A stretch of DNA of 64,000 nt from Tropicibacter sp. R16_0 (GTDB lineage Bacteria > Pseudomonadota > Alphaproteobacteria > Rhodobacterales > Rhodobacteraceae). Positions 1 through 64,000 of the stretch are shown piece after piece. The notes under the pieces are model-generated. The model was not told the origin of the DNA, made no database searches, and worked only from the letters and a program-made list of their open reading frames with translations. Both the position numbers and the translations under genes were made by a program. Every line of letters begins with the position of its first letter. Within the stretch, counting starts at the first letter, position 1. The stretch spans positions 1 to 64,000 of the forward strand of contig NZ_JAGHRE010000004.1 in NCBI RefSeq assembly GCF_017743935.1. The letters run 5' to 3'.

Positions 1-111
1 CGGGCGATGGGGCGGGGCGCCACCGGCGAAATCATTCGCGTGATGAACTTGTCATCGCGCTCTACAGTCACCGGCCGCATCCGGCCTGACGGTTCAATCG
101 AGGTTCACTGA
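1..111 (+). CDS. flgA: FlgA, P-ring assembly chaperone (3' end only)
   Basis: The first 36 codons of the window read in frame as the C-terminal end of FlgA, the periplasmic chaperone for assembly of the flagellar P ring. The tail 'IRVMNLSSRSTVTGRI' is the characteristic SAF-domain end of the family, in which the VMN-SSR-TVTG pattern is well conserved. The stop TGA shares its last base with the flgH ATG (TGATG), so the two are translationally coupled. The 5' part lies outside the window, so the start and signal peptide cannot be assessed. Confidence 0.85.
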   Translation, partial: RAMGRGATGEIIRVMNLSSRSTVTGRIRPDGSIEVH

Positions 112-845
112 TGCATTTGACGATGAAGAAATCCCTGCTTGTTGGTCTGATTTTCCTGGGCGCCTGTGGGCGCATGGATCATCTGGGCAAGCCACCCAGC
201 TTTTCCGAAAGCTCGCAAACGCCAGAGCACGTGGCGATGCTATGGCCGGGGTTGCCGCTCAACACTGTTCCGCAGCGCAGCGTCGATCAATCCTCGCTCT
301 GGAGCGGGGGGCGTGCGTCCTTGCTGGGCGATCGTCGTGCGATGCAAAAGGGTGACATCATGACCGTCGTCATCGAGATCGACGAAAAAGCCGAGATTTC
401 CAACGATACCAAACGCTCGCGCACCGGGTCCGAAGATCTGGGCGTTCCGAACCTCTTTGGCTTGCCGCAGCGGATTGATGAAAAGTTGCCCGACGGCGCC
501 AGTATGGCAAATGCGGTGGGTGTCACCTCGTCCAGCAAGACCGACGGCAAGGGTTCGGTCAAGCGCAAGGAGAAGCTGACCTTGCGGGTGGCCGCAACAG
601 TCGTGGATGTGCTGCCCAATGGCGTGTTGGCCATTTCCGGTACTCAGGAACTTCGGGTGAATTTCGAACTGCGTGAGCTGTTGGTCACTGGCTATGTGCG
701 TCCCGAAGATATCTCGCGCCAGAATGAGATCACCTATGACAAGATCGCTTCGGCCCGGGTGAGTTATGGCGGGCGCGGCCAGATCACGGATGTGCAGCAG
801 CCACGGTATGGCCAGCAAGTCCTTGATGCCGTTCTGCCATTCTAA
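111..845 (+). CDS. flgH: Flagellar L-ring lipoprotein FlgH
   Basis: Outer-membrane L-ring subunit of the flagellar basal body. The N-terminus has a lysine-rich hydrophobic signal ending in a lipobox (LGAC, Cys about residue 19), as expected for this lipoprotein. The body contains the FlgH core: an SLW-G-RA-L-GD-RA-KGDI segment around residues 62-85, and a C-terminal 'SGTQELRVNFE..L..TGYVRPEDI' region that ends with QVLDAVLPF. The length of 244 aa is normal. The start is ATG at 111, with GAGG about 8 nt upstream. ATG at 123 (MKKSLL) is an alternative that gives a more typical signal sequence. It is translationally coupled to flgA and followed 12 nt later by a fliL-like gene. Confidence 0.95.
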   Translation: MHLTMKKSLLVGLIFLGACGRMDHLGKPPSFSESSQTPEHVAMLWPGLPLNTVPQRSVDQSSLWSGGRASLLGDRRAMQKGDIMTVVIEIDEKAEISNDTKRSRTGSEDLGVPNLFGLPQRIDEKLPDGASMANAVGVTSSSKTDGKGSVKRKEKLTLRVAATVVDVLPNGVLAISGTQELRVNFELRELLVTGYVRPEDISRQNEITYDKIASARVSYGGRGQITDVQQPRYGQQVLDAVLPF

Positions 846-857
846 GGAGCTTGTGAC

Positions 858-1373
858 GTGAAGAAACTGCTTCCTATCTTGTTTCTGATTGTTGGTCTTG
901 GCGCCGGTGCAGGCGCTGGAGTGCTCCTGGGGCCGAGCGGCGCCAAAGGCGACAAGGCCAAGACCACCGAGACGGAACACAAGAAAGAGGATGAGGGCAA
1001 GTCAGAGGCCAAGGCGAAGCCCGAAAAGGCCAAGGACGAGACCGCAACGGGCAGCGAATACGTCAAGCTGCCCAAGCAGTTTGTCATCCCCATTGTGACC
1101 AAGGATCATATTTCGGCCTTGGCCACGGTGTCGCTGAGCCTGGAAACGGTCGAAGGCAGCACCGATGCGGTCTATTCCAAAGAGCCCAAGCTGCGCGACG
1201 TGTTTCTGCAGGTGCTGTTTGATCACGCCAACATGGGCGGGTTCGACGGGGCGTTCACGCGGCCCGACAACCTTGCACCGCTGCGCAAGGCCCTGAACGA
1301 CGTGGCCCGCAATGAGCTGGGTGATATCGTCAAGGATGTGCTGATCGTGGATATCGCCCGTCAGGACACCTGA
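858..1373 (+). CDS. FliL-like flagellar basal-body-associated protein (first of two)
   Basis: Single-pass inner-membrane protein of 171 aa starting at GTG, with AGGAG about 8 nt upstream. Residues 3-25 form a Gly/Ala-rich transmembrane helix. Residues 30-60 are a highly charged Lys/Glu linker. The rest is a FliL-type periplasmic domain ('YVKLPKQFVIPIV', 'SLSLETVEG', then 'LRDVFLQVLFDHANMGGFDG'). FliL proteins surround the stator and help recruit or stabilise MotAB. It sits last in the flgA-flgH run, before a strong terminator. The canonical FliL of this cluster is more probably the one at 10773-11279, so this would be a diverged paralogue in the flgH operon. Confidence 0.75.
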   Translation: MKKLLPILFLIVGLGAGAGAGVLLGPSGAKGDKAKTTETEHKKEDEGKSEAKAKPEKAKDETATGSEYVKLPKQFVIPIVTKDHISALATVSLSLETVEGSTDAVYSKEPKLRDVFLQVLFDHANMGGFDGAFTRPDNLAPLRKALNDVARNELGDIVKDVLIVDIARQDT

Positions 1374-1392
1374 ACCCATTGAAATGCTATCG

Positions 1393-1421
1393 AAAACGCC
1401 ACGCTGATGCGTGGCGTTTTT
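1393..1421. terminator. Bidirectional rho-independent terminator after fliL-like and fliJ-like genes
   Basis: A perfect hairpin has 12-nt arms (AAAACGCCACGC and its complement) around a TGAT loop. The A-tract on one side and T-tract on the other let it work in both directions. It lies between convergent genes, just 20 nt past the + strand stop and 5 nt past the - strand stop. Confidence 0.9.
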
Positions 1422-1425
1422 CGTG

Positions 1426-1839
1426 TCAGAGCTTGGTGAGAATACCGTCGAGAAGATCGTCCTGACGGCGGGTTTGTCGGCGTTGCAGTCGTTTGGCCCG
1501 CTCCAGCTTTTGCAGCTTTTCCATTGCATCCTTGCGGCCGAAGGCCGTGCGCAGTTTTTCCATCGCGCTGAGCTTGCGGGCCTGGGCCTGGGCCAGGTGC
1601 ATGTGCAACTGACGGCGCGTCTTGGATTCCCACCCCCGCCACAGGATGTCAGCACCGACCATGCGAACCGAATGGGTCTGTTGCGGTTGGGCAGCGGCCT
1701 GAGCCACTTGCGCATCCAGTCGGGCCAATTGCGCGCGGATCTCGGCCTCTTGCTGCAAGACCTCTTTGATCGCCTCGTGTTCGCGCAGGTAAAGTGCTTC
1801 GGTCACTTGCACCGTTTGTTCAAGGGTTTCGGGCTTCAT
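1426..1839 (-). CDS. FliJ-like coiled-coil flagellar export protein (putative)
   Basis: Small 137-aa, highly charged, almost entirely helical protein. Gln/Glu/Arg heptad-like runs lie at residues 5-50 and 80-125, with no membrane segment. Its size, charge and position directly downstream of flhB suggest a FliJ-type cytosolic component of the flagellar type III export apparatus, but identity with FliJ cannot be proven by eye. The ATG start shares one base with the flhB stop (TGATG). A GTG at 1842 would add one residue. The gene ends at the bidirectional terminator. Confidence 0.5.
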   Translation of the reverse strand: MKPETLEQTVQVTEALYLREHEAIKEVLQQEAEIRAQLARLDAQVAQAAAQPQQTHSVRMVGADILWRGWESKTRRQLHMHLAQAQARKLSAMEKLRTAFGRKDAMEKLQKLERAKRLQRRQTRRQDDLLDGILTKL

Positions 1840-2924
1840 CACACACCTTCCTTGGCTTTCTTGCGCATGGTTTCGGCAAATCGGATCGCGGCGGCCACGG
1901 GCTTGTAATGTTCTTCGAGGATCTCTTCGCCAATCTCGACCGAGGCATGGATCGCCCGCGCTGTCGGGGGATCGGATTGGATCGGCACGCCGTTTTCATT
2001 GGCGATCTGGCGGATGGTTCCTGCGACCTCGTCAACTCCTTTGGCGACACAGACCGGTGCTGCGCCTGGCAGGCGCGACCACTTCAGAACAACAGCGTAA
2101 TGCGTCGGGTTCACGATCACCACGTCGGCGTCGGGCACGTCGGCCATCATCTGGTTCATCGCAATCTGCTGCCCCTTTTGGCGGCGCTGCTGTTTCATGT
2201 GCGGATCGCCTTCGGCGTCCTTGGTCTCGTCTGTGATTTCCTTGCGGCTCATGCGGTTTTTGCGGATGTGCTCAAAGTACTGCCAGATGTAGTCGACTGA
2301 CCCGATCATCAGCGCCACGGCGAGCACGATGAACATGAACTGAAACACCAGATCCATCATCATCGGCACCACGATGCGCGGCGCGACCCCGGTGCTTGAG
2401 ATGATGTCGCTCATATTCGCGTGCAGAAACACACCAAGGCAGATTGAATAGAGGATGAGTTTGGTGAAGCTTTTGGCGAATTCAAACAGGCCGCCGCGCC
2501 CAAACTTGTTCTTGGCATTTGAGATCAGCGAGATGCGCGACAGTTTCGGTTGCAGTTTGCTGGGCGTCACCAGAAAGGCGCGCTGGGCGATCACGGACAG
2601 GATGATGGCCGCCATGGGAACCAGGAACCAGGGGCCGATGGCCAAGGCGACCGATCCGATCATGCCCCCGGCTGGACCCGCCGAGGGGCCGTTGACCAGC
2701 AGGTTCGATAACCCTTCGGGCTGGTCGAGAAAGATCATCAGCGTGGTGCCGAGCGAGGTGATCGACGCATGACCGATGGCCAGAAACACCAGCACCAGAC
2801 CGGCATATGCGGCGACGACGGACAGGTCGGCCGATTTCGCCACCTCTCCCTTTTCCCGCGCCTTTTGAAGTTTCTGCGGTGTCGGGTCAAAAGACTTTTC
2901 GGTATCGTCGTCGGCTGCGCTCAT
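1839..2924 (-). CDS. flhB: Flagellar export gate protein FlhB
   Basis: Inner-membrane component of the flagellar type III secretion gate that switches substrate class by self-cleavage. The N-terminus has the family signature 'EKSFDPTPQKLQKAREKGEVAKS' (residues 9-31). Four hydrophobic spans follow. The cytoplasmic domain carries the autocleavage motif NPTH at residues 272-275, followed by YAVVLKW. The 361-aa length is usual. It overlaps fliR by 4 nt and the fliJ-like gene by 1 nt, so fliR-flhB-fliJ-like form one coupled block. Confidence 0.97.
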   Translation of the reverse strand: MSAADDDTEKSFDPTPQKLQKAREKGEVAKSADLSVVAAYAGLVLVFLAIGHASITSLGTTLMIFLDQPEGLSNLLVNGPSAGPAGGMIGSVALAIGPWFLVPMAAIILSVIAQRAFLVTPSKLQPKLSRISLISNAKNKFGRGGLFEFAKSFTKLILYSICLGVFLHANMSDIISSTGVAPRIVVPMMMDLVFQFMFIVLAVALMIGSVDYIWQYFEHIRKNRMSRKEITDETKDAEGDPHMKQQRRQKGQQIAMNQMMADVPDADVVIVNPTHYAVVLKWSRLPGAAPVCVAKGVDEVAGTIRQIANENGVPIQSDPPTARAIHASVEIGEEILEEHYKPVAAAIRFAETMRKKAKEGV

Positions 2925-3685
2925 CTGGGGCCGCCCAGCGGGTTCATCAGGAAATCATTCACCGCATCAACCCAGATCGTCAGCAGCAGGGGCGTCGCGG
3001 CAAAGAGGATGAACAGCCCGCCGAAGGTGATCACCGGGGCACCAACAAAGGCCACCATCAGCTGTGGCATGGCGCGGTTGATGGCTCCCATTGCAAGGTT
3101 ATAGATCAGCGAGGCGATCACAAAAGGTGCGGCCAGTGAGAACGCCAGAGCAAAGACCGTGGCGACTTGGCCGACACCCCAGCGGGCCAGATCGCTGGCG
3201 TTGGGCAAGGTTCCGGCCGGAAAGAGTTGATAGCTGAGGATGGCGTATTCGGCCGCGCGCACATGCAGCCCGGTCATCACGGCCAGGGTCAGCCCGGCCA
3301 TCACCAACAGAAAGCCCATGGCCGGGACGGGTTCGACCGCGGCGCCGCCCAGGATTTGCGACAATGACGTGGCCTGTGCGGCGATCGAGCCCGCGGTTTG
3401 CAAGCCCAACACGAACAGGCGCACCATCAGACCCAGGAGCAGCCCGACCACGATCTCGGTCATTGCAAGCCGGGCAAAGGCGGCAAAGTCTGCGGGCTCG
3501 AACCGTTCACCAAGTGCGGGCGCGACGATGGCGGTAAAGGCAATTGCGATCCCCATCTTGACGCGTGTGGGCACGGTGCGTTCGCCAAAGGCGGGCATGA
3601 CCGAAACGAAGGCCGAGATCCTGAGAAGCACGGTGAAGGCGTGCCAGAACTCGGAGGTCAGATATTGCGCCAGTGGCTCGCTCAT
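2921..3685 (-). CDS. fliR: Flagellar export protein FliR
   Basis: Integral membrane protein of 254 aa that builds the export gate with FliP and FliQ. It is hydrophobic throughout with about six spans. It shows FliR landmarks: 'RISAFVSVMPAFGERTVPTRVKMGIAIAFT' near residues 22-52, a LL-GLMVRL segment, and the 'G.LFILFAATPLLLTIWVDAVNDFL' end. ATG start; 4-nt overlap (ATGA) with flhB; 3 nt after the flhA stop. fliQ and fliP are not adjacent: fliP lies at 13883-14629 and fliQ is not in this window. Confidence 0.95.
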   Translation of the reverse strand: MSEPLAQYLTSEFWHAFTVLLRISAFVSVMPAFGERTVPTRVKMGIAIAFTAIVAPALGERFEPADFAAFARLAMTEIVVGLLLGLMVRLFVLGLQTAGSIAAQATSLSQILGGAAVEPVPAMGFLLVMAGLTLAVMTGLHVRAAEYAILSYQLFPAGTLPNASDLARWGVGQVATVFALAFSLAAPFVIASLIYNLAMGAINRAMPQLMVAFVGAPVITFGGLFILFAATPLLLTIWVDAVNDFLMNPLGGPR

Positions 3686-3688
3686 GGG

Positions 3689-5779
3689 TTACGCAGCCAC
3701 CAAACCAACAAGCGCCGGCCGGGCCTCGAGTCCGATCTCCTCGAACGACAGGACGGGGTTGGAAATACCCCGCGCGCGCATCACCGTGCGCAGGAACCGC
3801 CTGCGACGGGTCGAGGTGACGACCGCCGGATAAATGCCGTTTTCCGCCGTTTGCCCCACTTGTTCGGACACGCCGTCGGCCAGTCGGTTGAACAGATCGG
3901 GTGGCAAGGCGATGTCCAGACCGCTGGCACCGCCATCTACCTGATACGTCACAAAGGCGTCTTCCCACTCGGGTGCCAGTTGAACCAGTGGGATCGAGCC
4001 ATCGGCGCGTTTCATTTCGGCCACCAGCTGGAACCCCAGGCGGTGGCGCACGTGTTCGCAGATTGCCTCGGGCTGGGTGGTGATCAGGCGCGCTTCGGCG
4101 ATGGTTTCCAGGATCAGGGGCATGTTGCGGATCGACACACGTTCGTCCAGCAGAAGGCGCAGAACGCTGTGCAGCGTGTCCATTGGCACCTTGTCTGGGA
4201 TGAGCTCATCCAGAAGTTTGCGGTTTGCCTCGGCCCGCACCGGGTCGCTGAGGCGCTTCATCTCGTCCAGCAGGCGGCGCAGAGATTTCAGGGTCAGAAG
4301 GCGGGCGAAATTCTGTTTGATCACTTCAAGCAGATGGGTCGCCAGAATCTCGGGCGGAGAAACAATTGTGGCCCCGGAAATGGCTGCGCCATCCTGATCT
4401 TTGGGCGAAATCCAGCGGGCGGGCGCACCATAGACAGGTTCGGTCACGTCCTGGCCGTCGGGCAGCGCGGTAAAGCTGTCTGGCACCAGTGCCAGCACAA
4501 GATCGGGATGCAGAACGCCGCGCACCTGTTCGACGCCCTGGACACGGATAATGTAAGTGCCGGGTGTCAGTTCGGCCTGATCGGTCAGGCGGATATCGGG
4601 CAGGATCAACCCGAACTCGGACGCCACATGGGTACGCATGTTGGCGATGCGTGCGTCCAGACCAGTGCCCGGATCAAGCACCATGCCGACCAGGTCGGGG
4701 GCAAATTCCAGATGCACGTCATCCAGATCCAGAATGTCGCCCAGACCCCGGTTCTGGGCGGGCTCTTCGGGCATGGCACTGCTGGCGGCTTCCTCCTCGG
4801 CCTCTTTGCGTTGTTGCAGGATCATCCAGTAGGATGCTGCCCCGAGTGCAACACTGCCAAGGATGAAAGGCAGAAACGGCAAGCCCGGCACCAATGCAAA
4901 CACACCCATCAGCACCGCGACGGTGGCCAGGGCGGCCGGATGTTTGCCGAGCTGATCCAGCAACGCCAGATCGGTGGCCCCCTGCATGCCGCCGCGTGCC
5001 AGCAAAAGGGCCGAAGCGATCGAAATGATGACGGCCGGGATTTGCGACACCAGGCCATCACCCACCGTCAGGATCGCGTAGGTTTCGAAGGCGGCCGAGA
5101 TGGGCATCTGGTGAACAACCACGCCCATCACCAGCCCCATGACAAGATTCAAAAGTGTGATGAGCAAACCGGCAATGGCGTCGCCTTTGACGAATTTCGA
5201 TGCACCATCGAGCGAGCCAAAGAACGTGGTTTCCTGCTGCTCGCGCTCGCGGCGTTCCTTGGCCTGAGCGTGGTCGATTGCGCCCGCCGACATGTCGCTG
5301 TCGATGGCAAGCTGTTTACCGGGCATGCCGTCCAAGGCAAACCGCGCACCGACCTCGGCCATGCGGGCCGCACCCTTGGTGATCACCATGAAGTTCACGA
5401 TCAGCAGAACGCCGAACACCACCAGGCCCAGGAACACGCTGCCGCCCATGATGAATTGGGCAAACCCCTCAATCACGTCGCCTGCGGCGTTGGGACCAGT
5501 GTGACCCTGGCCGATGATGAGTTTTGTGGACGAGATGTTCAGCGACAATCGCAGCATCAGTGAGGCGAGAAGGATGGTCGGGAAGGCCGAAAAATCCAGC
5601 GGACGTTCGATGAACAAGGTGATCGTGAAGATCAGGATCGCCAGACCAAACGAGGCGGCAAGGCCAACATCCAGGACCCAGGCAGGCACAGGCAGGATCA
5701 TCATGATGATGATCGTCATCAGGGCAATCGCGAGCAGGACGGTGGGACTGAAGAGAGAGTTTATCTGAACTTTGGGCAT
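3689..5779 (-). CDS. flhA: Flagellar export apparatus protein FlhA
   Basis: Largest component of the flagellar type III export gate, 696 aa from ATG at 5779. An upstream in-frame TTG at 5794 is possible, but it lies inside the previous gene. Eight membrane spans occupy roughly residues 10-310, with the conserved FHIPEP-type segments 'LPVPAWVLDVGLAASFGLAILI' and 'DFSAFPTILLASLMLRLSLNISSTKLIIGQGHTG'. The C-terminal half is the cytoplasmic substrate and chaperone docking domain, with 'HLLEVIKQNFARLLTLKSLRRLLDEMK' and 'LLDERVSIRNMPLILETIAEA'. The start follows the SLT gene stop by 1 nt. The C-terminus is followed by fliR. Confidence 0.97.
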   Translation of the reverse strand: MPKVQINSLFSPTVLLAIALMTIIIMMILPVPAWVLDVGLAASFGLAILIFTITLFIERPLDFSAFPTILLASLMLRLSLNISSTKLIIGQGHTGPNAAGDVIEGFAQFIMGGSVFLGLVVFGVLLIVNFMVITKGAARMAEVGARFALDGMPGKQLAIDSDMSAGAIDHAQAKERREREQQETTFFGSLDGASKFVKGDAIAGLLITLLNLVMGLVMGVVVHQMPISAAFETYAILTVGDGLVSQIPAVIISIASALLLARGGMQGATDLALLDQLGKHPAALATVAVLMGVFALVPGLPFLPFILGSVALGAASYWMILQQRKEAEEEAASSAMPEEPAQNRGLGDILDLDDVHLEFAPDLVGMVLDPGTGLDARIANMRTHVASEFGLILPDIRLTDQAELTPGTYIIRVQGVEQVRGVLHPDLVLALVPDSFTALPDGQDVTEPVYGAPARWISPKDQDGAAISGATIVSPPEILATHLLEVIKQNFARLLTLKSLRRLLDEMKRLSDPVRAEANRKLLDELIPDKVPMDTLHSVLRLLLDERVSIRNMPLILETIAEARLITTQPEAICEHVRHRLGFQLVAEMKRADGSIPLVQLAPEWEDAFVTYQVDGGASGLDIALPPDLFNRLADGVSEQVGQTAENGIYPAVVTSTRRRRFLRTVMRARGISNPVLSFEEIGLEARPALVGLVAA

Positions 5780-5780
5780 A

Positions 5781-6539
5781 TCAATTGAAGGCAATCAGAG
5801 AAGAAGAGGTCGTGTTTGCGCCGGTAGGGACCAAAGACCCCATGCCGCTGGATCCGGACCCGATCAGCGGCTGGCGCGAGGCATGTCCCAAAATCGGCAG
5901 GGGGCCGGTGTCGGGTGCGGGGGCTCCGCTCAGATTTGCGCGTGTGGCGTCAAATCGGGCGATGTAGATGTCGGCATATTGGGGGGTTCGCGAATGATAG
6001 GCGCCCGCCGCCTTGGACCAGTCGCCGAACTCATCGTGCAGTGTCCTGAGGAACTGGGCGGCATAGGCGGCGTTCAGGTCCGGGTCGAACATCTCGTCAA
6101 TCGATTTGAACCCACTGCTGTGCCATTTGTAGTTGATCTGAAAACAGCCCACATCAAAGCTGCGGGCACCGTCCTTGAACCGCGAAAAGACAAAGGATCG
6201 TGCTTCGTCTTCTGTAGAGAACCAATGACCGGCTCCTTCCATGTTGACGGTCCAGGGCCAGGGTGATGTTTCGCCTTGCGATGTGCGCCCCGTTTCAATC
6301 CGGGTGATGGCAAGCATCACATCCTCGGGGACAGCGTGAGTGCGCGCGGCCCTCAGGGCGGCCCGGTCGCAAAGGTTACCGGCGGCTCGGAATTGGGTCA
6401 GGGCATGGGTCAGAGATGGGGTCAGGCTGACCAAAATGAGGGTCAGGAGAAGGGCAGGTCGCCCGTGGTTTGATCTGGCCAATCTGAGCCAGCTCCAGAA
6501 CCTGGAATGAAAGGGTCGGGGCATTCTGCCTATCCACAT
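5781..6539 (-). CDS. Flagellar-cluster lytic transglycosylase (SLT family)
   Basis: Exported peptidoglycan muramidase, 252 aa. After a basic N-terminus, a hydrophobic stretch at residues 29-46 ends in THA, a likely signal cleavage site. The SLT domain follows: 'LAITRIETG' contains the catalytic Glu (about residue 82), then 'SFDVGCFQINYKWHS' and 'AAYAAQFLRTL..E.GDWSKAAGAYHSRTPQYADIY'. It sits between a motC-like gene and flhA. That position suggests it opens the cell wall for the flagellar rod, the role of SltF in Rhodobacter sphaeroides; orthology is inferred. The ATG at 6539 has no clear ribosome site. ATG at 6524 is an alternative. Confidence 0.85.
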   Translation of the reverse strand: MWIGRMPRPFHSRFWSWLRLARSNHGRPALLLTLILVSLTPSLTHALTQFRAAGNLCDRAALRAARTHAVPEDVMLAITRIETGRTSQGETSPWPWTVNMEGAGHWFSTEDEARSFVFSRFKDGARSFDVGCFQINYKWHSSGFKSIDEMFDPDLNAAYAAQFLRTLHDEFGDWSKAAGAYHSRTPQYADIYIARFDATRANLSGAPAPDTGPLPILGHASRQPLIGSGSSGMGSLVPTGANTTSSSLIAFN

Positions 6540-6619
6540 TATGCGTCAAGCAGAGGCTAGGATCCGAGTATTTAGAATTGGTTAGCCGAACTCAAATGTT
6601 TGCGTTCGGCGTTCATGGA

Positions 6620-8812
6620 TCAATTGATAGCGTCCAGTAGCTCGCCGATCGCGGCCCGTGCGTTTTCGCTTTCCGAGATCAGATTTCGCGCCTCGGACAG
6701 ACGGTTTGGGATCTCGATGGTTTCAGGGGGCTGGAGATTGATCGATAGCTGGGCTGCGCGCGTATAGTCGCTGTCGACATCCGGCATCTGTTCCCAATTT
6801 TCGGTCAACCACAGGGCGCGGGCGGCGTCGTCCAATTGACCTGATTCGACCAATTGCTCGGCTGCCGCAGTCAACTCGCCCTTCTGTTCAAGCGCTTCGG
6901 CTCGCAACCTTGCGGCCTCAGGCCCTTTTGTCCCCAACAGTTCCAACTGAGCCCGGTGTGGCAGGTTCATGCCCAACGCGGCGCGCGCCAAAAGGAACTT
7001 GCGGTTCTGGGCCACACGGCCTTTGAGCGGGTCATCCAAGAGGTCCATTGCCTGTTTGTAAAACCCCAGGTCGATCAGACGCTTGGCGAGCAGATCGACG
7101 GTTTCACGGGCCAGAATTCCCGGGCGCTGATCGCTGTGTTCCAGCGCAAGTTTCAGAAAGGAGACATCATCGGCGCGCTCAGCCAACAGCGTGAGGATAC
7201 GGTTGAGCGACGCGGGGCGTTGATCTGTCGCCAATTCACCCAACTCCGAAAACCCCTCGTCGAATTGCCCGTTCAGCCCCAACGCCAACACATAAGCGCG
7301 TTGCAGATCGGTGCCGAGTTCGGATTTGCGGAACTCGTGCGCATGCGCGGCCAGCAGTTCCGTATTGGCCTCGGAGAACCCTTGGCGCAACTCCCAGCGA
7401 TCTTCGAGCAAGGCGATCAAAGCGCGCGGCGCCTGTTCGGAATCGCTTGTGTCCTCGACCACGGTTTCAAGCTTTTCCTGATATTCCTCGTGATCCCCCT
7501 CCAGGCGTGCGACCTCGGCCTCGACCAGGGACACTTCGGGTTTGGGGGCAGGCAGGTTGCGGTTCAGGATGCGCAGGACAGCGCGTGTTGATACCTTGTC
7601 CCCGGCGCGCGTCAGAACCAGGCCCAGTCTTGGGCCCAGTTGAAACTGCAAATGTTCGGGCAGTCTGGCAAAGGCGCTTGTAATGGCCTGTGTATTTGCA
7701 TCTTGCGCCAGTTCGTCCTGCGCCAGGACAGACCATAGAGAGATCGGGCCATCGCAATGCTGGAAGCCTGTCAGCTCGTCTGCTGCGTCTGCGTCTCCTG
7801 TGTCCATGAGCCCTGCAAGAATGGGCAATTCCCACGAGATCTTTGAGGGATCTGGGTGAAGTGCCAGGGTATTCAATGCCTCGGTTCCAAACCCGAAGTA
7901 GACGTATGTCCTGGCCAGCTCCACGACTACGTCGGGGTCGATGTCACCTGCTTCGGTCACCACGCGGTTTCGCAGATCACCGATGAGTTTACCAAAGCCA
8001 TCCGGCTCGCCCCATTGGGCAAGCTGCAGGTTGTCTATGGCTGAGCAAGTACGCTTTGGCGTTCCGCTCGACATGTGATCAGAGAGGCCATGAAGATCCC
8101 GGTCGATAACCGTTGCGATACGGATGTTTTCGCTGACCCCAAGAGCCTGTTCGAGTATCGGGTTTTCGGCCCTGTCGGGATCTTCAGCGTCAATGGCCAC
8201 CACATCCGGGGCGATGTCCAGTACATCCTGATCGACTGCTCGTGTGATCTGCGATAACAGGCGGAACTCCGTGTGTCTTTGGCCAGGGAGGAGGTGCGAC
8301 AGGTCACTTTGAGTGCTGTGCGACGGGAGGTCGAGCGGCAGAGAAACGGAAGGCACCGATGCCACTTCGATGTCGGGTACGGCACCAGTCACCGGCTCAT
8401 CCTGGGTGGCTGGCAAAACAACAGGCAACTTCAGGGCAATGGGCTCTGACGCCGTCGATTTTCGGATATCCACAACCAGGTAGTCATCGGCTTCGACAAA
8501 GGCTGTCGCTTCACAAAAACACCCAAAGGACAGCCGAAGCGGATCGCCAGGCGCCTCTTGTTTGAGGTCGGCCAACCGATCGCGAGGGATGCGGGCAAAC
8601 ACACCCGCCGTGTCAAATTCCACATCCCGAAGCGCCAATGTCAGCTCGGCTTCGCTTGTGCCGGTTCTCAGGGACCAGTCTGCGCCCTTGGGCAGCTTCA
8701 TGACCAACCGGGTGAAATTCGAGTGCTCGCCCGAGCGTACCACCAGCCGCTCGGCCAAGGCCGATGTCGCGCTGATGGTCGCAAAAACAAGGAGCAGAAG
8801 TACGCGTTTCAT
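6620..8812 (-). CDS. Exported 730-aa TPR-like protein of the motA operon (MotC-like candidate)
   Basis: Large secreted protein with a clean signal peptide (MKRVLLLLVFATISATSALA, then AERL). Residues 21-125 look like a beta-rich AMIN-like domain ('RLVVRSGEHSNFTRLVMKLP', 'DYLVVDIRK'). From about residue 250 onward it is alpha-helical with repeated Ala/Leu patterns resembling TPR or Sel1-type repeats. It overlaps motA by 4 nt. A MotE-like gene lies just upstream of motA, and in rhizobia MotE is the chaperone of periplasmic MotC. I therefore infer a MotC-like periplasmic motility role, although sequence identity to MotC is not evident by eye and this protein is much longer. Confidence 0.5.
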   Translation of the reverse strand: MKRVLLLLVFATISATSALAERLVVRSGEHSNFTRLVMKLPKGADWSLRTGTSEAELTLALRDVEFDTAGVFARIPRDRLADLKQEAPGDPLRLSFGCFCEATAFVEADDYLVVDIRKSTASEPIALKLPVVLPATQDEPVTGAVPDIEVASVPSVSLPLDLPSHSTQSDLSHLLPGQRHTEFRLLSQITRAVDQDVLDIAPDVVAIDAEDPDRAENPILEQALGVSENIRIATVIDRDLHGLSDHMSSGTPKRTCSAIDNLQLAQWGEPDGFGKLIGDLRNRVVTEAGDIDPDVVVELARTYVYFGFGTEALNTLALHPDPSKISWELPILAGLMDTGDADAADELTGFQHCDGPISLWSVLAQDELAQDANTQAITSAFARLPEHLQFQLGPRLGLVLTRAGDKVSTRAVLRILNRNLPAPKPEVSLVEAEVARLEGDHEEYQEKLETVVEDTSDSEQAPRALIALLEDRWELRQGFSEANTELLAAHAHEFRKSELGTDLQRAYVLALGLNGQFDEGFSELGELATDQRPASLNRILTLLAERADDVSFLKLALEHSDQRPGILARETVDLLAKRLIDLGFYKQAMDLLDDPLKGRVAQNRKFLLARAALGMNLPHRAQLELLGTKGPEAARLRAEALEQKGELTAAAEQLVESGQLDDAARALWLTENWEQMPDVDSDYTRAAQLSINLQPPETIEIPNRLSEARNLISESENARAAIGELLDAIN

Positions 8813-9678
8813 GCGGCGTCCTGTTTGATGGCTTTCAACGCCTCTTCCAGGTCGGCGAATTTGGGTCGGATGTGCGAGGGCGTGTTCTGCCTTCCGACCT
8901 CGATACAGATAGCGGCTGCATGATTGTGCAGGTTGGCGACCAGGACCTCGCGGATCAGCTGATAGAAATGCGCATCCTCTTCGACCACGGCCTTGACCTT
9001 GGACGCAAAGGGACCAACCAGGCCATAGGCCAAGAAAACACCCAGGAAGGTCCCGACCAGCGCGCCGCCGATCAGTTTGCCAAGCACCTCGGGTGGTTGG
9101 TCGATCGAGCCCATCGTCTTGATCACGCCCAGAACCGCCGCAACAATCCCCAGAGCGGGCAGGCCGTCAGCGACGGTTTGCAAGGCGTGGCTGGAATGAA
9201 GCGCATGATGCAGGTTCGCGTCCATGCGTTTTTCAAGCACCTCTTCGACCTGGTGTGGATCGTCGTAGTTCATCGAGGCCGAGCGCATGGTGTCACAGAT
9301 CAGGTCGACCGCCTCTTTGTCGGCCTGAATCTTGGGGTATTTGGAAAACAAGCTCGAATTTTCGGGGTCTTCGATATGCTGTTCGACCTCAACCGGGTTT
9401 TGACGCGCAATGCGGATCAGGGCAAACAGCAAGCACAGCAGATCGCGATAGTCGTCGGGTTTCCACTTGGCGCCCTTGAACACCTTGGCCATGTCCTTGG
9501 CCGTGTGTTTGACGCCACCCATGTCGTTGCTGATCAGAAACGCGCCCACGGCCGCGCCGCCGATCATCATCATTTCAAAAGGGAGCGATTTCAGAATGAT
9601 GGCCATCTTGCCGCCGGCAGCCAGGTAGCCGCCGAAAACCATCGCGAAAATGCACACAATCCCGATGATTCCGATCAT
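8809..9678 (-). CDS. motA: Flagellar stator proton-channel protein MotA
   Basis: Inner-membrane stator subunit, 289 aa, normal length. The N-terminus 'MIGIIGIVCIFAMVFGGYLAAGG' and the block 'KSLPFEMMMIGGAAVGAFLI' are typical of MotA. The cytoplasmic loop carries the charged rotor-facing helix, and the second membrane pair contains 'TVADGLPALGIVAAVLGVIKTMGSI' and 'GGALVGTFLGVFLAYGLVGPFA'. It couples by 4-nt overlap to the motC-like gene. Its partner motB lies 10 kb away at 19952-20791, so the stator pair is split between transcription units. Confidence 0.97.
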   Translation of the reverse strand: MIGIIGIVCIFAMVFGGYLAAGGKMAIILKSLPFEMMMIGGAAVGAFLISNDMGGVKHTAKDMAKVFKGAKWKPDDYRDLLCLLFALIRIARQNPVEVEQHIEDPENSSLFSKYPKIQADKEAVDLICDTMRSASMNYDDPHQVEEVLEKRMDANLHHALHSSHALQTVADGLPALGIVAAVLGVIKTMGSIDQPPEVLGKLIGGALVGTFLGVFLAYGLVGPFASKVKAVVEEDAHFYQLIREVLVANLHNHAAAICIEVGRQNTPSHIRPKFADLEEALKAIKQDAA

Positions 9679-9735
9679 GTCAGTACTCCGAGTTCAGCTG
9701 TTGGGTTGAAGGGATCAAGCAAACGGTCATAACAG

Positions 9736-10320
9736 TCAGTCGTCCGGCACATTGGCGTTCCGGCCTGCCAGAACCACGCTGATGGTATAAGCCGCCGTTG
9801 GACTGAGCCCGGCCATGATCCCCGCGGCGGCTTCGGGCCGCATGCGGGCCAGGAAACCGGCGGCAAAGTCAGGATCCATCTCTTCGAACAGGGCGGCTGA
9901 CTCCTTGGGCTTCATCTGCTCATAGACATCTGTGAGCCGCGTCAGGTCGTCTTCGGCTGCGACATCGGCCAGGGCGATGGTTTCGCGCAGCGCCTCTTCG
10001 GCTTCGGTCAGGGCCGCGAGTTTCTGTTCAATGGCCTGATCTGCAACCGCCAGGGCCTTGGATCGCTCTTCGATCTGTGATTCGCGGCGGGCCAGGTTCT
10101 GTTCGCGTTCTTGCAGAGCGGCCAGCAGCTTCTGATACTCGACAGCTGTTTCTTGCACCTTGGGAGTCATCTCGTCCTTCGGCGCCTCGGGTTTTTCGGT
10201 GTTGATTTCTCGCGCGATGGCCGGTCCGGCCTCGAACCCCACACGCAGGACCGCCGAACCCAGCATAAGGACGGCGATGACGGTCAAGGCACCATTGCGG
10301 GCTGTAATCGGTTTGCTCAT
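9736..10320 (-). CDS. MotE-like flagellar protein with MgtE N-terminal-type domain
   Basis: 194-aa protein with an N-terminal membrane anchor (residues 10-35), a long coiled coil (residues 55-120, 'ALQEREQNLARRESQIEERSKAL'), and a C-terminal helical domain. That domain, 'LTDVYEQMKPKESAALFEEMDPDFAAGFLARMRPEAAAGIMAGLSP', is the MgtE_N fold found in MotE and FliG-like proteins. In Sinorhizobium meliloti MotE is a periplasmic chaperone for MotC. The gene is ahead of motA and the motC-like gene, which supports that assignment. It overlaps the upstream 148-aa gene by 4 nt. Confidence 0.75.
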   Translation of the reverse strand: MSKPITARNGALTVIAVLMLGSAVLRVGFEAGPAIAREINTEKPEAPKDEMTPKVQETAVEYQKLLAALQEREQNLARRESQIEERSKALAVADQAIEQKLAALTEAEEALRETIALADVAAEDDLTRLTDVYEQMKPKESAALFEEMDPDFAAGFLARMRPEAAAGIMAGLSPTAAYTISVVLAGRNANVPDD

Positions 10321-10763
10321 GTTTCTGCCCTCGCTGCGCCGCGGTCACGGCGCATGAACATCAAACCTTGCGCTGGTGGTTCGGTTTTGCACTCTGCCTC
10401 GGCCGCACCCGGTTTTGAAATTTCGTCGGGCCTGTCAGCCGGTTTGGCTTCGGGAGTTTTCACCTCAGGCGCATCGGCAATCGGCACGTCATGCATTGAG
10501 GCCATCAACAGCTCGAGCCGCATAGCCGCGGCTTCGGCTTTCGCCGTCAATTCCCCCAATGCCTCGTTGGAGGTATCAGATGCGGCGCGCGCTGATTCGA
10601 GCGTCTTGTTCAGGTCATCCACCTGCGCAGACAGCACCGCGACGGCGCCACCGACCCCTTTTTCCAGGTCGTTGAACCGGTTCAGACGCCGAGCCAGAAC
10701 AAAACAGTAAAGCCCTGCGCCCAAGGCGCCGGCAACAAGAAGAATATCTGCGACTAGTTCCAA
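10317..10763 (-). CDS. Membrane-anchored coiled-coil protein (DUF6468-like) of the flagellar cluster
   Basis: 148 aa: one N-terminal transmembrane helix (residues 3-25, 'VADILLVAGALGAGLYCFVLARRL'), then a helical segment starting 'RLNRFNDLEKGVGGAVAVLSAQVDDLNKTL', then a Pro/Glu/Lys-rich disordered tail. This layout matches a small family found next to fliL and motE in alphaproteobacterial flagellar clusters (annotated DUF6468, from memory). Function is unknown. A structural or chaperone role near the stator is only an inference from position. It overlaps the motE-like gene by 4 nt and follows fliL by 9 nt. Confidence 0.55.
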   Translation of the reverse strand: MELVADILLVAGALGAGLYCFVLARRLNRFNDLEKGVGGAVAVLSAQVDDLNKTLESARAASDTSNEALGELTAKAEAAAMRLELLMASMHDVPIADAPEVKTPEAKPADRPDEISKPGAAEAECKTEPPAQGLMFMRRDRGAARAET

Positions 10764-10772
10764 TTTATTCTC

Positions 10773-11279
10773 CTAGTTCAGTACAAATTCGATCACCAGC
10801 AGGTCGCGCACGCGCCCCTTGCCAGCGACAATGCCAATGCGGCGCAGCATCTGGCCGCGCAGCCGAGTCAGGGCCAGTGGATCACGCAGATCCGACAGCT
10901 CGAGCGCCCTGAGATAGCCATTGAGAACGTCGAGGATCCGGGGGCGGATTTTCTCGACATCCGAGTGGTATTTCGATTCGACCTCAAGTTGGGCGTGAAA
11001 CCGCAGCTGATGAATTGTCGTACCGCCGCTCAGCGTGATCATGATCGGGGTCAGATCCACATATTCGATGTCGGGAAGCGCGGCCGGGTATTCGCCAGCG
11101 TCCTCAGCATATGGTTTTTCATCCTGCGCCTCTGCGGTTTTCCCGATGGGAACCAACCCCGAGGTCGTCGCGTAGAATCCTGCACCCGCGCCAACCAGAC
11201 CCAGAACGAGCCCGATAATCAGCGGGAGTTTCCCGCCTTTTTTCTCTGGTTCCAGTTCGTCTGCCGTTGCATCGGCCAT
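10773..11279 (-). CDS. fliL: Flagellar basal-body-associated protein FliL
   Basis: Inner-membrane stator-associated protein, 168 aa from ATG at 11279 (GAGG 8 nt upstream). An upstream in-frame ATG at 11312 would add 11 residues without a ribosome site. The charged N-terminus is followed by a transmembrane helix (residues 18-42, 'GGKLPLIIGLVLGLVGAGAGFYATTSG'). The FliL periplasmic domain ends in 'LTRLRGQMLRRIGIVAGKGRVRDLLVIEFVLN', the conserved 'V.dvlit.Fv.q'-type finish. It heads the long - strand motility run and shares a divergent promoter region with fliF. Confidence 0.9.
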   Translation of the reverse strand: MADATADELEPEKKGGKLPLIIGLVLGLVGAGAGFYATTSGLVPIGKTAEAQDEKPYAEDAGEYPAALPDIEYVDLTPIMITLSGGTTIHQLRFHAQLEVESKYHSDVEKIRPRILDVLNGYLRALELSDLRDPLALTRLRGQMLRRIGIVAGKGRVRDLLVIEFVLN

Positions 11280-11325
11280 GCCGTACCCTCTTCGAAGTTC
11301 GAGGACATTCATAGCCGGTCAGGAA

Positions 11326-11340
11326 CTAACCGATTGTTAA
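11326..11340. promoter_or_regulatory. CtrA-like box in fliL/fliF divergent promoter
   Basis: The + strand reads CTAA-N7-TTAA (TTAA-N7-TTAG on the - strand), one base from the CtrA consensus TTAA-N7-TTAA. It lies 47 nt upstream of the fliL ATG and 60 nt upstream of the fliF GTG. CtrA is known to control flagellar genes in this group. Binding here is inferred from the motif only. Confidence 0.55.
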
Positions 11341-11399
11341 GGCCAATCGACCAAAACAGGTGATGTGCCGAACAGAATGTCGGTGAGACGGAGGTTAGC

Positions 11400-13007
11400 G
11401 TGCAGCAGATTAGAAGTGTCTGGGCAAGTTTAGACAAAAGAAAACAGATTATCGTGGTGGGCGCAGCGGTTGCGGTGTTCCTTGCGGTCCTGACAATGTC
11501 GCGAATCGCGGCAAACCCAAGCATGCAATTGCTCTATGCAGGGTTGGAAAGCGGCGCGGCCGGCGACGTGGTCCGCTCGTTGGAGCAGCGCGGCATTCCC
11601 TATGATGTGCGGGGCGGTTCGATATACGTTCCTGCGGCGCAACGGGACGAACTTCGCCTGACATTGGCCAGCGAGGGGCTGCCTGCAAATGGCGGAAAGG
11701 GGTACGAACTTCTTGATTCGCTCAGCGGATTTGGCACCACCTCACAAATGTTCGATGCCGCTTACTGGCGCGCGAAAGAAGGCGAATTGGCGCGCACGAT
11801 CGTGGCGTCGCCATTTATCAGCCAGGCTCGGGTTCACATCGCCAACAGCGCGTCCTCGCCCTTTCAACGCAGTGCCGAACCCACCGCCTCGGTCTCGGTC
11901 ATTCCAACAGGCAGCCCGATCACACCAACTCAGGCCAACGCGATTCGCTTTCTGGTTTCCAGCGCAATCAGCGGGTTGTCGGTGGACAATGTGGCGATCA
12001 TCGACGCCAACGGCACGTTGATCGGTTCGCCTGAGGCCACGGCGGCGGCCAGCACGGCTGATGACCGGGCGCAACAGATGCGCGACCGGGTATTACGCCT
12101 TGTCGAAGCCCGCGTTGGCAAGGGCAATGCGGTGGTCGAAATCAGTGTTGATACCGTGACCGAGACAGAATCCATCCGCGAACGCCGCTTTGATCCAAAC
12201 GGGCGGGTGGCAATCAGCACGGATGTCGAAGAGCGTTCGGACAATTCCAAAAATCAGTCCGGTGATGTGACCGTGGCGTCGAACCTGCCCGACGGGGATG
12301 GCGCGACAGGGGACGAATCGAACTCGTCCACCAGCGCGACGCGTGAACGCGTGAACTATGAAGTCTCTGAAACCGAGTTGGAAATCTTGCGTGTGCCCGG
12401 TGCGGTCAAACGTTTGAGCGTCGCGGTTCTAGTCAACGGCACACCAGCCGAGGCTGCTGGTGGCGCCTTTGTGCCGCGCCCCGAAGAAGAATTGGACGCG
12501 CTGCGAGAGCTGGTTTCGTCTGCCGTTGGGTACGACGCGGAACGCGGTGACGTCATCACGATCAAATCCATGGAGCTGCCCAGTATCGAACCCTTGGGCA
12601 CGGCGGCTGGTCCCTCTCTGTTCCAGGGCATGCATCTAGATGCGATGTCGCTGATCCAGATGGCTACGCTGGCGCTTGTGGCGCTTGGGCTGGGTCTGTT
12701 TGTCGTCCGTCCGATCCTGAGCAACACCGCCCAGATTGGGGCGCCGTCGCTGGCTCTGCCGTCTGCTGCGCCAACAGGTGCAGGTCAATCCTTGGACGCG
12801 CAACTGGCACTGACCGGTGAAATTGCCACGCGAGACGGCGAAGGGTTTGAACCACTTCAGGCGCCCAATGCAGGTGTTCGGCAAATTGCGGGCGCGGGTA
12901 CGGCCGAAGACCCGGTCGATCGTTTGCGCTCGATGATCGGGGACAAACAGGAAGAAACAGTCGAAATCCTGCGCAGCTGGTTGCAGGAAAGTGAGGAGAA
13001 AGTCTGA
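11400..13007 (+). CDS. fliF: Flagellar MS-ring protein FliF
   Basis: MS-ring scaffold of the basal body, 535 aa, starting GTG with GGAGG about 5 nt upstream. One membrane span lies at residues 18-38. The periplasmic ring-building motifs follow: 'LYAGLESGAAGDVVRSLEQRGIPYDVRGG', 'LRLTLASEGLPANGGKGYELLD', and 'YWRAKEGELARTIVASPFISQARVHIA'. The second span is at about residues 415-435. The C-terminus has an acidic FliG-docking tail. It ends in TGATG shared with fliH. fliG, usually next to fliF in other bacteria, is not in this window. Confidence 0.96.
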   Translation: MQQIRSVWASLDKRKQIIVVGAAVAVFLAVLTMSRIAANPSMQLLYAGLESGAAGDVVRSLEQRGIPYDVRGGSIYVPAAQRDELRLTLASEGLPANGGKGYELLDSLSGFGTTSQMFDAAYWRAKEGELARTIVASPFISQARVHIANSASSPFQRSAEPTASVSVIPTGSPITPTQANAIRFLVSSAISGLSVDNVAIIDANGTLIGSPEATAAASTADDRAQQMRDRVLRLVEARVGKGNAVVEISVDTVTETESIRERRFDPNGRVAISTDVEERSDNSKNQSGDVTVASNLPDGDGATGDESNSSTSATRERVNYEVSETELEILRVPGAVKRLSVAVLVNGTPAEAAGGAFVPRPEEELDALRELVSSAVGYDAERGDVITIKSMELPSIEPLGTAAGPSLFQGMHLDAMSLIQMATLALVALGLGLFVVRPILSNTAQIGAPSLALPSAAPTGAGQSLDAQLALTGEIATRDGEGFEPLQAPNAGVRQIAGAGTAEDPVDRLRSMIGDKQEETVEILRSWLQESEEKV

Positions 13008-13606
13008 TGTCGATCGCACATTTGCTGGAAGACTTTGAAAAGAACATCTTTCAAGTCGGGCGTGTCCAAATGATGGATGAGGACGCTTTGGAAGAATACC
13101 GGCTGACCGCCTTTGAACAGGGCTATGCCGCAGGCTGGGATGATGCGGTGTCGGCCCAGACCGAAGACAACGGGCGCGTGTCCGAAGCTCTGGGTAAATC
13201 GCTTGAGGATCTGTCGTTCACCTATCACGAGGCGTTGTCGCAGATGACCTTGTCGCTTGAGCCGATGTTCAGCAGCCTCATGGATACGGTTCTGCCCGAC
13301 ACCATTGAGAAGACCTATAGCCAGCACATTGTGGACGAGCTGAAAGAGATGGCGCGGGATCAGGCGGCGCAGCCGGTTCTGCTGGTGGTTCCATCGGGTG
13401 TGAGCGCGGCGCTCAAGCCCTCGTTGGACCGAGAGTTTTCGGTTCCGGTTCAGATGGTTGAAGAATCCAGTCTGCCACCCGGTCAAGCGTATCTGCGGGT
13501 CGGAACCGCCGAGCGCGAAGTAGATTGCACAGCACTGATGGCCTCCATCTCTGAGGCCGTTGACGCATTCCTGTATCAGGCAAAAGAGGATGTCCAACAT
13601 GGATAA
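13007..13606 (+). CDS. fliH: FliH-like flagellar export regulator
   Basis: 199-aa soluble helical protein placed between fliF and fliN. FliH binds and restrains the export ATPase FliI and links it to FliN. An N-terminal acidic segment is followed by 'TAFEQGYAAGWDDAV' (residues 36-50), the FliH-type 'GYxxGxxxG' region. The C-terminal domain resembles the V-ATPase subunit E fold. The family is poorly conserved, so the name rests on that motif and on the fliF-fliH-fliN order. It shares one base with fliF and overlaps fliN by 8 nt. fliI lies outside the window. Confidence 0.75.
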   Translation: MSIAHLLEDFEKNIFQVGRVQMMDEDALEEYRLTAFEQGYAAGWDDAVSAQTEDNGRVSEALGKSLEDLSFTYHEALSQMTLSLEPMFSSLMDTVLPDTIEKTYSQHIVDELKEMARDQAAQPVLLVVPSGVSAALKPSLDREFSVPVQMVEESSLPPGQAYLRVGTAEREVDCTALMASISEAVDAFLYQAKEDVQHG

Positions 13607-13886
13607 CGAGGCCCCCAACACACGCGAGCAAGGCAACCCGTTCACCTCGGTTCCCATTGAAATCATGGTGTCGGTCGGTCATGCCCGGCCGTTGATCAAA
13701 GATTTGGTGGGGCTGGGTGAAAACGCGGTGCTGACGTTGGACAAGCGGGTCGAGGATCCGGTCGAACTTTATGTCGGGGGCACACTTGTCGCTCGTGGGC
13801 AGCTTGAAGAGATGAATGGTGACCAGGCCGGGCAATTGGCCGTCCGTTTGACGGAAATCACCGATCTGCAAAGCGGATTGGGATGA
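13599..13886 (+). CDS. fliN: Flagellar motor switch protein FliN
   Basis: 95-aa C-ring protein consisting almost only of a SpoA/SurfaceB domain: 'PIEIMVSVGHARPLIKDLVGLGENAVLTLDKRVEDPVELYVGGTLVARGQLEEM'. This is the FliN core with the 'GxVLxLdk...Pvdv.vNgkliA.Gevv' pattern. The start is ATG at 13599 (GAGG 10 nt upstream). Upstream in-frame starts would place the protein deeper inside fliH. It overlaps fliH by 8 nt and fliP by 4 nt. Confidence 0.93.
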   Translation: MDNEAPNTREQGNPFTSVPIEIMVSVGHARPLIKDLVGLGENAVLTLDKRVEDPVELYVGGTLVARGQLEEMNGDQAGQLAVRLTEITDLQSGLG

Positions 13887-14629
13887 AGCACTGGTCTCAA
13901 TTGGCTCTGGCCGCGCTTATTGCAGGCGTGATTGCGGCCATGGCAGAACCCGCCAGTGCACAGGAGCTGTCACTGTCATTGGGCGAAGGTGGCTCCTTGT
14001 CGGGTCGCACGATACAGCTGATCTTGTTGATCACGGTTCTCAGCCTGGCACCGGGTCTGGCGATCATGATCACATGTTTCCCGTTTCTGGTGACGGTCTT
14101 GTCGATCCTGCGCCAAGGCATCGGGTTGCAGCAATCGCCGCCCAACATGCTGATTGTCAGCCTGGCCCTGTTCCTGACCTATTTCATCATGGAGCCGGTG
14201 TTCACCGAGGCCTGGGAAACCGGGATCCAGCCGCTGGTCGAAGAAACGCTTGAGGTTGAACCGGCTCTGCAGCAGGCGATCATCCCCTTCAAGGGGTTCA
14301 TGGCCGCGCGCGTAGATCCCGACACGTTTGAGGCAATGGCATCCCTGCGGCCGCACACGCAAGAGGTGGAGTTGTCGCCCGAAGCACCGATTTCGGTTCT
14401 GGTCCCGTCGTTCCTTTTGTCCGAAATTTCGCGCGCGTTTCAGATCGGTTTTCTGGTGTTCCTGCCGTTTCTGGTGATTGACCTGGTGGTCGCGGCGGTT
14501 TTGATGTCGATGGGCATGATGATGGTGCCGCCAGCAACGGTCTCCTTACCGTTCAAGCTGGCGTTTTTTGTGATCGCCGACGGCTGGTCTCTGGTCGCGG
14601 GAGCTCTGGTTCGAAGCTACAGCCCTTAA
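13883..14629 (+). CDS. fliP: Flagellar export gate protein FliP
   Basis: Core pore protein of the flagellar type III export gate, 248 aa. A cleavable signal peptide (to about ASA, residue 26) is typical of FliP. The diagnostic segments follow: 'LAPGLAIMITCFPFLVTVLSILRQGIGLQQSPPNMLIVSLALFLTYF', the polar periplasmic loop, 'VPSFLLSEISRAFQIGFLVFLPFLVIDLVVA', and 'LMSMGMMMVPPATVSLPFKL'. ATG start with 4-nt overlap to fliN. It is the last gene of the fliF run and is followed by a strong terminator. Confidence 0.97.
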   Translation: MKHWSQLALAALIAGVIAAMAEPASAQELSLSLGEGGSLSGRTIQLILLITVLSLAPGLAIMITCFPFLVTVLSILRQGIGLQQSPPNMLIVSLALFLTYFIMEPVFTEAWETGIQPLVEETLEVEPALQQAIIPFKGFMAARVDPDTFEAMASLRPHTQEVELSPEAPISVLVPSFLLSEISRAFQIGFLVFLPFLVIDLVVAAVLMSMGMMMVPPATVSLPFKLAFFVIADGWSLVAGALVRSYSP

Positions 14630-14656
14630 ATTTGATGCCATGGCTCATCGAAGTTG

Positions 14657-14688
14657 AACCCGGCCTTCTCATGAAGCGCCGGGTTTTT
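14657..14688 (+). terminator. Rho-independent terminator of the fliF-fliP operon
   Basis: An 8-bp perfect stem AACCCGGC/GCCGGGTT is extended inward by CTTC/GAAG around a TCAT loop, with one bulged C. A run of T follows. It lies 27 nt past the fliP stop. Confidence 0.88.
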
Positions 14689-14900
14689 GACGCGGTATAG
14701 CCAAGTCCGAGTTTGACGTTGTGATTGGCCTGCTTTTGTCACCCGCGTGGTGCTCTGCGCACTGGTATCCAGGGCTTGGTGACCGGTTTGAACCATCTGC
14801 CGTTCCGCGGCCTGTTCAGACATTGGCGTGCCATTTGCTAAGCTCGCTACAACTTTTTTGTCCTACTCAGCCTTGTGGCTGGGCGATGACACAAATGAAA

Positions 14901-14926
14901 CGGCCCGGGTTGCTTGCCCGGGGCCG
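14901..14926 (-). terminator. GC-rich terminator hairpin after flgI
   Basis: Read on the - strand, CGGCCC(C)GGG pairs with its complement across a 7-nt loop with a single bulge. TTTCATTTG follows, a weak U-rich tail. It sits 26 nt downstream of the flgI stop, the right place to end the flgE-flgK-flgL-flgI run. Confidence 0.65.
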
Positions 14927-14952
14927 TACCATGGCGTGCAGAGATATCGCGC

Positions 14953-16053
14953 TTACTGGACTACGAACTCGGCGTGCAGGGCTCCGGCTGCCTTGATCGT
15001 TTTCAGGATGTCGATCATGTCGCGTGGCGAGACCCCCAAAGCGTTGAGGCCCGCAACGACCTGCGACAGAGACGTTCCCTCTGGCACCTCGGCCAAGGCG
15101 ATGCCGCCATCCTCGTCGATTGCAGCGTTGGTTCGGGGCACCACCACCGTCCGGCCGTTGGCGAAGGGGTTGGGTTGAACCGCCAGGGGCGCCTCTTCAA
15201 CGCGCAGGGTCAGATTGCCTTGGGACACGGCCACGCGAGAGATGCGGACGTCGTCACCCATCACGATCGTACCCGAACGTTGATCCACCACCACACGGGC
15301 TTTGCGCTCGGGCTCGACCAGGATGTTTTCCATCCGGCCAATAGCATGGGCGGTAGAGGCAGCCCGCGTCGCGGGTATGTCGACCTCGACCGTGCCGGAA
15401 TCGCGCATGACGGCCACACGGGCGTTGAAGGTGCGGTTGACTGCGGTTTCGATCCGGCCAGCGGTTGTGAAGTCCGGCTCGCGCAAAGCCAGCCGGATCT
15501 GGGTCAGGTCGCTCAAGGCAAATTCGATCTCGCGTTCAACGCGGGCGCCAGAGGGGATCACGCCAGATGTTGGAACGCCGCGCACCACGGATGCGGCCTC
15601 TCCTTCGGCGACGGCCCCGCCGGCCAATACCGTGCCTTGGGCAACCGCATAGATCTGGCCGTCGGCCGCGTTCAGCGGGGTCATCACCAGCGTGCCGCCC
15701 ATAAGGCTTTTGGAGTCACCAATCGCTGAGACCGTCACGTCGATCTGGCTGCCGACACGGGAGAACGGTGGAAGATTGGCAGTGACAAAGACCGCAGCCA
15801 CATTTTTTGGACGGAACTGCTCGCCGGTCACGTTGACGCCCAGTCTTTCCAGGATGTTGGACATGATCTCTTCGGTGAAGGGGGCGTTGCGCAGGCCGTC
15901 GCCGGTGCCGTTCAGGCCAACCACCAGGCCATAGCCAACCAGGTCGTTGCCACGCACCCCGTCGAAGTCAACAAGATCCTTGAGGCGCACGGCCCCCGCG
16001 GACACCATTGACGGGAGGAGCAGACAGAGAAGAAGACAGATCAGTTTTTTCAT
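14953..16053 (-). CDS. flgI: Flagellar P-ring protein FlgI
   Basis: Periplasmic P-ring subunit, 366 aa, normal length. The signal peptide (residues 1-19, ending VSA) is followed by 'VRLKDLVDFDGVRGNDLVGYGLVVGLNGTGDGLRNAPFT', the canonical FlgI start. Later come 'KNVAAVFVTANLPPF', 'DVTVSAIGDSKSLMGGTLVMTPLNAADG' and the 'FVVQ' end. It overlaps flgL by 4 nt and closes the flgE-flgK-flgL-flgI run. Its chaperone FlgA is encoded at the left window edge in a separate operon. Confidence 0.97.
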   Translation of the reverse strand: MKKLICLLLCLLLPSMVSAGAVRLKDLVDFDGVRGNDLVGYGLVVGLNGTGDGLRNAPFTEEIMSNILERLGVNVTGEQFRPKNVAAVFVTANLPPFSRVGSQIDVTVSAIGDSKSLMGGTLVMTPLNAADGQIYAVAQGTVLAGGAVAEGEAASVVRGVPTSGVIPSGARVEREIEFALSDLTQIRLALREPDFTTAGRIETAVNRTFNARVAVMRDSGTVEVDIPATRAASTAHAIGRMENILVEPERKARVVVDQRSGTIVMGDDVRISRVAVSQGNLTLRVEEAPLAVQPNPFANGRTVVVPRTNAAIDEDGGIALAEVPEGTSLSQVVAGLNALGVSPRDMIDILKTIKAAGALHAEFVVQ

Positions 16054-17057
16054 CTCAGGAAATTCACCAAGTTAAGGGAGGAGGTCCGCGCCGTGACCGT
16101 GTACAGGCTTTGGAGTTGCACCTGGACGCTTTGCAGGCGGGTTGTGACCTCAAACGGGTCGGCGCCGATCAACTTGTTGCGGGCAAACTCCAGGCTGCTC
16201 TTCGAGGCCGAATTGCGCGCTTCGGCCTGATCGATGCGGGCCTCGGCATGGCCGACTTCCGCACGCAGACCGATGACATCATCCTGGGCTTTGCTGAGGC
16301 CCGCACCGGTTCTTTTGAACAGTTCGGTTTGTTCGGCGTCGTTCAGCCCAACCGCGCCATCGGTGGCAAGGGCGGCTAGGGTCGTGTTCAACAAAACCTC
16401 GCGGATGACAGGATTGTCGGCCCTGAGGGTCAAAGAGACCTCATCATTCTTGCCGACCGAAAGGGGGGCCAGAGATTGGGTCGAACCTTGATAGATTACA
16501 GATTCGAACCCAGTAGGATCATTGAACCAATTGCGCGCCGCGGTAATGGCGTCGTCGGCAGTTGCACTGCCAGCAATGGCGGTGCGCACCTCTTGCAGCA
16601 AGGTGTCGGCGGATCCAAGTGGCACCTGATCGGTGGCGACCCCGGCAAACAGGCTGCGCCCCGCGACGGATTGATTCAGGGACCCAATCATCGCACCCAG
16701 TTCTGATTCCGCCTGCGCACTGGCCTGGGTTCGGTTGATGTCCTGACCGAAACTCCCAATTGTGGTCAGACTGTGTGCCAAGTCGCCGGTGCGTTGGTCC
16801 AGGTTCTCGAGGCTGCGCTGCATCGTAGAAGCAAATAGCCCGGCCTCGGCCGTTGCTGTCGAGAAGCTGTCCAGCCGCCCGAGCGAATGCTCGATGTCGG
16901 CCAGATGCGAAAACTCTCCGTTCAAGTGTTCGGAAACGTCGGCCACGCGCCCGGTTGCAAGCTCGTCGGTGAGGGTGGCAATTTCGTTTCGGATTTCGGT
17001 GCTTCTGTTTTGAAACATCAGTGTTCGGGCGAGATCGCCAATCGAAGACATGTTCAT
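16050..17057 (-). CDS. flgL: Hook-filament junction protein FlgL (HAP3)
   Basis: 335-aa flagellin-like junction protein. The N-terminal helices 'IGDLARTLMFQNRSTEIRNEIATLTDELATGRVAD' and C-terminal helices 'NKLIGADPFEVTTRLQSVQVQLQSLYTVTARTSSLNLVNFL' are the coiled ends common to FlgL and flagellin. The mid-part is variable. It lies between flgK and flgI, 3 nt after the flgK stop and with a 4-nt overlap with flgI. ATG at 17057; a second ATG two codons in (17051) is equally possible. Confidence 0.9.
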   Translation of the reverse strand: MNMSSIGDLARTLMFQNRSTEIRNEIATLTDELATGRVADVSEHLNGEFSHLADIEHSLGRLDSFSTATAEAGLFASTMQRSLENLDQRTGDLAHSLTTIGSFGQDINRTQASAQAESELGAMIGSLNQSVAGRSLFAGVATDQVPLGSADTLLQEVRTAIAGSATADDAITAARNWFNDPTGFESVIYQGSTQSLAPLSVGKNDEVSLTLRADNPVIREVLLNTTLAALATDGAVGLNDAEQTELFKRTGAGLSKAQDDVIGLRAEVGHAEARIDQAEARNSASKSSLEFARNKLIGADPFEVTTRLQSVQVQLQSLYTVTARTSSLNLVNFLR

Positions 17058-17060
17058 AAT

Positions 17061-18512
17061 TTACAACCTCAACAAAGTGTCCATCAGTTCGTCCACCACT
17101 TGGATGACGCGCGCGTTGGCGGCATAGGCCTGTTCAACCAGGATCAGGTTCTGTACCTCGGCGTCTGTATCCACCCCGTTTTCCTGTTCGACGCGTGTCA
17201 TTTCAGCCTTGTTGGCCGACGCAAAGCTGAGCGCCCGAGATGAAGTGCTGTTGTCCGATGCGACCTTGGACAGCAGGGCAGCAGAGATGCCCGCCGCGGT
17301 CACATCCCCCGTGCCAAAGCGATCATCGGGTTGGGCGCGTGTGCTGGTCAGGGCCGCCTCGAATGCCTTGAGCTGGCGTGCGTCACCTTGCTCGCCGGGG
17401 GTGGTTGCCCCCAGACCCGTGCGGAGTTTCCAGGTGTCGCCGCCGCGATCTGGATCAACCACGGCGTTGACTTCGATCCTGCCAGCAAGCCCGGCGGGCG
17501 CAGTGGCTGAAAAGGGAGCACCGTCGTCGGTAAAGAGACCCGGCTGACCGGCGCCGACAGTACCGTCAAGTCCAGGGGCCTCGAAACGTTCGATCAGATC
17601 GCGAGCGACGGCATCCAGGTCTTCTTGTGCCTGCACCGACAGGACATCGCGCACTTCGAACTGTGCGGCCAGCGTGCCGCCGCGGATGGCCGAGGTGGGG
17701 CCGCTGGGTCGTACCGCGATGCCGTTGATTTCAAGACCAGAGAGCAGGTTGTTCTGCACCGTCATGTGGGGTTTGGTTTCCCCCGTCAGATTAAAGCTGA
17801 GTGAGGCGGCCTTGCCATCCACCAGAACGGCGCCGCCATCGGTGAACAGGGCAATCTGACCATTGCTGCGTTGCGCGATGTTGACGGGCACGATCTTGTT
17901 GATCTCGTCGACCGCCTGCTGACGCTGGTCGAGCAAGGCGTTGACGTTGCCCCCTGACCCCGAGACATCCTGGATTTTCTGGTTCAGATCCTCGACGGAT
18001 TTGAGCGTCGCGTTCAGGCGGTCAACCTGGCTGGCGATGCTGCGATCCGCGGCAGAGCGGGTTTGGCGCAGCTCCTCGGAGGCGTTTGAAATAGAGCTTG
18101 CCAGATCTTTGGCACCGGTGACGGCCAGGCCGAGGCGCGTGGCGGATTCCGGCATGCTCGCGGCCTGCAACAGCGCACTTTCGAAATTGGCGACCCGAGA
18201 TGTGATCGAGGTTGGATCGTCGGTCGTGCCAACGGCTTTTTCCAGGCCAGCGTGGAAATCTGCGATGGTGTTTGTGTATCCGTGCGTCGCATCCGCGTCG
18301 CGCCGGTTAGACAGCAACACAGGGTCCGCATGTCGTGTTACGCCGACGACGCGGACCCCGTTGCCTGTGTACCCGTTTGTAGCGACTTCCAATGACCGCC
18401 GCGCATACCCCGGAGTGAGCGCATTGGCGATATTGTCCGACACGATGCCAGTTGCGCGTCCAGCTGCCGAAAGGCCGCTGAGCGCGTTGTTGAATGCCGA
18501 AGAAATTGTCAT
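17061..18512 (-). CDS. flgK: Hook-associated protein FlgK (HAP1)
   Basis: 483-aa hook-filament junction protein. The N-terminus 'SSAFNNALSGLSAAGRATGIVSDNIANALTPGYARRSLEV' is the flagellar rod/hook 'L.....sNNiAN..TpGY.r' motif. The central region 'VNALLDQRQQAVDEINKIVPVNIAQRSNGQIALFTDGG' is diagnostic for FlgK. The C-terminus 'EQENGVDTDAEVQNLILVEQAYAANARVIQVVDELMDTLLRL' completes the D0 coiled coil. It sits 36 nt downstream of flgE and 3 nt before flgL, in one transcription unit. Confidence 0.95.
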   Translation of the reverse strand: MTISSAFNNALSGLSAAGRATGIVSDNIANALTPGYARRSLEVATNGYTGNGVRVVGVTRHADPVLLSNRRDADATHGYTNTIADFHAGLEKAVGTTDDPTSITSRVANFESALLQAASMPESATRLGLAVTGAKDLASSISNASEELRQTRSAADRSIASQVDRLNATLKSVEDLNQKIQDVSGSGGNVNALLDQRQQAVDEINKIVPVNIAQRSNGQIALFTDGGAVLVDGKAASLSFNLTGETKPHMTVQNNLLSGLEINGIAVRPSGPTSAIRGGTLAAQFEVRDVLSVQAQEDLDAVARDLIERFEAPGLDGTVGAGQPGLFTDDGAPFSATAPAGLAGRIEVNAVVDPDRGGDTWKLRTGLGATTPGEQGDARQLKAFEAALTSTRAQPDDRFGTGDVTAAGISAALLSKVASDNSTSSRALSFASANKAEMTRVEQENGVDTDAEVQNLILVEQAYAANARVIQVVDELMDTLLRL

Positions 18513-18548
18513 GGTTGACGTCCTTTGAACGGGTCAATCAAGCGCGGA

Positions 18549-19850
18549 TTAGCGCTTGATGTTGGTGGTTTCCTGCAGCATCTCGTCCACGGTCGTGATG
18601 ACCTTGGCGCTGGACGAATACGAACGCTGAGTCTGAATCATTGCCGTCAACTCGTTGGCGATGTCGGTTGTGGATTCCTCGCGTGAGAACCCGGCGATGC
18701 TGCCGGTTGGACCTTCGCCCGCGTTCCACAGGAAGTATGTGCCGCTCTCGCGAGAGGGTTCATAAGTTTGACTGTCGAGTGCGACCAACCCGTTGGGGTT
18801 CGGCAAGTTTACCAGTGGGATCTGAAAGATCTTGCGGCTGGCACCATTGTCAAAGAAGGCATGGACAAAGCCGTTTTCATCCACTTCGACCCTTGTCATG
18901 GTGCCCACGGCAGAACCGTCTTTGGTGATCGAAACCGGCGCAAAAGTGTCAGACAGCTGCGTGATGCCGTTGGGATCGTTGGGACGGCCGATGTTGATCT
19001 CCATCGGGCCGCCGGCCACGTTGACGATCATCGATCCGGTGCTTGCATCATAGGCGCCACCGGTGGTGTTGGTCACGCTGGCAAGTGTGCCGCCATCCGT
19101 TCGGCTGTCGTTGAATGTGAGGGTGTATTCGCCAACAATTGTGCCACCAGAGGCGGTGTCCCGCATGATCATGGTCCACTCGTTGCTTTCGCCCGTAGCG
19201 GGGACAACGGGGACAAGTTCAACCTGCAAGTTCTCGGATTTGCCCAGGTTGTCGTAATACTCGACCGACAGTGGCTGTGAATCTCCGGGCGACCCGGCCT
19301 CGGTCGCGGTGGCAGGCAAGTTCATACGCAGGTTCATCTGCGTGGTTGGCGAGCCCGAAAGCTGATTGACGCTGAGCTGAACCGGGGTGAGGCCATCCGA
19401 GGTATCACGCGGCAGGTTGGGGATGGTGCCATCCGGGTTTGCACGCCACCCCATCAGTGTCAGACCGGATTCGGTCACCAGGTAGCCTTCGTCGTTGGTA
19501 CGAAACGACCCGGTTGTCGTCAGCAACATGTTCGGGGTGCCATTGTTGCTCGCAATTTCGGACGTCTTCGCCACGGGAAGCATACCACCGCCCCGCACCG
19601 ACAGGTCCGTGGCATTTGTTGTTGAGACCAGTGACCCGCGCTGATCGATCATTCGCTGAGTCGTGGAACGCACGCCGCCAGCAGAATAATTCCCGCCACT
19701 TGTCGAATTCACCAGGGAATGAAAATCGGTTTCAACGCGCTTGTACCCGTAGGTCGAAGAATTCGCGATGTTGTCTGAAATCGACGCCAATCGGCTGGCA
19801 TTTGCGGTGAGCGCCGCAATGCCCGCATTCAGCGAGGAGGAAATCGTCAT
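18549..19850 (-). CDS. flgE: Flagellar hook protein FlgE
   Basis: 433-aa hook subunit. The N-terminus 'TISSSLNAGIAALTANASRLASISDNIANSSTYGYKRVETDFHSLV' has the rod/hook 'isdNIAN..T.GyK' motif. The C-terminus 'GFSREESTTDIANELTAMIQTQRSYSSSAKVITTVDEMLQETTNIKR' is the conserved D0 helix. The start is ATG at 19850 with AAGG 8 nt upstream. An in-frame ATG at 19874 would add eight residues absent from typical FlgE. Its own CtrA-like box lies 62 nt upstream, so flgE probably starts a transcript separate from motB. Confidence 0.95.
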   Translation of the reverse strand: MTISSSLNAGIAALTANASRLASISDNIANSSTYGYKRVETDFHSLVNSTSGGNYSAGGVRSTTQRMIDQRGSLVSTTNATDLSVRGGGMLPVAKTSEIASNNGTPNMLLTTTGSFRTNDEGYLVTESGLTLMGWRANPDGTIPNLPRDTSDGLTPVQLSVNQLSGSPTTQMNLRMNLPATATEAGSPGDSQPLSVEYYDNLGKSENLQVELVPVVPATGESNEWTMIMRDTASGGTIVGEYTLTFNDSRTDGGTLASVTNTTGGAYDASTGSMIVNVAGGPMEINIGRPNDPNGITQLSDTFAPVSITKDGSAVGTMTRVEVDENGFVHAFFDNGASRKIFQIPLVNLPNPNGLVALDSQTYEPSRESGTYFLWNAGEGPTGSIAGFSREESTTDIANELTAMIQTQRSYSSSAKVITTVDEMLQETTNIKR

Positions 19851-19911
19851 GGATACGCCTTTCTGCTGCATCAAGAAACTAATCTTGACGCAACAGCTAG
19901 CGCACCAGCAC

Positions 19912-19927
19912 TTAACACCCCGCTAAC
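19912..19927 (-). promoter_or_regulatory. CtrA-like box upstream of flgE
   Basis: The + strand shows TTAA-N7-CTAAC, one substitution from the CtrA consensus TTAA-N7-TTAAC. It lies 62-77 nt upstream of the flgE ATG, in the 101-nt gap after motB. The same variant spacing appears ahead of motB and fliL/fliF. Confidence 0.55.
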
Positions 19928-19951
19928 AGCTAAAAACCGATCTATCTTGTT

Positions 19952-20791
19952 CTACTGATCGCGCAGATAGATGATTTCGATGCGGTCATTTCTGGCACCC
20001 ATTGGGTTTTTGGCCGTCAGTTTGCGATCGGCGTGACCCGTGACCCGCTTGATGCGTTCCTCGTCCAGGCCATAGCCTTCGAACAAGGTTCGCGTGCGGG
20101 CGGCGCGGGCCGTCGACAGTTCCCACACGGGGCTGTCGGCCAGAACCACCGGGTGGGCACGGATATGCCCGCCGATCGCTATGCCGTTGGACACCAGGCC
20201 GGAATGGCGCACGACCAATCGTGCAAGCTCTTTCATCAGAGGCGTTGGCCGGTCGGTGTGCTCTTCAAAGAGGGGCTCACCCTCGGTCGAAAACAATTCG
20301 ACAATCAACCCTTCGTCGGTCACCCGCGTGACGATATGTTTGAGCGCTTCTTTGCTGACGAGGCTTTCTCCACCGCGCCCCATCAGGGCGGCTTCGATTG
20401 TCTTGAACTCTTCGTTGGGGGCATTGTCGCCCCCCTGTTTGTCAACGCCGGTTGCACCGCGCGCCTTGTCGCCGTCAGACCGATAGCGGGTGCTGGCACC
20501 CGACCCATTCATGGCCATGGTCTTTTCCGAGAACATGTTGTCCCCGCCAAAGGCCCCATTGCCGCCACCGGACACCGGATTCAGCGGGACCGTTGGCGAA
20601 AAGTAGTCAGCCAGACCCTTTCGCTGTTTTTCAGTTGTTGCATTCAGCAGCCACATCAACATGAAAAAGGCCATCATCGCCGTCACGAAGTCCGCATAAG
20701 CGACCTTCCAGGCTCCGCCATGGTGGCCATCGCCACCTGTTACCTTTTTCCGTTTGATGATGACTGGCGCCGCATTGGATTGCGCACCCAT
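19952..20791 (-). CDS. motB: Flagellar stator protein MotB
   Basis: 279-aa stator subunit that anchors MotA to peptidoglycan. The N-terminus has a basic stretch, then the plug and transmembrane helix 'WKVAYADFVTAMMAFFMLMWLLNA', whose Asp (residue 34) is the proton-binding residue. A Gly/Asp-rich linker follows. The OmpA-like peptidoglycan-binding domain comes last, with 'IAIGGHIRAHPV...WELSTARAARTRTLFEGYGLDEERIKRVTGHADRKL' and 'RNDRIEIIYL'. ATG at 20791 is preferred; a GTG at 20800 adds three residues. It is encoded apart from motA. Confidence 0.95.
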   Translation of the reverse strand: MGAQSNAAPVIIKRKKVTGGDGHHGGAWKVAYADFVTAMMAFFMLMWLLNATTEKQRKGLADYFSPTVPLNPVSGGGNGAFGGDNMFSEKTMAMNGSGASTRYRSDGDKARGATGVDKQGGDNAPNEEFKTIEAALMGRGGESLVSKEALKHIVTRVTDEGLIVELFSTEGEPLFEEHTDRPTPLMKELARLVVRHSGLVSNGIAIGGHIRAHPVVLADSPVWELSTARAARTRTLFEGYGLDEERIKRVTGHADRKLTAKNPMGARNDRIEIIYLRDQ

Positions 20792-20840
20792 CTCCACCAC
20801 CTATTTCTATCACCCGAGTTAAGAAATATCAGGAGAGGTG

Positions 20841-20856
20841 TTAATCGAAGCCTAAC
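20841..20856 (-). promoter_or_regulatory. CtrA-like box upstream of motB
   Basis: The + strand reads TTAA-N7-CTAAC, the same one-substitution variant of the CtrA consensus seen ahead of flgE. It lies 50-65 nt upstream of the motB ATG, and no other - strand gene start is close. Confidence 0.55.
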
Positions 20857-20913
20857 AGGTAAAACTGTTGGGAAATTCGGGCCCCCGACAGTTTGACAGG
20901 AGCCCCGTGTTGA

Positions 20914-22539
<1,626 letters not shown>

Positions 22540-22552
22540 TATGTCTCTCTCT

Positions 22553-24181
22553 TTACTCTGCAGCTTGTAGGGCAGCCTGCGCCGCGCGGATCATGTCGGC
22601 GGCTTTTTCTGCAATCATGATAGTGGGGGCGTTGGTGTTGCCGCCGATCAGCCGTGGCATGATCGAGGCATCGACAACGCGCAGCCCCTCGAGGCCGTGG
22701 ACGCGCAATTCAGGGTCCACAACAGCCATCTCATCAACACCCATCTTGCAGGTGCCCACCGGGTGATAGATCGTATCCGCGCGCGAGCGGATGTGGTCTT
22801 CGAGCTCGGCGTCCGTGGGTTCGTTGTCGATGAACATCTCGGACTTGATGTACCCCTTCAGCGGCGGCGTCTGCATCAGGTCGCGTGTCATCCGCGTGCC
22901 TTTCATCAGCACGGCCAGATCTTCGTCATTGCTCAGGAACTTGGGGTCGATCCGGGGGGCATCCATAGGGTTGGCTGAATTCAGCGTGACCTCGCCCCGC
23001 GTCTTGGGGCGCAGCACGCAGACGTGGCAGCTGAAGCCGTGGCCCAGATGCAGTTTGCGGGCATGATCGTCGACCACCGAGATCACGAAATGCAACTGCA
23101 CGTCGGGCCGGTCCAGGTTGGGGTCGGTCTTGAAGAAGGCGCCGCCTTCGGCAAAGGGCGTTGCCAGCATGCCAGAGCCATCTTTGCGCCAGGCCGCCAT
23201 ATGTTTCAGCAGGCTGACCGAGGCTGACAGCCCGATCCCGAAGTTGTCCTTGTCCGCCGTTTTGTAGCCCAGCACAAAGTCCAAGTGATCTTGCAGGTTC
23301 TGACCCACACCGGGCAGCTCATGAACCATCTGGATGCCATGGGGTGTGATGTCTTGCGGCCGTCCAACGCCCGACAGCTGTAGCAGTTGCGGCGAGTTGA
23401 AAGCGCCGCCACACAGGATCACCTCTTTGTCTGCGCGCACCTCGTGATCCGCTTTGCCACTGCGATAGGTAACACCAACGGCGCGTTTGCCTTCGAACAG
23501 GATCCGGGTGGCGTGGGCTTCGGTGATGACGGTCAGGTTGGGGCGATCCATAACCGGGTGCAGATAAGCCGCCGCTGCTGAACAGCGCTCTCCCGCCTTG
23601 GCAGGGTCGTGGAACTGCGTAACCTGATAGAGGCCGATGCCCTCGTTGTCGCCAGTGTTGAAATCCTCAACCCGGCGGATTTGCATCGCTTCGCCCGCCT
23701 CGACAAAAGCTTGCGAGATCGGGCGGGGAGATTGCTGGTCAGAAACTTGCAGGGGGCCACCGCCACCGTGCATGTCGCTGGCGCCGTGCTGGTTGTTTTC
23801 CGCTTTCAGGAAATAGGGAAGCACGTCATCCCATGACCAACCATCACAGCCCAGATCAGCCCATTCGTCGTAGTCCTTGGAATGCCCGCGTACATAGAGC
23901 ATGGCGTTGATCGCACTCGACCCGCCAAGCGCCTTGCCACGCGGTTGATAACCCTGACGGCCCTTGAGGCCCTCTTGCGGGACGGTCTCAAACGCCCAGT
24001 TGTTGATCTTGGGTCGGCCCGGCAGCATCGCCACAACAGCTGCTGGTGCCCGCACCAGGATGCTGTCGCCCTTGCCCCCTGCCTCAAGCAAGCAAACGCT
24101 GGTGTTCGGGTCTTCGCTCAGGCGTGCGGCCAGCGTCGATCCGCCGGATCCTCCTCCGACGATCACATAGTCATACGACAT
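22553..24181 (-). CDS. GMC-family FAD alcohol/choline dehydrogenase-like oxidoreductase
   Basis: 542 aa from ATG at 24181, with a strong GGGGGAGAG site upstream. The longer in-frame start adds nothing recognisable. FAD-binding '[22 protein letters not shown]' and 'CLLEAGG' are at the N-terminus. GMC signature 1 is '[19 protein letters not shown]', and signature 2 is '[16 protein letters not shown]'. The C-terminal active-site His pair is in '[13 protein letters not shown]' and '[13 protein letters not shown]'. It is closer to broad alcohol dehydrogenases of the AlkJ type than to true BetA, judging from the N-terminus. It is co-transcribed with the downstream DmdB-like ligase. Substrate unknown. 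Confidence 0.85.
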
Positions 24182-24387
24182 AGGTCTCTCCCCCCTGTTG
24201 TCGTTGTCTGGCGTCATGAAGCCCTGCATGGGGCGGGAATGTCCACTTTAACCCGGCGTCAGATCGTGGGACCGGCAGGTCTTGGCCGACGTGCCGTCGC
24301 GGGGTCTGTTTGTGTATCAACAGTTGAAGCAGGGGCGCGTTTCAGCAAGGGTTGCGATAGTTTCCGTAACCGAGCCGAGAGTTGATC

Positions 24388-25926
24388 GTGCCCCATTCGC
24401 CTATCCGCATAACCGCGCCACAATCCAAAGACATCGCGTTTTTGGATTTCGGAAGCGCCTTTGTCCGGCATGCTCAGGAGCGCCCGGACAAGATCGCGGT
24501 TGTGGATGAAGAGGTGTCCCTGACCTGGCGCAGCTTCGATCATCACGCGCGCTGTGTCGCGGCAAGACTGCGGGCCGAAGGCGTCGGTCCCGGTATGCCT
24601 GTTGCGGCTTTGGCCGACAACTCGGCGGCCTATCTGACGTTTTATGCGGGCGTAATCCTTGCTGGTGGCGCAATGGTGCCCTTGCCGACCAGCGCCACAT
24701 CGGATGTGTTGACCAAGATGCTGGATGATTGCGGCGCGCGGCTGCGTTTTGCCTCGACCCGGCACACCGAGATGGCTGTGGAACTTGGTTTTGCCGATGC
24801 GGTGCAGGATCGGGATCTGTTCGACTGGGCTGCAGGTGAACCTTTGGAGGATCCCATTTCTGTACCGCCCGACAGCATGTTCGATCTGATCTACAGCTCA
24901 GGCACAACCGGAACACCCAAGGGGATCATTCATGATCACCTGTTTCGCGGGCGGCAGTTGATGCGGATGCCGGTGTTTGGGCTGGATCAGGACGCGCGCC
25001 TGTTGACGTCGACACCGCTTTATTCCAACACAACTCAAGTCGCGGTGCTGCCCGTTCTGGCGCGCGGCGGCACCGTGGTGAGCATGGCCAAGTTTGACAC
25101 CGTGCAGTTCCTGGAACTGTCGCAAAATCACGCGATTACCCATGCCATGCTGGTGCCGGTACAATACATGCGCCTGATGCGGGAGCCTTCTTTTGACGAC
25201 TATGACCTGTCGAGTTACCGCACAAAACTCTCAACCTCGGCCCCGCTGCCTGGACCATTGATCCGGGACACTTTGGACCGCTGGCCCGGCAAACTGTTTG
25301 AACTTTACGGCATGACCGAAGGTGGGATCAGCACCGTGCTGGATTGCGCCAGCTTCCCCAACAAGCTCGATACCGTGGGACGCCCTGTTCAGGGCTGCGA
25401 CGCGCGGATCATCGACGAGGATGGCAATGAACTCCCGCCCGGAGAGTTCGGCGAAGTTGTTGGCCGCGCGGGTGCCATGATGCAGGGTTATTTGAACGCC
25501 GATGCCAAGACACAAGAGGCCACTTGGCGCAGTCCCGAAGGAGAGGACTTTATCCGCACCGGCGACATGGGCCGGTTCGACGCGGAGGGCTTCCTGACGC
25601 TGATGGACCGGAAAAAGGACATGATCCTGTCGGGCGGCTTCAACATTTACGCTGCTGATCTGGAGCGGGTTCTGCGGGATCATCCAGACGTGGCCGACGT
25701 TGCGGTGATTGCGGTCCCGTCCGAGGCATGGGGTGAGACGCCATTGGGACTGGTGGTGCGAAGACCTGAGGGGCAGGCAACGGGTGCGGAAATCATGGAT
25801 TGGGCCAACGCGCGCCTTGGCAAGACGCAGCGCCTGTCGCGGGTCGAGCTGCGCGATGACCTGCCGCGCAGCTCGATCGGCAAGATCCTGAAACGCGAGT
25901 TGCGCGCGCCCTTTTGGGAACAGTGA
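24388..25926 (+). CDS. Class I adenylate-forming acyl-CoA synthetase
   Basis: 512-aa AMP-dependent synthetase. Motifs in order: 'FDLIYSSGTTGTPKGIIHDH' (ATP binding, about residue 165), 'ELYGMTEGGISTVLD' (A5), 'DFIRTGDMGRFDAEGFLTLMDRKKDMILSGGFNIYAADLE' (A7-A8), and 'LPRSSIGKILKRELR' with the A10 lysine. The start is uncertain. GTG at 24388 has GAGAG 7 nt upstream; a TTG at 24382 is in frame. It is divergent from the GMC gene and precedes the hyuA-hyuB cluster by 181 nt in the same direction. It may activate the acid released by that pathway, but the link is only positional. Confidence 0.8.
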   Translation: MPHSPIRITAPQSKDIAFLDFGSAFVRHAQERPDKIAVVDEEVSLTWRSFDHHARCVAARLRAEGVGPGMPVAALADNSAAYLTFYAGVILAGGAMVPLPTSATSDVLTKMLDDCGARLRFASTRHTEMAVELGFADAVQDRDLFDWAAGEPLEDPISVPPDSMFDLIYSSGTTGTPKGIIHDHLFRGRQLMRMPVFGLDQDARLLTSTPLYSNTTQVAVLPVLARGGTVVSMAKFDTVQFLELSQNHAITHAMLVPVQYMRLMREPSFDDYDLSSYRTKLSTSAPLPGPLIRDTLDRWPGKLFELYGMTEGGISTVLDCASFPNKLDTVGRPVQGCDARIIDEDGNELPPGEFGEVVGRAGAMMQGYLNADAKTQEATWRSPEGEDFIRTGDMGRFDAEGFLTLMDRKKDMILSGGFNIYAADLERVLRDHPDVADVAVIAVPSEAWGETPLGLVVRRPEGQATGAEIMDWANARLGKTQRLSRVELRDDLPRSSIGKILKRELRAPFWEQ

Positions 25927-26107
25927 TGATTTCTGCGGTGCATGTCGTTTTCAGCAAAGACTTGAACCACGACGACGCCATGATGCCCGCATGACAGGGA
26001 TCATTCCAAAACGCATGGATCGCCGCGCAACGGGCGCGAATCTGGTGCCGCACTGACGGGACCTACATCCCGTTTGCGACCCCAATCCCTGCTTTTTGGA
26101 AGACTTC

Positions 26108-28210
26108 ATGACAGCAACAGACATGCTGCGCCTTGCCATTGATATTGGCGGCACATTTACCGACACGGTTCTGGTGGAGGGCGAGGATACGATCCTGGCC
26201 TCGACCAAAACTCTTACCACTCACGGAAACCCTGCAGATGGCGCGATGGAAGGCGCCGCGCGGGTGATGGCTCAATCGGGGCGCTCCTTGGACCAAGTGA
26301 CCGGCTTTATCCACGGCACCACGCTGGCGACCAACGCGCTGATTGAACGGCGCGGTGCCACGGTTGCAACCGTTACCACCGAAGGGTTCCGGGACATCCT
26401 CGAAATCGCTTACGAGCGGCGGTATTCACAGTATGACATCAACTTGGAGAAACCCGATCTGCTGGTGCCCCGCGAACGTGCTCTGACCGTGCGTGAACGC
26501 ATGTCAGCCGAAGGCGCGGTGCTGATCGAGATGGAGGATGCGGCAATCGATGCGCTGCTTGTCGACATCGATGCCAGCGGAGCCGAGGCTGTCGCAATCT
26601 GTCTGATGCATTCTTATGCCAATCCCACGCATGAACGTCGGCTGCGTGATGCTTTGATCTCGCAACGCCCGAACTTGACCGTGTCGATTTCGTCTGATGT
26701 GAGCCCCGAGGCTCGCGAATTCGACCGGCTCTGCACCACTGTCGCCAACGCTTACATCCAGCCACTGATGGAAAGCTATCTCAATCGGTTTGTCGAACAG
26801 TTTGCGGCCGAAGGCGTGACCTGCCCGATCCTGATGATGACCGCAGGCGGTGGCATGTGCACGGTTGAAACTGCTGCGCGCTTCCCGATCCGTCTGGTCG
26901 AAAGCGGCCCTGCCGGCGGCGCGATCCTCGCGGCGCGCATCGCCGCGCGGGCCGGTCTGGATCAGGTGCTGTCCTTTGATGTGGGTGGCACCACGGCCAA
27001 GCTTTGCCTGATCGACAACGCCCGCCCTCAAACCTCGCGCCAGTTCGAAATCGCCCGTGCGGCGCGGTTCATCAAAGGCTCGGGCATGCCCGTGCGCATC
27101 CCGGTGATCGAGATGATCGAGATCGGTGCGGGTGGAGGCTCTATCGCCGGGGTGGACCGATTGGGGCGTCTGACCGTTGGGCCAAAATCCGCAGGCTCGG
27201 AACCCGGTCCCGTGGCTTTTGGCCGTGGCGGGACCGAGCCTACTGTGACCGACAGCGACATCACGCTTGGATATATCGTGCCCGATACCTTTGCCGAAGG
27301 GCACATCAGCATTGACCCAGAGGCGTCAAAAGCGGCTCTAACACGGGTCATTGGGGGAAAATTGGACACGGATGCCATGGGGTCCGCCGATGGGGTCAGC
27401 CGCATCGTGGATGAAAGCATGGCCAGCGCTGGGCGGATGCACGCGGTGGAATCGGGCAAGGATCTTGGCCCCCGAACCATGATCGCATTTGGCGGCAACG
27501 GCCCGCTGCATGCCACCCGCGTTGCGCGCTCGGCCGGTGTCAGCCGCATCGTGATTCCGCCCAATCCAGGCGTCGGCTCGGCGGTTGGTTTCCTGTTTGC
27601 GCCGGTGAGCTTCGAGATCGTCCGCTCGCGCTATTCGTTGCTCGACACGTTGGACTTGGATGGCGTGAATGCCCTGTTCGACGACATGATTTCCGAAGCC
27701 AAAGGCGTGGTCGCTCAAGGTGTCGGGGCTCGCGCAACCGAAACGCGTCGCAGTGCGTTCATGCGTTACAATGGCCAGGGGCATGAGATCGAGATCGCGC
27801 TGCCGGATCGGGCGCTTGAAATGGACGATATTCAGCCTCTAACAAAGGCATTTGAGGAAGAATATCGCAAACAATTCTCGCGCCCGGTGCCGGGGATGCA
27901 GATCGAGATCCTCAACTGGGCGGTGCAGGTGGCTACTCCGGATGATGCTGTTCCGCCAACACCGCAGATGCCGGAACTGACCACGGTGAAACCAGAAGAG
28001 ACGCGCCCGATCCTGTGTGATGTAGAGGGCACTATGAAGCAGGCCGGTTTTGTGTCGCGCGACAGCCTGGCCCCCGGTCAGTGCGTCAATGGTCCCGCGT
28101 TGATCACCGAACCGCAGACCACCACGCTCGTCTCGGCCGATTTCTCGGCCCATGTGGATGCCATCGGCAATCTTGTCCTTACTCAAACTCAGAAAGGAGG
28201 TGCGGCATGA
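26108..28210 (+). CDS. hyuA: Hydantoinase A / oxoprolinase family ATP-dependent subunit
   Basis: 700 aa, N-terminal subunit of an ATP-dependent cyclic amidase or carboxylase of the HyuA/HyuB family. The ATP-binding 'LAIDIGGTFTDTVLVEG' is at the N-terminus. 'GFIHGTTLATNALIERRGATVATVTTEGFRDILEIAYERR' follows. The central Hydantoinase_A domain has 'VESGPAGGAILAARIA', 'SFDVGGTTAKLCLI' and 'MIEIGAGGGSIAGVD..GRLTVGPKSAGSEPGP'. Start ATG 26108 with GGAAG upstream; a TTG at 26096 is less likely. The ATGA overlap with hyuB shows coupled subunits. Known members act on hydantoins, N-methylhydantoin, 5-oxoproline, acetone or acetophenone; the substrate here is unknown. Confidence 0.88.
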   Translation: MTATDMLRLAIDIGGTFTDTVLVEGEDTILASTKTLTTHGNPADGAMEGAARVMAQSGRSLDQVTGFIHGTTLATNALIERRGATVATVTTEGFRDILEIAYERRYSQYDINLEKPDLLVPRERALTVRERMSAEGAVLIEMEDAAIDALLVDIDASGAEAVAICLMHSYANPTHERRLRDALISQRPNLTVSISSDVSPEAREFDRLCTTVANAYIQPLMESYLNRFVEQFAAEGVTCPILMMTAGGGMCTVETAARFPIRLVESGPAGGAILAARIAARAGLDQVLSFDVGGTTAKLCLIDNARPQTSRQFEIARAARFIKGSGMPVRIPVIEMIEIGAGGGSIAGVDRLGRLTVGPKSAGSEPGPVAFGRGGTEPTVTDSDITLGYIVPDTFAEGHISIDPEASKAALTRVIGGKLDTDAMGSADGVSRIVDESMASAGRMHAVESGKDLGPRTMIAFGGNGPLHATRVARSAGVSRIVIPPNPGVGSAVGFLFAPVSFEIVRSRYSLLDTLDLDGVNALFDDMISEAKGVVAQGVGARATETRRSAFMRYNGQGHEIEIALPDRALEMDDIQPLTKAFEEEYRKQFSRPVPGMQIEILNWAVQVATPDDAVPPTPQMPELTTVKPEETRPILCDVEGTMKQAGFVSRDSLAPGQCVNGPALITEPQTTTLVSADFSAHVDAIGNLVLTQTQKGGAA

Positions 28211-29856
28211 CCCAGACCTCTGCTGCCCGTTTGCAAGTGATGTGGAACCGCCTGCTGGCCGTGGTCGAGGAGCAGGGTCAAACTCTGATCCGCGCGGCAT
28301 TCAGCCCGATTGTGCGGGAATGCGGTGACATTTCCGCCGGGATTTTCGACGTGCAGGGCAGGATGCTGGCGCAGGCGGTGACCGGCACGCCGGGTCATAT
28401 CAACACCATGGCCGAGGCCGTGTTGCACCTGCGTGAACGATTTCCGATCCAGAACATGAAGCCCGGCGACATCTACATGACCAATGACCCCTGGCTGGCG
28501 TCGGGGCATCTGAACGATTTCCTGCTGATGATGCCCGCCTTCAAAGACGGTAAGGTCGTTGGCTTTACCTCTTGCACCTCGCATCTGGTCGATCTGGGTG
28601 GCCTTGGCATGGGCCCCGAAGGGTCTGACATTTATGACGAAGGGCTGTTGATCCCGCCCTGCAAGCTGGTGGATCAGGGCGAATTGAACGCCCTGCTGAT
28701 GGACATTTTCCGCGCCAACTCCCGCGAACCTATCGCCAACGAGGGCGACATCTATGCGTTGGTGGCCTGTTGCGAGGCAGGGGTGAACCGGCTGGTTTCG
28801 ATGATGGAGGAGTTCGGGATCGAGGATCTGGAAGAGCTTGGCAGCTACATCATCGACACCTCGCGCCGTGGCACGCTCGAGGCGATCGCTGAGGTGCCCG
28901 AAGGCGTCTACAAGAATGTCCTGCGGATGGATGGCTATGAGAACGAGCTTGAGCTACACGCCACGCTGACAGTCTCTAAATCGGGGCTTCACGTGGATTT
29001 TGCCGGTACCTCGGGCTGCTCGTCCAAGGGCATCAATGTGCCGCTGAACTATGCCACGGCCTATACCGTCTTTGCCCTGCGCTGCATCGTTGGGCCGGAT
29101 ATCCCGAACAACGCAGGCTCGCTGGAACCGTTCACGGTGGACGGACCCAAGGGCTGTATCCTGAACGCGCAACGCCCGGTTCCGGTCGCGATGCGTCACA
29201 CGCTGGGGCAGGTGACCCCGGATCTGGTGTTGGGTTGCCTTCATCAGGCATTGCCGGATCAGGTCCCGGCTGAGGGCGCCTCGTGCATGTTCGACCTGCC
29301 GATGCGCCACGCGCCCGAGGTGGCCGCAAATGGCGGGCGTGAATTTGCGATTGAGCCGGTCCACAACGGCGGCACTGGCGCGCGGCCCCATGCGGATGGG
29401 CTGTCGGCGACGGCTTATCCGTCCGGCGTCTTTGGATCGCAGGTTGAGATCACCGAAGCTGTCGCCCCGGTGGTGATGTGGCGGCGTGAGTTGCGGCCCG
29501 ATTCTGGCGGGGCTGGCAAATATCGAGGCGGATTGGGACAACGGATCGAGATGACCTCGTCCAACGGCGCACCATTTATCGTGTTCCTGTCGGTGGAACG
29601 GCTCAAGTTCCCGGCCTTGGGGCGCATGGGCGGCCAACCTGGTGCGCCGGGACGCATTCGGTTCCGCGAGGGCGACAGCGACCTTTCGGGCAAGGGAGAA
29701 CTGCGGGTCGAAGGTGACGATTACCTGATTTTTGAAACGCCCGGCGGCGGTGGGTTTGGCGATGCGTCCGAACGCGACCCCGACGCGCTGGCGCTGGACC
29801 TCAAACGCGGGTTGGTGAGCGAAGCGGGTGCCAAAGCCTATGGGGGTGCATCATGA
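28207..29856 (+). CDS. hyuB: Hydantoinase B / oxoprolinase family subunit
   Basis: 549-aa partner of HyuA, start ATG 28207 with GGAGG upstream. The family pattern is clear: 'RLQVMWNRLLAVVEEQGQTLIRAAFSPIVRECGDISAGIFD', then 'MAEAVLHL..RF....MKPGDIYMTNDPWLASGHLNDFLLMMP', then 'SGCSSKGINVPLNYATAYTVFALRCIV'. The C-terminus has 'WRRELRPDSGGAGKYRGGLGQRIEM' and 'GGGGFGDASERDPDALALDLKRGLVS', the standard HyuB end. It overlaps hyuA and the following aminotransferase by 4 nt each, so four genes are translationally linked. Confidence 0.9.
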   Translation: MTQTSAARLQVMWNRLLAVVEEQGQTLIRAAFSPIVRECGDISAGIFDVQGRMLAQAVTGTPGHINTMAEAVLHLRERFPIQNMKPGDIYMTNDPWLASGHLNDFLLMMPAFKDGKVVGFTSCTSHLVDLGGLGMGPEGSDIYDEGLLIPPCKLVDQGELNALLMDIFRANSREPIANEGDIYALVACCEAGVNRLVSMMEEFGIEDLEELGSYIIDTSRRGTLEAIAEVPEGVYKNVLRMDGYENELELHATLTVSKSGLHVDFAGTSGCSSKGINVPLNYATAYTVFALRCIVGPDIPNNAGSLEPFTVDGPKGCILNAQRPVPVAMRHTLGQVTPDLVLGCLHQALPDQVPAEGASCMFDLPMRHAPEVAANGGREFAIEPVHNGGTGARPHADGLSATAYPSGVFGSQVEITEAVAPVVMWRRELRPDSGGAGKYRGGLGQRIEMTSSNGAPFIVFLSVERLKFPALGRMGGQPGAPGRIRFREGDSDLSGKGELRVEGDDYLIFETPGGGGFGDASERDPDALALDLKRGLVSEAGAKAYGGAS

Positions 29857-30920
29857 TCAAACCGGTTCCTCATGTGGGCGCAATGGGTGCCTATGCCCTC
29901 GCCGATTTGGGCGGGGTCGAAACGATATCCCTGGCGCAGAACGAAAGCGCCTTTCCCGCCAGTCCAGCGGCGATTGCAGCGGGGCAGGCGGCAATGTCTG
30001 ACCTACCATTGTACCCCGACCCTGAATGGCCCGATCTGCGGGCTGCAATTGCAGAAACACACGGGTTAGAGCCTGACTTGATCCTGTGCGGCGCCGGATC
30101 GATGGAATTGATCGGTTGTCTGATCCGGGCCTATGCCGGGCCGGGGGATCGGGTGTTGGGCACGGATTATGGCTATGCATTTGTCTCATCTGCAGCGGCG
30201 CAGGTGCAGGCGGATTACGTCAAGGCGCACGAGGTCGATTTGACAGTTTCTGTGGACGACATCCTGGCTACAGTGGCGCCTGAAACCCGCATTGTCTTTG
30301 TCTGCAATCCGGGCAATCCGACGGGTACCTTGATCCCCAATGCTGAGATCATCCGCCTGCGCGAGGCGCTTCCAGACGACGTGATGCTGGTGGTGGATCA
30401 GGCCTATGCCGAGTTCTCGGACGCGGGCTATGACCCGGCCGAGATTTTTGCGCTGGTGAGCCGCGGCGATACGGTGGTGATGCGGACGCTGTCCAAAGCC
30501 TATGGCCTAGCGGGTGCACGGGTTGGTTGGGGGTACTTCCCGGCTGAGATTGCAGGTGAGGTGCGCAAGCTTCTGAACCCCAACAACGTCTCGATCCCGT
30601 CGCAGGCTGCCGCTGCTGCTGCGGTGCGCGATCAGGCGCATATGAAGGACGTGGTGGCCAAGACGGCCATAATCCGGGATCGTTTTGCCGAAGAGTGCCG
30701 CGCCATTGGACTACAGGTGCCGCAAAGCCACACCAACTTTGTGCTGTTGCGTTTTGCGTCGACCGAACAGGCGCAAGCGGCAGATCAGGCGTTGCGTTCC
30801 GAGAACTTGTTGATGCGGGGTATGGGCGGCTATGGACTGTCGGATTGCCTGCGCGCCACCATCTGTGCCGAGGAAATCATGGACCGGGCGCGCGACATTT
30901 TGAAGGGAGTGCTGACATGA
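29853..30920 (+). CDS. HisC-like class I/II PLP aminotransferase
   Basis: 355-aa fold-type I aminotransferase resembling histidinol-phosphate aminotransferase. It has 'LAQNESAFPASPAA' (the HisC 'L..NE.p.gps' motif) and 'LCGAGSMELIGCLIRAYAGPGDRVL'. It also has 'VFVCNPGNPTGT' (residues 148-159) and the PLP lysine in 'RTLSKAYGLAGARVGW' (K215). Its place between hyuB and a maleate isomerase family gene, with ATGA overlaps on both sides, argues for a catabolic role on an amino acid made by the hydantoinase rather than histidine synthesis. True HisC function cannot be excluded. Confidence 0.8.
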   Translation: MIKPVPHVGAMGAYALADLGGVETISLAQNESAFPASPAAIAAGQAAMSDLPLYPDPEWPDLRAAIAETHGLEPDLILCGAGSMELIGCLIRAYAGPGDRVLGTDYGYAFVSSAAAQVQADYVKAHEVDLTVSVDDILATVAPETRIVFVCNPGNPTGTLIPNAEIIRLREALPDDVMLVVDQAYAEFSDAGYDPAEIFALVSRGDTVVMRTLSKAYGLAGARVGWGYFPAEIAGEVRKLLNPNNVSIPSQAAAAAAVRDQAHMKDVVAKTAIIRDRFAEECRAIGLQVPQSHTNFVLLRFASTEQAQAADQALRSENLLMRGMGGYGLSDCLRATICAEEIMDRARDILKGVLT

Positions 30921-31654
30921 CTGAAACCCGCACTGCGGCCAAGATCGGGGTGTTTGTGCCCTTCACAAATACCAACTTAGAGCCTGATATGGAGCTGCTG
31001 CGGCCACCGAACACCACGGTGCATTTTCAGCGTATGGGCGGCTATGACGTCGATGAAATTCCCGGCTTAGATCAGATGGCGGGGCTGGGGGCTTCTGATA
31101 TCAGCCATGACCTTCGGATGATCTCGGGCGTGCGGCCCGATGTGGTTCTCTATGGCTGCACCTCAGCCACGCTGACGCACGGACCCTCGTTCGATGCTGA
31201 TCTTGCCGAGCAGATCAAGGCAGGCTCTGGCGCGGTGTCGCTTACCGCTGCCGGGTCGCTGATCGCCGGGATCACAGCCATTGGCGCGACCAAGGTCGGG
31301 TTCTCTTCGCCGTACCTCGGCGAGATCAACGCGCAAGCCATGGATTTCATGGCCGAGAATGGGATCGAGACGGTCAAATGCGCCGATGTGGGGCGTGAGC
31401 TGGGGAACTATGGCCAAGGAGAGCTGACCCCGGACGAGGTGTTCGACCTGGCCTGTCAGGCGGATCACCCAGAGGCTCAGGCAATCGTGCTCAGCTGCAC
31501 CGACATGCGTTCTGTCGAGGCGATTGAGCGGATCGAGGCCACGCTGGACAAACCGGTGGTAACGTCGAACCAGGCGATGATGTTTTGCCTGATGCGGGCG
31601 CTGAACCTGCCGCGTCATGACCGGTTGCCGGGGCGCTTGTTCGATCGCCTGTGA
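30917..31654 (+). CDS. Maleate isomerase / Asp-Glu racemase superfamily enzyme
   Basis: 245 aa, start ATG 30917 overlapping the aminotransferase stop. It has the two catalytic cysteines of the superfamily, C81 in 'VLYGCTSATLTHG' and C194 in 'IVLSCTDMRSVEAIE'. Their spacing matches maleate cis-trans isomerase and arylmalonate decarboxylase-type proteins. 'GVFVPFTNTNLEPDMELLRPPNTTVHFQRM' matches the N-terminal strand-loop region of that family. It may racemise a hydantoin or amino acid, or isomerise a dicarboxylate, in the hyu pathway. It is the last gene of the overlapping four-gene unit. Confidence 0.8.
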   Translation: MTETRTAAKIGVFVPFTNTNLEPDMELLRPPNTTVHFQRMGGYDVDEIPGLDQMAGLGASDISHDLRMISGVRPDVVLYGCTSATLTHGPSFDADLAEQIKAGSGAVSLTAAGSLIAGITAIGATKVGFSSPYLGEINAQAMDFMAENGIETVKCADVGRELGNYGQGELTPDEVFDLACQADHPEAQAIVLSCTDMRSVEAIERIEATLDKPVVTSNQAMMFCLMRALNLPRHDRLPGRLFDRL

Positions 31655-31697
31655 AACACCATTGGACCGATCTTGTAGGCAGGATTAGGCTGACAAT

Positions 31698-32228
31698 ATG
31701 CGCAGCTTTCTTGCCATCGCTCTCTCCCCTCAGACAAGATCGGTTCTGACCGGCCTGCAGCGCAATCTGCGGGCCGGTCGCCTGGTTGATCCGGACAATT
31801 TGCACGTGACGCTGGCCTTTCTCGACGATCAACCCGAAGACGCATTAGGGGCCTTGCACGAGGAACTGTCACTTTTTCGGGTACCCAGCTTTCCTCTGAC
31901 CCTGCGCGGGGTGGGGTGCTTTGGCGGGGAGCTTCCGCGCCTTGTTTATGCAGATGTCGAGATGTCCGATAACCTGATGGCATTGAATCGCGAAGTGTCC
32001 AAGGCGGTTCGCCGGGCCGGGATCACGCTGAAAAGGCGCAAGTTTCATCCGCATGTGACCCTAGCTCGGTTAAAGCCGCATAATGCTCCGGCAGTTGCCC
32101 CGTTCCTGAGTTCCGAGGCGACCTTTCACCATGATGCGGGTCCGGTCACCAGCTTTGTCTTGTACGAGTCGATCCTGCGCCCAGAAGGTCCGACTTATCA
32201 CCCATTGGCCGAGTACGATTTGGTTTGA
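31698..32228 (+). CDS. thpR: RNA 2',3'-cyclic phosphodiesterase ThpR
   Basis: 176-aa 2H phosphoesterase, formerly called 2'-5' RNA ligase. It has both catalytic HxTx motifs: HVTL at H36 ('DNLHVTLAFLDD') and HVTL at H119 ('KFHPHVTLARLK'). The N-terminus 'MRSFLAIALSP' and C-terminal 'LYESILRPEGPTYHPLAEYDL' are typical. Its length is normal. It is 43 nt downstream of the maleate isomerase gene but functionally unrelated, so read-through is possible but probably incidental. Confidence 0.93.
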   Translation: MRSFLAIALSPQTRSVLTGLQRNLRAGRLVDPDNLHVTLAFLDDQPEDALGALHEELSLFRVPSFPLTLRGVGCFGGELPRLVYADVEMSDNLMALNREVSKAVRRAGITLKRRKFHPHVTLARLKPHNAPAVAPFLSSEATFHHDAGPVTSFVLYESILRPEGPTYHPLAEYDLV

Positions 32229-32307
32229 CTCTACGTCGCAGGGTTAAAGGTAGGGAAAACATGACCTCAAATCGCACCTTTGTTCGGAACTGAGGCAGAG
32301 TTCCCCC

Positions 32308-32322
32308 TTAAATTGTCACTAA
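32308..32322 (+). promoter_or_regulatory. Isolated CtrA-like box ahead of sterol-desaturase-family gene
   Basis: TTAA-N7-CTAA occurs 58-72 nt upstream of the hydroxylase ATG. It has the same spacing and substitution as the flagellar boxes but lacks the final C. It may be chance; it is listed because the motif is rare in this GC-rich sequence. Confidence 0.3.
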
Positions 32323-32379
32323 AGACATTCTATTTTGCATCCATTCCCGTAAGCCACCCAACACACAGGAGGAGCGCGA

Positions 32380-33273
32380 ATGGAACAGTTCTTTGCCCCT
32401 ATCAGCAATGAATACGTGTCCTATCTGGAAACGCTCGTGAATGACTATTTCTTCTTGATCGCTTTGGTCTATCTCGCGTTCGAGCTGGTCCGCTATGCCA
32501 TAAAGAAACAACTGAGCTGGACCCTGATCGGCGACACGATCACCAACTACATCACGCTGGCGATGTTCATCGTGACTGCCGCGCTTGTGGTTGGCCTGTT
32601 CTACGTCTCGACGTTCTTCTACGTCTATCAGTTCGCGATCTTCGACATCGAGACAACATGGATCACGGTGATCATCTGCGTGATCCTGGCCGATATCACC
32701 TATTACTGGGAGCACCGGTTCATGCACCGGGTGAACTTTGCCTGGGCCACGCATACGGTCCACCACAGCTCGCCCTTTTTCAACATCTCGGTCGCTTATC
32801 GCTTTGGCCCGATGGATGGCATCTGGCCGCTCTTGTTTCACCTGCCGCTCGCGTTGTTGGGCTTCCATCCTTTTGTGATCTTCTTTGCCGAGATCTTTGT
32901 GCAGGTCTATCAAACCGTTCTGCACACCGAAGCGATCCGCAAGCTTCCGCGCCCGATTGAGGCGATCATGAGCACGCCGTCGCATCACCGCGTACACCAT
33001 GGGTCGAACGAGAAGTATCTGGACAAGAACTATGCCGGGATCTTCATCATCTGGGACCGCATGTTCGGCACCTTTGCGTGTGAAGACGAAAAGGTGGTTT
33101 ATGGCCTGGTAACGCCCATCGAAAGTGTGAACCCCTTTGTGGCGTTCTTTCACGGCTTCTATCGGCTGGGGCGGGATGTCTGGAACATGCCAGGCTTCTT
33201 CAACAAGATCGGCGTTTTGATCCACCCGCCCGGGTGGGAGCCGAAGTCGAAACCCAAGTCGCCCGCCGAATAA
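32380..33273 (+). CDS. Sterol desaturase / fatty acid hydroxylase family protein
   Basis: 297-aa membrane di-iron oxygenase. About four hydrophobic spans surround the three histidine clusters of the superfamily: 'EHRFMH' (H112, H116), 'HTVHH' (H125, H128, H129) and 'HHRVHH' (H202, H203, H206, H207). These bind the non-haem di-iron centre that hydroxylates or desaturates lipid chains. Start ATG with AGGAGG about 9 nt upstream. It is 12 nt ahead of a DUF2141 gene and likely co-transcribed. The lipid substrate is not apparent; carotenoid, ornithine lipid or sterol-like lipids are all possible. Confidence 0.88.
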   Translation: MEQFFAPISNEYVSYLETLVNDYFFLIALVYLAFELVRYAIKKQLSWTLIGDTITNYITLAMFIVTAALVVGLFYVSTFFYVYQFAIFDIETTWITVIICVILADITYYWEHRFMHRVNFAWATHTVHHSSPFFNISVAYRFGPMDGIWPLLFHLPLALLGFHPFVIFFAEIFVQVYQTVLHTEAIRKLPRPIEAIMSTPSHHRVHHGSNEKYLDKNYAGIFIIWDRMFGTFACEDEKVVYGLVTPIESVNPFVAFFHGFYRLGRDVWNMPGFFNKIGVLIHPPGWEPKSKPKSPAE

Positions 33274-33285
33274 GGAGCCAGCGAC

Positions 33286-33813
33286 ATGCCATCAAATGCA
33301 ATGCGACTGTTCGGTCTTGTGGCCACCACCGGAATGTTCGTGGCGGGGGCCTGGCTGGCGCAAGAAGCGTCCTCGCCCGAAACCCTGGCTGCCGTGCTCG
33401 AAGCGGATCGGGAGTACTATGAGAGCCAGGACAAGGTGCCTCCATCGCAACAGATCACTGGTCCCCTGTCTGTAACTCTCGAAGGGATCCGCAACGCCAA
33501 GGGCAAGGTGCTGGTCTTGGCCTATGATGACAAGACGGCCTATGAAAACTCGGACCCTGAAAAGGTCGCGGGGTTCATCGAGGCTTCGGCCAAACAGGGG
33601 GCAATGACGATTACGTTTCCCGATTTGACCAGCGGGGAGTTTGCAGTGGTCGCCATTCATGATGAAAACGGCAACTATGATCTGGATTTCAACGGTCTAA
33701 CCCCGACCGAAGGGGTCGGGGTGTCTAACGCGTTTGGCTCGCTCGACAACCCCGGATTTGACCGCGCAAAGGTCAAGGCGGGGCCGGTCGATGTGACCGT
33801 CCACTATTACTGA
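33286..33813 (+). CDS. DUF2141 family exported protein
   Basis: 175 aa. An N-terminal hydrophobic segment (residues 7-24) acts as a signal or anchor. Residues 58-175 form the DUF2141 beta-sandwich: 'GPLSVTLEGIRNAKGKVLVLAYDD', 'SGEFAVVAIHDENGNYDLDFNGLTPTEGVGVSN' and a 'VDVTVHYY' final strand. The family is uncharacterised and usually periplasmic. It follows the hydroxylase by 12 nt, suggesting it acts with that enzyme or on its lipid. An imperfect hairpin at 33820-33841 follows the stop. Confidence 0.8.
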   Translation: MPSNAMRLFGLVATTGMFVAGAWLAQEASSPETLAAVLEADREYYESQDKVPPSQQITGPLSVTLEGIRNAKGKVLVLAYDDKTAYENSDPEKVAGFIEASAKQGAMTITFPDLTSGEFAVVAIHDENGNYDLDFNGLTPTEGVGVSNAFGSLDNPGFDRAKVKAGPVDVTVHYY

Positions 33814-33819
33814 GGGTTT

Positions 33820-33841
33820 GGGTGAGCCTTATGGCTCACCC
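33820..33841. terminator. Hairpin between convergent DUF2141 and mttB-like genes
   Basis: Perfect 9-bp arms GGGTGAGCC/GGCTCACCC around TTAT. The - strand stop codon of the mttB-like gene lies in the loop. No T-tract on either side, so any termination activity is uncertain. Confidence 0.5.
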
Positions 33842-35367
33842 GCGCCGATCTCTTCCTTGCGTTTGGCGACATAGGCATCCAATTCCTCGCGGATCGCGGG
33901 GTCCATTGCGGGCTCCTGATAGTCGCGTAGGGCCTGCTGCCAGATCTCAGTGGCGCGTTCGGCGGCATCCTTGGCGCCTGCGGCCTCCCAGTTTTCATAG
34001 TTCTGCCAATCCGACAGGATCGGGCGATAGAACGCGGTCTCGTACCGTTCCATCGTGTGTTCAGCGCCAAAGAAATGCCCGCCTGTGGGCACCGATTGGA
34101 TGGCGTCGAACCCCAACTCGTCCTCGTCGAATTTCATCGGTTTGAGGAATTCGATCATGTTCTGGATGATCTCTACATCCATGATGAATTTCTCGTAGGA
34201 TGCGGTCAGCCCCCCTTCGAGCCATCCGGCGGCGTGATAAACGATGTTCGCCCCGCCCAGCACCGCGCCCCAGGTGGCCATCATCGTTTCATACGCCGCC
34301 TGCAGGTCCACCGCGTTTGAGGCGTTGGCGTTCGAGGTGCGGTAAGGGATGCCATAGCGCCGCGCCAGTTGACCGCCGACGATGTTGGCCTTAGCGTTTT
34401 CGGGCGTGCCAAAGGCAGGCGCGCCCGAGCGCATGTCGACGTTTGAGGTAAACGAGCCATACATCACCGGCGTGCCTGGCTGCACCAGCTGCGTCAGTAC
34501 CACACCAAACAGCGCCTCGGCGTTCTGCTGAGCCAGGGCGGCGGGCAGGGTCACGGGGGTCATCGCGCCCATAAGTGTAAAGGGCGTCACCGTCACCGGC
34601 TGACCGTATTCCGCCATGGCGATCAACCCGTCCCCCATAGCGTCATCAAACAGACGGGGCGAGTTGACCGAAATGATGGTGATCACGCCGGGATCATCGC
34701 GCATCTCTTGAGGGCTCTGTCCGCGCGTGATGGCCATCATGTTGATCCCGTCCATCGCGCGACCCCGGCCAATTGCAGTGCAGTGGAATGAAAGATCGGA
34801 ATAGGCCAGATTGGCCAGATAGGTGTCCAGATGACGGTTGTTGGCAGGCATTTCGATCGGGGCCATCACCTGATTGCCGATCAGGTTCACCGCGTTGAAA
34901 TGATGCGCCAATTTGATGAAGTTGCAGTAGTCGATGTAGTTCCCCTGCCGCCGTCCGTTGATGCGGTCATGGACATTGGGGGGACCGGCCACCAGACCAA
35001 AGTTCACGTTGTTGCCACCCATAGTGATCCGCTTGGCACGGTTTCGGGCGGTCAGGGTGAACTGTGACGGCACGGTTTTCAGCGCTTCTGCGACGATGCT
35101 TTCGTCCATTCGGATCGTTTTTGTCTCGCGGTCGACGATGGCACCGGCGCGCTCAAAGATGTCCATCACGTTGTCGCCCATCACGCGGATGCCGGCCTCG
35201 GAGAGAATGCGCATGGATGTGGCGTGCAGTTGGTCCATTTGGTCTGGGTTCAACAGCTCAAACGGGGGATAGTGGTTCTGCACCTGTTGCCAGGGCAGTT
35301 GATCAATGCTGCCGCCTGCGCGTGTGGATTTCCCGCGGCGGCCGCCGCTGCGTCTGTCTCGTGCCAT
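33829..35367 (-). CDS. Trimethylamine methyltransferase (MttB) superfamily protein, non-pyrrolysine
   Basis: 512-aa TIM-barrel methyltransferase of the MttB superfamily, members of which move a methyl group from a quaternary or tertiary amine to a corrinoid protein. A basic N-terminal 20 residues precede 'PFELLNPDQMDQLHATSMRILSEAGIRVMGDNVMDIFERAGAIVD', typical of the family. The reading frame has no internal TAG, so it is not a pyrrolysine enzyme; related non-Pyl members use glycine betaine or carnitine-type substrates. No corrinoid protein gene is nearby. It lies just after the PrpD-like gene (6 nt) and close to a dimethylglycine dehydrogenase-like gene, pointing to methylated-amine catabolism. 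Confidence 0.85.
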   Translation of the reverse strand: MARDRRSGGRRGKSTRAGGSIDQLPWQQVQNHYPPFELLNPDQMDQLHATSMRILSEAGIRVMGDNVMDIFERAGAIVDRETKTIRMDESIVAEALKTVPSQFTLTARNRAKRITMGGNNVNFGLVAGPPNVHDRINGRRQGNYIDYCNFIKLAHHFNAVNLIGNQVMAPIEMPANNRHLDTYLANLAYSDLSFHCTAIGRGRAMDGINMMAITRGQSPQEMRDDPGVITIISVNSPRLFDDAMGDGLIAMAEYGQPVTVTPFTLMGAMTPVTLPAALAQQNAEALFGVVLTQLVQPGTPVMYGSFTSNVDMRSGAPAFGTPENAKANIVGGQLARRYGIPYRTSNANASNAVDLQAAYETMMATWGAVLGGANIVYHAAGWLEGGLTASYEKFIMDVEIIQNMIEFLKPMKFDEDELGFDAIQSVPTGGHFFGAEHTMERYETAFYRPILSDWQNYENWEAAGAKDAAERATEIWQQALRDYQEPAMDPAIREELDAYVAKRKEEIGAGEP

Positions 35368-35373
35368 AGGTAT

Positions 35374-36726
35374 TTACGCCTCCGGGGCGTCGTAAAGGTG
35401 TCGTGTCAGGTCCGAAAGTTTGCTTTCGGGGTTGGTCAGGCCCAAGGCCGCGTCGCGGATTGCGGCGGCACGGGCCTCGCCCAGCGAGGGGGTGGCGAAT
35501 TCCATGAACTTGGCGATGACTTCGTCGCGGCTCATGGGGGCTTCGGGACCGCCGCGGGCATGGATGTCGCCTGAATCCAACGTGCGGCCATCGGTGGTGG
35601 TGATCTGCACGTCGGCCCAACGGCCCACGGGAAAGCGGGAGCTGTGCTCGTCGGTTTCCGCCACCGAGATACGGGACATCACGTCGATGACGGTCTCGTC
35701 GCTCAGGCCCGTGCCCGAGATCTGCTCGACCCCGATCCGGCCGTGAACGATTTGAGCCGCGACCGCAAAAGGGAGCGAATACTGTGCCTTGGACGTGTTG
35801 TCGGGCACCTCGCGGAACAGGCAGGCGGCCTGGTGGAAGCTGTTGACCTGCACATGTTTGATGTCCGAGTGGGAAAGCTCATGTTCCAGCATGATTGCCC
35901 GCGCCCCGTCGATGGCCGCATGGGCCCATCGGCAGATCGGGTAGGGCTTCACGTACTGATGCTCCATCTGCCAGAAACGCCCCAGATCCTCCCAGTGATC
36001 TAGAACCTCATCGGCCTCGATGGTTATGGCGGGGGCGCCAGTAAACCCTTGCTCGGCCAGCACGACCGCTGACAAGCCGACCATCGCGCCCCAGCCTGAG
36101 CCGTCGTGCAACATCGTCGGGTTTGCAATCTCGCGCATCATTTGACTGCGAGGACCGTGGTATTCGGCGATACCCAGGGCTTGCCGCATCTGTTCACGGC
36201 TCATGCCTTTCAAGCGTGCGGCCATTGCGACGACGCCAAGCGCGTTCCAGGCACCGGACGTGTGATAGTCACTGACGGTGTCATGCAGCGCCAGGCCAGA
36301 GCGGCCTGCGATTTCGTATCCGATGGTCACGGCGGTCAGCGCCTCTGGCCCCGAGATGTCGGGGACCACCTCAGCCAAAGCAGCCATCGTCGGGACAACC
36401 ACAACGCCGATGTGGCCCTTGGTTGGGTTGTACCCGTCGTGCCCATCCAGATTGTCAGTTTGAGTGGCAGAAGCATAAGCAGCGCCTGCGATGCTGACGG
36501 GTCGTCCGTCGAACATCATCCGGGCTGTGACCTTTGGATCGCTTGAGCCATAGAGCAGCGCGGCGGTGTCGCGGGCGATTACGCCTGCCTCCATCGGGCC
36601 GGATCCGATGGTTATGCCCAAAGTGTCTAGCAGCATCAGCGCGGCTGCTTCCCGTGTGGTTTCGGGCAGATCGCCGGGAGCCAAGTCAAATGTGAAGTCG
36701 GCGATGCGATCAAATGTTGCGGTCAT
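35374..36726 (-). CDS. MmgE/PrpD family protein
   Basis: 450 aa, of the 2-methylcitrate dehydratase / cis-aconitate decarboxylase fold. Family marks: 'EAAALMLLDTLGITIGS', 'NLDGHDGYNPTKGHIGVVVVPTMAALAE', 'AVTIGYEIAGRSG', 'SDYHTSGAWNALGVVAMAARLKGMS', and 'KPYPICRWAHAAIDG' with the conserved Y-P-x-C/R substrate loop. No propionate genes are nearby, so a methylcitrate role is unlikely. It forms a two-gene operon with mttB and is divergent from a LysR regulator, which probably controls both. Confidence 0.85.
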   Translation of the reverse strand: MTATFDRIADFTFDLAPGDLPETTREAAALMLLDTLGITIGSGPMEAGVIARDTAALLYGSSDPKVTARMMFDGRPVSIAGAAYASATQTDNLDGHDGYNPTKGHIGVVVVPTMAALAEVVPDISGPEALTAVTIGYEIAGRSGLALHDTVSDYHTSGAWNALGVVAMAARLKGMSREQMRQALGIAEYHGPRSQMMREIANPTMLHDGSGWGAMVGLSAVVLAEQGFTGAPAITIEADEVLDHWEDLGRFWQMEHQYVKPYPICRWAHAAIDGARAIMLEHELSHSDIKHVQVNSFHQAACLFREVPDNTSKAQYSLPFAVAAQIVHGRIGVEQISGTGLSDETVIDVMSRISVAETDEHSSRFPVGRWADVQITTTDGRTLDSGDIHARGGPEAPMSRDEVIAKFMEFATPSLGEARAAAIRDAALGLTNPESKLSDLTRHLYDAPEA

Positions 36727-36857
36727 GGGCGATCCTGCATGTTGGCGATTTGGCGCGCGGATTGGGTCGGATCAAGGCTAGTGGGGTAAGCGCCCGGCAA
36801 CACGCAAAGAAGCGTGGGGCATTGGGGTGGATAATTTCGCGCATCACAACCGGCGCT

Positions 36858-36877
36858 ATGTCGCGTTTTTGCGACAT
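36858..36877. promoter_or_regulatory. Candidate LysR operator between prpD-like and lysR genes
   Basis: Perfect inverted repeat ATGTCGC-N6-GCGACAT in the 208-nt divergent intergenic region, 131 nt from the prpD-like ATG and 57 nt from the lysR ATG. LysR-type regulators bind such interrupted dyads (T-N11-A class) between their own gene and a divergent target. Confidence 0.5.
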
Positions 36878-36934
36878 TTTCCGGCGCGGACGGGACAGTC
36901 GCGCGCGGCTTCTTTGCGCGATAGGGTAGGCACC

Positions 36935-37822
36935 ATGAAAAACCTGCCCCACCTCACCTTTCTGCGCTCGTTCGAGGCCGCAGCCCGGCATCTGAGTTTC
37001 ACCAGCGCCTCGGAAGAGCTGAACTGCACCCAATCGGCGGTCAGCAACCATGTCCGCTCGCTTGAGGAATTCATCGGGCGACCGTTGTTTGTCCGTCTGC
37101 CCCGGTCGTTGTCTCTGACCGAGGTTGGCGAAGCCTATCTGCCATCGGTGCGCCACGCGCTGCTCGAGATTGATACGGCGACCGAGAGCCTGATTTCGCA
37201 GAAACGCAAGCGTGAAGTGGTGGTGTCGTGCCCCACCAGCCTGGCGTCGATGTGGCTTGCCGGGGTGCTCAGGGATTTCACGGCTGCGCATCCGGATGTG
37301 CAGGTCAAGGTGCATGGCACGGTCTGGTCTGACGTGGACGAGGATGTCTCGGACATCTCGATCACGATGAACTACGCCGAAGACATTCCGCACGGCGCGG
37401 TGCAATTGTGGGCAGAGCGTCTCGTACTGGTCTGTGCGCCGGGGTTCGAAGTTGAGGGCGAGCCGCTGTCGCGGCCCGAGCAGCTGAGCCAGGCGCAGCG
37501 CATTCAGGTGCTGGGTCGACCGGTCTATTGGGAGCTGGTGGCGAAACACTTTGATCTGCCACCGCTGGCATCGGCCGGACAGCATCAGACGGATGTATCG
37601 ACCCTTGCGCTGGAACTGGCCGCCGAAGGGATGGGGTGCGTTGCACTGCCTCGCGCAGTTGTTCTGCCCTATCTGAAGCGCGGATTGGTGGTGGAGCCAA
37701 TTGTGACGGACATCATCAACCCTTGGGTTTATTGCGCCAAGTTCAAGGATCGCACGCCTGCGCCTGCAGTGAAGCTGTTCAAGTCCTGGCTGTTGAACGC
37801 TGCAACGCAATTGGAGGGCTAG
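36935..37822 (+). CDS. LysR-family transcriptional regulator (GcvA-like)
   Basis: 295 aa from ATG 36935. The helix-turn-helix is in the N-terminus: 'LTFLRSFEAAARHLSFTSASEELNCTQSAVSNHVRSLEEFIGRPLFVRLPRSLSLTEVGE'. The C-terminal effector domain follows ('DISITMNYAEDIPHGAVQLWAERLVLVCAPGFE', 'ALELAAEGMGCVALPRAVVLPYLKRGLVV'), a pattern closest to GcvA-type regulators of the group. It is divergent from the prpD-mttB operon and likely regulates it and perhaps itself through the dyad at 36858. A dimethylglycine dehydrogenase-like gene lies convergent downstream. Confidence 0.88.
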   Translation: MKNLPHLTFLRSFEAAARHLSFTSASEELNCTQSAVSNHVRSLEEFIGRPLFVRLPRSLSLTEVGEAYLPSVRHALLEIDTATESLISQKRKREVVVSCPTSLASMWLAGVLRDFTAAHPDVQVKVHGTVWSDVDEDVSDISITMNYAEDIPHGAVQLWAERLVLVCAPGFEVEGEPLSRPEQLSQAQRIQVLGRPVYWELVAKHFDLPPLASAGQHQTDVSTLALELAAEGMGCVALPRAVVLPYLKRGLVVEPIVTDIINPWVYCAKFKDRTPAPAVKLFKSWLLNAATQLEG

Positions 37823-37832
37823 AGGACCATCC

Positions 37833-38077
37833 GGTAGCACTCCCGCCCGTCGTCAATGTTTCTGATGAAACACCTCCTCCCGTTGGGCCGGGCCTCGCTG
37901 CGCTCGGCGGTTGGTGCCCGGATGCGCCCGGCACCGCATCAAGGATCGAGCGAAGGTTTTACCTATTGCGAGCCTCTGGCCACGAACGCAACCGCGCCGG
38001 GCAATAGCCCGACGCTCGGCCCAAGGCCGTTCGGGGTGCTGACGCAGTCAGGACCGCGCGGGGGCGGGAGCACCCCC
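37833..38077. repeat. MITE-like dispersed repeat, copy A
   Basis: About 245 nt between convergent lysR and dmgdh-like genes. Its ends are imperfect inverted repeats (GCACTCCCGC near the left end, GCGGGAGCACCCCC at the right). A second copy is at 54836-55047. Shared blocks include 'CGGCCCAAGGCCGTT' and 'GGTGCTGACGCAGTCAGGA' near the right end, and 'CTCCYGCCCGTCGT' near the left. It contains no convincing gene. Confidence 0.75.
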
Positions 38078-38086
38078 TGGTCGGGC

Positions 38087-40504
38087 TTAACCCCGCAGGC
38101 GTTCGCCTTTGGGATCAAACGGCGGCTCGGCCAGGAGCACCGCTTTGTGAGGTTTGCCTAGAATGAACACCTCCAGCTCGTCGCCCGGCTGAGCCACAGA
38201 CGGGTCGGCATACCCAATGGCCAGCGACTTGCCGACCGAATAGCCATAGGCACCCGATGTCACGCGACCCACCGACTTGCCATCCTTGGTAAAGATCGGC
38301 TCACCGCCTGAGGCATCTGCGTCATGCACCGCGTCCACTTCGAACACCGACAGAACCTCGCGCGACGGGTTGTCTTTGACTGCCAGATAGGCGTCCTTGT
38401 TCAGGAAGTCCTTGTCGAGCTTGATCAGACGCTCCAGTGCCACCTCTTGCGGCCAGTACTCGGGACTGTATTCGCGTCCCCACGAACCATAACCCTTTTC
38501 GATCCGCAAGCTGCCAAGCGCGCGACCTCCGACTGGGCCACCGTCGAACTCGCGGGCGCGTTCGATCAGTGCGGTGTAGAGGCGCACCTGATCTTCTTCG
38601 GCGCAGTGCAGTTCCCAGCCCAAATCGCCGGTGAAGGACACGCGGATCGCCAGACAGGTCACGCCAGCCACTTCAATTGTGGCCGAGCGCATGAAGCGGA
38701 ACGCCTCGTTCGACAGATCCGCATTGGTCATCCGCTGCAGCATGTCACGTGCCTTGGGTCCCGCCACGTTGAAGCCCGCGATGCGATTGGTGGCGACCTC
38801 GAACGTGGTGCCTTCGGGCAGATCGATCATGTTGAAGAAGCGCTGGTGGTACCGCTCGGCCATGCCGGAACCGACCATCATATACTCGTCATCGGCCACC
38901 TTGGTGATGGTGAAATCGCCGGCGATGCCGCCGCGTACGCCGATCAGCGGCGTCAGGCAAGAACGCCCGACCTCAGACGGCACACGGTTGGCGACCAGCT
39001 TGTCCAGCCATTCCTGCGCACCGGGGCCTTTGATGACGTAGTTGGCAAAGTTCGAGATGTCGATGACGCCCACATTCTCGCGTAGCATCTTGACCTCTTC
39101 GCCCACCGGCCCCCACCAGTTCTGGCGGGTGAAGCTGTTGGTGTCGACGACGCCGGGCTTGTCGGCAAACCACAGCGGATGCTCCCAACCGCAGTTCATG
39201 CCGAACACTGCACCCATCTCTTTCTGCATCTCGTAAGCGGGTCGCACACGGGCCGGGCGACCGGCGCTTCGTTCCTCATTCGGGAAGTGGATGGCAAAGC
39301 GGTGGGTGTATTGATCCTCGACCCGTGCCTTGGTGAATTTTTTGTCGGCCCAGTCGCCAAAACGCGCCAGATCCCAGGCGAACATGTCGTACTGCGGCTC
39401 GCCTTCGATCATCCATTGTGCCGCCAGCAGACCCAGACCACCGGATTGCGAGAAGCCGGGGATGATGCCGCCGCACATGAAGTAATTCTTCAGCTCGGGC
39501 ACCGGCCCCCAGAGCGCGTTTGAATCCGGCGACCAGATCATCGGGCCGTTGATCACCCGTTTCACACCGGCGGTGGCCGCAACCGGCACACGTTCGGTGG
39601 CGCGGATGACGTTTTCCATGATCCGGTCCAGATCGTCGGGGAACAGGTCATGGGCAAAGTCCAGCGGCGTGCCGCTTTCGGCCCAGAATTTCATATCCTT
39701 TTCATAGGCCCCGATCAGCAGCCCGTTACCTTCCTGACGGAAATAATACTCGCCATCGCGGTCCGCAATCGACGGCAGGCGGCGACCCAGGTTGGCGACC
39801 TCGTCAATGGTTTCGGTCACGAAATACTGGTGCTCGGTGGGCTGCAGCGGCATCTCAAGCCCAGCCAGCGCAGCCACTTCGCGGCCCCAGAGACCGGCGG
39901 CGTTGACCACCCACTGGGTGTGAATGTCGCCCTTCTCGGTGCGCACGATCCACGACCCGTCGTCTTGCTGCTCGGTGCCGAGCACGGGGCAGAAGCGTTC
40001 GATGGTGGCCCCCATCTTGCGCGCACCAGCGGCATAGGCATGGGTCACGCCCGAGGGGTCGACGTTGCCACCATCGGGTTCATACATGATGCAGCGGATG
40101 TCATCGAATTGCGCCAGCGGGTGCAGTTCCTTGGCCTGTTCGCGGCTGATCTCGTGAAAGTTCAGGCCATAGAACCGCGCCTTGGCCTCTTGCAGGCGCA
40201 GTTGGTGTTCGCGTTCCTCGGTCTGCGCCAGATACAGCGAGCCGGGCTGGAACACGCCACAGCCCTGACCAGTTTCCTGCTCCAGCTCTTTATACAGGTT
40301 CATCGTATAGTGCTGGATGCGGGTGATGTTGTTGTTGTCGTGCAGCCCGTGGATGTTGGCGGCCGCGTGCCAAGTGGAGCCGGACGTCAGCTCGTCCCGT
40401 TCCAGCAGGATCGAATCCGTCCAGCCGAGCTTGGCCAAGTGATAGAGGATGGAACAACCGGCAAGGCCGCCCCCGATAACAACGGCCTGGGCGTGGGTTT
40501 TCAT
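38087..40504 (-). CDS. FAD/GcvT-domain dehydrogenase, dimethylglycine/sarcosine dehydrogenase-like
   Basis: 805 aa, start ATG 40504 with GAGGGAGAA upstream. The N-terminal FAD domain starts 'AVVIGGGLAGCSILYHLAKLGW' and contains 'GSTWHAAANIHG', where the His is the likely covalent flavin site of this family. It continues to 'YFMCGGIIPGFSQSGGLGLLAAQWM'. The C-terminal half (from about residue 435) is a GcvT tetrahydrofolate-binding domain ('LRENVGVIDISNFANYVIKGPGAQEWLDKL', 'RALGSLRIEKGYGSWGREYSPEYWPQEVALERLIKLDKDF'). Such fusions oxidise N-methyl groups and pass them to folate. The exact substrate (dimethylglycine, sarcosine or another N-methyl compound) is not decided. Family length is normal. 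Confidence 0.88.
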   Translation of the reverse strand: MKTHAQAVVIGGGLAGCSILYHLAKLGWTDSILLERDELTSGSTWHAAANIHGLHDNNNITRIQHYTMNLYKELEQETGQGCGVFQPGSLYLAQTEEREHQLRLQEAKARFYGLNFHEISREQAKELHPLAQFDDIRCIMYEPDGGNVDPSGVTHAYAAGARKMGATIERFCPVLGTEQQDDGSWIVRTEKGDIHTQWVVNAAGLWGREVAALAGLEMPLQPTEHQYFVTETIDEVANLGRRLPSIADRDGEYYFRQEGNGLLIGAYEKDMKFWAESGTPLDFAHDLFPDDLDRIMENVIRATERVPVAATAGVKRVINGPMIWSPDSNALWGPVPELKNYFMCGGIIPGFSQSGGLGLLAAQWMIEGEPQYDMFAWDLARFGDWADKKFTKARVEDQYTHRFAIHFPNEERSAGRPARVRPAYEMQKEMGAVFGMNCGWEHPLWFADKPGVVDTNSFTRQNWWGPVGEEVKMLRENVGVIDISNFANYVIKGPGAQEWLDKLVANRVPSEVGRSCLTPLIGVRGGIAGDFTITKVADDEYMMVGSGMAERYHQRFFNMIDLPEGTTFEVATNRIAGFNVAGPKARDMLQRMTNADLSNEAFRFMRSATIEVAGVTCLAIRVSFTGDLGWELHCAEEDQVRLYTALIERAREFDGGPVGGRALGSLRIEKGYGSWGREYSPEYWPQEVALERLIKLDKDFLNKDAYLAVKDNPSREVLSVFEVDAVHDADASGGEPIFTKDGKSVGRVTSGAYGYSVGKSLAIGYADPSVAQPGDELEVFILGKPHKAVLLAEPPFDPKGERLRG

Positions 40505-40797
40505 GGCGTGGATTCTCCCTCGATACGCTGCGGGAGACGCTAGCCGGGACTGCGGCCCAACACCCGTCAAAAAATTGGGGGGCGAGCCACGGATTTCGTT
40601 GTGCGATTGGTCTGCAAATGTCGGGTAGTGTCGGTTTTGGATAAGTGAACGCCAAGGGGGGGCTAACTCCTGGCGCCATTGAGCGCCCCACGCGCCAGAC
40701 CTCAGGACACCTTCAGGAGGTGGGCGTGCTTTGATCCCGGCAGGATGAGCTGTTAATAGAGGGGCGGTGGCAAACCCCAAATGCAAGGCTTCTGTAG
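40505..40797. other. Non-coding gap upstream of dmgdh-like gene
   Basis: 293 nt between the dmgdh-like ATG and the stop of a small - strand gene. It must contain the promoter of the dehydrogenase, but no clear -35/-10 pair, dyad or repeat stands out. Confidence 0.4.
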
Positions 40798-41031
40798 TCA
40801 GTGCAGGCTAAGGAGCACTTCGAGGTCTCGGCAACTCAACGGTTCCATCAGTTTGCGATCTTCTCCGTTCAGCGACTTTCCGGCCGAAATATGGTCTTTC
40901 AACAGCCGAGAAATCTGGCTTGTTGACTGGTAGTAAAGATCCGGATTGTCCTTGCTGAGTTCAGACACCAACCGCCGCAGGAGTACCTTTCGCCGTTCGG
41001 CGTCTGTATCTGTCTTTTTGTCGTGCAGCAT
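40798..41031 (-). CDS. Small hypothetical protein (77 aa)
   Basis: 77-aa charged, mostly helical protein without membrane segment or Cys. Residues 2-20 are Lys/Arg/Asp-rich, then 'LVSELSKDNPDLYYQSTSQISRLLKDHISAGKSLNGEDRKLMEPLSCRDLEVLL'. ATG start, with AGG about 10 nt upstream. I do not recognise the family. It stands alone between a 293-nt gap and a structured repeat, with the same orientation as its neighbours. Codon use is unremarkable, so it is probably real. Confidence 0.5.
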   Translation of the reverse strand: MLHDKKTDTDAERRKVLLRRLVSELSKDNPDLYYQSTSQISRLLKDHISAGKSLNGEDRKLMEPLSCRDLEVLLSLH

Positions 41032-41204
41032 GGTGAACCTACCTGATTTCGCCTAGCAAACAGGTAGAATTCCTCTGCCCCTCGTAAAGCCCATTGTGTG
41101 CCTTGGGCGATCCATGACAGATCATCGGGATTTTGGAACCCGGGGGCTGGAACAGGCTAAAACTCACCCGGTTGCTACAAAGACGCGAGGTCTCCAAAAC
41201 CGGT

Positions 41205-41275
41205 CGGCAGGGAGGGGGCTCTGCCCCCGTCGCTGAGCGACTCCCCTGCCGTATTTGGAACAAGAAGAAAGGGTG
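41205..41275. repeat. Three-way-junction intergenic element with conserved tail
   Basis: An 8-bp outer stem CGGCAGGG/CCCTGCCG encloses two perfect hairpins, GGGGGC-TCT-GCCCCC and GTCGC-TGA-GCGAC (41205-41251). The A-rich tail 'GGAACAAGAAGAAAGG' follows. It lies directly at the 3' end of the class V aminotransferase gene. Similar 'GGGGGCTCTGCCCCC...AACAAGAAGAAA' units are common at gene ends in Rhodobacteraceae genomes (from memory), so it probably acts as a terminator or mRNA 3' end signal. Confidence 0.7.
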
Positions 41276-41277
41276 TG

Positions 41278-42528
41278 TCAGGCGGCGATGGTTTTCATCG
41301 CGGCCAGGAATTGTGCCACTTCGTGTTCCGAGTTGTAGTGGCACATCGACACGCGGATACAGCCATCGAGGCCCAGAGGCGTCAGGATGTTGCCCGAGTA
41401 ATGATCCGCCTTGCGCAGGTGGGTGCGGATGCCCTGTTCGTTGAGCATCTTGACCACATCGACTGAGGGTACGCCTTTGACGGTCAGGGATACCAGCCCC
41501 TCGCGTGCAGGGTTGTCAACGCCACCGATGATCTGCACCTTTTCCATGTCCTTGAGGCCCGCCAGATTGCCGGTGCCATGGATCATCGCATCGGTGAGCG
41601 CCTTTTCCTGCGCATGGATCGCCTCTCCGGCCGCGACGAATTTGGCGCGGCGATCCGTTTCGTCGCTCACCTGCTCGCCCAGCCATTCGAAATATGACAC
41701 CACATCGGACATGGTGGCATAAGAGCCGGTATCGCGGGTGCCCATTTCCCAGTTGTCTTCCGGTCCGTCGATCAGCGAGTTGTGTGGCAGATGGGTCAAC
41801 CGGTCCGAGATCCAGGCGACGCCATAACCGTGGCGCGAGAACACCTTGTAGGGTGAGATCACATAGCCATCGACGTCATAGGCGGTCAGGTCGATCCGAC
41901 CGTGGGCTGCGTGCTGGATGCCGTCGACAATGATGAAACACTCGGGCGCCACGGCGCGGATGGCTTTGACGACGGCCTCGACATCGACGCCCATGCCGGT
42001 CACGGGAGAGGTGTGGACGATTGTGGCGACCTTGGTGTCTGGGGTTACCTTGGCCGCATATCCTTCGGCCGTGACGGTGCCGGTCTCGTCGTCATGTTCG
42101 ACCAGAACATGGGTCTGCCCGGCGATCCGAGCCCAACGGTCACAGGCGCTGCGGGTGGCGGGGTGTTCCAGCGTGGTGCCCAGAACCTGACCTGCACCGG
42201 TGCCAAGACAGGCGTTCATGATCAGTCGGAACAGCAACTCGGTGCCGCTTTCGCCGACAAAGAATTGGCCCCCCGGCGCGTTCATGAAGATGGCCATGTC
42301 TTCCTTAGCCTTGGTGATCACGCGGACCAACTCATGGCTGCCCGGGTTGTCGCGGCCCTGGTTGTCGGGGATCGCGGCGTAGGCCTGCGATGTATCCACC
42401 ACCGAATTCAACGTCAGTGCGCCGCCTGCGTTTTCAAAGAAGATACGCTCGCCCTGCTGCGGGCAATGGTCGATCTGGGCAAACCGGCCGCGGATATCGG
42501 CCAGCAACTCGGGGGTGATATGTTTCAT
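41278..42528 (-). CDS. Class V aminotransferase-fold PLP enzyme (cysteine desulfurase-like)
   Basis: 416 aa. It has the aminotransferase class V marks 'FFENAGGALTLNSVV' and 'FVGESGTELLFRLIMNACL'. 'TLEHPATRSACDRWARIAG' carries the His stacking on PLP. 'FIIVDGIQHAAHGRIDLTAYDVDGYVISPYKVFSRHGYGVAWIS' carries the PLP Asp/His and the Schiff-base Lys. It is related to SufS/CsdA-type desulfurases, but the usual catalytic Cys loop is not clear. 'IRVSMCHYN' near the C-terminus has a Cys in roughly that area. The true reaction (desulfurase, lyase or aminotransferase) is open. It stands alone, followed by the structured repeat and preceded by two inverted repeats. Confidence 0.8.
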   Translation of the reverse strand: MKHITPELLADIRGRFAQIDHCPQQGERIFFENAGGALTLNSVVDTSQAYAAIPDNQGRDNPGSHELVRVITKAKEDMAIFMNAPGGQFFVGESGTELLFRLIMNACLGTGAGQVLGTTLEHPATRSACDRWARIAGQTHVLVEHDDETGTVTAEGYAAKVTPDTKVATIVHTSPVTGMGVDVEAVVKAIRAVAPECFIIVDGIQHAAHGRIDLTAYDVDGYVISPYKVFSRHGYGVAWISDRLTHLPHNSLIDGPEDNWEMGTRDTGSYATMSDVVSYFEWLGEQVSDETDRRAKFVAAGEAIHAQEKALTDAMIHGTGNLAGLKDMEKVQIIGGVDNPAREGLVSLTVKGVPSVDVVKMLNEQGIRTHLRKADHYSGNILTPLGLDGCIRVSMCHYNSEHEVAQFLAAMKTIAA

Positions 42529-42624
42529 GAGGGCTCCGTCAGTTTGGCGCAGATGGTCGAGCGCAAGCTACGGTCAGAGTTATGCAATGACACGCAAAAC
42601 TTTCTAGGCCTGACGGTGCGATTT

Positions 42625-42670
42625 GATATTGAATATCGTGTGCGTCCATCCATCAAATAATGATGGATGG
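42625..42670. promoter_or_regulatory. Two adjacent inverted repeats between VOC and class V aminotransferase genes
   Basis: GATATT-G-AATATC (42625-42637) and CCATCCATCA-N5-TGATGGATGG (42646-42670) are both perfect. They lie 97-142 nt upstream of the aminotransferase ATG and just after the VOC stop. The first is AT-rich and could be an operator. The second could be a hairpin ending the VOC transcript, although it lacks a T-tract. Confidence 0.4.
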
Positions 42671-42681
42671 CTGACCTAGCC

Positions 42682-43182
42682 TCACGAACTGTACGCGCCA
42701 GACGAATAAGTCAGCTCGTAGGAGTGGCTGTAAAGCTCGAACACGATCCCGAACGGGTCCTCGACATAGACCATCCGGTAAGGTTTCTCGCCGGGATAGT
42801 AGTAGCGGATCGGCATTCGCTGCTTTCCACCCGCCGCTACGATTTTTTCAACCAATCCTTCGACATCGGGGTCCTGGATGCAAAAGTGAAAGGTGCCGTT
42901 GCGGCGAAAGTCCATGTTGTTGTCGGGGGCATAGTTCCCGTCAAACTCGAACAGCTCGATGCCCACGCGGTCGCCGGTCGCCATGTGAGCGATGCGCAGC
43001 TTGCGCCACTCTGGCCCGAACACATCCGTGCACATGACACCGATGTCACTGTCGTCTTCGGTGACGTCGGTGGGGGGCATGATCACATAAAAGCCCATGA
43101 CCTTGGAATAAAACTCGACTGCGGCGTCTACGTCCGGGACGGACAGGCCGATGTGGGAAAAGGTTCTAGGATATTGTGGCAT
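42682..43182 (-). CDS. VOC (glyoxalase/dioxygenase superfamily) protein
   Basis: 166 aa from ATG 43182 with GGAGG 5 nt upstream. The vicinal oxygen chelate fold is visible: 'FSHIGLSVPDVDAAVEFYSKVMGFYVIMPP' supplies the first metal His, 'GTFHFCIQDPDVEGLVEKIVAAGG' the second, and 'YRMVYVEDPFGIVFELYSHSYE' the Glu. The substrate cannot be told. It lies between betB and the class V aminotransferase, all on the same strand, but with gaps of 117 and 153 nt containing hairpins, so it probably has its own promoter. Confidence 0.85.
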   Translation of the reverse strand: MPQYPRTFSHIGLSVPDVDAAVEFYSKVMGFYVIMPPTDVTEDDSDIGVMCTDVFGPEWRKLRIAHMATGDRVGIELFEFDGNYAPDNNMDFRRNGTFHFCIQDPDVEGLVEKIVAAGGKQRMPIRYYYPGEKPYRMVYVEDPFGIVFELYSHSYELTYSSGAYSS

Positions 43183-43267
43183 GGGACCTCCGAATGGATT
43201 GAGCTGAAAAATGGGCTTGTCCAAAACCTAGCACAGCTCGCCCCGATACCCAGTCGGTGGAGGTGGA

Positions 43268-43297
43268 AAGGCCCGGCAGAGGTCTGCCAGGCCTTTT
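43268..43297 (-). terminator. Terminator hairpin after betB
   Basis: Nested arms AAGGCC and GGCAGA pair with TCTGCC and GGCCTT around a 2-nt centre, with one mismatched C/A pair. The final TTT lies on each side. It starts 3 nt after the betB stop. Confidence 0.8.
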
Positions 43298-43299
43298 GG

Positions 43300-44754
43300 T
43301 CAGTAGGGTGCTTCGACGTCGTTCATCGAGACATAGACCGTTTTCATCTCGCTGAAGTGGTTGATTGCCAGTTTTGAATTCTCACGACCTACGCCCGACA
43401 TCTTGGAACCGCCAAAGGGTGCTTCGACCGGGGCAAGGTTGTAGGTGTTGATATAACAGGTGCCCGCCTCGAACCCGGCCACGATGCGGTGCGCGCGGGT
43501 CAGGTCGTTGGTGAACACGCCAGCGGCCAGACCGAACTCGGTGTCATTGGCGCGGGTCAGGACCTCTTCTTCGGTGTCGAAGTCCAGGACGGACATGACC
43601 GGACCAAAGATCTCTTCGCGTGCGATGGTCATGTCATCGGTGACATCGGCAAAAACAGTGGGCTGCATATAGAAGCCATCGCCGTCAATCCGTTCACCGC
43701 CATAGACCAGCCGCGCGCCCTCGGCCTTGCCCTTTTCGATGTAGCCAAGCGCGATGTTCATCTGGTTTTCGCTGACCATAGGGCCAAAGTTCACATCCTC
43801 GTCCAGCGGATCACCGATCTTGGCGGTGGCAAGGCGTTCGGACAGGCGGTTCAGGAAGACCTCTTTGATGCCCTTTTGCACAAACACACGCGTGCCGTTC
43901 GAGCAGACCTGACCCGAGGAATAGAAGTTGCCCAGGATCGCGCCGGACACGGCGTTTTCAATGTCGGCGTCATCGAACACGATCATCGGGGATTTGCCGC
44001 CCAACTCCATCGTCACGTGTTTCATGCCATCTGCTGCGGCAGCGTAGACTTTACGCCCGGTGGGCACCGAACCGGTGAGCGAGACCTTGGCAACGCGGTC
44101 GTCGGTGATCAGCGAGGCGCCGACGTTGCCGTAGCCTTGAACGACGTTGTAGACGCCCTTGGGTGCGCCCGCCTCGATCAGGATCTCGGCGACTTTGAGC
44201 GCCGACAGGGGCGTGGTCTCGGACGGTTTGAACACCATCGTATTGCCGCAAGTCAGCGCCGGGGCGCCTTTCCAGCAGGCGATCTGCGTGGGATAGTTCC
44301 ATGCACCGATGCCGACGCAGACGCCCAAGGCTTCGCGGATGGTGTAGACAAAATCGCCGCCACCCAACGGGATGTGCTCACCCGTCAGCGATGCAGCCAA
44401 TCCGCCGAAGTATTCCAGCGCATCCGCGCCGCTGGTGGCATCAGCCACCAGGGTTTCCTGCAACGGCTTGCCGGTGTCATGTGTTTCCAGGATCGACAGC
44501 TCGCGGTTGCGCTCGCGCATGATGTCGGCAGCGCGGCGCAGGACGCGGCCGCGTTCGGTTCCCGACATAGCGGCCCATTCGGCCTGTGCGGCTTTGGCAG
44601 CGTTCAATGCCTGATCGATGATGGCGGGGGTGGCTGAATGCAACTTTGCAATCACCTCACCTGTGGCTGGATAGATCACGTCAATTTGTTCGCCGGCAGT
44701 GTCCTCGACGTACTCACCATTGATGAAGTGACTGGCCGTGGGTTGAAATTTCAT
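43300..44754 (-). CDS. betB: Betaine aldehyde dehydrogenase BetB
   Basis: 484-aa NAD(P)-dependent aldehyde dehydrogenase that converts betaine aldehyde to the osmolyte glycine betaine. It has the ALDH catalytic residues in '[10 protein letters not shown]' (Glu) and '[17 protein letters not shown]' (Cys). The BetB-like N-terminus is 'FINGEYVED', and the C-terminus is '[43 protein letters not shown]'. It has BetB-type residues, 'GACWNYP'-like '[15 protein letters not shown]'. betA, betI and betC are not adjacent, unlike the usual bet operon, so betaine aldehyde must come from an enzyme encoded elsewhere. Ends at a strong hairpin. Confidence 0.9.
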
Positions 44755-44851
44755 GCCGTGATTCCTTGATTCTGAGTAAGCGTGAAAAACGCAGGTCGGT
44801 TACGCCCGACTTATGGTCGCATGACGACGGGACAGGCTGCTTCATAAACGG

Positions 44852-44871
44852 CGCTCAACGCGCCTTGAGCG
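44852..44871. promoter_or_regulatory. Inverted repeat upstream of betB
   Basis: CGCTCAA-N6-TTGAGCG is a perfect 7-bp dyad in the divergent region, 97-117 nt from the betB ATG. It could be an operator for betB or a weak hairpin. No regulator gene such as betI is adjacent. Confidence 0.35.
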
Positions 44872-44880
44872 GCGCATACC

Positions 44881-44909
44881 TTGAAAAAGTTCCATGAATG
44901 TTCTATATT
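44881..44909 (+). promoter_or_regulatory. Sigma70-type promoter of the 110-aa repeat protein
   Basis: TTGAAA (44881-44886) and TATATT (44904-44909) are separated by exactly 17 nt, close to the ideal -35/-10 arrangement. Transcription would start near 44916, ahead of a GGAGG ribosome site at 44925. The LexA-type half-sites overlap the spacer and the -10. Confidence 0.75.
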
Positions 44910-44914
44910 TGTTC
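44889..44914 (+). promoter_or_regulatory. Tandem LexA (SOS) boxes, GTTC x 3 at 11-bp period
   Basis: GTTC occurs at 44889, 44900 and 44911, each separated by 7 nt, giving two overlapping GTTC-N7-GTTC sites. This is the established alphaproteobacterial LexA-binding direct repeat. The sites cover the spacer, -10 and start of the adjacent promoter, where LexA would repress. Confidence 0.75.
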
Positions 44915-44938
44915 CATCTGGAGCGGAGGATCATGATC

Positions 44939-45271
44939 ATGGCCCACCTGCCTAAGGCCACATCGCTGGAGAGCCCCAGCAACGACTATCACATTCTGCC
45001 GGTGACGCAGAAACAGCTGCAGTATGCCCTTGCAATTGCAGAAAAATCCTCGGTCGATCTGCCGCCCGAGGCGCGCGCAGACCGCCGCGCCATGTCGGCC
45101 TGGATCGACGCACATCGCCCGCGTCGGGCGCCATCGCGGTTCGACAACTACCCGTCGTCCAAGCAGGTCGCCTTTGCCGAACGGATTGCGCGCAAGAAAC
45201 GGCGCGAGGTTCCGCGCGAGTGCTTTCGCGACCGGATGATGATGTCGCGCTGGATCGACAGCAACCTGTAA
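44939..45271 (+). CDS. Small protein of two tandem topoisomerase/primase-tail-like motifs, SOS-box controlled
   Basis: 110 aa from ATG 44939 (GGAGG 9 nt upstream; ATG 44933 is an alternative with only 3-nt spacing). Two copies of a 36-residue motif make up most of it, residues 23-58 and 73-108, sharing '[TS]-x-KQ-x3-[YF]A-x2-IA-x-K...P-x-E...DR-x2-MS-x-WID'. Similar 'KQ..A..IA....P.......ls.wID' segments occur at the C-termini of DNA topoisomerases and plasmid or phage primases (from memory). The SOS-type promoter suggests a role in DNA damage. Convergent with the sulfatase gene, 2 nt apart. Function not known. Confidence 0.7.
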   Translation: MAHLPKATSLESPSNDYHILPVTQKQLQYALAIAEKSSVDLPPEARADRRAMSAWIDAHRPRRAPSRFDNYPSSKQVAFAERIARKKRREVPRECFRDRMMMSRWIDSNL

Positions 45272-45273
45272 CG

Positions 45274-47061
45274 TCAGTTCTCTTGCAGCGGTGGGTTGAA
45301 ATAGCCCAGGAACGTCGTCAGCCCTGCGATGCTGCCGGTGACTTGCATGTCACCTGCAACAAGCACCTTGGCCGGGTTGCGGCGCTGGACGGCTATGGCA
45401 CGGAACACATCCGTTGTGGTGGTCAACCGTCCCACATTGTCGTCGGCCAGCCCATCCTCCAGATAGGCCACGCCGCGATTGATGCGGATGGTATAGTTCT
45501 GCGCGTCGGTGAATTCGAACCCGTAGGACAGGCTTTTGTCCACGACAGCTGGCGCGTCGACATTTGTGGTCAGGATGCCCAGAAAGCGATCAATCGGAAT
45601 GCCGTTCAACATTCGGTCTGGTGAGGCGGAGATAGAGGCAAGCGGTAGGACAAACCCATCGGCTTCGGCCGCGCTTGTCAGGAAATAGTTACGCACCGAG
45701 GATGCTGTTTCTCGGGCTGCCAATTCCCGCATGGCCGCTGCGCGCAACGCGGCGGCTCGGCCGTCGCCAAGGCGTTGCAATTGGCTGCCCAGGATCAATG
45801 CCCATCCAGCGTCACCATTGGCAAGCGACGCCTCTCCTGCCGCGAACAAGGCGTCGGGGCCACCCGCCAGATCGGCCATCAGTTGCGCCTGCTGATCTGG
45901 CGTAGGCGGGCGCAAGTCGGCCGGATCGCCCGAGAACCAACCCAAGGTGCCGGAGAATACGGCCTTGGCCGCAAAATCGACTCGTCCATAGAGCTCCTTG
46001 AGGTAGGGCGCGTTCGCCAGATGCGGCGGCAATTTGATCTGTTCCGCAATCTCATCCGGGGTGAGGCCCGCGTTGATCATCCGGATCGTCTCGTCATAAA
46101 CGAACTGGATCGCATCCCGGTAATCGGTCAGACGCTTGTGGATTTCATCGCCCCCCAGCACCGGTTGCGAGTGGTGTGGGATCATCGTCTCTGCGCCTAG
46201 CCGGGACATCATATCCAAGCTATCGGCCCATTTTCGCGGATCGCGATAGGGTGTTCCGCGCACCGTGTAGAGGTTTGGAAAGGCATGGTAGTAGTTGTCC
46301 GCGGGAAGGAGCAGAGACCGATCCGGCAGGTAGATGGCAAGTTGATCACCGGTTTCACCGGGTGCATGCATCAGGATCAGGCTTTCCCCGGCCATCGTGA
46401 CCTCGGCATAGTCGTCGATCACATCTGTCGGCGGGATAAAGTCAAAACCGTCTGAATGGTTGCTGAGCAGTCGCGGACCAATTCCGTTGTTTTCGAAATT
46501 CTCGTCGGGCAGGTACGTGCCAAACATCCGCATGGCGCGTTTGAAGGTGATGGGGGAAAGGATGCCCACAACCTCGTTCACCCGCGCCTCGGTCTCGGCT
46601 TGGGCCCAGATGCGGGGGACGTGGTCTTGGCCGTCGAGCAGAACGCCTGCGCCAAACACATGGTCGGCGTGGTTGTGGGTATAGATCACATCTGTCACCG
46701 GCTTTCCGGTCGTTTCGCGCATGCTGTTCAGCCAGGGGAGCAACCCCTCGGCCGCGCGGATCGACTCCAGGGTATCGACCAGGATCAATCCCTCAGGCGC
46801 GTCGATGACAACGACGTTGGCCAGACCATAGCCGATGGCCACGTGAACCCCGGGAATTGGCTCTTCAATGCGCTTTTCAAAGATCTTGTTGTGCGCTTTG
46901 ACGTCTGGCAGCGCGTCGGATCGTGAGACGGCGGCAAAGGTGGTTTCCGTTGCGGCGTCTGACCCGCCGTCGTCGGCGGTAAGCCAGATGTACCCGCCAA
47001 TTCCGGTCACGATTGCGATCGTCGCTGTGGCCGTGGCTGCGCCTGCAAGAAAAGCTTTCAT
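45274..47061 (-). CDS. SdsA1-like alkylsulfatase, metallo-beta-lactamase fold
   Basis: 595-aa exported zinc hydrolase of the alkylsulfatase (BDS1/SdsA1) family, which cleaves sulfate from alkyl chains. A hydrophobic leader or anchor lies at residues 5-27. The metal motif 'THNHADHVFG' gives H129, H131, D133 and H134. 'LMHAPGETGDQLAIYLPDRSLLLPADN' and 'MIPHHSQPVLGG' supply the further ligands. The SCP2-like C-terminal domain starts around residue 490 ('RMLNGIPIDRFLGIL'). The usual length is about 650 aa, so it is slightly short. It is 16 nt downstream of the DUF1254 gene, suggesting co-transcription. Confidence 0.85.
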   Translation of the reverse strand: MKAFLAGAATATATIAIVTGIGGYIWLTADDGGSDAATETTFAAVSRSDALPDVKAHNKIFEKRIEEPIPGVHVAIGYGLANVVVIDAPEGLILVDTLESIRAAEGLLPWLNSMRETTGKPVTDVIYTHNHADHVFGAGVLLDGQDHVPRIWAQAETEARVNEVVGILSPITFKRAMRMFGTYLPDENFENNGIGPRLLSNHSDGFDFIPPTDVIDDYAEVTMAGESLILMHAPGETGDQLAIYLPDRSLLLPADNYYHAFPNLYTVRGTPYRDPRKWADSLDMMSRLGAETMIPHHSQPVLGGDEIHKRLTDYRDAIQFVYDETIRMINAGLTPDEIAEQIKLPPHLANAPYLKELYGRVDFAAKAVFSGTLGWFSGDPADLRPPTPDQQAQLMADLAGGPDALFAAGEASLANGDAGWALILGSQLQRLGDGRAAALRAAAMRELAARETASSVRNYFLTSAAEADGFVLPLASISASPDRMLNGIPIDRFLGILTTNVDAPAVVDKSLSYGFEFTDAQNYTIRINRGVAYLEDGLADDNVGRLTTTTDVFRAIAVQRRNPAKVLVAGDMQVTGSIAGLTTFLGYFNPPLQEN

Positions 47062-47077
47062 GGTTGCGGTCCTGTCA

Positions 47078-47605
47078 TCAGGTTAGGGGGCTGCAGCCTC
47101 CCAGTGGGTTGAGCGCATCAGATTGCGCACGGCTGTCTGCGTCCGGGGCCAGCCTGCGGATCAAGGCAACGCCCGTCTCATCGCTCAAGCGGACGACAGG
47201 CATGTCGGTGTTCGGGGGCGTTTGTTGGCCCTGGGTTGCGACGATAACGCCGCTCAGGGCACCGTCGCCGCGCAGCGAGGACGCGTGCACATTGCGGGTG
47301 TGGTGGTCAAAGATCGAAAGTGACCCATAGCCGGGCCAGGTCGCGGCGGTCACTTTGACCGGACCACCTGACAGGTCCAGCAGGCAAACGGTGTAGGCCA
47401 GATCGGGAGAGGCGCGCACAACGGGCTGGTTTTCAGGCGTGATGGGCGCGGACGGCAGCCACTGGTTAAAGGCGTTGTCTTCGCCTTTCAGCAAGTCGAT
47501 GGCTCTGTCCATGACAAATGTCGGGATGTTGAACAACACAAACAGATGTACTGCCGCAGCGCTCGCAAGCGTTGTGATCAGGAACAGAACGCGGCCGGAC
47601 ATCAC
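47078..47605 (-). CDS. DUF1254 protein (N-terminal half of a split DUF1254-DUF1214 pair)
   Basis: 175 aa. One N-terminal hydrophobic segment (residues 5-25) is followed by the DUF1254 segment 'VRASPDLAYTVCLLDLSGGPVKVTAATWPGYGSLSIFDHHTRNVHA'. DUF1254 proteins usually carry a following DUF1214 domain in the same chain. Here the DUF1214 part is a separate gene whose stop overlaps this start by 4 nt (ATGA), and this gene has its own membrane anchor. Function of the family is unknown. Possible partners of the downstream alkylsulfatase. Confidence 0.75.
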   Translation of the reverse strand: MMSGRVLFLITTLASAAAVHLFVLFNIPTFVMDRAIDLLKGEDNAFNQWLPSAPITPENQPVVRASPDLAYTVCLLDLSGGPVKVTAATWPGYGSLSIFDHHTRNVHASSLRGDGALSGVIVATQGQQTPPNTDMPVVRLSDETGVALIRRLAPDADSRAQSDALNPLGGCSPLT

Positions 47606-48204
47606 GCGTCCCCCCTGCAGGTCAGGCGTTGCACAATGGGCGGCGTCAAACGCTCGGTCGGCGCCTCCAGAAAATCAGGGTCTGGTTCATAGATTCTCAG
47701 AGTAAGGTCGAATACTCCGGCATTCTCGCTCGAGATCCAGTCTTGCTCGGGATCAGAGGGTTTGGTCGGGGCGACGTCAAAGCTCCAGCTTTCGCCATCG
47801 GCTACATCAGTTGCATCAAACGACAGGTTTCTGCCTTGGTTTGTTGGCAGATATCCGTCGGCATCATAGAGCGTCACTGACCACCAGAACCCTGGTATCT
47901 TACCGCCGCTGACCCGGTATGTGCAGGCATCTGACAACGGTTCGCCATCGCTGTCTGTGTCGGCAATGAAATACACGGCCTCAGATTTCCGTAGTGCCAG
48001 CAAGCCAAACCGTGCGACCCATGCGCGCAGATATGGTCCCGATGCCTCGGACCCAATGGTCCAATCGCTTTCCCATCCGTCGATCTGAACAGGCTTTGCG
48101 CGCGAAATTGGACCCGGCAACAATCCAGCACCCATCAAGGCGCTGACGCCTCCGAAAATGGCGCCAACACACAGGCCAGCGACAACAATTAGAACTCTCC
48201 CCAT
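47602..48204 (-). CDS. DUF1214 protein (partner of DUF1254)
   Basis: 200 aa. Membrane anchor or signal at residues 4-28 (Gly/Ala/Val-rich). The DUF1214 domain follows: 'SEAVYFIADTDSDGEPLSDACTYRVSGGKIPGFWWSVTLYDADGYL', 'SFDATDVADGESWSFDVAP' and 'ENAGVFDLTLRIYEPDPDFLEAP'. It is the first gene of the DUF1214-DUF1254-alkylsulfatase run and overlaps the next gene by 4 nt. Its start is 91 nt from the iron-type palindrome, which could influence both directions. Confidence 0.75.
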   Translation of the reverse strand: MGRVLIVVAGLCVGAIFGGVSALMGAGLLPGPISRAKPVQIDGWESDWTIGSEASGPYLRAWVARFGLLALRKSEAVYFIADTDSDGEPLSDACTYRVSGGKIPGFWWSVTLYDADGYLPTNQGRNLSFDATDVADGESWSFDVAPTKPSDPEQDWISSENAGVFDLTLRIYEPDPDFLEAPTERLTPPIVQRLTCRGDA

Positions 48205-48299
48205 GGAGGTAGGGAACCCGACAACGGGGCAGCCTGTAAATCCTGCCGTGGCGGAAAGCGGCGGCGTGTCTTTGCTGATAAAAAAGCTCAGGATTGACT

Positions 48300-48322
48300 T
48301 AACTGAGTGATTTTGTCAGTTA
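48300..48322. promoter_or_regulatory. Iron-responsive regulator-type box (TGA-N9-TCA) upstream of imelysin
   Basis: TAACTGA-N9-TCAGTTA is a perfect 7-bp dyad containing TGA-N9-TCA, the core of the RirA-type iron-responsive operator of alphaproteobacteria. It overlaps a plausible -35 (TTGACT at 48294) and lies 74-96 nt from the imelysin ATG. Iron control fits the genes that follow. Confidence 0.65.
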
Positions 48323-48395
48323 ATTGGCGACCATCTAGCCGACCCAGGAGAATGCATTGGGCGGCAGGTTTCAATTCAACCAAGGACCCAATCCG

Positions 48396-49658
48396 ATGAA
48401 ATCCATTTTCCTCGCGGCCACTGCCCTTAGCCTGTCCATGGGCACCGCTGCCCTGGCCGCTGACAAAGCCGATGTATTGACCAACTACGCCAACATCGCC
48501 GAAGCCAAGTATCAGGACAGCCTGATCACGGCGCAGCGGTTGCAGGCCGCCGTCGACGCACTGATCGCGAACCCATCTGCCGAGGCTCTGCAGGACGCCA
48601 AAGACGCGTGGCTGGCGTCGCGCGTGCCTTACCAACAGACCGAAGTATACCGCTTTGGAAACGCGATTGTTGACGAATGGGAAGGCAAGGTGAACGCTTG
48701 GCCGCTGGATGAAGGCCTGATTGACTATGTCGATGCCAGCTATGGTGGTCCCTCGGATGAAAACGAATATGCGGCGCTGAACATCGTGGCGAACCCGTCG
48801 TTCACGCTGTCGGGCGAAACTGTTGATGCGGCCAAGATCACGCCGGAACTGCTGGCCGAGACCCTGCATGAAGCAGACGGGATCGAGGCGAACGTGGCGA
48901 CCGGCTATCACGCCATCGAATTCCTGCTTTGGGGTCAGGACCTGAATGGCCACGGCACTGGCGCGGGCAATCGTCCCTGGACCGATTTCGCCAAGGGCGA
49001 TGATTGCACTGGCGGCAACTGTGATCGTCGTGGTGAATACCTCAAGGCGGCGACCGACCTGCTGGTCAGCGATCTGGAGTGGATGACCGCGCAGTGGGCT
49101 GACGGCGGCGATGCGCGCAATGCGGTTCTGGAAGATGAGAACGCGGGCATCGTGACCATCGTGACCGGCATGGGCAGCTTGTCCTACGGTGAGCAGGCCG
49201 GCGAGCGGATGCGTCTTGGCCTGATGCTGAACGATCCCGAAGAAGAGCATGATTGCTTCTCGGACAACACCCACAACAGCCACTACTACGATGGTCTTGG
49301 TGTCCAGAACGTATACCTTGGCGAATACGTCCGCGTGAACGGCGAGTTGGTCTCGGGCCCCGCCTTGGCGGATCTAGTTGCTGCGGCAGACGCCGATTTG
49401 GACGCCGAAATGCGCGTCAAACTGGCCACGACCATGATGGCCCTGGGTCGGATCAAAACGGCGGCGGAAAGCGGCTTTGCCTATGATCAGATGCTGGAAC
49501 GCGGCAACGCAGCGGGCGAGGCTCTGGTGATGGGCGGCGTCAACGGCCTGGTTGACCAGACCCGCAGCATCCAGCGCATTACTGCAACCCTGAAGATCGA
49601 CAACATCGACTTCGAAGGCTCGGACTCGCTGGACAACCCGGACGCGGTTTTCCACTAA
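48396..49658 (+). CDS. Imelysin family iron-uptake lipoprotein-like protein (periplasmic)
   Basis: 420 aa from ATG 48396 (AAGGA 10 nt upstream). A Sec signal peptide (residues 1-22, ALA-A). Imelysin motif GxHxxE is intact: 'TGYHAIEFLLWGQDL', H172 and E175. Other family marks are 'WLASRVPYQQTEVYRF' and 'WPLDEGLIDYVD'. 'SFTLSGETVD' also lies in the first half. The family resembles EfeO/IrpA-type iron-binding uptake proteins; proteolytic imelysin function is doubtful. It has its own iron-type operator and strong terminator, so it can be expressed without the genes that follow. Confidence 0.9.
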   Translation: MKSIFLAATALSLSMGTAALAADKADVLTNYANIAEAKYQDSLITAQRLQAAVDALIANPSAEALQDAKDAWLASRVPYQQTEVYRFGNAIVDEWEGKVNAWPLDEGLIDYVDASYGGPSDENEYAALNIVANPSFTLSGETVDAAKITPELLAETLHEADGIEANVATGYHAIEFLLWGQDLNGHGTGAGNRPWTDFAKGDDCTGGNCDRRGEYLKAATDLLVSDLEWMTAQWADGGDARNAVLEDENAGIVTIVTGMGSLSYGEQAGERMRLGLMLNDPEEEHDCFSDNTHNSHYYDGLGVQNVYLGEYVRVNGELVSGPALADLVAAADADLDAEMRVKLATTMMALGRIKTAAESGFAYDQMLERGNAAGEALVMGGVNGLVDQTRSIQRITATLKIDNIDFEGSDSLDNPDAVFH

Positions 49659-49680
49659 TTTCAGCTTTGAAATGAACCTG

Positions 49681-49709
49681 AAAAACGGCGCCTTGGGGCG
49701 CCGTTTTTC
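49681..49709 (+). terminator. Rho-independent terminator after imelysin
   Basis: Perfect 12-nt arms AAAAACGGCGCC/GGCGCCGTTTTT around TTGG, with T-tract, 22 nt past the stop codon. Separates imelysin from bfd. Confidence 0.92.
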
Positions 49710-49923
49710 TTTGCTGACGTCCTTGCCGATTCCCTCTCACAGTTCAGATTGATGCGCGGAACCGGCCATTCTTTCCCAGGCCGACGGGAGAGGACGAAAA
49801 AATTTCTTTGTACCTGAGTGTTTTACTGCGGAAATCCGCCGAGTGAAGAATTTCTGGCTGGTTAGATCAATAATACCCGACTATTAAACTTGGAAAAGAA
49901 CGCTTCTCCTCGGACCGAACACA

Positions 49924-50202
49924 ATGATCGTCTGTCACTGCACCAACATTTCGGACCACGAGATCCGAGCCGCCATCGACTGGATGCGTGCGTCGGATCC
50001 CGAAGCAATCATCACACCCGGCAAGATCTACCACGCTCTTGGAAAAGCGGCGGATTGTGGCGGGTGCATGCCATTGTTTCTCGACACGATGAGGTCGAAT
50101 GATAACCTAGAAGTACCAATGCAATTGCGGCGGTTGCGCGTCGCAACAACACAGGAGAGTGGTTATGAAGGGCGACGCAAAGGTTATCGAGTATCTCAAT
50201 AA
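49924..50202 (+). CDS. bfd: Bacterioferritin-associated ferredoxin Bfd
   Basis: 92-aa [2Fe-2S] ferredoxin that reduces stored iron in bacterioferritin. The four cluster ligands are CxC (C4, C6, 'VCHCTNISD') and CxxC (C45, C48, 'ADCGGC'). The gap between the pairs (38 residues) is a little longer than in Escherichia coli Bfd. The C-terminal 25 residues are basic and overlap the bfr start. It begins the bfd-bfr-DUF1111-imelysin-DUF1513 run. No clear ribosome site precedes the ATG, and its promoter in the preceding 200 nt is not obvious. Confidence 0.9.
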
Positions 50203-50650
50203 ATCCCTGCGACATGAGCTGACGGCGGTCAGCCAATATTGGCTGCACTATCGTCTGCAAGAAGACTGGGGCTTGGCCCATATGGCCAAGAAGAGCCGCG
50301 AGGAATCCATCGAAGAGATGGAGCACGCGGACAGCCTGATCGAGCGGATCATTTTCCTTGAAGGTCACCCAAATCTTCAAAAACTCGACCCGCTGCGCAT
50401 TGGACAGAACCCGCGAGAAACTTTGGAGTGCGATCTGGCCGCTGAGATCGACGCCCGTGCTCTGTATGCCGAGGCCCGCGACTATTGTCGTGAAGCAGGT
50501 GACTATGTCTCGATGTCGCTGTTCGAAGGTTTGCTCAAGGATGAAGAGAGCCATATTGATTTCCTTGAAACCCAGCTGGACCTCTATGATCGAATTGGCG
50601 CCGAAAACTATGCCATGCTCAACGCAGCGAAAATGGACGAAGGCGAGTAA
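50165..50650 (+). CDS. bfr: Bacterioferritin
   Basis: 161-aa haem-containing ferritin that oxidises and stores iron. The start ATG 50165 (AGGAG 7 nt upstream) gives E. coli numbering exactly. Ferroxidase ligands are E18, E51, H54, E94, E127 and H130, and haem ligand Met is M52 in 'SIEEMEHAD'. It begins '[31 protein letters not shown]'. It overlaps bfd by 38 nt in another frame. The downstream di-haem protein probably starts inside its last 40 nt. Confidence 0.96.
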
Positions 50651-52148
50651 ATCGCTCATTGGGGTTGCCGTTCTGGCGGCGACCCCTGGATTGGCCGATA
50701 TCCAGTCCGATCCACATCTCAACACCCTTCCACGCACAGAAGATGAGGTTCGCCGCATTCAAGCGGTGACTACGCCCGTGCGAGATTTCACCGCGGCGGA
50801 GAGGTTCGAGGCGCGCCCTGGTGGCGCGGCTTCGGTGCCTGCGCGGGCGGGTGCGGACGCGTTTTCGCAGCCCTCTGGCAACATGGAATTCGAACGCGAG
50901 TTGGACTTTCGGCTGGGCAACGGCCTGTTCAAAAAGCTTTGGGTCTCGTCGCCGTCATCAACGCTGGCATCCGATGGGTTGGGGCCGCTTTACAACGCCC
51001 GCTCGTGCCAGCGGTGTCACGTCAAGGACGGGCGCGGGCATCCGCCCAACGGGTCGGATGACAAGGTCGTGTCGATGTTCTTGCGGATCTCGATCCCCGG
51101 TGGCGCGACGCCCGACGGGATTGCGGATTACATCGCGACCCAACCTGACCCAACCTATGGGCAGCAGTTGCAGGATTTCTCGCTGCCCGGCCACCCGGCG
51201 GAATACAAATTGCAGGTACGCTACACCGAGATTCCGGTTGAGTTGTCGGGTGGTGAAGTCATCACTTTACGCAAACCGGACTACGCAGCCACCAACCTCG
51301 GCTATGGTTCGTTGCACCCGGATTCGATGCTCAGCCCCCGTATCGCGCCGCAGATGATTGGGTTGGGCTTGCTTGAAGCGATCCCGGCAAGGGACATTCT
51401 GGCCGGTGCCGACGAGGCTGACGCAGACGGCGACGGCATCTCGGGGCGAGCCAATGTCGTGTGGTCGACCGAGTTCGATCAACCGATGCTGGGGCGCTTT
51501 GGGCTCAAAGCGGGCTCGCCCACGGTCAACGAACAATCCTCGGCCGCGTTTTCCGGCGACATCGGCATTTCAACGCCCTTGTTTCCTGATCCGTGGGGCG
51601 AATGTACCAAGGTGCAGGCCGCCTGCCGCGCCGCGCCCCATGGGGGCAACGATGTGCGCGGGTACGAGATCGACCTGGACGCGATGAATCTGGTGACCCG
51701 TTACAGCCGCAACCTGGCCGTGCCCGAGCGTCGGGACGAGGGCGATCCACAGGTGCTGCGTGGCAAAAAGGTGTTCTATGACACCGGTTGCATCGCTTGC
51801 CACACGCCGAAATTCGTGACCCACCGTTTGACGGATCAGCCGGAACAAAGCTTTCAACTGATCTGGCCCTATTCCGACCTGTTGCTGCATGACATGGGCC
51901 CCGGATTGGCCGACAACCGGCCCGAGGCGCGGGCGACCGGTTCGGAATGGCGCACGGCCCCGCTCTGGGGGATTGGCCTGACCGAACAAGTCAGCGGTCA
52001 CACGCAATTCCTGCACGACGGGCGCGCGCGGTCGCTGCTAGAGGCTGTTCTATGGCACGGCGGTGAAGCCCAAGCCCAACGTGATGCCGTGGTTGCCATG
52101 CCCAAGCCCGACCGCGACGCCCTTATTCGATTTCTGGAGAGCCTTTGA
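50610..52148 (+). CDS. DUF1111 di-haem cytochrome c (thiol oxidoreductase-like)
   Basis: About 512 aa, exported, with two c-type haem sites CQRCH (C133-H137, '[15 protein letters not shown]') and CIACH (C394-H398, '[12 protein letters not shown]'). A Ca-type loop '[10 protein letters not shown]' lies at residues 271-280. The start is uncertain. ATG 50610 inside bfr gives '[20 protein letters not shown]' as a signal peptide; no ATG lies nearer. Family members are distant relatives of MauG di-haem peroxidases. It is followed directly by a second imelysin (TGATG), matching known imelysin-DUF1111-imelysin-DUF1513 iron clusters, where it may oxidise or reduce iron in the periplasm. Confidence 0.8.
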
Positions 52149-53152
52149 TGTTTCGCACCCTTGCCCTGTCGCTCGCCATTGCTCTTCCCATTCCGGTTCT
52201 GGCAAATCAAACAGGCACGATCCTGGACGGCCACGTTTTGTCCGGCTTTGATGAACTGGCGGTATCCAGCGCGGCACTGTCCGAAGCGGCACAGCAAGAT
52301 TGCGCGGCGTCGTCCGAGCCTCTGCGTGCGGCCTATGCGACGGCCTTTGACGCTTGGACCGGGGTCAGTCACTTGCGCTTTGGTCCGACCGAGACCGACA
52401 ACCGCGGCTTTGCCCTTGCATTCTGGCCTGACAGCCGCAGCAGCACGCCCAAAACGTTGAGCGGATTGATCGCGGATCAGGATCCGGTTGTGAATGACCC
52501 AGAGGGGTTTCAGTCGGTGTCAATCGCAGGGCGCGGATTCTACGCGCTGGAGTATCTGCTCTACGATGATCGGCTAAGCGTGCTGGTTGACGCAAGTTAT
52601 CACTGCGCATTGGTTCAGGCCATCTCACGAGACATTGCAGACACCAGTCGGGCCATAAATCAAGACTGGCAAACGCGCTATGCCGACTTGATGCAATCCC
52701 CGCACAAGGGTGGTGTGTATCAAACGCAGGCAGAGGTGCTGCAAGAGTTCTACAAGGCGCTGGATACGGGATTGCAGATCAATGCCGACCTACGCTTGGG
52801 CCGCCCCTTGGGCACATTCGACAAACCCCGCCCCAAACGGGCCGAAGCGTGGCGATCCGGTCGATCCCTGCGACATGTGCAGGTGTCGTTGGAGCACCTG
52901 CGTTCGTTGACCGCATTGCTGGCCGTGGCGGATGCTGAGCTGGCCCAAACCTTGGATGCCAAATTCGAGGTGGCGCTGACCAAGGCTGCCGCGTTGGATG
53001 ATCCCGATTTCTCGGGTGTCGCGACACCTGCGGGGCGGTTCAGGGTCGAGGCGTTGCAGCAAGCGATCAACGACATTCGAACCGAAGTGACCCAATTGCT
53101 GGGGCCTGCTTTGGGCGTGTCTGCCGGGTTCAACTCCTTGGACGGAGACTAA
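52148..53152 (+). CDS. Imelysin family protein, second copy (His of GxHxxE replaced)
   Basis: 334 aa, start ATG sharing one base with the DUF1111 stop. Signal peptide residues 1-19 (ending VLA). Imelysin landmarks are 'AAYATAFDAWTGVSHLRFGPTE' and 'ADQDPVVNDPEGFQSVSIAGRGFYALEYLLYD'. At the GxHxxE site it reads G-F-Y-A-L-E (residues 130-135), with Tyr132 in the position of the metal-binding His. The protein is 86 aa shorter than the first imelysin. It may bind iron differently or serve as a partner. It is 1 nt before the DUF1513 gene. Confidence 0.85.
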   Translation: MFRTLALSLAIALPIPVLANQTGTILDGHVLSGFDELAVSSAALSEAAQQDCAASSEPLRAAYATAFDAWTGVSHLRFGPTETDNRGFALAFWPDSRSSTPKTLSGLIADQDPVVNDPEGFQSVSIAGRGFYALEYLLYDDRLSVLVDASYHCALVQAISRDIADTSRAINQDWQTRYADLMQSPHKGGVYQTQAEVLQEFYKALDTGLQINADLRLGRPLGTFDKPRPKRAEAWRSGRSLRHVQVSLEHLRSLTALLAVADAELAQTLDAKFEVALTKAAALDDPDFSGVATPAGRFRVEALQQAINDIRTEVTQLLGPALGVSAGFNSLDGD

Positions 53153-53153
53153 G

Positions 53154-54233
53154 GTGGCGACACGGCGCGGATTTCTGGCAGGTCTGGCGGCCAGCAGCCT
53201 TTCCCCGCTTGCGGGTTGGGCCAGAGTTGGCGCGCCCGAGTTTCTGTCCGCGGCGCGGTCTTCCGACGGCTCATTTCATCTGTTTGGGCTGACCGGGCAG
53301 GGGGCGCCGGTGTTTCAGATCCCCCTCCCTGCGCGGGGCCATGCAGCAGCTGCGCACCCCGTGCGGGCCGAAGCAGTGGCCTTTGCCCGCAGGCCAGGGC
53401 GCTTTGGCATCGTCCTAAACTGCGAGACCGGCGAGGTTCTGGCCGAGCTTGATGCGCCAGAGGGGCGGCATTTCTATGGACATGGCGCCTTTTCTTCGGA
53501 TGGCGCGCTGCTGTTCACCACCGAGAATGACTACGACGCTGCCCAGGGTCTCGTTGGTGTTTGGGATGCGCGAACGTATCAAAGGCTGGGTGAGTTTTCC
53601 TCTGGTGGGATAGGGCCTCATGACATCCGTCTCATGCCGGATGGGGTGACGTTGGTCGTTGCCAACGGTGGTATCGAAACGCATCCCGACAGCGGCCGCG
53701 CCAAGTTGAACCTGCCGTTCATGCAGCCGAACCTTACCTATCTGTCGGTCGAGGGGGATGTGCTGGAGCAAGCGGAATTGGCGCCAGAAATGCACATGAA
53801 TTCGATCCGCCACTTGGATGTGCGCGCAGACGGCTTGGTGGGCTATGCCACCCAATGGCAGGGCAGCACGGCTGACAGCCCCTCGGTCATAGGCTTGCAC
53901 CGTCGTGGTGAGGCGCTCCGGCTTTTGAGCGCCACGCAAACGCAGGCGCGGTCGATGGATGGATATGGCGGCAGCGTTGCATTTCACCAAGAGGGAACGC
54001 GGATCGCCGTGTCGTCGCCGCGCGGTGGCCTGGTGCAACTGGCGGATGTTGCAACGGGGGCTGTAGTTGGACAGGTGGAAATGCCGGATGTTTGCGGTTT
54101 GGGTGTGTCTGGTGGGGCCTTGCGGGCGTCGACCGGAACAGGTGCGTTTTGGGCAGCAACGTCTACTCCCAAGGTTCTGAACCAGCAGCCTGTGGCGTGG
54201 GACAACCACCTGGTGCGGGTCAGTCCTGGTTGA
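53154..54233 (+). CDS. DUF1513 Tat-exported beta-propeller-like protein
   Basis: 359 aa starting GTG at 53154. The N-terminus 'TRRGFLAGLAASSLSPLAGWA' is a twin-arginine signal, so it is exported folded. The body is rich in beta strands with WD-like repeats ('FSSDGALLFTTENDYDAAQGLVGVWDARTYQRLGEF', 'GIGPHDIRLMPDGVTLVVANGGIETHPDSGRAKLNL'), consistent with a propeller. DUF1513 genes regularly end imelysin-DUF1111 iron clusters. Its biochemical role is unknown. It overlaps the convergent ion channel gene by 14 nt at the stops. Confidence 0.85.
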   Translation: MATRRGFLAGLAASSLSPLAGWARVGAPEFLSAARSSDGSFHLFGLTGQGAPVFQIPLPARGHAAAAHPVRAEAVAFARRPGRFGIVLNCETGEVLAELDAPEGRHFYGHGAFSSDGALLFTTENDYDAAQGLVGVWDARTYQRLGEFSSGGIGPHDIRLMPDGVTLVVANGGIETHPDSGRAKLNLPFMQPNLTYLSVEGDVLEQAELAPEMHMNSIRHLDVRADGLVGYATQWQGSTADSPSVIGLHRRGEALRLLSATQTQARSMDGYGGSVAFHQEGTRIAVSSPRGGLVQLADVATGAVVGQVEMPDVCGLGVSGGALRASTGTGAFWAATSTPKVLNQQPVAWDNHLVRVSPG

Positions 54234-54735
54234 AACGGCGTTGTGCCCGGTGGGAATAAATCCCCACGGCGGCAGAGACAAACAGGCCCAGCAGAATATA
54301 GCCTGTCACCGCCTCTGCCACGGCGACGCCCCGGCAAATGCCCGATGGATGCAGATCTCCGAAGCCGACGGTCGTGAAGGTAACGTACGAGAAGTAGAGC
54401 ACATCGGCCGCGTTCTTTGCGCCCACGACGCAGAGGTCATAGTACCCGAACGAGCCATAGACGGCGGCAAACAGAAATGGCACCACCTGGATGAAAGACA
54501 CCCCCATCAGCAACAGCTGATGGTGCGGGGACTTGATCCGCGTGGCGTAGATCCAGATCTGCGAGATCATCCAGACGGTGAGCCCGATTGTGGCCCAGGT
54601 GCCAATGGTGTTGCCCGCGGTATCTTCGTGCAGATGGGACAGCGCATAGAAGGCAGCTGAACTGACAACCACCAACCCTGCGGATCCAACCAAGGTTGAC
54701 CGCCACCATTCCAGGTTCATTTCTGGTTCAGTCAT
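54220..54735 (-). CDS. Two-pore-helix ion channel family protein (K+ channel type)
   Basis: 171 aa from ATG 54735 with GGGGTG upstream. Longer in-frame extension would run into the MITE-like repeat and is not believed. Four hydrophobic spans are at about residues 15-33, 44-65, 75-97 and 135-160. The pore loop 'YFSYVTFTTVGFGDLHP' carries TVGFGD (residues 122-127), which resembles the K+ channel selectivity filter TVGYGD/TVGFGD. It belongs to the Ion_trans_2 family of unknown selectivity. The end overlaps the DUF1513 gene. Confidence 0.85.
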   Translation of the reverse strand: MTEPEMNLEWWRSTLVGSAGLVVVSSAAFYALSHLHEDTAGNTIGTWATIGLTVWMISQIWIYATRIKSPHHQLLLMGVSFIQVVPFLFAAVYGSFGYYDLCVVGAKNAADVLYFSYVTFTTVGFGDLHPSGICRGVAVAEAVTGYILLGLFVSAAVGIYSHRAQRRFNQD

Positions 54736-54835
54736 TGTGCACCCCGCCGTGTAACGCGACTTTCGTACTGAAACATAACGGTTTTGTCCGGCTGAGAGAA
54801 CGCCAGAATTGTCGAAGATCATTTGTCCGATCGCA

Positions 54836-55047
54836 GGGGGCACTCCTGCCCGTCGTTGATGCTCCTTGCGGGACATCGCTCCCGTTTGCCAGAAAGAATT
54901 CGTGGGCCTCGTTACGCTCAGCGGTCTGCGTTTGTGGCGAAACAGCTGACCCAAGCGGAACCGCGCCGAGCGATAAGCGAGGCGCCCGGCCCAAGGCCGT
55001 TAGCGGTGCTGACGCAGTCAGGATCGCTCGGGTGCGGGAGCGCCCCC
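54836..55047. repeat. MITE-like dispersed repeat, copy B
   Basis: 212 nt with terminal inverted repeats GGGGGCACTCCTGC and GCGGGAGCGCCCCC (12 of 14 positions pair). It shares blocks such as 'CGGCCCAAGGCCGTT' and 'GGTGCTGACGCAGTCAGGA' with copy A at 37833-38077. It sits between the ion channel promoter and trhO. No gene is supported inside it. The remaining 54736-54835 holds the presumed promoter of the channel gene, without a clear motif. Confidence 0.75.
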
Positions 55048-55076
55048 GTCAACCATCACACTCTGCAGGGAGTGGT

Positions 55077-55994
55077 TCACTTCGGGTGCGGTGCCGCGCC
55101 CAGGTGCTCTTCGCCGCGTTCGCGGGACAGCAAGATCTGTTTCTGCCGCTCACGGAACCGGTTCTTGTCCGCCTCGGATGTTTCATGCACGCAGCGATGG
55201 CAGGACACGCCATGTTCGTACTCGGGGCGTTTCATGTCCTCGGGCAGGATCGGACGCCGACAGCCGTGGCACAAGGCATGCGGCCCTTCGACCAACCCGT
55301 GACCGACTGACACGCGATTGTCGAAGACAAAGCACTCACCCTCCCAAGTGCTGTCCTCGGCGGGCATTTCTTCCAGGTATCGCAGGATACCACCCTTGAG
55401 GTGATAGACATCCTCGACCCCCTGACCCAGCAGGTAGTTTGTCGACTTCTCGCAGCGAATTCCGCCCGTACAGAACATCGCCACGCGTTTGTTGTGAAAA
55501 CGATCCTTGTTTTCTTCCCACCACGCGGGAAACTCACCAAAGCTGGTTGTCTTTGGGTCGATGGCACCCTCGAATGTGCCAATCTCGACCTCATAGTCGT
55601 TGCGCGTGTCGATCACCACCACATCGTCCGAGCGGATCAGGTCGTTCCAGGCTTCGGGCTCGACATAGTTGCCGACGCGCGCCACCGGGTCGACATCCGG
55701 CTGGCCCATGGTCACGATCTCTTTCTTCAGGCGCACCTTCATCTTGCCGAACGGTGGATGGTCGCTGGAGGCTTCTTTCCATTCCAGACCTTCACAACCG
55801 GGCAAGGCGCGTACATGTGCCAGCACCGCATCAATGCCTGCGCGGGGGCCTGCGATGGTGCCGTTGATCCCTTCTTGCGCCAGCAAGAGCGTGCCTTTGA
55901 CGTCATTGGCCTGGCACAGTTCAAGGAGCGCAGGTTTGATGGCCGCGGGATTAGGGAATCGGGTGAAGTGATAGAGTGCTGCAATCGTGTACAT
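55077..55994 (-). CDS. trhO: tRNA uridine-34 hydroxylase TrhO (UPF0176, rhodanese domain)
   Basis: 305 aa. It catalyses the oxygen-dependent 5-hydroxylation of U34 in tRNA. An N-terminal acylphosphatase-like domain ('ALYHFTRFPNPAAIKPALLELC', 'EGINGTIAGPRAGIDAVLAHV') is followed by a rhodanese domain whose catalytic Cys is C175 in 'VAMFCTGGIRCEKSTNYLL'. The C-terminal 'CHGCRRP' and 'CHRC' pairs are the usual zinc-like motif. Normal length. It is divergent from pncA with a 172-nt gap. Confidence 0.95.
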   Translation of the reverse strand: MYTIAALYHFTRFPNPAAIKPALLELCQANDVKGTLLLAQEGINGTIAGPRAGIDAVLAHVRALPGCEGLEWKEASSDHPPFGKMKVRLKKEIVTMGQPDVDPVARVGNYVEPEAWNDLIRSDDVVVIDTRNDYEVEIGTFEGAIDPKTTSFGEFPAWWEENKDRFHNKRVAMFCTGGIRCEKSTNYLLGQGVEDVYHLKGGILRYLEEMPAEDSTWEGECFVFDNRVSVGHGLVEGPHALCHGCRRPILPEDMKRPEYEHGVSCHRCVHETSEADKNRFRERQKQILLSRERGEEHLGAAPHPK

Positions 55995-56062
55995 ATCAGG
56001 GCCTTAGAATCATGTTCCCGTGGGCGCAAGGGGCGCAAATGCCTTATTTCCATGGTCGAAAC

Positions 56063-56075
56063 CTGCAAATTGCAG
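56063..56075. promoter_or_regulatory. Palindrome in the trhO/pncA divergent region
   Basis: CTGCAA-A-TTGCAG, perfect 6-bp arms with a central A, lies 69 nt from the trhO ATG and 92 nt from the pncA ATG. It could be a regulator site. The regulator cannot be named. Confidence 0.3.
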
Positions 56076-56166
56076 ATATGTTTTCCGGTTTTGAGCAAGC
56101 GAGCCGTGGTTTGCAAAGCGCGGTCAGCGGGTTACACCAATGATCAAAGAGAATGGGAGAGAGCGA

Positions 56167-56760
56167 ATGAGCAATGCGCTGATCGTCATTGATGTGCAAA
56201 CCGACTTCTGCCCGGGCGGCGCGCTGGCCGTGGCCGAGGGGGATCAGATCGTGCCGGGCATCAACGCCATGATGGCAGATTTCGATGCGGTGATCCTGAC
56301 GCAGGATTGGCACCCTGCGGGGCATTCGTCTTTTGCCAGCTCGCACACTGGCAAAGCCCCGTTCGATATGGTCGAAATGCCCTATGGCCCGCAGGTTCTG
56401 TGGCCGGATCACTGTATACAAGGAACGGAAGGGGCCGCGTTTCACCCAGGCCTCGACACGTCCGGAGACCTGATCATCCGCAAGGGGTTCCGTTCTGGCG
56501 TCGACAGCTATTCCGCGTTCTTTGAGAATGACCAGACCACGCCAACAGGGCTCGAAGGGTACCTGAGGACACGCGGGATCACGCAGCTTACCATGGTAGG
56601 ATTGGCGCTGGATTTCTGTGTGCATTTCTCGGCTGTTGATGCCGCACGCCTTGGGTTTGAGGTCGCGGTGGATCGCACTCAGTGCCGGGCAATCGACATG
56701 GATGGCTCCTTGGCTGCGGCCGAAGCAGCGATGCGGGACGCGGGGGTGACGCTGATCTGA
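56167..56760 (+). CDS. pncA: Nicotinamidase PncA
   Basis: 197 aa from ATG 56167 (GGGAGAG upstream). It hydrolyses nicotinamide to nicotinic acid in NAD salvage. Catalytic triad D13 ('VQTDFCPGG'), K106 ('IIRKGFRSGVDSYSAFFEN') and C151 ('GLALDFCVHFSAVDA'). Metal ligands D47 and H49 ('QDWHPAGH') and H82 ('PDHCIQGTEG'). All key residues are present. It precedes a hybrid histidine kinase by 75 nt, then pncB, the next step of the pathway. Confidence 0.95.
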   Translation: MSNALIVIDVQTDFCPGGALAVAEGDQIVPGINAMMADFDAVILTQDWHPAGHSSFASSHTGKAPFDMVEMPYGPQVLWPDHCIQGTEGAAFHPGLDTSGDLIIRKGFRSGVDSYSAFFENDQTTPTGLEGYLRTRGITQLTMVGLALDFCVHFSAVDAARLGFEVAVDRTQCRAIDMDGSLAAAEAAMRDAGVTLI

Positions 56761-56835
56761 GCTAACGGTTGCACTTTCTTAACTGACGGGCCGTTAGGCT
56801 TGGGCCAATGGTGATCATTGTTCCAAGGGCCGGTC

Positions 56836-59055
56836 ATGCCTGAAAATGCCACGTCTGACGTGGGCCGTTTGGCCGCGTACGAGCGACAGTTCAGCCGCAG
56901 AGGGTTGCTGATGCGCTATGCGCGTGGGCGGGTGGCGAATTTTTCGTCACGCCAGATCATGACGTTGATCGGTGGGGTTGTTCTGGGCACCATGAACAGC
57001 CCGACGCAAGGCGCGATTGCCATATGTATTGCGCTCTTTGGTGAGGCGGTGGATTGCCTCTATTTGCGAAACGCGGATCGATTGATCGCCAAAGGGGTTT
57101 CGTTCCCCAGAATCCGCCTTGTCAGCACGCTCACAGCGGCCTTTCAAGCTGCGACGATTTCCGTCTGCGTCATCATGGCATGGTTGGGGCCGGTCACGGG
57201 CCTGTCCCCATTGTTTTCCGCGGCCTTCCTGGCAGGCGCCGCGATCAATGCGGGGTTGGTTCTGCCCTTTCACCGCCCTGCGGCAATTGCGCGGCTCACC
57301 ATCTATGCTGCCACAGCCTTTGCTTTGTTCGCCTATGACGCAATCACCAGTGACGTACACAGCTCTGCCCTGGTGATGAACACAGCCGGCGCGATCATGC
57401 TGACCTATATGGTCGTGCTATTTCTGCAGTTCGTTGTCCGCGGTTTTCATCGGCACAAGCATTCGATGTTCGAACTGACGGAAAAAGGACGCGAGCTGCT
57501 CAACAGCCGGAAAGAAGCTGAAAGGCTGTCGTTGGTTGCCCGGAACGCAAACGACAGCGTGATTGTCTCAGGTCCCAAGGGGGAAATCCTGTGGGTGAAT
57601 GATGCATTCAGTCGGATCACCGGATACTCAGCCGAAGAGGCGGTGGGTCGCAGCCCGGGCGAGCTGCTCAACAGTCCGGACACTGACCCAAAGGCGGTTG
57701 ATGATATTCGCGATGCCATTCTGAGCGGGCAGCCCTACCGGGGCGAGATCTTGAACAGAACAAAAGACGGTCGGGCAATCTGGGTTGAAACCAATCTGGT
57801 CCCGGTTCTGGATGACCATGGCCGGGTCGAGGTTGCGGTGGCTGTGGAGCGGGACATTACCCAGGCCAAGATCCACGCGCGTGAGATGGCAGCAGCACGC
57901 GAAGCGGCCGTTGAAGGGGCGCGGGCCAAGGCCGAATTCCTTGCGACCATGAGCCATGAGATCCGCACCCCCATGAACGGCGTCATCGGCATGACCGAGG
58001 TGCTGCTGGATACGCCCTTGACGCCAGAACAACGAGAATACACCGACACAATCCGAAGCTCGGCCCGGTCGTTGCTGACCATCATCAACGACATTCTGGA
58101 CTTGTCGAAACTTGACGCCCAAAAGGTGGTTCTCAGCCTCGTCGACTTTGATCTTGAGCGCTGTTTCGAGGAAACGCTCAGGCTGATGCGTCCGCAGGCA
58201 AACAGCAAGGGCCTGAAGCTTACCTTGGATGTGTCCGGCACGCTGCCGACAAAGGTCCACTCGGATGACGGACGGTTACGCCAGATCTTGATCAACTTAA
58301 TTGGCAACGCAATCAAGTTTACCGAAACGGGCGGGGTCACGGTCAAGCTGTCGGCGGATCGATGGGGCGACGGATATCTGCTGCACATTGATGTGGTCGA
58401 TACCGGGATCGGCATCCCGACCGAGAAGATTCAGCAGATATTCGAGCGGTTCTCGCAAGCAGACGCCGCGACCACGCGCCTTTATGGGGGCACGGGATTG
58501 GGGCTGACGATTTCACAAGAGCTGGTTCACATCATGGGTGGGCAGGTCCGGGCCGAATCCACCGAAGGGTCCGGCTCGCGCTTTTGTGTCGAATTGCCCG
58601 TGGGCCCGTGCGAAGACGTTGAAGACGGCAACGCCAACAGGGACGCCGACCCTGCATTGGAACTCAATCAGCTGGCCGGAAAGCGAATACTCGTGGCCGA
58701 AGACAATCGGGTCAACCGGATGTTGATGCGCAAGTTTCTGGCTGAAACGCCAGTCGAACTGATATTTGCGCATGACGGGCAACAGGCGATCGACTGTGTT
58801 CAGGAGGATCCACCCGATCTGATTTTCATGGATATGTCGATGCCATTGATGGGCGGGATCGAGGCAACTCAGAAAATTCGTGAAATGGCGTGCAAACAAC
58901 CGGCCATCGTGGCGCTGACCGCCAATGCGTTTGACAGCGACAAGGTGGCTTGTCGCCAGGCGGGAATGAATGATTTTCTCAGCAAACCGGTCCGCCGAGC
59001 CGACCTGTTGGCCTGCATGATGGCGCAACTTGCCAGAGGCGAAGGCGCAACGTAA
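56836..59055 (+). CDS. Membrane hybrid histidine kinase (PAS, HisKA, HATPase, receiver)
   Basis: 739 aa from ATG 56836 (AAGG 7 nt upstream). Domains: six hydrophobic spans at about residues 40-205, a PAS domain (230-345, 'GEILWVNDAFSRITGYSAEEAVGRSPGELLNS'), and HisKA with phospho-His H374 ('FLATMSHEIRTPMNGVIGM'). HATPase_c follows with 'INLIGNAIKFT', 'DTGIGIP' and 'GGTGLGLTIS'. The C-terminal receiver domain has phospho-Asp D666 ('DLIFMDMSMPL'), so signals relay inside the protein and then to an unknown phosphotransfer partner. No response regulator is adjacent. It lies between pncA and pncB, 62-75 nt from each, in the same direction. Confidence 0.9.
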   Translation: MPENATSDVGRLAAYERQFSRRGLLMRYARGRVANFSSRQIMTLIGGVVLGTMNSPTQGAIAICIALFGEAVDCLYLRNADRLIAKGVSFPRIRLVSTLTAAFQAATISVCVIMAWLGPVTGLSPLFSAAFLAGAAINAGLVLPFHRPAAIARLTIYAATAFALFAYDAITSDVHSSALVMNTAGAIMLTYMVVLFLQFVVRGFHRHKHSMFELTEKGRELLNSRKEAERLSLVARNANDSVIVSGPKGEILWVNDAFSRITGYSAEEAVGRSPGELLNSPDTDPKAVDDIRDAILSGQPYRGEILNRTKDGRAIWVETNLVPVLDDHGRVEVAVAVERDITQAKIHAREMAAAREAAVEGARAKAEFLATMSHEIRTPMNGVIGMTEVLLDTPLTPEQREYTDTIRSSARSLLTIINDILDLSKLDAQKVVLSLVDFDLERCFEETLRLMRPQANSKGLKLTLDVSGTLPTKVHSDDGRLRQILINLIGNAIKFTETGGVTVKLSADRWGDGYLLHIDVVDTGIGIPTEKIQQIFERFSQADAATTRLYGGTGLGLTISQELVHIMGGQVRAESTEGSGSRFCVELPVGPCEDVEDGNANRDADPALELNQLAGKRILVAEDNRVNRMLMRKFLAETPVELIFAHDGQQAIDCVQEDPPDLIFMDMSMPLMGGIEATQKIREMACKQPAIVALTANAFDSDKVACRQAGMNDFLSKPVRRADLLACMMAQLARGEGAT

Positions 59056-59117
59056 TCAAATTGCGTTGCCGGTGAACGTGGCGTATCCATGCTGGAGTCA
59101 AAGGACGAGGACTGCCC

Positions 59118-60407
59118 GTGGACATTGCTACACGCGTCTATAATCACAAGTGGAAAATCGACCCGATTGTCCGCTCGTTGATCGACACTGATTTCTACAA
59201 ACTGTTGATGTGCCAGTCGGTGTTCCGCAACCGTCCGGACACGGATGTCACTTTTTCGCTGATCAACCGCTCGACCCATATCCCGTTGGCCGATCTGATC
59301 GACGAGGGAGAGTTGCGCGAGCAGTTGGACCACATCCGGTCGCTTCGTCTGAGCCGGGGTGAAAGCACCTGGCTGCGCGGCAATACCTTCTACGGCAAGC
59401 GCCAGATGTTCCGCCCCGATTTCATGGAATGGTTCGAGGGGCTGCAATTGCCGCCCTACCATCTGGAGCGTAAGGGCGATCAGTATGAGCTGACGTTCGA
59501 GGGCAAGTGGCACGAAGTCATGCTGTGGGAAATCCCCGCCTTGGCGGTGTTGATGGAACTGCGTTCTCGGGCTGTCATCAACGACATGCGCCGGTTCGAG
59601 CTGCAGGTGCTCTATGCCCGCGCCATGACCCGTGTCTGGGAAAAGATCGAACGCTTGCGAGGCATCCAGGGCTTGAGCATCGCTGATTTCGGCACCCGTC
59701 GCCGCCACAGTTTCCTGTGGCAGGACTGGTGTGTGCAGGCCATGATGGAGGGGCTGGGCAGCAGCTTTACCGGCACGTCGAATTGCCTGATTGCCATGCG
59801 GCGTGAGGTCGAGGCGATCGGCACCAACGCGCATGAGCTGCCAATGGTCTATTCTGCCCTTGCCAAGGATGACACGGCGCTTGCGCAGGCGCCCTATGAC
59901 GTGTTGAGCGACTGGCATGACGAGCACGAAGGCAATCTGCGCATTATTCTGCCCGACACCTATGGGACCAAGGGTTTCTTGGATCACGCGCCCGATTGGC
60001 TGGCGGGGTGGACCGGTATTCGCATCGACAGCGGGGATCCCGCATCTGGGGCCGAAGTGGCGATCAACTGGTGGAATGAGCGTGGGGAAGACCCCAAGAC
60101 CAAGCGCGTGATCTTCTCGGACGGGCTGGACGTGCACAAGATCGCCGAGCTGCACAAGCAATTTGCCGGTCGCGTCAACGTCTCGTTTGGTTGGGGCACG
60201 CTGCTCACCAATGATTTTCGCGGTCTGGTGCCGGACGATGGCTTGGCGCCGTTTTCACTGGTCTGCAAGGCTGTGTCGGCCAACGGCAACCCGACGGTCA
60301 AACTGTCCGACAATCCGGAAAAGGCAATGGGACCAAAGGATCAGATCGAACGCTACAAACGCGTGTTCGGTGTCGGCAAACAAGAGGCGATCGAGGTGGT
60401 GGTCTAA
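59118..60407 (+). CDS. pncB: Nicotinate phosphoribosyltransferase PncB
   Basis: 429 aa starting GTG at 59118. It converts nicotinic acid and PRPP to nicotinate mononucleotide, the step after PncA. Family marks: 'SLIDTDFYKLLMCQSVFRNRPDTDVTFSLINRS' at the N-terminus, 'ELQVLYARAMTRVWEKIE', the active-site 'DFGTRRRHSFLWQDW', and 'GTSNCLIAM'. 'VIFSDGLDVHKIAELHKQFAGRVNVSFGWGTLLTNDF' supplies the phosphate-binding end. Its stop overlaps the convergent DMT transporter gene by 4 nt. Confidence 0.95.
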   Translation: MDIATRVYNHKWKIDPIVRSLIDTDFYKLLMCQSVFRNRPDTDVTFSLINRSTHIPLADLIDEGELREQLDHIRSLRLSRGESTWLRGNTFYGKRQMFRPDFMEWFEGLQLPPYHLERKGDQYELTFEGKWHEVMLWEIPALAVLMELRSRAVINDMRRFELQVLYARAMTRVWEKIERLRGIQGLSIADFGTRRRHSFLWQDWCVQAMMEGLGSSFTGTSNCLIAMRREVEAIGTNAHELPMVYSALAKDDTALAQAPYDVLSDWHDEHEGNLRIILPDTYGTKGFLDHAPDWLAGWTGIRIDSGDPASGAEVAINWWNERGEDPKTKRVIFSDGLDVHKIAELHKQFAGRVNVSFGWGTLLTNDFRGLVPDDGLAPFSLVCKAVSANGNPTVKLSDNPEKAMGPKDQIERYKRVFGVGKQEAIEVVV

Positions 60408-61324
60408 CGCTTCAACCGCCGCTCGCGCCACACCACCAACAGCCCGCCCACGACAATCAGGAGCGCACCGGGAAACAGATCGCCCCACGGTGCCTCGTCG
60501 AACACGAGCCAGCCTGCGACAAAGGCAATCGGGATTCCGAAATAGCTGAACGGGGCGAGGTTGCTTTGTTCCGTCATCCGGTAAGACACGACCAAGCACA
60601 GCACTGCAGTACCGCCAAACATGCCTATACCGATGACCCAAAAGAAATCCTGGGCACGTTCGATGGGGGAAAACCCGCCGACTACCGCGACCAGAACCAA
60701 AGAGCCGACAAGGGCAGACACTACGGAATATAGATTGATCAGCGGGCTGGGCACCTCAGGATCGAAGAGGCGCGCGGTGACACCGGCAATCGCATACAGA
60801 AATGCGGCCCCCACCGGGGCAATTGCGTTGACCGTGAAACTGTCGCTTCCCGGCTTCATGATCCAAATCACTCCGGAAAATCCGATCAGGACAGCGCTCC
60901 ACCTGGCCCATCCCACTTTTTCGCCCAAGATCGGCACGGCCAATGCCGTCAGGAAGAATGCGTTGGTGTAGGTGATGGTTGTCGCGGTGGCAAAGGCGAG
61001 CTTGCCGAGCGAGAAATAGTACAAAAACTGCGCAAAGGTGACGAAGACACCGCGCATCAGCCCAAGTTTCCATTGTCGCATTTTCAGCGGTCGCCCGCTT
61101 TGATGCCAGGCGCGCGAAGACCAGAGCGCGATGACGCTCGGAAAGATGCCAAAGAAGTTGCGATAAGCCGACAGTTCGGCGGCGGCATAACGGGGCGACA
61201 GGTATTTGATGATCAACCCCATGGCATCAAACAGGACCAGCGCCAGCAGCGACAGGGCAACCGCAAGGATCAGGTTGTCCTTGCGCGTGGTCGCTTCCAG
61301 CGGCGCGGTCGTGTTGTCAGCCAT
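60404..61324 (-). CDS. DMT superfamily (EamA) transporter
   Basis: 306-aa membrane exporter with ten hydrophobic spans in two EamA repeats. Typical segments: 'AELSAYRNFFGIFPSVIAL', 'ALTVPILGEKVGWARWSAVLIGFSGV', and 'LAPFSYFGIPIAFVAGWLVFDEAPWGDLFPGALLIVVGG'. The substrate of EamA carriers (amino acids, purines, others) cannot be read from sequence. ATG start. It is translationally coupled to the aldehyde dehydrogenase: the 3' end of the latter overlaps this start by 8 nt, so the pair forms an operon. Confidence 0.88.
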   Translation of the reverse strand: MADNTTAPLEATTRKDNLILAVALSLLALVLFDAMGLIIKYLSPRYAAAELSAYRNFFGIFPSVIALWSSRAWHQSGRPLKMRQWKLGLMRGVFVTFAQFLYYFSLGKLAFATATTITYTNAFFLTALAVPILGEKVGWARWSAVLIGFSGVIWIMKPGSDSFTVNAIAPVGAAFLYAIAGVTARLFDPEVPSPLINLYSVVSALVGSLVLVAVVGGFSPIERAQDFFWVIGIGMFGGTAVLCLVVSYRMTEQSNLAPFSYFGIPIAFVAGWLVFDEAPWGDLFPGALLIVVGGLLVVWRERRLKR

Positions 61325-62768
61325 GATAGGCCGCGACGGTTTTCAGTTGCGAAAACCCATACAGTGCTTCGAACCCTTTTTCGCGCCCATGCCCGGATTT
61401 GCCAACGCCGCCAAAAGGCAATTCGACACCGCCACCCGCACCATAGTTGTTGATGAAAACCTGCCCAGCACGAAGCTGCTTGGCCAGCCGCATCTGGCGC
61501 GCCCCATCGCAGGACCAGATGCTGGCGACCAGGCCATAATCGGTGGAATTGGCAATGCGCACGGCCTCTTCTTCGGTTTCAAAGGGGATCAACACCTGCA
61601 CGGGGCCAAAGATTTCATCTCGCGCCAGGGTGTGATCGGCGGGCACATCAGCAAACAGCGTGGGACGGACATAGGCGCCAGTGTCGGGCGCATGGTCGGC
61701 CAGGGTACCTTGTCCCGCGATGGTCAGATCAGCGCCCCTGTCGAGGAAACCATTCACGATCTCCTTCTGCCGGTTCGAGATCAGCGGACCAACCCGCAGG
61801 TCATCGCTGGCGGGGCCAACGGTCAGCGCGCCATAGGCCTCGGCCATGCGGGATTTGACCGTCTCATACACGCCGCGCTGCACCAGAATACGGGATGAGG
61901 CAGAGCAGGTCTGACCGGCGTTTTGAATGCCTGCGTTGACTAGAAACGGCAGGGCCGCGTCAAGATCGGCGTCGTCAAACACCAGCTGAGGGGATTTGCC
62001 GCCCAACTCCAACGTCACGGGCACCACGTTCTTGCCCGCCGCTTGCTGCACCAGGGCACCCGTCGCCACCGACCCGGTGAACGAGATGTGGTGGATGCCG
62101 GGATGCGCCGAAAGCGCGGCGCCGGCCTCGGCCCCGATACCCGGCACAACATTCAGGGAACCAGCGGGGAAACCGGCCTGTACCGCCAGATCGGCAAAGG
62201 CCAGTGCGGTCAGACAGGCCTCTTCTGCCGGTTTCAGAACAGCGGCGTTGCCCATGGTCAAAGCCGCCCCGACCGAACGTCCGATGATCTGCATTGGGTA
62301 GTTCCACGGCACGATATGGCCTGTCACACCATGCGGTTCACGCAAGGAATAGACGGTATAGCCATCAAGATAAGGGATCGTCTCGCCATGGATTTTGTCT
62401 GCCGCCCCGCCGTAAAACTCGCAATACCGCGCAAGCGCAACGGCATCGGCACGGGCTTGGGTCAGCGGTTTTCCGACATCGGCGGCCTCGATGGCGGCCA
62501 ATTCGTCGACCTTTTCAAGAACCAATTGTCCCAGCCGGGTCAGAAGACGACCGCGCTCAAATGCAGGCATTCGCCCCCATTCACCGTCCAATGCCGCCTG
62601 TGCCGCCTCAACGGCTGCATCGATATCTGCGGTCTCGCCCCGTGCGATCTGGCAGATCTCGGACCCGTCCGAGGGGTTCACCAATGGCAAAGTCCGCCCC
62701 GAGGTGGCCGGGCGCCATACGCCACCAATCAGGCACAGTGTCGGATCAAACCAGAGATCGGTGGTCAT
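61317..62768 (-). CDS. Aldehyde dehydrogenase family protein
   Basis: 483 aa from ATG 62768 (GGAG 8 nt upstream). NAD(P)-dependent aldehyde oxidation. Catalytic Glu in 'VTLELGGKSPQLVFDDADLD' and catalytic Cys in 'NAGQTCSASSRILV' are present. The Asn of the oxyanion site is in 'VPWNYPMQ', and the C-terminus has 'INNYGAGGGVELPFGGVGKSGHGREKG'. It differs from BetB at 43300 in overall sequence and the C-terminal loop. Substrate unknown. It is followed by the DMT carrier (8-nt overlap) and preceded by the peptide ABC ATPase gene (57 nt). Confidence 0.88.
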   Translation of the reverse strand: MTTDLWFDPTLCLIGGVWRPATSGRTLPLVNPSDGSEICQIARGETADIDAAVEAAQAALDGEWGRMPAFERGRLLTRLGQLVLEKVDELAAIEAADVGKPLTQARADAVALARYCEFYGGAADKIHGETIPYLDGYTVYSLREPHGVTGHIVPWNYPMQIIGRSVGAALTMGNAAVLKPAEEACLTALAFADLAVQAGFPAGSLNVVPGIGAEAGAALSAHPGIHHISFTGSVATGALVQQAAGKNVVPVTLELGGKSPQLVFDDADLDAALPFLVNAGIQNAGQTCSASSRILVQRGVYETVKSRMAEAYGALTVGPASDDLRVGPLISNRQKEIVNGFLDRGADLTIAGQGTLADHAPDTGAYVRPTLFADVPADHTLARDEIFGPVQVLIPFETEEEAVRIANSTDYGLVASIWSCDGARQMRLAKQLRAGQVFINNYGAGGGVELPFGGVGKSGHGREKGFEALYGFSQLKTVAAYHG

Positions 62769-62825
62769 GGCGGGCTCCAATTGTTTTGAAATATGTCGTG
62801 CGCGAGTAGGGCGCGAGTTGCGCAA

Positions 62826-64000
62826 TCATGCAACCCCTTGTGTGATCTTGGGCAAGCGCGGGGCGGCAGCCAAAAGCGCCTCGGTATAGGGGTGCTGTGG
62901 GTCCGAGAACACCTGCTCGGTATCGCCCTGTTCAACAATCTTGCCTGCTTGCATGACCATCACCCGGTCCGTGATCGTGCGCACCACGTTCAGGTCGTGG
63001 CTGATGAACAAGTAGGTCAAATCATAGGCTTCGCAAAGTTCAGCCAACAGATCGAGGATTTGCGCCCGGACCGAAACATCCAAAGCCGAGACCGCCTCGT
63101 CAAACAGGATCAGCTCTGGCCGGATGATCAAAGCGCGTGCGATGGCGATGCGTTGTCGCTGGCCGCCGGAAAACTCGTGGATGTATTTGCCCGCGTCATC
63201 GGGGGACAGGCCAACGGCGGTCAGCATCTCGGCAATCCGGTCGCTGCGTTCGGTACCGGTGGGGGGCGTGTCGAGCAGGTAGAACGGTTCGGTGATCAAT
63301 CGGTCCACCTTGTGGCGTGGGTTGAAGCTGCCGAAGGGGTCCTGAAACACGACCTGCATCTTGCGTCGCACCGCGCGGTTGGGCGTGTGACCGGAAAACA
63401 CCGGGTTGCCGTCCAATAGGATATGGCCGCGCTGCACTTCTTCCAGCCCCAGAATGGCCCGTGTCAGGGTCGACTTACCGCAACCGGATTCCCCGACCAA
63501 ACCCAGGCGTTCACCGCAGTGGAGGGTGAAGCTGACGCCATCGACCGCGCGGTGAAACTCTGGCTTGGCAAAGAGCCGCGTGCGGGGCTTGCGATAGTCG
63601 CGCACCACATCGGCGACGGCCAGCAGCGGTTGCAAATCCGGCACCGGGGGCAGTGTGACCTGGTGATCCGAGGCTTCGAACAACATCTTGGTGTAGGGGT
63701 GCTGCATATGGCGCAGCAGGTGCCGGGTGTGCCCGGTTTCGACCACCTCGCCGTGGCGCATGACCACGATCTGATCGGCAAGATCGGCGACAACGGCCAA
63801 GTCATGGGTGATCATCAACATGCCCATGCCATATTCGGTCACCAGCCCCTGCAGTAGGTCGAGGATCTGTGCCTGCGTCGTGACATCAAGTGCCGTAGTT
63901 GGTTCGTCTGCTATCAACAAGCGCGGGCGCAAAGCAATGGCCATGGCGATGACGACGCGTTGGCGTTGTCCGCCCGACAGCTCATGCGGGAACCGCGAAA
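62826..64000 (-). CDS. Duplicated oligopeptide ABC transporter ATPase (5' end outside window)
   Basis: At least 391 aa, cut by the right window edge. The visible N-terminal part is the end of a first ATPase domain: ABC signature '[12 protein letters not shown]', Walker B '[13 protein letters not shown]', H-loop '[16 protein letters not shown]', and '[10 protein letters not shown]', the OppD-type tail. The second domain carries Walker A '[10 protein letters not shown]', Q-loop '[13 protein letters not shown]', signature '[15 protein letters not shown]', Walker B '[13 protein letters not shown]', and '[10 protein letters not shown]'. This DppD-DppF fusion powers dipeptide, oligopeptide or nickel-type uptake. 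Permease genes should lie to the right. Confidence 0.93.

Follow-up and report, generated by a model that had tools for sequence, protein, structure and literature searches.

Among the small SOS proteins that E. coli produces under the control of LexA is YebG, whose function is still open, and the title of PMC9927553 states that the entry of DNA by conjugation can trigger the SOS response. In the Alphaproteobacteria the LexA box has been published as GTTC-N7-GTTC (PMC3323433), and the same box serves LexA in Caulobacter (PMC9578287, PMC12700426). In the portions of this literature covered here, the alphaproteobacterial SOS regulon is presented mainly as a collection of core repair genes, with parE, tag, comM, dnaE and splB named as additional members (PMC3323433). 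Here, we analyze a stretch of 64,000 nucleotides from Tropicibacter sp. R16_0 (the window), in which a gene for a basic protein of 110 residues lies behind such a box, and we suggest from its promoters that it very probably represents a real SOS gene family of the Rhodobacteraceae under LexA control. This family was not found in the covered portions of PMC6473078, PMC12700426, PMC9578287 and PMC3323433 (for the last, the table of Rhodobacter sphaeroides and Paracoccus denitrificans lay outside that portion), and the literature search returned no damage transcriptome of a roseobacter.

The operator of the 110-aa gene is like the known LexA box in its half-site, in its spacing (as the first-pass annotation had noted, and in agreement with the covered part of PMC3323433) and in its position over a sigma-70 type promoter. 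It differs in having three half-sites that form two overlapping boxes, an arrangement found likewise at lexA promoters of the family (table 1).

Table 1. Features of the promoter, the operator and the 110-aa gene, in positions of the window
Feature	Position	Strand	Basis
-35 hexamer TTGAAA	44881..44886	+	Read directly
LexA-type box 1 GTTCCATGAATGTTC, register A, within spacer	44889..44903	+	GTTC-N7-GTTC read in sequence
LexA-type box 2 GTTCTATATTTGTTC, register B, across -10	44900..44914	+	GTTC-N7-GTTC read in sequence
-10 hexamer TATATT, immediately 3' of middle GTTC	44904..44909	+	Read directly
Shine-Dalgarno-like GGAGG	44925..44929	+	Read directly
Basic-protein gene, 110 aa, tandem three-helix repeat	44939..45271	+	Start ATG 44939
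Repeat unit 1	44996..45121	+	AlphaFold2; helices 26-39, 45-49, 51-61 (P0001 numbering)
Repeat unit 2, more conserved	45137..45268	+	AlphaFold2; helices 76-89, 95-99, 101-110 (P0001 numbering)

The architecture first described for this site, TTGAAA-N17-TATATT overlapped by GTTC-N7-GTTC-N7-GTTC, is exactly what is present (44881-44909 and 44889-44914, respectively). The promoter agrees with the consensus at 10 of 12 letters and its spacer measures 17 bp; a stretch of 2 kb holds 2 promoter-like sites, where shuffled sequence gives 0.5. The half-sites occupy 44889-44892, 44900-44903 and 44911-44914, with a period of 11 bp, and the middle one is common to both boxes.

The simplest explanation of such repeats would be that they are neutral, or due to chance, in a promoter rich in A and T, and simple counting lends that explanation some comfort. 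GTTC-N7-GTTC occurs 7 times in the window against 2.36 expected, and in the whole genome (5.24 Mb) its 187 occurrences are no more than the 204 of a reversed control, so that the bare genome-wide count was rejected as a criterion. The phased triple occurs once in the window, and at least once in 3 of 100 dinucleotide shuffles; in the genome it is found once and the reversed control pattern is also found once, close to the chance level, and its rarity is therefore weak proof by itself. Nor does the composite of a box and a -10 hexamer stand out, since the genome gives 5 matches, at 4 places, and the reversed control gives 5 as well; its weight comes only from the identity of the places and not from their number. 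Four of the five other GTTC-N7-GTTC places in the window lie within longer reading frames, and the fifth (GTTCAATCGAGGTTC, 92-106) stands immediately ahead of an ATG at 111, probably by chance.

What decides against chance is the behavior of the box in homologous promoters. The gene has a homologue in all 4 genomes of the genus (its own included) and in 43 of 198 sampled genomes of the family, at 51 places of which 48 were used; the GTDB collection contributed 525 confirmed relatives, the best 80 of which were kept for the promoter comparison. An exact GTTC-N7-GTTC lies within 170 nt ahead of the match at 45 of the 48 family places and, among these best 80 GTDB relatives, in 78. The two sets overlap, and their merging gave 118 distinct promoters of 200 nt each, 113 of which carry the box; this was the search of Rhodobacteraceae for homologues with the same upstream box that the first-pass annotation had proposed, and its outcome is positive. 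Any other spacing of two GTTC, from N3 to N13, occurs in at most 3 of the 118, and GAAC-N7-GAAC in none of them. The remainder of the same 80 loci (1.73 Mb, both strands) holds 15 boxes, or 0.0015 per 170 nt, and no phased triple. The five exceptions consist of four one-letter variants (L024, L044, L072 and L113) and one promoter with no box (L048), and in one of three congeners (L199) the N7 letters are altered and the half-sites intact. As far as sequence allows, then, the chance explanation can be taken as refuted, and we consider it exceedingly improbable.

The geometry of the promoter is equally regular. In the 123 box-bearing promoters (45 + 78, with the overlap kept), a GTTC directly abuts the -10 hexamer in 107, the spacer is 17 bp in 110 and the -35 hexamer begins with TTG in 119, all figures taken from the best-scoring placement, which leans towards good promoters.

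The identity of the repressor can be approached through the places at which this box recurs. A survey of 26 genomes from the window's family and class found lexA above the curated score in 21 (15 of 16 within the family), and all 21 of these genes have GAAC-N7-GAAC within 250 nt upstream. The window's own genome encodes both LexA and RecA, each behind a promoter with a LexA-type box, that of recA being in GAAC orientation at -110. The composite of box and -10 hexamer is found in this genome at uvrA (named UvrA by NCBIfam), at an imuB-like gene (named from its sequence, its family matches being only weak ones to DNA polymerase IV), at the 110-aa gene and at one place inside a coding frame. The orientation of the box differs among these genes: it reads GTTC at the 110-aa gene and uvrA, and GAAC towards lexA, recA and the imuB-like gene. 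At the last (L162, G000:C32:143542-143564), GTTC-N7-GTTC with a TATAAT stands ahead of the gene and faces a divergent frame, so that a single LexA box may control both genes.

A repressor of plasmid or phage origin with the motif of LexA, itself LexA- or CI-like, might bind the box instead, and the gene would then answer plasmid entry rather than host SOS. Many homologues are indeed carried by plasmids, some of them beside toxin-antitoxin and DNA-processing genes, and partial LexA-like matches below the cut-off occur in some genomes (three were checkable; GAAC-N7-GAAC was present at one of them and GTTC-N7-GTTC at another, and the last had neither). But the same box stands at the host's own lexA, recA, uvrA and imuB-like genes, and nearly every family genome surveyed has a lexA above the curated score; we accordingly judge another repressor to be quite improbable. 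Host LexA appears by far the likeliest ligand of the operator. The conservation of the box, together with its presence at lexA, recA, uvrA and the imuB-like gene, makes LexA control of the 110-aa gene very probable, and we hold this with high confidence on the sequence evidence. The earlier description of a candidate new SOS gene in roseobacters is thus strengthened, both by the homologous promoters and by the reversed box ahead of every lexA gene above the curated score.

In the undamaged cell, a host LexA dimer would lie on GTTC-N7-GTTC over the spacer and the -10 hexamer, and RNA polymerase would be kept off this near-consensus sigma-70 promoter. RecA on single-stranded DNA would bring about the self-cleavage of LexA, the promoter would fire and the basic protein would be made. 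In this scheme we infer LexA binding, RecA-dependent release, and a response of the promoter to damage or to plasmid DNA entering the cell.

The meaning of the third half-site is a separate question. If register A denotes a partner on the upstream side of the half-site at the -10 hexamer and register B a partner on its downstream side, 74 of the 118 promoters have register A only, 21 register B only, 18 the triple and 5 none. The triple is found in the Falsiruegeria-Tropicibacter clade (to which the window belongs), in a Ruegeria-like clade nested within register B, in a Sulfitobacter-Roseobacter group beside register A and in one single genome (L091). In the Ruegeria promoter L072 the middle half-site is off by one letter, and its sister L073 has all three. 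On a protein tree built from few columns, which leaves many forks unresolved, 7 changes between presence and absence of the triple are required, at least 4 of them forced by well-supported branches. A family-wide scan gave matches to the triple in 93 genomes, from which 30 loci were fetched, one per genome: 14 of these lie at lexA, 2 at homologues of the 110-aa gene and 14 at neither. The phased triple is, therefore, an ordinary LexA arrangement, and the earlier idea that a double phased box is unusual and signals strong repression is weakened, both by the lexA loci and by the sharing of the middle half-site between the two boxes.

That idea has a stronger form, in which the triple would be an operator of particular strength, holding two LexA dimers side by side. 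The 11-bp period does bring all the half-sites to roughly one face of the helix, and the triple recurs both in separate clades and at lexA. Against this, with the middle half-site serving both boxes, full double occupancy is sterically unlikely, and a single box is all that 95 of the 118 promoters possess; we therefore regard a two-dimer operator as unlikely. Because boxes 1 and 2 have this half-site in common, two alternative positions for one dimer are to be expected, and not two dimers. The triple would then consist of two overlapping and mutually exclusive LexA registers, one helical turn apart, which would give a modest rise in LexA occupancy, about twofold for equal sites, and would involve no double loading; it fits a form in which the two registers are present together. 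The disappearance of the GTTC triplet from orthologous promoters had been named as something that would speak against LexA control. Such loss does occur, and the intact triplet is confined to the minority of promoters counted above, but the two-half-site LexA box is kept; since this box is what stays, it is the box that defines the operator, and the triplet is an elaboration of it.

Several other phased repeats came to light in the course of this comparison. Ahead of lexA in genome G042 (L173, 1501-1537) there are four phased GAAC half-sites in 11-bp steps. One contig (C11 of genome G023) has 46 matches to the GTTC triple, of which those listed resemble an 11-bp repeat in dispersed copies (GTTCATGCACC-like); they are probably not LexA sites. 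A GTTCCATGAATGTTCTNNTCTGGTTC-like sequence, the first half of which equals box 1 of the window, recurs in G051, G091, G104, G124, G135, G155, G175, G182, G191 and others. At the two loci checked (L183 and L195) it lies neither at lexA or recA nor at the 110-aa gene, and our guess is that it belongs to a conserved coding stretch.

Turning to the gene itself, its longest frame begins at an ATG at 44894, which was rejected since this position falls within the promoter. An ATG at 44933 would give a product of 112 residues (P0001); the other three genomes of the genus have ATA in its place and the 3' end of the GGAGG lies 9 nt ahead of ATG 44939, a spacing that suits the latter, which was therefore adopted as the start and gives the length of 110 residues originally reported. 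The gene is single on its strand, flanked by a divergent frame (43300-44754, apparently an aldehyde dehydrogenase when read from its translation) and a convergent one (45274-47061). The promoter region (44881-44914) would consequently serve a single-gene SOS transcript, our high confidence attaching only to the LexA control in this statement. A conserved operon partner was sought among frames of at least 90 aa at 84 loci and discarded, recurrent neighbors being common only within groups of related loci; one recurrent neighbor module is also present on some plasmids.

The protein is basic (pI 10.3) and is composed of two units that both follow the pattern KQ..(Y/F)A..(I/L)A......P.....DR..(L/M)S.WID and that are identical at 15 of 37 residues. 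AlphaFold2 predicts two similar three-helix units with a mean pLDDT of 85.5 (below 50 for the first 12 residues), and unit 2 modelled alone reaches 96.4; the mean column identity of this unit is 76% in 35 sequences. As the first-pass annotation had it, the protein has no assigned function. It has no match in Pfam, NCBIfam or PADLOC, its one PHROG match (E 0.21) is to a family of unknown function, and a Pfam scan of 26 family members gave only scattered weak matches (TfoX_N in 8 members at a best E of 0.027, TyeA in 2 at a best E of 0.0036, and others in 1-2) and no convincing named family. A sequence search of the PDB yielded no relative, and a fold search yielded nothing significant (best E 0.99 for the whole model and 4.8 for a single repeat).

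In the plasmid collection, the tail of topoisomerase III, for example that of Paracoccus sp. TOH plasmid p2, is 42.5% identical to the protein over residues 25-111 (87 aa, E 1e-14), and both repeat units align with it in order; further matching topoisomerases occur on Variovorax and Xanthomonas plasmids. The homology to this tail is clear from the alignments. The two proteins differ in that the tail sits behind toprim and catalytic domains, whereas the 110-aa protein is free-standing: neither the toprim nor the Topoisom_bac domain is detected in it, and both are present in the Paracoccus protein. Within its own genome no second match is better than E 0.28, which implies that, at this sensitivity, the genome has no topoisomerase with such a tail. 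When the Paracoccus topoisomerase (762 residues) was compared with solved structures, the best-scoring stretches all ended by residue 605, and the tail (659-745) thus has no solved relative in that comparison; a search for a tested function of the tail found none. Together with the charge of the protein, this homology suggests that it probably binds DNA.

At least 3 of 289 genomes in a sample of the class have a match to the 110-aa protein (at most 17 candidates being scored in each), namely the window's own, one more of its family and a third with a single unit. An uncharacterized protein of Aeromonas phage 4L372XY resembles it weakly (29% identity, E 1e-3), and the only viral model matching at E <0.001 is also a protein of this phage (E 4.6e-5), probably the same one; the phage protein has 183 aa and no known function. 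A search of viral contigs gave 36 pattern matches, none of which was confirmed. The resemblance to YebG is one of type: both proteins are small, both have a function that is open, and LexA control is known for YebG and inferred here. Homology to YebG is not significant, the only match being to a topoisomerase fragment with this tail (E 0.08, under the curated cut-off).

PLSDB contains 171 records with a match, topoisomerases included, of which 89 are typed as conjugative; 7 of 60 records sampled at even steps from the 171 are annotated as topoisomerases. The exact box is present at 13 of 15 free-standing plasmid copies checked, the others having GAAC-N7-GTTC (L052) and a decayed box (L207). 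The patchy presence of the gene, the two copies in several genomes of the family and its carriage on plasmids suggest horizontal spread in which the promoter has been kept. If conjugative entry does trigger SOS, the copy of the gene on an incoming plasmid would be switched on in the recipient.

The gene context, read in 18 plasmid stretches, bears on a further possibility, that the protein stems from a plasmid establishment region, as an antitoxin or as a factor against restriction or defence, and that chromosomes have domesticated it. Three stretches have the homologue divergent from a strawberry-notch or methyltransferase/helicase gene, four (two of the former three among them) have toxin-antitoxin genes, RadC and DUF6878 in its vicinity, three of the four also DUF932 and one SSB, and one has it near ParB and a zincin-like metallopeptidase that we take to be ArdC-like; such company favors an establishment factor. 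However, other plasmid copies lie among metabolic genes (three stretches) or transposases (two), no partner gene is common to all the loci compared and PADLOC gave no match, and we find this possibility doubtful. Somewhat better placed, though still tentative, is the function suggested by the topoisomerase homology: that of a DNA-binding accessory protein, probably one that binds single strands, which would act on intermediates of damage or transfer as a free-standing topoisomerase III tail.

Combining these elements, we can picture, with more hesitation still, a family of Rhodobacteraceae SOS effectors in which a free-standing topoisomerase III tail, made of two DNA-binding three-helix units and carried on conjugative plasmids, would be released by host LexA once RecA is activated, either by damage or by single-stranded DNA arriving through transfer, and would have been domesticated by chromosomes. 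Its operator would slide by one helical turn in the course of evolution around the half-site that abuts the -10 hexamer, with the phased triple as the intermediate. The 110-aa gene thus offers a concrete candidate for studies of damage tolerance and of the establishment of plasmids, and its significance would be greater should the protein prove to work in the latter or on intermediates of topoisomerase; the 118 natural promoters, in two registers, constitute a data set on how a LexA site can shift and control be retained. A last observation concerns the copy in Sulfitobacter litoralis (L132, 6001-6339), where a stop codon lies within the matched stretch; perhaps this copy is defective, or else the match extends beyond its end.
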